A DNA stretch of 24,479 bases from a virus: IMG/VR virus record IMGVR_UViG_3300023119_000116, positions 1 through 24,479 of that record. One strand, given 5' to 3'. Below are positions 1-24,479 of the stretch, in pieces (within the stretch, counting starts at the first letter, position 1; every line of letters starts with the position of its first letter). Under the pieces are notes generated by a model. It was not told the DNA's origin. It saw only the letters and a program-made list of their open reading frames with translations, and made no database searches. The translations under genes and the position numbers were made by a program.

Positions 1-1245
1 ATTATTCCAGTAAAGTGTAACTTCACCAGCTGTGTTAGCAACGATAAGGCTAGTAGTACCACTATCGTCAGTGACGCGGAAGTTATCCTCAACGCGAACT
101 GACAAATCGTTAGAGGTTTCTGTTATGGTTGTATCTGTACCATCAGTGACGATGGTGAAGTTGTGGGCTGCTGCATAGTTTGCTCCACCCATTTCGATAG
201 GTTGGCCATTATAGGTGACAAATCCGTTATCAGCAATGACTTGACCGTATACTTCAACACCGTGTGTGTTAGACGATACTTTCTTAATATTGTTATGATA
301 TAGCTCGACACCATTATTGACATTTGCTGTCATTAACAATTCATTACCAGTGTCTGACCGCATTTCAAAATCATCTGTAAAGATGTTTGTATTAGTCGAA
401 CCTCGAACATCGAGAATATCGGTGTTTACATTTCCTCGAGTTCCAGTATAATAGACCTCAAGGTCATCACTATCACCCCATGTAGCTTTGACATTATCTC
501 TATAATTCCAAACCTCGAGACTAGCATCCCAATGTACACTATTAGAATTAAGTGTATCATTATCAAAGTTAGCATCAGATCGAACGCGTAGTGTGGTGGT
601 GTTCGCTTCACCGAAGATTTCAACACCATCTACCGAGTTATTGCCTTGACTGCCATCTACAACTTCTAGTCTCTTAGTTCCATTTGCATATAAGATAACT
701 TCATCTTGACCATATGCATTAGCTGTCATATAATGAGTGCCGCGACCAATATTGGTTAGCTCGAAGCCTTCGTTAACTTCTATATAAAGGTCGCGATCAT
801 CAGCTTTAATAAATGCATCTGATCCGTCAGTAAACATCTGGAACTTATATGTAGTAAGATCTTGTGTGCCATCGTATGTAGTGTTTCCACCCATCAAAAT
901 CTTATTATTGTCGAAAATGATAAGATCATCTTCGAGGATAGCATCACCATGTACAGTAATACCATAGGTATTAGTGGTCATCTTAGCAATATCATTCCAG
1001 AATAAAACTACTTCGCCATTTAGATTGGCGGTAATCATTTCCTCGCCGCCAGTCTCTGATCTTAGCTCAAAGCGATCTGTAATAAGATTTAGATTAGCAG
1101 TTGAACGAACGTCTTGAACGTCAGTGTTCGAATACATTCTACCACTTGAGTAGAACATTTCCATTTGACTAGTTCCACCCCATGGCTCTGCATTAGAGGA
1201 ACCACCGAACGTTGCACGAATATCATTATTAAAGCTAAGTACTGT
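1..1245 (-). repeat. Tandem ~243-residue repeat in the tail fibre
   Basis: Two long units are visible in the partial fibre. The first starts near nt 1240 (SFNNDIRATF) and the second near nt 511 (WNYRDNVKATW), exactly 729 bases (243 codons) apart at the aligned Thr codon. Shared landmarks in order are DVR.T, .TD.FE[LM]RS[DE]TG, [LM]...MTAN.N, [VL].L[FY].N.I.K, and G[IV].V[HY]G. Each unit contains a second, weaker 'LY.N..K' block. Beyond the window the fibre probably continues with more copies. Confidence 0.75.
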
Positions 1246-1737
1246 ATTAGCATCATCCCAATTTAAATTAGGATTAGTGTTTGAACCTGAACCAACAAAT
1301 CGGACATCATGTCGTGCTTCAATAAAACGTTCAACGATCAGTCCGTATGTTGAATCAACATATACTTCTACTGATTCATCTGTAAATGTAGTATTAGAAA
1401 CAACGTAGAGAGTGTCAGCTGATAAAGTATTAGTAGACGGATCCCAATTACCACCTCTTAAACCACCAAAATCACCATTCGCAAATACACTATCATCGGT
1501 ACCATCATTTCCGCCTTGATTGAGGACCATCATAGTGTTAGCAGTAAATTGGCCAAAGAGAGTTGCATTACCAAATGTCATTGAACCGCCTGGTAACGAA
1601 TTGGCTGTCATAACCGATGTAGCACCAGAAACCGTATCGCCTCGGATTAAATCGATAATGTTATTTGTTTTAAGTAACCAGTCTGCAAACGTATTATTAG
1701 ATACGTCGAGCTGATCAAATCCGGACAATAATGCCAT
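1..1737 (-). CDS. Repetitive tail fibre protein, N-terminal part (runs off the left edge)
   Basis: The reading frame opens with ATG at 1737 behind an AGGA ribosome binding site and stays open for 579 codons to base 1, so the gene is cut by the window. The N-terminus has a motif, NNTFADWLLKTNNIIDLI, of a type I recognise from the start of fibre proteins of marine T4-like phages. The rest is Asn/Thr/Asp/Gly-rich and predicted almost all beta. A block containing NDIRAT, DVRST, LITDRFELRSETG and MTANLNGEVVLFWND recurs 243 residues later as DNVKAT, DVRGST, IFTDDFEMRSDTG and MTANVNNGVELYHNN. The 'LY.N..K......G..V.G' signature appears at about nt 1015, 715 and 300 and starts again at the edge. It lies downstream of the baseplate genes, where receptor-binding fibres are expected. 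The host receptor cannot be inferred, and the C-terminal binding tip is not in view. Confidence 0.8.
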   Translation of the reverse strand, partial: MALLSGFDQLDVSNNTFADWLLKTNNIIDLIRGDTVSGATSVMTANSLPGGSMTFGNATLFGQFTANTMMVLNQGGNDGTDDSVFANGDFGGLRGGNWDPSTNTLSADTLYVVSNTTFTDESVEVYVDSTYGLIVERFIEARHDVRFVGSGSNTNPNLNWDDANTVLSFNNDIRATFGGSSNAEPWGGTSQMEMFYSSGRMYSNTDVQDVRSTANLNLITDRFELRSETGGEEMITANLNGEVVLFWNDIAKMTTNTYGITVHGDAILEDDLIIFDNNKILMGGNTTYDGTQDLTTYKFQMFTDGSDAFIKADDRDLYIEVNEGFELTNIGRGTHYMTANAYGQDEVILYANGTKRLEVVDGSQGNNSVDGVEIFGEANTTTLRVRSDANFDNDTLNSNSVHWDASLEVWNYRDNVKATWGDSDDLEVYYTGTRGNVNTDILDVRGSTNTNIFTDDFEMRSDTGNELLMTANVNNGVELYHNNIKKVSSNTHGVEVYGQVIADNGFVTYNGQPIEMGGANYAAAHNFTIVTDGTDTTITETSNDLSVRVEDNFRVTDDSGTTSLIVANTAGEVTLYWNN

Positions 1738-1740
1738 TTT

Positions 1741-1932
1741 TTATCCTACTATATGTTTTAAAAGAATTTGTTTGATTTGCCTCACTTCGGCTTCTAAGGA
1801 ATCAACTCTCTCTTGTAATTGTTTTTCTCTCGTTGCTCGCTCTCGTGCCATCTGATATGATTTTAAATCTTCAGTACTTGTATTTATAAAGGCTCCTTCA
1901 CCTACACGCTCATATTTTAGATTTTCTTTCAT
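1741..1932 (-). CDS. Small coiled-coil protein of unknown function (63 aa)
   Basis: This short gene starts at ATG 1932, sharing one base with the stop of the 929-aa gene (TAATG), and ends 3 bases before the fibre start at 1737. The first half (MKENLKYERVGEGAFINTST) has no recognisable domain. The second half, about residues 25-60, is a charged amphipathic helix with heptad-like spacing (QERVDSLEAEVRQIKQIL), which suggests a coiled coil. There is no signal peptide or membrane segment. The tight coupling to both neighbours makes it a real gene of the structural operon. By position it could help a fibre assemble or attach to the baseplate, but this is a guess. A TATAAATA octamer lies inside it. 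Confidence 0.7.
   Translation of the reverse strand: MKENLKYERVGEGAFINTSTEDLKSYQMARERATREKQLQERVDSLEAEVRQIKQILLKHIVG
1881..1888 (-). promoter_or_regulatory. TATAAATA late-promoter consensus inside the 63-aa gene
   Basis: The minus-strand sequence TATAAATA is an exact match to the T4 late promoter. It lies inside the 63-aa gene (codons for Phe-Ile-Asn-Thr) and 143 bases upstream of the fibre start at 1737. It could raise fibre expression separately. Because the bases also encode protein and A+T is high, chance is a real alternative. Confidence 0.35.
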
Positions 1933-4721
1933 TATGCTGTAACACCGATTACTCTGAGATCGTCAACTTTTGGTACATATCGCCGTGACTCAGCACGGAA
2001 TACTAATTTTATTGCAACCGCATTGTAAGTATCAAAAACAGTACCGGCAGAATTAAAATATCGAATAATACCATAATTATCTGGATTCTTAAATGCAGCT
2101 TGATCAGCGATCATTGTATCTACTTTAAAACCAGTTCCTTCGATATTTACATTAGCAATAGGTGTATTTAAAGTAATTGTTCCTGTAGTATTATTAGCTG
2201 AATCGACAGTATATAATTGATAATTAGAATCAAAAAGTGGACTATAAAGTTTAATAGTATCACCTGAATTTAAATTAGAAATTTCAGTTGAATCAAAATT
2301 TACACCGCTAATAACTGTATTTTGGAATTGAGTAACGAATGTACCTTGTAATGTAGACGCAGCTTCAGTAAAGTTTGAAAAAGTATATTCATACTCACGA
2401 TAATCATACAAACTTTCTTTACTACTAAACACTGAATCATTTTCTTGAGACACATAATCGAGTTTAGTCCATTGTTTATCGTCAAATGCTTCTGGATCTT
2501 TTTCATTAATAATTTTTGCGTATACATCAATATTAGTACCTTCGGGTCTATACGCATTGAGTATTACCCGTATATCTTCAGCAGAATTACCTTGACCCAT
2601 TTTTAATACTTTTGTAATGTGTCTCGTATTTGCACTACCAAAATTTAAATGCTCGTTAGTATTACTGTTATTGATACTCCAACGATGGCAAATCATATTT
2701 AAATTTTCTAGATCGAGTGTTGGCGATTTATATGAACGTCCATTATCACCTAAATATTGATAAGTTATATTAATCTGCGCAGATCGATATTCATTATTAG
2801 CTATATAAGTATCAGTCTGTTGTGCTTCAACAGATGCAGATAGAATAGTACCTTCGTATTCGCGAACAAAGTTCGGATAATTCAAATAAAATACATTATT
2901 AGTTGTTCCTAAATAATAATCTCCTGGTACATTCTCATATGATACATTATAAGATGTAAGAGGTTTGAATTGAGGCTGAATTTCTGCTTTCCAATCGGTT
3001 TTAAATACTGATACTGGCAACTCATCAACAGAATTGACATAACCTTGAGTACCAGTTTCTATACCGGTAATAGTATCACCTACAGCGAAGATCATTGTAT
3101 TATCTAAAGCGTACTCATCTTGCGTGACTGATGATTCTCTTAGTCGTACTCGACGATTATAATAATCATAGTATTCGAGCTCTCCAACAACAGTTAATTT
3201 AATGCTGCCACCTGAAATTGGCGATCTAGATTTTTCGTTGACATAAAGAACGGTTTGAGATGTATTAGAACCAATAGAACGATCGATTGTAAAAACTTGC
3301 ATATCAGTCAAATCAGTTTGATGTGTAACTACAACTTTTTGACCGTGCCGCAATGTAGTAAAGTCAGTACCACTACCCACAATTTTTGTGGCGCCGGCTG
3401 CTATTGTAACATTGCCAGTAAGATTAGTAGTATCTTTAAATACTAATTCTCCTGCTGCCCATCCAGCTGATGTGTTTGAAATAGTTAAAAATTCATATGG
3501 CTTATTCACAAGAGAAATATCTACACTATTAACGTCGTATTCTGCAATGTGCACATCAAATTTAATATCAATATCAGATACTTCTGTCCATCCAGTTTTT
3601 CCTGGATAAGCTAATCTTTTGGCTTGACTACTATTAAAACGGTAAACAGATCCACGATGACCTTTTGAACTACCTTGAGAAATTAATTCTGTTTTATTAC
3701 TATCAATCATGAGATAATCACCTTTCAAATTATCCCATAATATAGTATCTTTATCTTCTACTGCAATACCAATAGCATAATAATTATTTGTTTCAACAGT
3801 AATTGGTGTAGTAAAGGTAGCACGTGTTTCAGCAGAAGCATTGGGACTTGGATTAATACTTGCCCATGAAATGTGTGTAAATGAAGAAGTAATGGCTTCT
3901 TCTACAATTGGTGTCCCATCTTTTTCGCATTTAGCAATAAAAATATTAACGCCCGGGCGAGCTCGCCCAGACTTATTATTTAAAGCTTCTGATTTTTTTC
4001 TAAAATATAAAGATATATCAGTGATATCTATTGTTTCACTATTATCAAATTTTTCAGCTGAAACCCAAAAAGTTTGATACATGTCGCATGTATATCTGCC
4101 AGTTGGAGGTCTAATAATTCCTGGAACTGGAAAAATACAGCCAATAACTTCTCCTCTATCTAAAGCTAATTCAGGCGGAAGACTCGGCCTTTTACCTCCA
4201 GATGTAAGAGTTGTTGATGATGAAATATCTTCCTTTAAAGTTTTAATTTTTACATCAGTATCTGGAGCTAGAAACTTATTGTATGCGATAAGTTTGACTT
4301 TATCACGAGCTCTATCATTAGCTTGAGTTCTAACATTCCAATATTTCCACGTATCAGTCCAATCGATTCCATTCGAGTCTGTAATATTTGCTTCATCATT
4401 TCCTATATTTCTTACTCTAAGAGTTAATTTACCCGACGGATCAGATTTAAAATATGTCCAACGACCTCGATTCGACGCTTTATGTGTATTATATTCGATT
4501 GAATCTCCGACAGGATCACAAAAATCTGTGATATCTTCGAAATCATTACCAGGTTGATTATCAATGACAACTTTATATCGAGTATTAGGTTTTAAACTTG
4601 TCATTTCTAATGTTTTAGGCAATGGTTTTTGAAATCCCCTTAATACATTAGGAATTCCAAATATATTTTCGCCTGGACCTCTGAGTTTATCAAAAGGTAT
4701 AATATTATTTTTTCTAGCCAT
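1932..4721 (-). CDS. Large beta-rich virion structural protein (929 aa)
   Basis: I cannot match this to a named T4 protein. The start at 4721 has AGGA eight bases upstream, 9 bases after the DUF4815 gene ends. Residues about 40-120 contain 'LKPNTRYKVVID' followed by an aromatic and Gly/Asn-rich stretch, a pattern seen in cyanophage structural proteins. Residues about 195-335 (GCIFPVPG, MYQTFWVSA, DITDISLYF, PGVNIFIAKCEKDGTPI, TTPITVETNNYYAIGIAVED) look like a beta-sandwich module that recurs in marine T4-like tail proteins. A 'VGDTITGIETGTQGYV' hairpin motif lies near residue 550. The C-terminal third (ENLNMICHRWSINNS onward) looks beta-rich and ends with RRYVPKVDDLRVIGVTA. There is no catalytic motif, signal peptide or membrane helix. 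Its position between the DUF4815 protein and the fibre suggests a peripheral baseplate or fibre-anchoring component. The virion role is well supported; the exact role is not. Confidence 0.75.
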   Translation of the reverse strand: MARKNNIIPFDKLRGPGENIFGIPNVLRGFQKPLPKTLEMTSLKPNTRYKVVIDNQPGNDFEDITDFCDPVGDSIEYNTHKASNRGRWTYFKSDPSGKLTLRVRNIGNDEANITDSNGIDWTDTWKYWNVRTQANDRARDKVKLIAYNKFLAPDTDVKIKTLKEDISSSTTLTSGGKRPSLPPELALDRGEVIGCIFPVPGIIRPPTGRYTCDMYQTFWVSAEKFDNSETIDITDISLYFRKKSEALNNKSGRARPGVNIFIAKCEKDGTPIVEEAITSSFTHISWASINPSPNASAETRATFTTPITVETNNYYAIGIAVEDKDTILWDNLKGDYLMIDSNKTELISQGSSKGHRGSVYRFNSSQAKRLAYPGKTGWTEVSDIDIKFDVHIAEYDVNSVDISLVNKPYEFLTISNTSAGWAAGELVFKDTTNLTGNVTIAAGATKIVGSGTDFTTLRHGQKVVVTHQTDLTDMQVFTIDRSIGSNTSQTVLYVNEKSRSPISGGSIKLTVVGELEYYDYYNRRVRLRESSVTQDEYALDNTMIFAVGDTITGIETGTQGYVNSVDELPVSVFKTDWKAEIQPQFKPLTSYNVSYENVPGDYYLGTTNNVFYLNYPNFVREYEGTILSASVEAQQTDTYIANNEYRSAQINITYQYLGDNGRSYKSPTLDLENLNMICHRWSINNSNTNEHLNFGSANTRHITKVLKMGQGNSAEDIRVILNAYRPEGTNIDVYAKIINEKDPEAFDDKQWTKLDYVSQENDSVFSSKESLYDYREYEYTFSNFTEAASTLQGTFVTQFQNTVISGVNFDSTEISNLNSGDTIKLYSPLFDSNYQLYTVDSANNTTGTITLNTPIANVNIEGTGFKVDTMIADQAAFKNPDNYGIIRYFNSAGTVFDTYNAVAIKLVFRAESRRYVPKVDDLRVIGVTA

Positions 4722-4730
4722 TGTTAAATC

Positions 4731-7700
4731 CTATCGGGCTTTAAATGCAGGCCCGTTACCTTTGTTTATTAAACTACTTACATTAAATCCACCAGCTGCT
4801 GCAATATTGTTATTTAAATTAATATTGGGTGTTGGTATATTAGTCGTTGGTATTGTTGCAGTATATGCTTCGCCTGCTACAACACCAGCACCAACAGTAA
4901 TATTTTGACTAATAAAATCATTCGCAGAACCACCTGATCCAGCTGTATGAGGATTGCCAATTACGATAGCCTTATTTCCCGGGAATGATGGGATAGTCGT
5001 CCAAGTATCAATAATTTTAATATCTCTAACATCATCATTTATTGTAATAATTGGAGGAGGAGCAACAAATGCTGTATTAAAAATAATACCTCTGGCTGTA
5101 CCACCACCGCCGCCAGCAATATGACAATCTGCAGCATTTGATAAAACTACATTAAATAATTCATTTTTTTCATTTACAGTATCAGTCAAAATAGGAACTG
5201 TAATTATTTTCTCAGTTTCGCCCGCTGCAAAAGTCAATGTGCCACTAGTCGCGGTGTAATCTTGACCAGCAGTAGCTGAATCAAACCATCTTGGATTACG
5301 TGTAGTTGCAGTTGCAGTTGCATAATCAACAGAACACGCTATATTAGATTCTTCAGATAACGTGACAGTAAAAGACATACTTCCCGATCTTTCATTAGCA
5401 CGCGAATCACTAATTGAAACAACAGGCACAGTGACATTAGTAATTGTTAATGTGCCGCGCGAAACTTCAAATGATGCATACTCGTAATCAACATCAAGCA
5501 AATCTACATGCATAGTCTCATCGCCTTCAGAAACCAAATCTTGTCGCGCGCGTACGTAAATTTGTTCTTCGACACTGCCTTTTGGTATTTTTAATGTGCC
5601 TGCTCTCGGAATATAATCTTGATTTGCTTCAGTGGCAGTTCCATCGGTTGTCTTAAAGTTTATATTAAGGTCGCGATCCATCGGTCTATCAAGACGAACT
5701 TTCAAATATGCAGTGCTATTTTCTCTTGCTGTTGTGTCAAATATACTGATTGATACTTTTTCGGGTTCAGGCTCAGGTGTAGTAGTTGTTACACATACAT
5801 TAGTATCACCACCGCCTCCGCAGTCAGTATGTCCACCATTATCAGTATTTTCACCAGGACAATAAGGAGTAACAAAATTACTTAGTAAATTATTAAAGAC
5901 TATTTCAGGAGTAACAGTAGTAGGAACGTAACCGCAATCTGTTGAATTAACTTCGGTAGATTTAATTTCTACTTGACATTCGCCTATAAATTGATTGCTT
6001 GGACTAGAAGCATTACCATAACCGCCTAAGCTTTCTATGCTCTCACCAGTGTATACCCAAATTCTTTTTGTAGTTCCACTACATTGACCATCCGGACGTG
6101 TAACCGTGCCAGCTGCAGGACATACAGTGGTATTATCTGGCGGAGTTGTGTCAGGTCCGCCGCCAGATGGACCAGTATCTGTTGTAAAGCCACAATCAGG
6201 AGAGTTTGGTGTTCTAGTTCCCACCATTTCTCCACGATTACCATCACAAACTATTGCAATCTTCGTAGTTCCTTCGCACTTGCTATATAAAAATTCTCCG
6301 CGGGGGCAAGGTGGTTCATAATTTTGGCTAGTAGAACCTTGATCGTAGATATCGTCCGCTTGCGTTTCAGCATAATAACACACTTGCATATTAAATACTG
6401 GTTTTGATTTATGAACTCTAACAGTAATATACTTTCCTTTTGTATGATCATAATCAAATTTAATTTGGCCAGCTCCAGCTCGCGAGCTGTATGCTGTTCC
6501 ACCAACTGTAAATGAACCAACTAATCCATCTTCTAACCATGGATTAACTCTATTATAAACTTTATTCTCGCCATTTTTAACAGCATAGGCTCTTCTATAC
6601 AATTCTTGTTTTTCAGAAGATGGTATAGTTGTAGTAACTTGCGTAGGAGCCCATACTACGGTACCAGTTTCTTGACTATTATTAGTAGGCGGTGTATTTG
6701 ACTGAATTACTTCGTATGCAATGCCACCGTCGGGATTGAAGAAATCAATTTTTATTTGTCTCGTTAATCCATCTTCAGGTAGTTTACTATATCCTACAAA
6801 TGTAAATTCTTCCCAAACGCTATCATAAATTGATGTAGCCGTAGCATTTGACCCAATATATTTGTTATTATTATTCGTTACAAAATTGCAAAATTGAGTT
6901 ATGACAATTTCCGGAATAACTGGCACTGCTGCATATGTAGCATAATCTTGTGATACTAGCTTTCTGCGGGTCCAAGGGAATCTAACCGATTTACCAGTTA
7001 CATATTTTTTAGATCTCTTAGCAACATCAAATTCTAATGTCAATTCATTTTTATTAGGTTGCAACAAATATTCGTAAATCGATGCTTGATAATTTGGATC
7101 AGTAATATTTGACATATTATAATTTTCAAAATTATCAACAAAGAAACCGAATTTATATCTTTCGAGAGTAGAATCTACAGAACTTTGAATTGTTCTATTT
7201 CGAGTAGAATTTTCTAAAGCCGAAATATTTTGATTATATTCTAATGCAGCAATTCTCCTTTCGAGGGCAGAAATTTCTTGCATAGTATAACCAGACGTCT
7301 GTTTATCGACTCGTGTCATTAAATTACTATAACGACCAATCCTATTACTACCAGCACTAATATTAATAATTCTCTTATTAATGATTTCTTTTAATTGTGA
7401 AGAAATATTTTCTGGAATAGAAGGATAGGGCGCAACATCGCAAGTATAAATGACGAGTTTTTGTATGTCATCTTTCTTTCTTGTTTCTGAAGCGCCTACA
7501 GTAATATCAAAAGCTCCATCTGCTTTGATAGCAATTTCATCTCTACGTGATTGATAAACATCGTAGTCAAATGTGAAATCACTTTGAGGTTTTGGAAATT
7601 TAAAATTAACACCTGTAGGGAATGAAACAGTTTCTGATGGATTGCATGTTAAATTTGGATCTGTATCACTCGTAGTTAAATTTGCAGTATTAGAAGCAAA

Positions 7701-10700
7701 TATTCTAAAATCAGCACATTCTCTCAGATCATAATATTTGCCATTTTGACCATTCATTTCTGGTATTTCTAATGTATGCATCGAACTAGTTAAATTAGCC
7801 AATGGCGTTACATCATTTATACTGTAAGAATCAATGATTTTTAAGCCGTGTGTAGCTTCTGATATATGATCGAACTCAATCAAAATTTCTGTTGCTAATG
7901 CAGTGGGATTTTCTACTTTTTCATCTTTATACAAATAACCCAAACCATAATAATTGGAATTTTGATTATGATCAATATAAAATTCATCAGTGATATTAGT
8001 TGCCGATTTTGTTGTGCCATTGTATACGGCTCTTAATCTAAAAATACCAGAGAAACCTAAACATTTTGGCCAAGTACCAGCAGATGTCACGCGTACGAGT
8101 GAACCGCGATTAACCGTTAGATTAGATTTAGTGTCTGTAACTTTTTGGTCATATGTAATTGTAACAGATGAACCAGAATTTACATTGTAACCAAGATCTA
8201 CAGTCAAATTAAGTTGATTGCTATCTACGCTAGCTGACATATTAGATCTTTTGTCAAGAGGTATAGGTACATCTTTCGGGAAAAATCGAGTAAACGAATG
8301 AGTACCGACAGCAAAAGCACTATTATATGTTCTAATGGTCATTTTATTTTGACCGCCAATGCTCAAAATTTGAGCTGCGTTATTGCTAGCATCGCGGATC
8401 CAATCACCCACTTCATAAGTAGCTGCAAATGTAGTAACCGGACTTGCGCCGACTGTTATTTCATAAGCATTGACACCAAAACCGAGGTTTACAGATTCTT
8501 TACTTGTTACTGAAATTCCAGTAAAATCTGCTGATGACACTACAATATCATTTTCTGGTATAATGATCAGATCATTTTCTTCTACATCACTAAGAGAAGC
8601 AATGTATGGGAATATGACATTTCCTGAATCTGCTGATACACTTAATTGACCATTTGTCGCGACTGATACTGACGTGGTAGATTGTCGATATATGTACGAA
8701 TAGGTAGAAAACGATTTGATAGGAGCATTAATGTTAAAAATCATCGCATTGCGCGCAGCACCTATAATTTCTGCATTTTTAGTATAAACCGCTGCTCTAT
8801 AATTATCAGCACTCGCTACTGTTTTTATACTGCGCAATACAAATTCATTACCATTCTCAAGAACTACATCAGCAATACCATCAATTGTTGTACCACCATT
8901 ATTTGGGCTATATAATGCTCTTACACTATCAAATCTTTTGCCTGTATTCATGTTAATATCGTACAGATATACACGATATTTCGCATCAGCAGTACCTTGA
9001 ATACCAGATTCATATATAACATTTCTTATACGAGCTGTACCAATAGTAGTACCACCTAATAATGCCGGGTCTCCACCGATATTTTCGCTAATAAAATTAG
9101 CTGCAGTATCTTTTAAATTTACTAGTTGTGTTTCAGTAAAAATATGTCCGCCGCCTACTTCATTGACAACAATATAGTTTGCATAATCTAAATCAATTCC
9201 AGTACCCGTTACTGTCTCAAATTCTGTTGATTTAGGTACAGATTTGGCGAAGTTAGTCTCTGTCTTAACTCTATAACCCTGAATATATGCATGTCCAGGA
9301 TCGAGAACATATTTAAAATTCGTGGCCGAATCTGTAAAATCTAAAGTAGACTGTGTAGTACCATTAAATTCGTCTAAAACATAGTTACCAGATTCCTCAA
9401 ACGCTCTCTGAGCAATCATATCACCGATTTTATTGTATTGTGTTTGCTTATTTTGTGAGTATGGTTGACCTTCTGCGAATCTTACAAGAGGAAAATAATC
9501 AGAAGAAGCTAATTCTTCTGTTTGATTTTTAACTACGAGAGTTGGAGTAAGCTTTAAACGATCTGCACCCGGAGCGCCTGAGTTGAGGAAACCGCCGGCA
9601 TTATCATATAATGATGCATCAGTAAATACATTGACAACTGATTCAACGCTATTAAAACCTATAGAGAGATCTGAAGGAGTATTAGAATATTTGGTAACCA
9701 TTTTAAATTGTGGACCAACATTCAAAAATAAACCTTTCTGATAAATTTTACCTGATGATACTGAAGCGCCATAACCATAACCAACTGGATCAATAAAATC
9801 TGCTGTGCCAGCAATTGTAACTTCTTGATAAAAATCTTGTGGTGAAATAACAAGGTTTTGAATTTGTGTAGGAGTAGCACCGAGAGAATATACACTGACA
9901 TGAGGCAATACACTATAACCAAAACCACCTCTAGTCAATTCTAAATCTGATACTTGACCTGCGCTTGTCGTTACAACTTTACCAGTTGCTCCTTGACCTA
10001 AGAATTTTACAATTCTCAATTCATTATTACTGGATGAAGATGTTAAAATTGTACCGACTGCTAAATCTTCCCAAGATTTTACATCTAGTCCGCTACCTGA
10101 TTGTTTAGTCGGATTTGGCTTAATTCTTAGAATAGAAGTCAAATTTTCTGTATTTGAATAAAAATCAGAATCATTAGTCAATAATACTTCGATCGTACCA
10201 GAAGAATTTTCGAGAGATTCTCCTTGAACAAATGGTACAGGCCAATTATTATCAGAATCGGTGACTGTTTCTACTTCAATTGCTGGTAGAATAACGACAA
10301 CATCACTGTTTGAAAACGCTTGTACTGTACCACCTGAAGATACAGTCAGATCGAATAGTCTATTATCTTTTGCAAATACTCTGAGAATATTGCCTTGCGT
10401 AAATGCATCAACAACTTGTGTTACATCTGCATCATCATTATAATCGAGATACAGTGTTTTTAGATTACCATTTGGATCATTTTCAAAACCGTTTTCTACG
10501 TGTTCTACACGCGCGATTTTATTTGTAACGTTTTCTTTTACAAATAATCCATTGATGTCAGCCAAATCTACTGCAGCCCCTGATTGCGTAGTATCTAGAA
10601 TCTTGACATAAGGAAAAGCATTTTTAAATTCAAAGTCACAACCTTCGAGAATCGTACCTGATTTTAAAATATGATCACCGAATTGCTCGACTTGATCTTG

Positions 10701-10835
10701 CAAAATAGATTGTAATTGATTTACTTCTCGTACTTGAACTGCAGTTGCAGGTTTGAATAATATACGATAGTAATCTTTTGATCTATCGAAATCATCAAAA
10801 TACGGAGATGAGAGTAAGTTTGTATTTAGGGGCAT
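4731..10835 (-). CDS. Giant DUF4815 virion protein with cysteine modules and two Calx-beta domains (2034 aa)
   Basis: The N-terminus (about residues 1-700) has the DUF4815 signature: a 'YYRILFKPATAVQVREVNQL' stretch followed by QSILQDQVEQFGDHI. This family occurs in marine T4-like structural modules. A short coiled coil (EISALERRIAALEYNQNISA, about residues 1185-1210) precedes 'YKFGFFVDNF', which I recall as a conserved element of such proteins. Residues about 1508-1680 carry Cys-containing modules. Residues about 1692-1790 and 1802-1935 are two Calx-beta-like domains (SISDSRANERSGSMSFTV, DYTATSGTLTFAAGE). The last ~100 residues are Gly/Asn/Thr-rich. The start at 10835 follows a GGAG site inside the end of gp8, with 3 bases between the genes. 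Position suggests a peripheral baseplate or adhesin component replacing T4 gp9-gp12. The domain calls are firm; the function is inferred. Confidence 0.85.
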   Translation of the reverse strand: MPLNTNLLSSPYFDDFDRSKDYYRILFKPATAVQVREVNQLQSILQDQVEQFGDHILKSGTILEGCDFEFKNAFPYVKILDTTQSGAAVDLADINGLFVKENVTNKIARVEHVENGFENDPNGNLKTLYLDYNDDADVTQVVDAFTQGNILRVFAKDNRLFDLTVSSGGTVQAFSNSDVVVILPAIEVETVTDSDNNWPVPFVQGESLENSSGTIEVLLTNDSDFYSNTENLTSILRIKPNPTKQSGSGLDVKSWEDLAVGTILTSSSSNNELRIVKFLGQGATGKVVTTSAGQVSDLELTRGGFGYSVLPHVSVYSLGATPTQIQNLVISPQDFYQEVTIAGTADFIDPVGYGYGASVSSGKIYQKGLFLNVGPQFKMVTKYSNTPSDLSIGFNSVESVVNVFTDASLYDNAGGFLNSGAPGADRLKLTPTLVVKNQTEELASSDYFPLVRFAEGQPYSQNKQTQYNKIGDMIAQRAFEESGNYVLDEFNGTTQSTLDFTDSATNFKYVLDPGHAYIQGYRVKTETNFAKSVPKSTEFETVTGTGIDLDYANYIVVNEVGGGHIFTETQLVNLKDTAANFISENIGGDPALLGGTTIGTARIRNVIYESGIQGTADAKYRVYLYDINMNTGKRFDSVRALYSPNNGGTTIDGIADVVLENGNEFVLRSIKTVASADNYRAAVYTKNAEIIGAARNAMIFNINAPIKSFSTYSYIYRQSTTSVSVATNGQLSVSADSGNVIFPYIASLSDVEENDLIIIPENDIVVSSADFTGISVTSKESVNLGFGVNAYEITVGASPVTTFAATYEVGDWIRDASNNAAQILSIGGQNKMTIRTYNSAFAVGTHSFTRFFPKDVPIPLDKRSNMSASVDSNQLNLTVDLGYNVNSGSSVTITYDQKVTDTKSNLTVNRGSLVRVTSAGTWPKCLGFSGIFRLRAVYNGTTKSATNITDEFYIDHNQNSNYYGLGYLYKDEKVENPTALATEILIEFDHISEATHGLKIIDSYSINDVTPLANLTSSMHTLEIPEMNGQNGKYYDLRECADFRIFASNTANLTTSDTDPNLTCNPSETVSFPTGVNFKFPKPQSDFTFDYDVYQSRRDEIAIKADGAFDITVGASETRKKDDIQKLVIYTCDVAPYPSIPENISSQLKEIINKRIINISAGSNRIGRYSNLMTRVDKQTSGYTMQEISALERRIAALEYNQNISALENSTRNRTIQSSVDSTLERYKFGFFVDNFENYNMSNITDPNYQASIYEYLLQPNKNELTLEFDVAKRSKKYVTGKSVRFPWTRRKLVSQDYATYAAVPVIPEIVITQFCNFVTNNNNKYIGSNATATSIYDSVWEEFTFVGYSKLPEDGLTRQIKIDFFNPDGGIAYEVIQSNTPPTNNSQETGTVVWAPTQVTTTIPSSEKQELYRRAYAVKNGENKVYNRVNPWLEDGLVGSFTVGGTAYSSRAGAGQIKFDYDHTKGKYITVRVHKSKPVFNMQVCYYAETQADDIYDQGSTSQNYEPPCPRGEFLYSKCEGTTKIAIVCDGNRGEMVGTRTPNSPDCGFTTDTGPSGGGPDTTPPDNTTVCPAAGTVTRPDGQCSGTTKRIWVYTGESIESLGGYGNASSPSNQFIGECQVEIKSTEVNSTDCGYVPTTVTPEIVFNNLLSNFVTPYCPGENTDNGGHTDCGGGGDTNVCVTTTTPEPEPEKVSISIFDTTARENSTAYLKVRLDRPMDRDLNINFKTTDGTATEANQDYIPRAGTLKIPKGSVEEQIYVRARQDLVSEGDETMHVDLLDVDYEYASFEVSRGTLTITNVTVPVVSISDSRANERSGSMSFTVTLSEESNIACSVDYATATATTRNPRWFDSATAGQDYTATSGTLTFAAGETEKIITVPILTDTVNEKNELFNVVLSNAADCHIAGGGGGTARGIIFNTAFVAPPPIITINDDVRDIKIIDTWTTIPSFPGNKAIVIGNPHTAGSGGSANDFISQNITVGAGVVAGEAYTATIPTTNIPTPNINLNNNIAAAGGFNVSSLINKGNGPAFKAR
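5030..5767 (-). repeat. Two Calx-beta-like domains in the DUF4815 protein
   Basis: The first domain (about nt 5767-5450) has VSISIFDTTARENSTAYLKV, a D-rich strand pair and 'GDETMHVDLLDV'. The second (about 5430-5030) has VVSISDSRANERSGSMSFTV, 'QDYTATSGTLTFAAGETEKI' and 'NEKNELFNVVLSNA', and closes with ITINDD. These are the strand and acidic-turn signatures of Calx-beta domains, which bind calcium in exchangers and adhesins. The acidic positions needed for calcium appear kept (DD, NE, DE), so calcium-stabilised surface domains are plausible. Confidence 0.8.
5795..6312 (-). repeat. Cysteine-containing modules in the DUF4815 protein
   Basis: Two modules share the layout C-P-x-x-G, then C-x-G-T-T-K, an aromatic/hydrophobic strand, a Gly/Asn-rich loop, and an NS.DCG[FY] end. 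Module one spans about nt 6310-6180 (SKCEGTTKIAIVCDG, TPNSPDCGFT); module two about 6125-5925 (GQCSGTTKRIWVYTGE, VNSTDCGYVP). A third, decayed or partial one (YCPGENTDNGGHTDCGGGGD) follows to about 5795. Linkers are Pro/Thr/Gly-rich. These resemble Cys modules I know from cyanophage structural proteins; no metal or disulfide role can be proven from sequence. Confidence 0.7.
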
Positions 10836-10838
10836 TAC

Positions 10839-13007
10839 TTAAAACTCCAATATTACACGAATTTCTTCTGTTTGATTTTCTTCTCTATCGACAGGAATAT
10901 CATTTTGTATATAAATCACACTACCTGAGTTTGGATCTAGATCTCCATACACAATATCTAGCTCATTGCCGACAATACCAGACATAATAGCACCGCTACT
11001 TGAACCAACTATGTCTCCAATTGTACTAAAGTCTCCTACAATATTAGTAAGATAAATGTTATTTCCTTGGATAGAATGAACTTGTGCTGTAGCAGATCCT
11101 TGAGTCACTGTTTCATCTTCTTCAAATGGACCATTAGAAATAGCAGAGCCGATTATTTTTATAGTTTGCCTAAAATTATTAAAAATAAAATCAGCATTGC
11201 CATCATTAATCCTATTATTTATATCAATTCCTTTAATGGTTGCTATATTTTTAGATTGTAACCCATATATTGTACTCCCTTTTCTAAATTCTGGAGTACA
11301 ATCATCAACTAACATGCCTGTAGCAGGAGTATTTGTTAATGGAAATGGCGGGTTCACATTACGAACAGTGGCTTCAGCTTGTTTATGAACATAATATACA
11401 GTGCATAATGTACCGTCAGTAAAATTGGTCGCTTCAGATAAATGAATAGCAGTAGAATTAGATGCATTACCTACCGTTGTTAATAGATGAGTAGGATTAA
11501 CTCCATCATTGGTCACTATGTACACATAATCGCCCGATTTAAAATGTCTACCGTATTCGTTACTGGATAAACCAGATTGATCTAACATAAAATTACCGAC
11601 GACGCTATTAGCCATCCATGATGCTTGATCACCTAATTGCAATTTAGTAAATTGGCAAATAGTTTCTCCTTCAATGAAACCTCCTGAAACATTTTCGGTA
11701 TAAATTGCAACGTTCGCAAATTGTGGATTTCTGATAATTCCAAATTGTCCGAAAGTATTTACAGGTTCAACTAATCCAGATTCCCCTCGATTAAATCGAG
11801 TACTAAATGAAATTCTTTTAGCTCCGAATTCAACTACAGTATTTGCACCATGACCACCTTGAGGTGATGCGATTGGTCTGATTTCTGCTGGAGTTACAAC
11901 AACAGACAAACCATTTACTTGTCTTGGACTACCCGTCAAAACTCTTGCTGTACTATAAGAATAATTCGCTCCGACATCTAACATTTCTATTTTGTGTACG
12001 CTATCAGAGGCTGTTGCGTTAATAATAGCGCGCGCTACTGCATTTGTAGTCTGCGTACCATCTCCTATAATCTCAACTGCGGGCGAAAGTTCATAAGTTG
12101 TTGTTTCATCCGGTATGGTCAAAAAGTTATCTTCTAATTCTACAAAAACACCACCAATATCTGGTATTTCTATTGATCTTATAACCTTGCGATATTGACC
12201 TGAACCTACACCGCTTGTCAAATACATCATAGTATTTTTATAGAAATTTTCAGTTTGATCAGCACCAACTTCTAAACGATAACATCGATTTGCATTTGTT
12301 AAATTATAAATGGCTGCTATCGATGCTGAAATTCTATTCAAATCCGCTACTTCAAATTTACCACTCAAATGATTTTGATAATTTTTACCGTGTGTAATCA
12401 CTTTAATTACATCAATTGAGCCTTCGATAGCATTATCTTGTACAGCAGTATTCGCTGTAACTGGCATAAATTTTTCAGTAGCAAATTTAGTAAATTCTGT
12501 AGATGTAATAGAATACATGTATTTCCATTGATAACCATCAGATGTTTCATAATAGTCATCACCGGGTACATATAGATTTGCATCATATTTTGCATCTTCA
12601 AAAAGAGGTTTGATAGTGCTGGGAGAATTATTTGCATTATAAAGACACTTATATACATGTTTGTATGAATCTTCATCGACTGCAATATAAAAGTTTTTAT
12701 CTTGAAGTTCTATAGTTTCATCATCATACATTTCGTATGTAGTACCTTCAACCCAATCGTTTCTATTCACTACGAATTTAATATCGGTATTAGATAAACG
12801 TTTTCCAAAAATCATATTTCGGAAAACATCTGAATTTAATTTTTTTATTGTTTCGAGAGGAGGATTTACTTCTTCGAGTGTCGAGGCAACAGATTCATGA
12901 TCTCCCACAAAAGCATAGTAAGATGTGTTAGCTCTTTCTGTGATTGATTCTATTAGCTGATCTATAATATGTGTTTTAAATTCAGCTGGTACAAGTGTCT
13001 TTGCCAT
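10839..13007 (-). CDS. gp8: Baseplate wedge protein gp8, enlarged (722 aa)
   Basis: This is a wedge subunit; T4 gp8 (334 aa) is a dimer in each wedge, bound to gp7 and gp10. The C-terminus is diagnostic: GSVIYIQNDIPVDREENQTE then EIRVILEF parallels the T4 ending 'MIYMENRPP...QTEEINILFTF'. Near residue 150 'PGDDYYETSDGYQWKYMYSI' matches T4 'PGDGYVWEYLFEI', and the earlier 'RNDWVEGTTYEMYD' fits the T4 'RRDWGDTRYPDPY' region. Between about residues 220 and 680 lies extra sequence absent from T4, including a 'GANYSYSTARV' element and 'EEDETVTQGSATAQV'. The protein is therefore more than twice the T4 length with both family ends kept. A late-promoter-like octamer lies 22 bases upstream of the start. 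A weak AGAG is the likely ribosome binding site. Confidence 0.92.
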   Translation of the reverse strand: MAKTLVPAEFKTHIIDQLIESITERANTSYYAFVGDHESVASTLEEVNPPLETIKKLNSDVFRNMIFGKRLSNTDIKFVVNRNDWVEGTTYEMYDDETIELQDKNFYIAVDEDSYKHVYKCLYNANNSPSTIKPLFEDAKYDANLYVPGDDYYETSDGYQWKYMYSITSTEFTKFATEKFMPVTANTAVQDNAIEGSIDVIKVITHGKNYQNHLSGKFEVADLNRISASIAAIYNLTNANRCYRLEVGADQTENFYKNTMMYLTSGVGSGQYRKVIRSIEIPDIGGVFVELEDNFLTIPDETTTYELSPAVEIIGDGTQTTNAVARAIINATASDSVHKIEMLDVGANYSYSTARVLTGSPRQVNGLSVVVTPAEIRPIASPQGGHGANTVVEFGAKRISFSTRFNRGESGLVEPVNTFGQFGIIRNPQFANVAIYTENVSGGFIEGETICQFTKLQLGDQASWMANSVVGNFMLDQSGLSSNEYGRHFKSGDYVYIVTNDGVNPTHLLTTVGNASNSTAIHLSEATNFTDGTLCTVYYVHKQAEATVRNVNPPFPLTNTPATGMLVDDCTPEFRKGSTIYGLQSKNIATIKGIDINNRINDGNADFIFNNFRQTIKIIGSAISNGPFEEDETVTQGSATAQVHSIQGNNIYLTNIVGDFSTIGDIVGSSSGAIMSGIVGNELDIVYGDLDPNSGSVIYIQNDIPVDREENQTEEIRVILEF

Positions 13008-13029
13008 TTTATTCTCTAAAAATAATAGT

Positions 13030-13037
13030 TATTTATG
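13030..13037 (-). promoter_or_regulatory. Late-promoter-like octamer CATAAATA upstream of gp8
   Basis: The minus-strand octamer CATAAATA overlaps the gp7 stop codon and lies 22 bases before the gp8 start at 13007. Sequence and placement repeat the octamer before gp25: stop codon inside the octamer, start codon about 20 bases on. This gap (25 bases) is one of the two longest gaps in the block. It is a candidate late transcription start for gp8 and the giant DUF4815 gene. Confidence 0.5.
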
Positions 13038-15939
13038 TACTAACTGTAGTGTTAGTATAGAAAGTATTTTCATTAACAAATAAACCATATTGTTTAATAT
13101 TCCATGTTGTCGATGATTGAGTTGCATCAATTCCGACAGGTGATTCTGAAGTACCGACAAAACCACCAAATGGTTTACTTCCTGACAAATGCAATACATC
13201 TATGAGTGTTTGCTTATATTTGCTAAATGGCAGAGAAGTTAAAACTTGATATGAATATTCTTGATAAAAATCATTGTCATGAAGATATTTATCCGAACTC
13301 AAAAATGATTTTCTATTGGGATGTACACCGGGCGCTATACCATTTTGACCTAAATAACCATACACAGATATTGATTTATTAGAATCAGTTACAGATCTTA
13401 AAACGAGAGGTTCTCCTCTGACGTAAGTATCTGTGACCGGATCGAGCTGCCGGCCAAAATATCCGATACCCGAATCAATAACTCTCAATGAAGTTGCAAA
13501 ACCATCACCTGATAGAGTTTCGGTATTAATCACAGCATTTAAACCTACTCTTGGATGCATTCTTAATTCATCTACTACTTCAATAGTCACTGCGACACCC
13601 GATGTTTGTCCTTCAAGTGTATCACCTATTCTAAAGTCTTCATCTACGCTCCACTGAGTATCTGAATTAGCAGTTACATCTTGAGAAGCAAAAAGTCGTG
13701 TGACCTTCATTTCTCTTTTAGTAATATCAAAGCTCATAATTCTGCCGAATGCATTGTCTTTGCCAGCAGATTTTACTATCTCTCCCAGTCTAAAAGCTTT
13801 TCTAATATTATCAGCACCTTCATCATAGTATTTAATATAGAAATCATATCTCTCAGTATGGAACGCAAGTGGATCAAATACAATATAAGATGGAGCGATA
13901 CCGTATCCTTCACCCGGGTTAGTCACTACAATTTGTTCTAATGACCCTACTGATATAGCTGTATTAGTATAATTTAAAGCATCAGATAAAACCGTATTAG
14001 ATAATTGTATTTGGTTACCAGATGCAATCCATTCAAAAACAGAATTAGGATTGCCGGTATCGTAATTTAATATATCGCCTATATTAGTTGAAGCGATATC
14101 TAATAGATTAATATAGAACGGACCACCTTCTCTTGTTGTCGTTTCATAATAGAAATAATCTTGTGTATCAGAAAGAGATGATTCAGGTCCTTTGAACGAT
14201 GCCTTATTGGTAAAAGAAAAGCTATTATTATTCGACGAACCACTTGCATACGAACCTAATTCGGTATTTGATGTGTAAGTATTTGCTAATTTTTTAAATG
14301 GTATGCCGCCCTGTAATTCGGTTCCATTATTAATAATACCAATTTGTACATTTGATAATTTCGTAATATTGCATTCTAAATCTTTTTCACCAACACGATT
14401 TCGATAAAATGGTTTATTTGTTCTAAAAAAACCTTTTTCTCTGATAACATTAGCGTACAGCTGACCTGAAGTAGTATTTGCAAATGTGTTTGCTACAACG
14501 GCATGTACGTATCTTACACCCGCTGTTTCTTCTTTTTGATATAGAATATCTCCGCCTATCAGTGGTTGTCCTGTTGTTGTATATTCAAGTGTAAGAGTAT
14601 TGCTCGTTGCAATAACATTGCCTGATATAGATGCATCAACAATGTTTGCTGTTGTGTCGACAACTAACTCGGCGCCGTCTGATGTATAAAAAGAGCTAAT
14701 TACATTTGAATGAAATAAATTACCATCATCTAATTGTATTTCATTATTTGAATTTACATAATTGGATTTTATATAGTTTACAATTATATAGTCTTGATTT
14801 GTATTAACTTCAACAATAGTACAATTAAAAACAACATTTGATGCAGTATTACCATTATGATAGACTAATAAGTCTGTGCCTAAAGTATATGCAGCCGCGT
14901 TACTATTATCTTGATCAAAAGTAATTAATGATAAATCTTGATGTACAGATTTAAATCGTTGAAACGGATCAACATGATAAAAATAATCTGTATTTTCAAC
15001 AGTTATATCATCTAATAATAATTCTCTATCGGCACCAATTACAAGAGAATCCGCGCTATATCCCCAACCTGATTCATGATCGAGAATATCAAAACTTACT
15101 ACACCCACCTCTGATTCTATACTAGTAACGATTGCCCGGGCCTTTTTACCTTTTCCGCCCTCGACGACAACCTCTTCACCTACCACAAAATTTGGATCAG
15201 TAGCATTAATTTCTAAAGAGGTCAAAGAACCAATCACTTCGTTTTGATATACTATATCTGATCCTATTTCTGGTCTAGTTCTTATTTGTTCGTTTGTCTG
15301 AAATACACCATTCAATGCGCTTAGGTATATTACTTCTACAAACAAAGATCCCTTTTTAACTCTTACTAATCTTTCAGCAAAAGCTGTAGCTTTCGATGTA
15401 TCACCATAAATTTGTCTACCTATAAATCCTACATTAATAGGACTAGGTACCATTTCTAAATATCTTTTATTTTCCCATTCATTATCAGATAGTTTAAAAA
15501 GATCGCGAGCTGGCTCGTATACTCGCGCTTCTAATCCATATACTAATTTAAAAAAGAGATCAACTGCTCGTTCTGTACCCTTCGCTCTATAAAATTCTAA
15601 AGCATTTTTAATAAACAGTTTCTTATTTGTTGCAATATTAAATTGAATATTCGGTAGATATTTGTTTTTAAAGTCTAGAATAAACTCGTCGAGAGTATTA
15701 TCAATATCTCTATAATTTGTTAAATTCCTGCTGTGATGTAACGTTGCTGATGGATTATCGACGACTGTCCATGGATCGCTATCTTTTGCATCGCGAGGTT
15801 TATATTCAAATTGTTTGCTTTCTAACCATTCATAATATGCTTTTACAAAAGCAATGAACTGCGGCCCTTCTTCACGATAAAAATCTGGCAGTTGCGTACT
15901 GACGAATTTAGAAATATTTTTTTCTATTTCAATTGACAT
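13033..15939 (-). CDS. gp7: Baseplate wedge protein gp7-like (968 aa)
   Basis: T4 gp7 (1032 aa) is the wedge subunit that ties the gp6-gp25 core to gp8 and gp10. Here the N-terminus resembles the middle of T4 gp7: 'FIAFVKAYYEWLES' fits T4 'FEAFCEAYIQYLSDG', and 'EFYRAKGTERAVDLFFKLVY' (residues ~111-130) fits 'SYDFYSTKGIEASYKFLFKVLY'. Near the C-terminus, 'YQVLTSLPFSKYKQTLIDVL' and HLSGSKPFGGFVG fit T4 'YVMKIKSNLPSSRWKSDVIRFVHPVGFGFI'. The N-terminal beta-propeller part of T4 gp7 has no counterpart. Instead about 600 residues of beta-rich sequence sit between the two conserved parts, with 'GEGYGIAPSYIVFDP', 'DSGIGYFG' and 'IGDTLEGQTSGVAVTI' motifs. The start ATG shares one base with the gp6 stop (TAATG). 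The call rests on comparison by eye plus a perfect 25-6-7-8 order. Confidence 0.85.
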   Translation of the reverse strand: MSIEIEKNISKFVSTQLPDFYREEGPQFIAFVKAYYEWLESKQFEYKPRDAKDSDPWTVVDNPSATLHHSRNLTNYRDIDNTLDEFILDFKNKYLPNIQFNIATNKKLFIKNALEFYRAKGTERAVDLFFKLVYGLEARVYEPARDLFKLSDNEWENKRYLEMVPSPINVGFIGRQIYGDTSKATAFAERLVRVKKGSLFVEVIYLSALNGVFQTNEQIRTRPEIGSDIVYQNEVIGSLTSLEINATDPNFVVGEEVVVEGGKGKKARAIVTSIESEVGVVSFDILDHESGWGYSADSLVIGADRELLLDDITVENTDYFYHVDPFQRFKSVHQDLSLITFDQDNSNAAAYTLGTDLLVYHNGNTASNVVFNCTIVEVNTNQDYIIVNYIKSNYVNSNNEIQLDDGNLFHSNVISSFYTSDGAELVVDTTANIVDASISGNVIATSNTLTLEYTTTGQPLIGGDILYQKEETAGVRYVHAVVANTFANTTSGQLYANVIREKGFFRTNKPFYRNRVGEKDLECNITKLSNVQIGIINNGTELQGGIPFKKLANTYTSNTELGSYASGSSNNNSFSFTNKASFKGPESSLSDTQDYFYYETTTREGGPFYINLLDIASTNIGDILNYDTGNPNSVFEWIASGNQIQLSNTVLSDALNYTNTAISVGSLEQIVVTNPGEGYGIAPSYIVFDPLAFHTERYDFYIKYYDEGADNIRKAFRLGEIVKSAGKDNAFGRIMSFDITKREMKVTRLFASQDVTANSDTQWSVDEDFRIGDTLEGQTSGVAVTIEVVDELRMHPRVGLNAVINTETLSGDGFATSLRVIDSGIGYFGRQLDPVTDTYVRGEPLVLRSVTDSNKSISVYGYLGQNGIAPGVHPNRKSFLSSDKYLHDNDFYQEYSYQVLTSLPFSKYKQTLIDVLHLSGSKPFGGFVGTSESPVGIDATQSSTTWNIKQYGLFVNENTFYTNTTVST

Positions 15940-17726
15940 TAAAGTCTAACCTGCTGGATTTTTACAGAAATATCTTCGTCTAAGACTCTGATAATAGAGC
16001 GCCGTTGTGAAAAAATATCTTTAGCTCGAGGCGTAACAGTCAATTTAAACGTGGTCTTTAAACTACCTGTCGAAAAGTTTTCTAGTTTAATTACCCCAGT
16101 ATCATAATTAACAACTCCAATCGGAGTAATAATTTCGTGCTCATCTCCATTTTCTCTAACAACGTTAATTGTGCCTAAGCCGTCATCCTCGAGAAAAGAT
16201 GTCATACCGTCATAGGTAAATGGTTCAGATTTAACAACAGACAATTGATTTTTCGAATGATTTCCTAACTTTTGACCTATATCATTTTTTAATTGCATTG
16301 CAAAATCAAGAGTGTAATTTCTTTTTGTCTGTTCTGGTATTGCAATAAACTTTGTAGCAGATACTGTCGTATCGTTACTGATAATAGAATCTTGAGCGGC
16401 GTCGATAGCAGCGATTAATTTACTATAATGTAGCGTTTTATTAAATCCTTCCAAATTATTTGCATTAAATGATTGTATAGCAGAAATTACAATTGCTCGT
16501 ATATCATCTACACCGAGAGATGTCTGAGTAATATTATATTTCACATTTGAATTAACACTCAGATACATGTAATCAGGTTTTACGAAAACTGGATCGATAG
16601 ATAACGGGCTTCTAGGTTTGACAAATTGTCTATACTTGTCTCTAAAGCTTTTTGGCAATTCATCTGTATTTTTTAAATCAACTGCGACGATAACTTTACC
16701 AAACATAGGCGGTTCGAACTCTTCTCCGCCATATGCAGCAACATCATTGATTTCTGAAAAATTTGCTTTTAATAATGTAGCATAATCGTTAGCAGTCACA
16801 ACTCTTTCCTGTGTAGTAAAAGCACGAGGAGCATTGAGTTTAATTGATTCTAAACTTTCGGGTACAGAGCCTGCTGCTGCTCGTTCGATAGTCTCGATAT
16901 CAGTAACAGATGCTGTGCCGATAGGACCATCAGCAGCAAATTTTGAAATACCATTTGGTAATTCGCCATTGCACGCACGATATTCTATAAGAACGATAGA
17001 ATTATTTTTTGGCGGTCGACCTATTACTCCGTCGCCGAATTGTATTTCGTAAGTATCACCTTCTGCGGCTTGAAGAAAATAAACTTGATCAGCAACACCG
17101 AGACCAAGTAAACTATCTGTCCTTTCATATGACAAAACTGTAGCACCATTATCCTCAATTATTGTAACTTTAATACTATTAGTATCAATTGTTTTATTTG
17201 TTACGATATAGCGAGCTGTTTGACCAACAACAAAAGAGTCTTTTACATAATCTCCTTCATATAGAATAACATCTTCAGCCGTGTATTGGTTTGTGTCCGT
17301 CTGTAGAGCTTGTATATTTTCTGAAGTAGTAAACGTAAAGTTTTTATTTCCTGAAGTGCCAGTAAAAGTAGTGCCGCGCGGAATCAAAACCGTAGCATTC
17401 GTAGTATTATCTGTTAGCACAATATTTACACGTGCATATGCAGATCTAAATGATCGAGGAATATAATTTAATTCTTTTACATGAGAAATAATTGAATCAC
17501 GTAATAAAGCAGAATCTAAAAACATTTCACTTGCTATCATATTAATATAAAAATTATTTAGATTCGTATTATATGCTAAAACATCAAGAAGAGCATTGAT
17601 ATTCGAAGCTTCGAAATCATAATCCTTAAAGATATGACCGTATTCTTTTGAACCGGATAGATATTCTTTTAGATTTTGTTTTATGCTATCGAAATCGAGA
17701 GTTGTAAGATTTTTGCTTGCGGCCAT
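15939..17726 (-). CDS. gp6: Baseplate wedge protein gp6 (baseplate J-like family, 595 aa)
   Basis: gp6 forms the continuous ring of dimers at the wedge core and changes shape during sheath contraction; T4 gp6 has 660 residues. The N-terminus matches T4 closely: 'FDSIKQNLKEYLSGS...YDFEASNINALLDVLAYNT' against T4 'FAEIKQNLIEWLNGQ...YDFEGSRLNVLCDLLAYNT'. 'LIPRGTTFTG' near residue 118 fits T4 'TIPRGTRFLA'. 'ERVVTANDYATLLKANFSEI' near residue 308 fits T4 'QRCVTATDYDTFVSERFGSI', the baseplate-J signature, and 'PLSIDPVFVKPDYMYLSVNS' follows. The C-terminus is shorter than in T4. The gene starts one base after the gp25 stop, so the two partner proteins of the wedge core are translationally coupled. 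No membrane or signal sequence is present. Confidence 0.96.
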   Translation of the reverse strand: MAASKNLTTLDFDSIKQNLKEYLSGSKEYGHIFKDYDFEASNINALLDVLAYNTNLNNFYINMIASEMFLDSALLRDSIISHVKELNYIPRSFRSAYARVNIVLTDNTTNATVLIPRGTTFTGTSGNKNFTFTTSENIQALQTDTNQYTAEDVILYEGDYVKDSFVVGQTARYIVTNKTIDTNSIKVTIIEDNGATVLSYERTDSLLGLGVADQVYFLQAAEGDTYEIQFGDGVIGRPPKNNSIVLIEYRACNGELPNGISKFAADGPIGTASVTDIETIERAAAGSVPESLESIKLNAPRAFTTQERVVTANDYATLLKANFSEINDVAAYGGEEFEPPMFGKVIVAVDLKNTDELPKSFRDKYRQFVKPRSPLSIDPVFVKPDYMYLSVNSNVKYNITQTSLGVDDIRAIVISAIQSFNANNLEGFNKTLHYSKLIAAIDAAQDSIISNDTTVSATKFIAIPEQTKRNYTLDFAMQLKNDIGQKLGNHSKNQLSVVKSEPFTYDGMTSFLEDDGLGTINVVRENGDEHEIITPIGVVNYDTGVIKLENFSTGSLKTTFKLTVTPRAKDIFSQRRSIIRVLDEDISVKIQQVRL

Positions 17727-17727
17727 T

Positions 17728-18165
17728 TTAACGTACTCTATAAAGTGTGATGTCTAGCGTTTCGTCCGTTTGAGATGTAATGATACTAAAAACTATATGT
17801 ACATTCATTTCGTTGTATTCTTCGTTTGAAGTTACTTCAACGCTGTTTAATCGAACTCGCGGCTCATAATTTTTTACGAGCTCTTTAATATGTCTTTCAA
17901 TTTCTTGAGGTATCCGCTGATCATCGAATGGCTCGAATAAATGTCTTCTAATATTACCACCAAAATCGGGATTTCTCAGCTTCTCATATTTATTAGTGAG
18001 AATAAGATTGCGCAATGCCATTTTAACAGCATCAGCATTAGTTTTACGGCTAATTTGTTGAGTATGAGGATGAGCTAAAAAAGTATGATTAAAATCGCTA
18101 TAAAAATCACGTCTTTTATCTGATAGCTTATATTCGTCATTCTTCTTGGCTGTTTTTACACCCAT
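17728..18165 (-). CDS. gp25: Baseplate wedge protein gp25 (GPW/gp25 family, 145 aa)
   Basis: gp25 sits in the wedge core with two gp6 chains and helps start sheath assembly. T4 gp25 has 132 residues and the family also includes P2 gpW and T6SS TssE. The hallmark Glu-Pro-Arg motif is seen at residues 101-103 in 'KNYEPRVRLNSVEV', followed by the family's C-terminal beta strands. The middle has the usual 'ADAVKMALRNLILTNKYEKL' helix and a 'FGGNIRRHLFEPFDD' turn. The start at 18165 is preceded by AGAGAAA as a weak ribosome binding site, 22 bases after the end of the spike-tip gene, and a CATAAATA octamer lies in that gap. The first 10 residues are basic and look like a small N-terminal extension. 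Confidence 0.96.
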   Translation of the reverse strand: MGVKTAKKNDEYKLSDKRRDFYSDFNHTFLAHPHTQQISRKTNADAVKMALRNLILTNKYEKLRNPDFGGNIRRHLFEPFDDQRIPQEIERHIKELVKNYEPRVRLNSVEVTSNEEYNEMNVHIVFSIITSQTDETLDITLYRVR

Positions 18166-18184
18166 GGTTTTCTCTTTTAATTTC

Positions 18185-18192
18185 TATTTATG
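18185..18192 (-). promoter_or_regulatory. Late-promoter-like octamer CATAAATA upstream of gp25
   Basis: On the minus strand the octamer CATAAATA overlaps the stop codon of the putative spike-tip gene and lies 19 bases before the gp25 start at 18165. It differs from the T4 late promoter TATAAATA at one position and fits the NATAAATA form described for marine T4-like phages. There is no sigma70-like -35 box, as expected for late promoters read by gp55-gp33-type sigma factors. It would give gp25-gp6-gp7 their own transcript start. In an AT-rich genome chance matches occur, but a second identical octamer at a gene junction supports it. Confidence 0.5.
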
Positions 18193-18994
18193 ATCCAATA
18201 CCAGTGCTACCACTAATTGCGCCAGTGTTAATATCTGCTGCTAATGTTCCGGGTGTATGAGTATGATTTAGAGTAGCAATAGCAGAACCATCAACTGTCG
18301 TACCGGCCGGCAAATCTAAAGTGCCCCCGCTTATCGATATACTGCCACCAGAAACTGTAATAGTAACTCCTTGACTAACAATTTTAAAATTGTCGCAATT
18401 TATAATAACTTCGGGATCATTCCCTCCGTTATGTTCAATTGTAAATGTTGAATTACAATTGATTACAAAATTATTAGCTTTAACATCAAAATCATCATTA
18501 GCATTTACATTAAATTCATTACTGTAAAATTGTACATCAGAATTGATTACAAAATTATTGGCTTCAACATTAAAATCATTGCTATAAAATTGTACATCAG
18601 GTAATATACCATCACATTGATCTACAACCATAGCATTACAATTTATAATAAAGTTATTAGCCTGAATATCAAAATCTACTTCACATGTATTTCCAACATC
18701 ATCTCTCACATTTGCAGCTTCTGTATTTTTAGTATTAGCTAATGCTGCTAAATCATTTGCTAACTGATAAGCATTTGTTTCTAATTGATTACAAAACTCG
18801 ACAAATCCAATTGTATCATTCGAAAAATTTAATGTATTTGCAACATTAATAACATTATATGGAAATATTGGTAGATGGTATGCAGATCCATTTACGGCTA
18901 CACCATTAACTGTCGAATAAGAAGGAACTAAATTGCCTTCAGTAGTATGACTGCGAGTTCCATCGGGATTCAAATCAACATGACATGTACTCAT
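18188..18994 (-). CDS. Probable spike-tip protein with beta-solenoid repeats and HxH metal motif (268 aa)
   Basis: I do not recognise the N-terminal ~100 residues (MSTCHVDLNPDGTRSHTTEG). Residues about 105-185 contain a repeated unit: FDIQANNFIINCN, FNVEANNFVINSD and FDVKANNFVINCN, with 'DVQFYSN' twice. This alternation of short strands suits an intertwined beta-helix. It is followed by 'VTITVSGGSISISGGTLDLP' and then 'ATLNHTHTPG' and a Gly/Ser/Ala-rich tail. A His-X-His near the C-terminus of a beta-helical spike is the iron-binding apex of P2 gpV and of phi92 gp138, where three chains supply six histidines. The gene lies in the hub block downstream of gp5, and no PAAR protein is seen. I infer it caps or extends the gp5 spike. 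Start codon: GGGAG lies nine bases upstream. Phage structural protein is likely; tip role is moderate. Confidence 0.65.
   Translation of the reverse strand: MSTCHVDLNPDGTRSHTTEGNLVPSYSTVNGVAVNGSAYHLPIFPYNVINVANTLNFSNDTIGFVEFCNQLETNAYQLANDLAALANTKNTEAANVRDDVGNTCEVDFDIQANNFIINCNAMVVDQCDGILPDVQFYSNDFNVEANNFVINSDVQFYSNEFNVNANDDFDVKANNFVINCNSTFTIEHNGGNDPEVIINCDNFKIVSQGVTITVSGGSISISGGTLDLPAGTTVDGSAIATLNHTHTPGTLAADINTGAISGSTGIGS
18440..18681 (-). repeat. Beta-solenoid repeats in the putative spike-tip gene
   Basis: A unit reading F[ND][VI].ANNF[VI]IN[CS] occurs three times, and 'DVQFYSN[DE]FNV' occurs twice. At DNA level the plus-strand blocks ending at 18540 and 18600 both end with TAAAATTGTACATCAG, exactly 60 bases apart. 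AATTGATTACAAAATTATT is found at 18457 and again at 18541. The near-identity indicates recent tandem duplication in a rod-forming segment. Confidence 0.8.
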
Positions 18995-18996
18995 TA

Positions 18997-19692
18997 TTAA
19001 ACTCCCGCGGGTATTTCTATATTATTTAAAGTATCGGCACTTTGATTAATGCTATCAACAGCAGTTTCTATTTCTCCTACTGTATCCATCAATGTAGTGA
19101 CCTGGCCTAGTACATCTTCTCTGAGATCAAGTAATTCATTAAAGCCCAATTGCTCTAAGGCCTGATCTTTCAGACTTTCATAAATCCCGGTTGCTTGATT
19201 ATATAAACCAATTGCATTTTCGAGTAAAGTATTTTTGAGAGTGCTGAGTGTATCAAAAACTAAATCGGTAATACAATTAGCTAATCTCGTAGCGGCCTGT
19301 GCTGCAGCCGCTGCTAATCCAGCCAATGCTCCAGCCAATTGAGCTATCTGTATAGCCAGTTTAATTGCCGCCTCGATTGCTGGACCTGCCATTCCAGTCA
19401 CTACCTTTTTAGCCCATTTAATTATTTTTAACGGATCAGATGGTAATGATAATATCGGTGCATAATTAGACATTAACTCGCTAATCTCTTGTGCTTTTCC
19501 TTTAATCATATCAACAACAGTTTTTACGTGTTCTTCAACTAGCATTTCTAATCTTTCACAACTAAACTCTCCTGCGACCATTGCAGTTTGGCCTTCAGGA
19601 GGACCAGGTATTTCTACCTCAGTCATGCCTGTAGCGGCTTCAAGTTCCGCTTTCATTTCATTGAGTCGATCTATTGTTTTTTCAACTGACAT
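18997..19692 (-). CDS. Ala/Leu-rich helical protein of unknown function in the spike block (231 aa)
   Basis: No family is recognised. The protein appears entirely alpha-helical, unlike every other gene here. Residues about 1-20 are charged helix, residues 28-34 are PGPPEGQ, residues 42-72 form an amphipathic helix, and residues about 96-150 are strongly hydrophobic (IKLAIQIAQLAGALAGLAAA at 110-129) and could contact a membrane or pack in a helical bundle. The C-terminal part (~150-222) is again amphipathic with heptad-like repeats, ending NIEIPAGV. There is no cleavable signal peptide. It lies 10 bases after gp5 and 2 bases before the putative tip gene, so it is co-translated with the spike. 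Possible roles are a chaperone for spike trimerisation, a spike-bound cargo, or a membrane-active tail protein. The sequence does not decide between them. AAGG precedes the start. Confidence 0.7.
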   Translation of the reverse strand: MSVEKTIDRLNEMKAELEAATGMTEVEIPGPPEGQTAMVAGEFSCERLEMLVEEHVKTVVDMIKGKAQEISELMSNYAPILSLPSDPLKIIKWAKKVVTGMAGPAIEAAIKLAIQIAQLAGALAGLAAAAAQAATRLANCITDLVFDTLSTLKNTLLENAIGLYNQATGIYESLKDQALEQLGFNELLDLREDVLGQVTTLMDTVGEIETAVDSINQSADTLNNIEIPAGV

Positions 19693-19702
19693 TATTTTTA
19701 CC

Positions 19703-21910
19703 TTATTCTATACCAGTTATTACACCATTAGTCACTGTTACTACTTTACCATTCAATGCTGTAAATGTATCCGAAACACCGATTTTTGTTCCCATACCAT
19801 CTCGTACAAATAATGGTCCGAGAATAGATACACTGGGAGTATCGAATGTCACACCCACCTCAGATTTTACAGTGAATTCATTGCGAGAATTAAATGTAGC
19901 TGCTCCATGCATATCCCAAAATGTATTGCCAATAGTATTTAGCGTTTGATTACCTCTGACGTCGAGCGCCATGTCAGTACCTACGCGCGTCACCCATTCA
20001 TTTGATACATCAATATATAAACCTCTTTCCTCATTCCCTCTTTTTCTTTCATCTGCTGGTAAATTACCTACACTGAGATAAAAGTTATTTTGAGTTGTAT
20101 GAGAAGCATTATTTTTAACATCAACATAATAATTAAATGCATCATCATCGCTAGCTTGCCTCGCATCACTCCCTGCGGGATCATAACCAACATTTAAATA
20201 CGTATTATTTTTAACGTCAGTAATATGATTCGCAGTTCCATATTCTGTTCTGCTTTCACTAGCTGGTTTCCAACCAACGAGAGACAATTGATTATTTTTG
20301 ATATCTAAATAGCTATTAGTAACATCATTGTCTGTAACTTGTCTAGCTTCATCAACTGGTTTCCAACCTACAGTTGTAAAACTATTATTTCTAATATCTT
20401 CATATCTATTTGCTACATCAGTTTTTGTGATATTTCTAGCATCGTCAAGAGGTTTCCAACCAATATTCAGTAGACTATTATTTTTAACATCAATATATTG
20501 ACTGACAACTTCGATATCACTTAACTGTCTAGATTCACCATCACCTCTTTCATTATTTCTCGGTATCCAACCAATAGTTGTGACTTGATTATTTGCTAGC
20601 TCTATATAATAATTTTTCTTTGAATGCTCGTCAAGTTCTCGTGCATACGTATATGACCAACCGATATGTAGTTGTACGTTGTTTGCTACATCAGTAATAA
20701 AGTTTGCCTGTTGTTTTTCGGGCAAAACTTTTTTGTCCATAATTTGTAATAATTTATTCTCAGCATTATTCCAAATAAATTCATCATTTTGATAACGAGC
20801 TATTTTTGATTTTATTACTCTCTCGCCATCAGTTGTTGTTCGCGGTGCAAATCCAACGGCAATAAACATATTATTGCCTGTCGTATGAAACTCGTTATTA
20901 CTAATACCTGACGTAGTATTATTAGCAACTTCTATCTTTAAACTTTCTTGAACAAGTGTTTCTTTATTTCCTACAACAATATTATATTCATTTTCTGTAG
21001 TCTTTCTAACTCGTCTTCCTTCCCACTTTTCTTTTACTGATGTATGGGAATAATCTGGTTCTTCCCATGCATTAGGCCCCATATTTTGTGGATATGCTCC
21101 CTTTAATCCATCTCTATTTTGTTCTGGCGGACCATTAGAAATTTCTTCATAGCTTCCTGAACGATGCCAAATATGAACTCTTTCATGGCCTGGAGTATCG
21201 TCAATTTCTATCGCATGTCCAGATTTTGTAGTATGAACTAAATTATATGGATATTTTGTATCATAATCTGATGGCGGTTGTTTTACTAGACCTAACTTAC
21301 CAGAATTATACGGATGTTTAGGTAATAATTGTCCACCTACTTCAGGTGCAATTTCAGCTTCATAATCTTGACCGAGAGGATGATTAGCCACTCTTTGTTT
21401 ATCAGACCACCAACCTTTCGCTAAGGCTGATACATCCATATATTCATATTCTTCAGTTGGTACATCTACCTGTAGCATTTCACCTGTAGCTTTATCAGTA
21501 GGCGGCTCAGGATATAATGAATTTTTATGATACGTACCAAAAATAATTGGAATATTTGCTTCATGACCGTCGAGATAAAATCCAAATACATATGTGCCAA
21601 TTGCAATACCGGTCGGAGATGTACCAACAGCATCAATCCAAAATGGTGTCTCAAATTTTTCTAATTCAACTATCTTACGATAACTTAAACTCGAAGATTG
21701 AATAGAAGAAAGCGGCCACGCCCACAATAGATCTTCATCATTAATACCATATGTACCTTCTACTTTTCCTAATTCACCAGTTTGATCATGTAATACTCTT
21801 ACCTTTACACGGCCAAGATAACGTTGAGTTTGTTTTTCTTCTTCAGGATCAAGCTTGACAACTCTGCCTACAAACCAATTAAAAGATTCACCTAAATTAT
21901 AATATGCCAT
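19703..21910 (-). CDS. gp5: gp5-like baseplate hub/spike protein without lysozyme domain (735 aa)
   Basis: T4 gp5 is a trimer of OB-fold, lysozyme and beta-helix that punctures the outer membrane. Here residues 1-130 are the OB domain: 'SFNWFVGRVVKLDPEEEK' and 'YLGRVKVRVL' match T4 'NLNWFVGVVEDRMDPLKLGRVRVRV', and 'GTYVFGFYLDGHEANIPIIF' fits T4 'GTRVYGHFLDKW...GIVLGTYGG'. Residues ~228-310 match the start of the T4 C-domain: 'KSGHAIEIDDTPGHERVHIW', 'SGSYEEISNG' and 'RRVRKTTENEYNIVVGN'. The span between (~130-228) is far too short for the ~175-residue T4 lysozyme and shows no catalytic motif. From ~345 to ~645 the shaft consists of 'VGWKP..EAR.....' repeats of about 31 residues instead of T4 octapeptides. 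The C-terminus (VGVTFDTPSVSILGPLFVRD) again looks beta-helical. Start: 4 bases after the gp27 stop. Confidence 0.95.
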   Translation of the reverse strand: MAYYNLGESFNWFVGRVVKLDPEEEKQTQRYLGRVKVRVLHDQTGELGKVEGTYGINDEDLLWAWPLSSIQSSSLSYRKIVELEKFETPFWIDAVGTSPTGIAIGTYVFGFYLDGHEANIPIIFGTYHKNSLYPEPPTDKATGEMLQVDVPTEEYEYMDVSALAKGWWSDKQRVANHPLGQDYEAEIAPEVGGQLLPKHPYNSGKLGLVKQPPSDYDTKYPYNLVHTTKSGHAIEIDDTPGHERVHIWHRSGSYEEISNGPPEQNRDGLKGAYPQNMGPNAWEEPDYSHTSVKEKWEGRRVRKTTENEYNIVVGNKETLVQESLKIEVANNTTSGISNNEFHTTGNNMFIAVGFAPRTTTDGERVIKSKIARYQNDEFIWNNAENKLLQIMDKKVLPEKQQANFITDVANNVQLHIGWSYTYARELDEHSKKNYYIELANNQVTTIGWIPRNNERGDGESRQLSDIEVVSQYIDVKNNSLLNIGWKPLDDARNITKTDVANRYEDIRNNSFTTVGWKPVDEARQVTDNDVTNSYLDIKNNQLSLVGWKPASESRTEYGTANHITDVKNNTYLNVGYDPAGSDARQASDDDAFNYYVDVKNNASHTTQNNFYLSVGNLPADERKRGNEERGLYIDVSNEWVTRVGTDMALDVRGNQTLNTIGNTFWDMHGAATFNSRNEFTVKSEVGVTFDTPSVSILGPLFVRDGMGTKIGVSDTFTALNGKVVTVTNGVITGIE
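19960..20880 (-). repeat. About eight tandem GWKP-type repeats in the gp5 shaft
   Basis: Within gp5 a unit of about 31 residues (93 bases) recurs. Each copy has [IV]GW.P followed by an [ED]AR/[ES]R turn, a polar stretch and 'Y.D[IV][KR]NN', for example VGWKPVDEARQVTDNDV followed by YLDIKNN. Clear copies begin near nt 20665, 20575, 20462, 20368, 20276 and 20190; more divergent ones lie near 20870 (VGFAPRTTTDGER), 20075 (VGNLPADERKR) and 19990 (VGTDMALDV). The core DNA word ggtttccaacc (plus strand) occurs in three consecutive copies at 93-base spacing. The central copies are most alike, which suggests growth by tandem duplication. Confidence 0.85.
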
Positions 21911-21914
21911 CTCA

Positions 21915-23195
21915 TTATCCCAAAGGCTGATTAAACTGATTTGGTTTAGCAGCTTCCATTACCAAAAAATGATTAAATCTGCCGTCATGTTGTTTTTCTA
22001 AACGATGCTTTAAATTAGTTACGATATAATTAGATACAAAGATTTTACCTCGTGGTCTACTTTCAGTCGTACCAGCTATAATTGGTAAATCAAGATTAAC
22101 AATATCACCAACTCTCATATTTGTATCACCATATGTTCTAAATCGTATAGAATATTGAAACATTCTTTCACGAAAAGCCCGTTGAAAATGTATATTTTTA
22201 TTATGTTCCATTTCTTCTCGTGTACCATCTTTTACAGACATTCGTGTCAGGCCCGGACGCACGGTAGTAAAATTATTATAATCTGAACTATTAAAATCAT
22301 TTGGATCATCTGTTTTGGCAAATTTTGTATGATCAACAGGATTATTGTATTCTTCTTTTAAATAATATGTGCCACGATGTATATCAAATTGACGAATTTG
22401 ATTTCTCATAGCTCCTTTCATTACTTTGCCTATTGATGAACCTTGTGATATTGTTTCATACGATAAAATATTTCTAAAGTTTATATCAGTTCCATAATCG
22501 GCTACTCTATTCACTGTATCTAAAACAAAGTTTTTTTCTGAAGCTTGAGGTTTTCTGTCTTTAATTAGTTTTTCTATTGTTTGAAAATGATAGCCTTCAT
22601 TGTCTTGATAAAAAACAAAGAGCGATGATTTATTTTGTTCAGCTGATACTGCTCTTTCTTTAATAATATCTACTACTTGAAATGGTCTGACATTATTGAC
22701 AACGTAATCAAATTTGCCTTTTGTATTCTCTATAGTTTTTAAATCTACTTCTGCATTTAAATCGTTCTTAATACAATTAAATAAAGCATCATGATACAAC
22801 ATATCTTTGTATCTTTTCGTATAAACTTTAAAACTATTTTTTAGAAAGTCTTTTGTAGTACAGCGCAAAATATAATATCGCATATTCGATTGATCATTGG
22901 CTCGCATCGCGACTACACTTTCTATAAAAAAATCGTATGAAATAGTTTTTCTATTAGGTGTTTGCAATTTTACTGATATCAGTTCTTCACCACCGAGCGG
23001 ATACTCGTTGACTAAATCAATGCCTTCACCGATATAAAAATCAGCAGTCACTGTATGATTATCTAAAGATTCAAAAATATCAAACCTCTGAACAATATTA
23101 TGAATGTTCATTGGTTTTGATCCATTAAATTTTGTCAGCTCAATCTTATCACCTACAATGATAATGTCGCCGGCATCATTTGCTTGTCTAGCCAT
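21915..23195 (-). CDS. gp27: gp27-like baseplate hub protein (426 aa)
   Basis: gp27 is the trimeric hub ring that holds gp5 and continues into the tail tube; T4 gp27 has 391 residues and is related to P2 gpD and to the VgrG N-terminus. Fit to T4: 'VQRFDIFESLDNHTVTADFY' with 'LGGEELISVKLQTP' corresponds to T4 '[20 protein letters not shown]...GNEIIQISVANAN', and the C-terminal 'RVGDIVNLDLP...GKIFVSNYIVTNLKHRL' corresponds to T4 'TPGVKIIFNDS...TEFYVDEVIHEL'. A hub-type middle is seen in 'NVRPFQVVDIIKERAVSAEQ' followed by 'SLFVFYQDNEGYHF', like T4 '[26 protein letters not shown]'. It lies directly upstream of gp5, its physical partner, with a 4-base gap, and one base after gp53. No membrane segment is present. 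Confidence 0.87.
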   Translation of the reverse strand: MARQANDAGDIIIVGDKIELTKFNGSKPMNIHNIVQRFDIFESLDNHTVTADFYIGEGIDLVNEYPLGGEELISVKLQTPNRKTISYDFFIESVVAMRANDQSNMRYYILRCTTKDFLKNSFKVYTKRYKDMLYHDALFNCIKNDLNAEVDLKTIENTKGKFDYVVNNVRPFQVVDIIKERAVSAEQNKSSLFVFYQDNEGYHFQTIEKLIKDRKPQASEKNFVLDTVNRVADYGTDINFRNILSYETISQGSSIGKVMKGAMRNQIRQFDIHRGTYYLKEEYNNPVDHTKFAKTDDPNDFNSSDYNNFTTVRPGLTRMSVKDGTREEMEHNKNIHFQRAFRERMFQYSIRFRTYGDTNMRVGDIVNLDLPIIAGTTESRPRGKIFVSNYIVTNLKHRLEKQHDGRFNHFLVMEAAKPNQFNQPLG

Positions 23196-23196
23196 A

Positions 23197-24060
23197 TTAT
23201 TTCATCAAATTATCGAGTTGATCGTTAAGAGTAACTGTATATGAATCATCAACTAAGTATATATTTCTCTTTAATTCGTTTTTTTCTAATTCTAAATCAA
23301 AATAACTATATGGAGAAAAATATACTTGTTCATCAGCTGGGATTACATTTTGTAAAAGAGTATATGTACTATGATCAAAATTTATTGTTTGTTTTGAATC
23401 ATCACCAGTCACATCAAAATTGGTTGTCATTGTACTCCAATCACCTGAAACATGTTTTAATATAACTGCAGAAGTATTTGCAGCTGAAACAGTCGCTACA
23501 CTATCTGAAAATCTGACTAGCTCATCAATATCAAAAGTATTTGCAACTTCTGAACTAAATGAATAAGAAATATTCATATTTGTAGAAGCATACATTTCTT
23601 CTTTTTTGCGCTGATAACCTCTTACGCCTGACACATTGCTGACTGGATCATAATATTTTTTGTGATTTGTAGGCAAAGCATTATATCCATCATACGATAA
23701 TACAGAAATATCACCGCGGTAATTATTACGATATACAAAAGTTTTTGCTTGGGCTTTTTCTATAGATCCATACTTATTTTTAATGTGTTGTAGAAAAACT
23801 GAATCTTCGAGCGGAACATCATGATATGGATCTATGATATCATTTGTATGATATATTAACCAATCTAAATCAACATCATCATAATAATCATAAGCTATTG
23901 TTTCTATTCTTTCGCCATCTTTTATTTCGGTCTCATAGAAAGCCGTGTAAAAATCTTTTACTTTATTATTAAAATCTACTCGTCTTAAAATATTGACAGC
24001 TGGTTCACCATTATATGCAATCAACGGAAATTTTCTAAAATATTGATGACGAATACTCAT
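23197..24060 (-). CDS. gp53: Baseplate wedge protein gp53 (287 aa, with an insertion)
   Basis: gp53 is the last wedge protein to join and clamps neighbouring wedges around the hub; T4 gp53 has 196 residues with a LysM-like fold. The N-terminal half fits T4: 'IFRNYKDYFKRAL' against 'ILRRVDFNNKVKDFYTAF', then 'ERIETIAYDYYDDVDLDWLI' and 'YHTNDIIDPYHDVPL' against T4 'EELANAIYGNPQLYWVLLMCNDNYDPYYGW'. The C-terminus 'LKRNIYLVDDSYTVTLNDQL' fits T4 'LRQIKIIAKSDINSFMNDLI'. In between, about residues 165-250 form an extra beta-rich segment (FDIDELVRFSDSVATVSAA) missing from T4. The start ATG overlaps the stop of the gp48-like gene (ATGA), a sign of coupled translation. Confidence 0.92.
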   Translation of the reverse strand: MSIRHQYFRKFPLIAYNGEPAVNILRRVDFNNKVKDFYTAFYETEIKDGERIETIAYDYYDDVDLDWLIYHTNDIIDPYHDVPLEDSVFLQHIKNKYGSIEKAQAKTFVYRNNYRGDISVLSYDGYNALPTNHKKYYDPVSNVSGVRGYQRKKEEMYASTNMNISYSFSSEVANTFDIDELVRFSDSVATVSAANTSAVILKHVSGDWSTMTTNFDVTGDDSKQTINFDHSTYTLLQNVIPADEQVYFSPYSYFDLELEKNELKRNIYLVDDSYTVTLNDQLDNLMK

Positions 24061-24479
24061 GATCCACCCTCAGTTCTAGATACAAACATTTCTACTTCTT
24101 GTATTCTCATATTACATCTAATAGAAACGGGTTTCCCATTTTGAAAAAATGCAGAAGTACCTTCGTCGGAAAAGTTTATACTAAAGTTTTTTACTGCACA
24201 TTTTTTAAATTTACCCCATAGTCCGTCTTCTGGCATTACTACAGGCTGTACTAAATGTGGATAATCAATAAATGTATTGGCATTTACTGGCAATATTTTT
24301 TCTTTGATATATCTTAAAACTTTATCTAATACAGCGGCTTCTTCGGCAGATCTCGGTACAAATTTCCAGCTCCAATCAAATTCTCGTAAATCTAAACCTT
24401 TAAAAAATACAGAAGGATGAGGATTTGGTATAGTACCAGCCATTTGACCAGCAATACCACCCAAAACCGGTTCTGAATC
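24057..24479 (-). CDS. gp48: gp48-like tail-tube cap/baseplate protein, C-terminal 140 residues (runs off the right edge)
   Basis: T4 gp48 (364 aa) sits on the gp27 hub and, with gp54, starts tail-tube polymerisation. The frame is open to the window edge (codons for DSEPV precede the first possible start, a TTG at 24464), so this is the 3' end of a longer gene, not a complete 135-aa protein. The visible part fits the end of T4 gp48: 'FDWSWKFVPRSAEEAAVLDK' against T4 'KVFTWDLTPRSTEDLMAIIN', then a central Pro/Trp region, 'KFKKCAVKNFSINFSDEGTS' against T4 'GPCQIQSIRFDKTPNGN', and 'VSIRCNMRIQEVEMF' against T4 'FTLEITMREIITL'. This is the tube-protein-like domain. gp54 has a related fold and remains an alternative. 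The stop overlaps the gp53 start. Confidence 0.8.
   Translation of the reverse strand, partial: DSEPVLGGIAGQMAGTIPNPHPSVFFKGLDLREFDWSWKFVPRSAEEAAVLDKVLRYIKEKILPVNANTFIDYPHLVQPVVMPEDGLWGKFKKCAVKNFSINFSDEGTSAFFQNGKPVSIRCNMRIQEVEMFVSRTEGGS

Follow-up and report, generated by a model that had tools for sequence, protein, structure and literature searches.

PAAR tips and HxH tips are generally presented as belonging to different types of phage. In the spikes of P2, phi92 and R2-pyocin, an iron at the apex is bound by six histidines of HxH motifs, and in T4 the PAAR protein gp5.4 caps gp5 (PMC10715212, PMC6116203, PMC4576200). Phage Milano has the fused tip type (PMC10811340). HxH sites are also carried by T4 gp37, T4 gp12 and pyocin fibres (PMC6116203), so an HxH alone does not identify a central spike.

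The window analysed here is a virus record of 24,479 bases, with all main genes on the minus strand (Table 1). Comparison with PHROGs and Pfam showed that it contains a T4-type baseplate block: gp48 (partial), gp53, a hub protein at the gp27 position, gp5, two proteins that we call A and B, gp25, gp6, a gp7-like wedge protein, gp8 and a very long protein. Judged by gp6, Caulobacter phage Cr30 (37%), Sinorhizobium phage phiM12 (37%) and Pelagibacter phage HTVC008M (34%) are among the nearest named phages. A 2,034-aa protein is encoded at 4731–10835 of the window, and HTVC008M has a VrlC-annotated protein at the matching place.

Table 1. Positions of the tip and hub features in the 24,479-base window.
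Feature	Position	Strand	Remark
Protein B, 268 aa, proposed separate HxH spike-tip protein	18188..18994	-	
HxH codons of B, His244-Thr245-His246	18257..18265	-	At the same alignment position in most relatives
Predicted long helix of B, residues 62-95	18710..18811	-	AlphaFold2, low confidence
Extended/beta region of B, residues 105-240	18275..18682	-	
Protein A, 231 aa, mostly helical, proposed gp5-B adaptor	18997..19692	-	
gp5, 735 aa, OB domain and long repetitive spike	19703..21910	-	
gp5 C-terminal module, ...SDTFTALNGKVVTVTNGVITGIE	19706..19777	-	Form of all A-bearing phages
gp25, far border of the tip slot	17728..18165	-	
gp27-position hub protein, phrog_350 tail protein, near border of the hub block	21915..23195	-	
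gp6, basis of the tree and of relative finding	15939..17726	-	

Protein B and its HxH motif

The B reading frame is real. It is intact, and a 100% identical protein occurs in two other contigs, so B is not an assembly error. Its C-terminal half is beta-rich and there is a single HxH, in ...ATLNHTHTPG.... Two details of the original prediction do not hold: B does not end in LNHTHTPG, since 22 residues come after His246, and it is not encoded directly downstream of gp5, since protein A intervenes. B has a variable N-terminal end, one long helix, a repetitive beta region with three ANNFxIN repeats (at residues 112, 145 and 173) and the HxH close to the C-terminal end (His244/His246 of 268). Residues 206-233 weakly match PF21930. 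The AlphaFold2 monomer of B is poor (pLDDT 59, with the apex <50), and consists of one helix followed by an extended or beta region mostly at pLDDT 65-83, which may be what an intertwined trimer gives when modelled singly. In this model, the helix could possibly be an attachment or trimerisation part.

Relatives of B share 34-51% identity with it and were seen only in uncultured viral contigs; the homologue of L034 is compact, at 138 aa. Neither B nor the B of a relative had a match by tblastn in 50,697 named-phage records, and a composite query approximating the C-terminal end of B likewise had no named-phage match by tblastn. Outside the HxH the sequence is strongly divergent among relatives, and the whole-set alignment is too divergent to seed a scan of the collection. 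Where relatives align, the H-x-H lies 6 to 36 residues from the end, in the variants HTHT, HTHS, HTHG, HTHQ, HRHT and HRHE. The expectation that homologues conserve the motif was thus borne out for most, at the aligned place, but some B proteins have no HxH and some relatives have no B. The slot protein of L022-L024 (L numbers denote loci) has a coiled-coil-like C-terminal end without HxH, and in L035-L038 A is followed directly by gp25; an HxH tip is therefore dispensable in relatives. L018 also lacks the HxH, but we did not keep it as an HxH-less homologue: read in another frame, part of the sequence past its stop codon resembles the end of L072, so a frameshift or a misassembly probably accounts for this copy.

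Could the motif be a coincidence in a beta-rich structural protein, with no role in metal binding? An HxH does appear somewhere in about 11% (10.7%) of shuffled copies of B, but only 1.6% have one within the last 40 residues, and in most relatives the motif, also in its HRH variants, stands at the matching position of the alignment. We consider this explanation very improbable. Among ORFs of the baseplate block, an HxH within the last 45 residues was found in 13/16 B homologues, 2/33 gp5 proteins and 0/205 others (gp25, gp6, gp27, gp53, gp48, gp7-like, gp8, A and the 2,034-aa protein), in counts that were taken over overlapping loci and are not independent.

Tip types between gp5 and gp25

The strongest evidence for B as a tip is its genomic context. 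We read the gp5-gp25 interval in fetched loci of related T4-type phages and contigs, and found several types of occupant. PAAR is encoded there by a gene of its own in Cr30, HTVC008M, L041, L084, L109, L128, L131, L134, L149 and L152. B shares this placement, as a separate gene between gp5 and gp25; the likeness is one of position only and not of homology. In L116 (4752-5543) and L142 a short PAAR-like end is fused to gp5 and no gene separates gp5 from gp25; the PF05488 match on the L116 gp5 end is 18 bits, below the cut-off. In L086, L095, L102, L103 and L129 an HxH is fused to the C-terminal end of gp5 and there is no larger slot gene (L095 has a 61-aa ORF in the slot). The L102 gp5 is over the Pfam Apex cut-off and retains the T4 OB domain. 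These fused forms have the same hub type and locus as the window, but in them the tip is part of gp5, whereas the proposed tip of the window is separate. Besides the window, ten other slot types have A and an HxH-bearing B. In the loci that remain, the slot is filled by A on its own, by an extended A, or by a 410-460 aa protein after a blunt gp5.

Further slot and gp5 forms were recorded alongside these. The 410-460 aa proteins after a blunt gp5 occur in L104, L106, L108, L111-L113, L115, L117, L122, L126, L127, L130, L132, L136 and L137; L103 and L129, with HxH on gp5 and no such gene, are close relatives of these loci. The slot of phiM12 (L011 5759-7321) encodes a 520-aa protein with a C-terminal M15 peptidase, and the phiM12 genome has no PAAR. 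In Pseudomonas phage pf16 (L158 1486-3018), an HIH lies within gp5, past the spike region, and a long linker leads from there to a peptidase-like domain. HxH-fused gp5 proteins suspected from tblastn coverage in DLP6, Vibrio phage 207E48.1 and Milchi proved on reading the sequences not to be such.

PAAR takes exactly this slot in close and distant relatives, never together with A or a C-terminal HxH. With loci clustered by gp25 at 90% identity, into clusters that are not phylogenetically independent, A was present in 0/9 PAAR clusters compared to 23/43 clusters without PAAR (p 0.003). A C-terminal HxH was present in 0/9 compared to 12/43, a difference that is not significant (p 0.07). The original observation that no PAAR is visible stands for the window and for a 29.8-kb near-identical relative, both of which are fragments. 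Neither PF05488 nor DUF4280 was found in the window or in the A+B relatives examined. Nor does a PAAR gene lie elsewhere in a much longer relative: a 160,330-base A+B contig has no PAAR and no DUF4280 within these 160,330 bases, and holds only one B. The same search does detect PAAR in PAAR-class relatives, among them one of 163,706 bases.

On a gp6 tree of 70 rows, obtained by a quick search, the five tip classes require about 18 changes. The HxH-fused type arises five times on it, and two PAAR phages, L041 and L084, adjoin the A+B clade. If this sequence tree is broadly right, these changes of class mean that tip designs have been exchanged repeatedly on a common hub.

The gp5 of the window has an OB domain (Gp5_OB, 4.5e-9, over the Pfam cut-off), Gp5_trimer_C is over its cut-off in the gp5 homologue of L006, and no lysozyme domain was detected in the window gp5. 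In its spike a unit of roughly 31-37 aa (VKNN...IGWKP) is repeated about six to nine times, which is unusual for a gp5 beta-helix; the repeats are fewer in the L006 homologue. PAAR-bearing gp5 proteins are mostly blunt-ended at the beta-helix (for example ...APTIDIN). Alongside A, all 25/25 distinct gp5 ends have the form FTxxxGxxVxVxNGIVTxI; of the gp5 ends without A, 3/35 fit this loose pattern, and on visual inspection all three are ends of a beta-helix. We infer from these sequences that A docks on the gp5 C-terminal module. Protein A is conserved at 53-77% in the near group, and has no relative in 50,697 named-phage records (tblastn) or in the genome collection. The PAAR motif is absent from both A and B. 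A match of A to phrog_788 (3.4e-5) was dropped, as the same model matches 11/14 control genomes. The structure model of A (pLDDT 50) matched designed bundles and alpha-pore toxins, but these matches were uninterpretable. Proteins A with long C-terminal extensions, of 436-602 aa in all, occur in L097, L101, L110, L138, L140 and L147, and some of them end in apparent Ig-like domains.

The close link between A and gp5 raises another possibility, that A or the gp5 C-terminal module is the real cap and B an optional accessory such as a host-specific extension. A is strictly coupled to the gp5 module, both exclude PAAR, and B is absent from L035-L038, L085, L120, L121, L145 and L148. This arrangement leaves unexplained why an HxH is kept near the end of B in divergent lineages, and why an HxH is fused to gp5 where A and B are absent. 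We regard it as improbable.

Likeness of B to known spikes and fibres

Pfam, PDB sequence and fold searches gave no similarity of B over a curated or significance threshold. Below threshold, 5/9 B proteins match PF21930, a 'beta helical trimerization domain' by its description, whose family name appears to refer to gene product 138. The match of the window B has an E of 0.019, and the best, in a B relative, has an E of 4.4e-4 and 20.6 bits against a curated cut-off of 27. Pfam reported no match of B to Apex (PF18946). With the C-terminal 66 residues of B as a query, phi92 gene product 138 ranked second in the PDB, with HTH aligned on HTH (E 0.17), and it was also second with a profile of seven B relatives (E 0.11). 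In a PDB fold search with the monomer model (pLDDT 59), the top three matches were VgrG spikes, and the phi92 and R2-pyocin spikes were among later matches, mixed with other proteins; none was significant. Fold matches to viral models were similarly mixed, with two proteins named for an N-terminal spike domain together with fibres and others. We take the sequence and fold likenesses of B to spikes as weak, concordant hints only.

Among the closest described counterparts are phi92 gene product 138 and P2 gpV (PDB 3PQH/3PQI, 3QR7). Like these, B has an HxH near the C-terminal end after a beta-helix-like region, and its resemblance to phi92 138 in sequence and fold is weak and below family cut-offs. 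In both known proteins OB domain, beta-helix and apex lie in one polypeptide. In contrast, B has no match to an OB domain and has a helix at its start, and its gene is distinct from that of gp5, which bears the OB domain of the window. By the criteria tested, namely lack of the OB domain and model scores under the cut-off, B is not a member of the gpV/138 family as judged from its sequence, but probably works like the gpV/138 apex. With T4 gp5 and gp5.4, the window shares a T4-type gp5 and baseplate and a tip encoded as a separate gene after gp5; it differs in having A+B in place of PAAR, and a different end module on gp5.

The main rival reading makes B an adhesin attached near the hub, in the form of a short trimeric fibre or a needle extension, and not a piercing tip. 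Its HxH would then be an ordinary metal site of a fibre shaft, like those known in T4 gp37, T4 gp12 and the pyocin fibres (PMC6116203). Some slot proteins of A-bearing phages have no HxH, and the viral fold search of B mixes fibres with spike proteins, both of which would suit a fibre. The C-terminal ends ATEEWVEDNFAESDHTHQLP (L031) and ENTHTHTFSGTGSDGNTS (L025) resemble what we take to be tail-fibre phrases, a further point in its favour. Against this, Pfam and PHROGs gave no match of B to a fibre or collar family, the weak family signal that B does have is to a spike domain, and the gene lies in the hub operon, at the slot that PAAR takes in relatives. Moreover, the fibres of T4 (gp37, gp12) and R-pyocin carry a trimeric HxH metal site, as is proposed for B, with the motif inside the shaft, whereas B has one HxH near its end. 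We therefore think a fibre unlikely, albeit the most serious of the alternatives.

A proposed two-protein tip

The original prediction was that this T4-type phage builds its tip from a separate HxH protein in place of PAAR. This remains the best-supported reading of the locus, although it overlooked protein A, which goes with a special gp5 end and could itself be the part seated on gp5, and the HxH is not universal. We favour, with some reserve, the view that B is a separate, trimeric, metal-binding spike tip that is mounted through A on gp5. We infer the trimer, the metal, the order gp5-A-B and the piercing of a membrane by B. The spike tip would be a protein of its own and not a C-terminal part of the spike protein. 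A short beta-helix would form from three intertwined B chains, and on its axis six histidines (His244 and His246 of each chain) would come together to bind one metal ion. This metal, iron by analogy, would close the point. A would serve as the adaptor from B to the special C-terminal module of gp5. Contraction of the sheath would then drive gp5-A-B through the outer membrane, as it does gp5-gp5.4 in T4.

More broadly, it seems to us an evenly balanced proposition that the gp5-gp25 interval is a site at which tips of interchangeable designs (separate PAAR, gp5-fused PAAR, gp5-fused HxH, A+B and other large proteins) are swapped, with A+B being a previously undescribed HxH tip made of two proteins. 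We found no description of a separate HxH tip protein in the literature searched.

What would such a tip mean for these phages? The alternation of PAAR and HxH at one locus of one T4-type group suggests that the tip is chosen independently of other baseplate parts. As an HxH signature of unrelated phages is found in the PAAR slot, the tip looks like an exchangeable part. These natural variants could be used to probe what a tip is for, be it sharpening, folding of the spike or matching to the host envelope. If true, A+B would be a new way to mount a metal tip on a spike.
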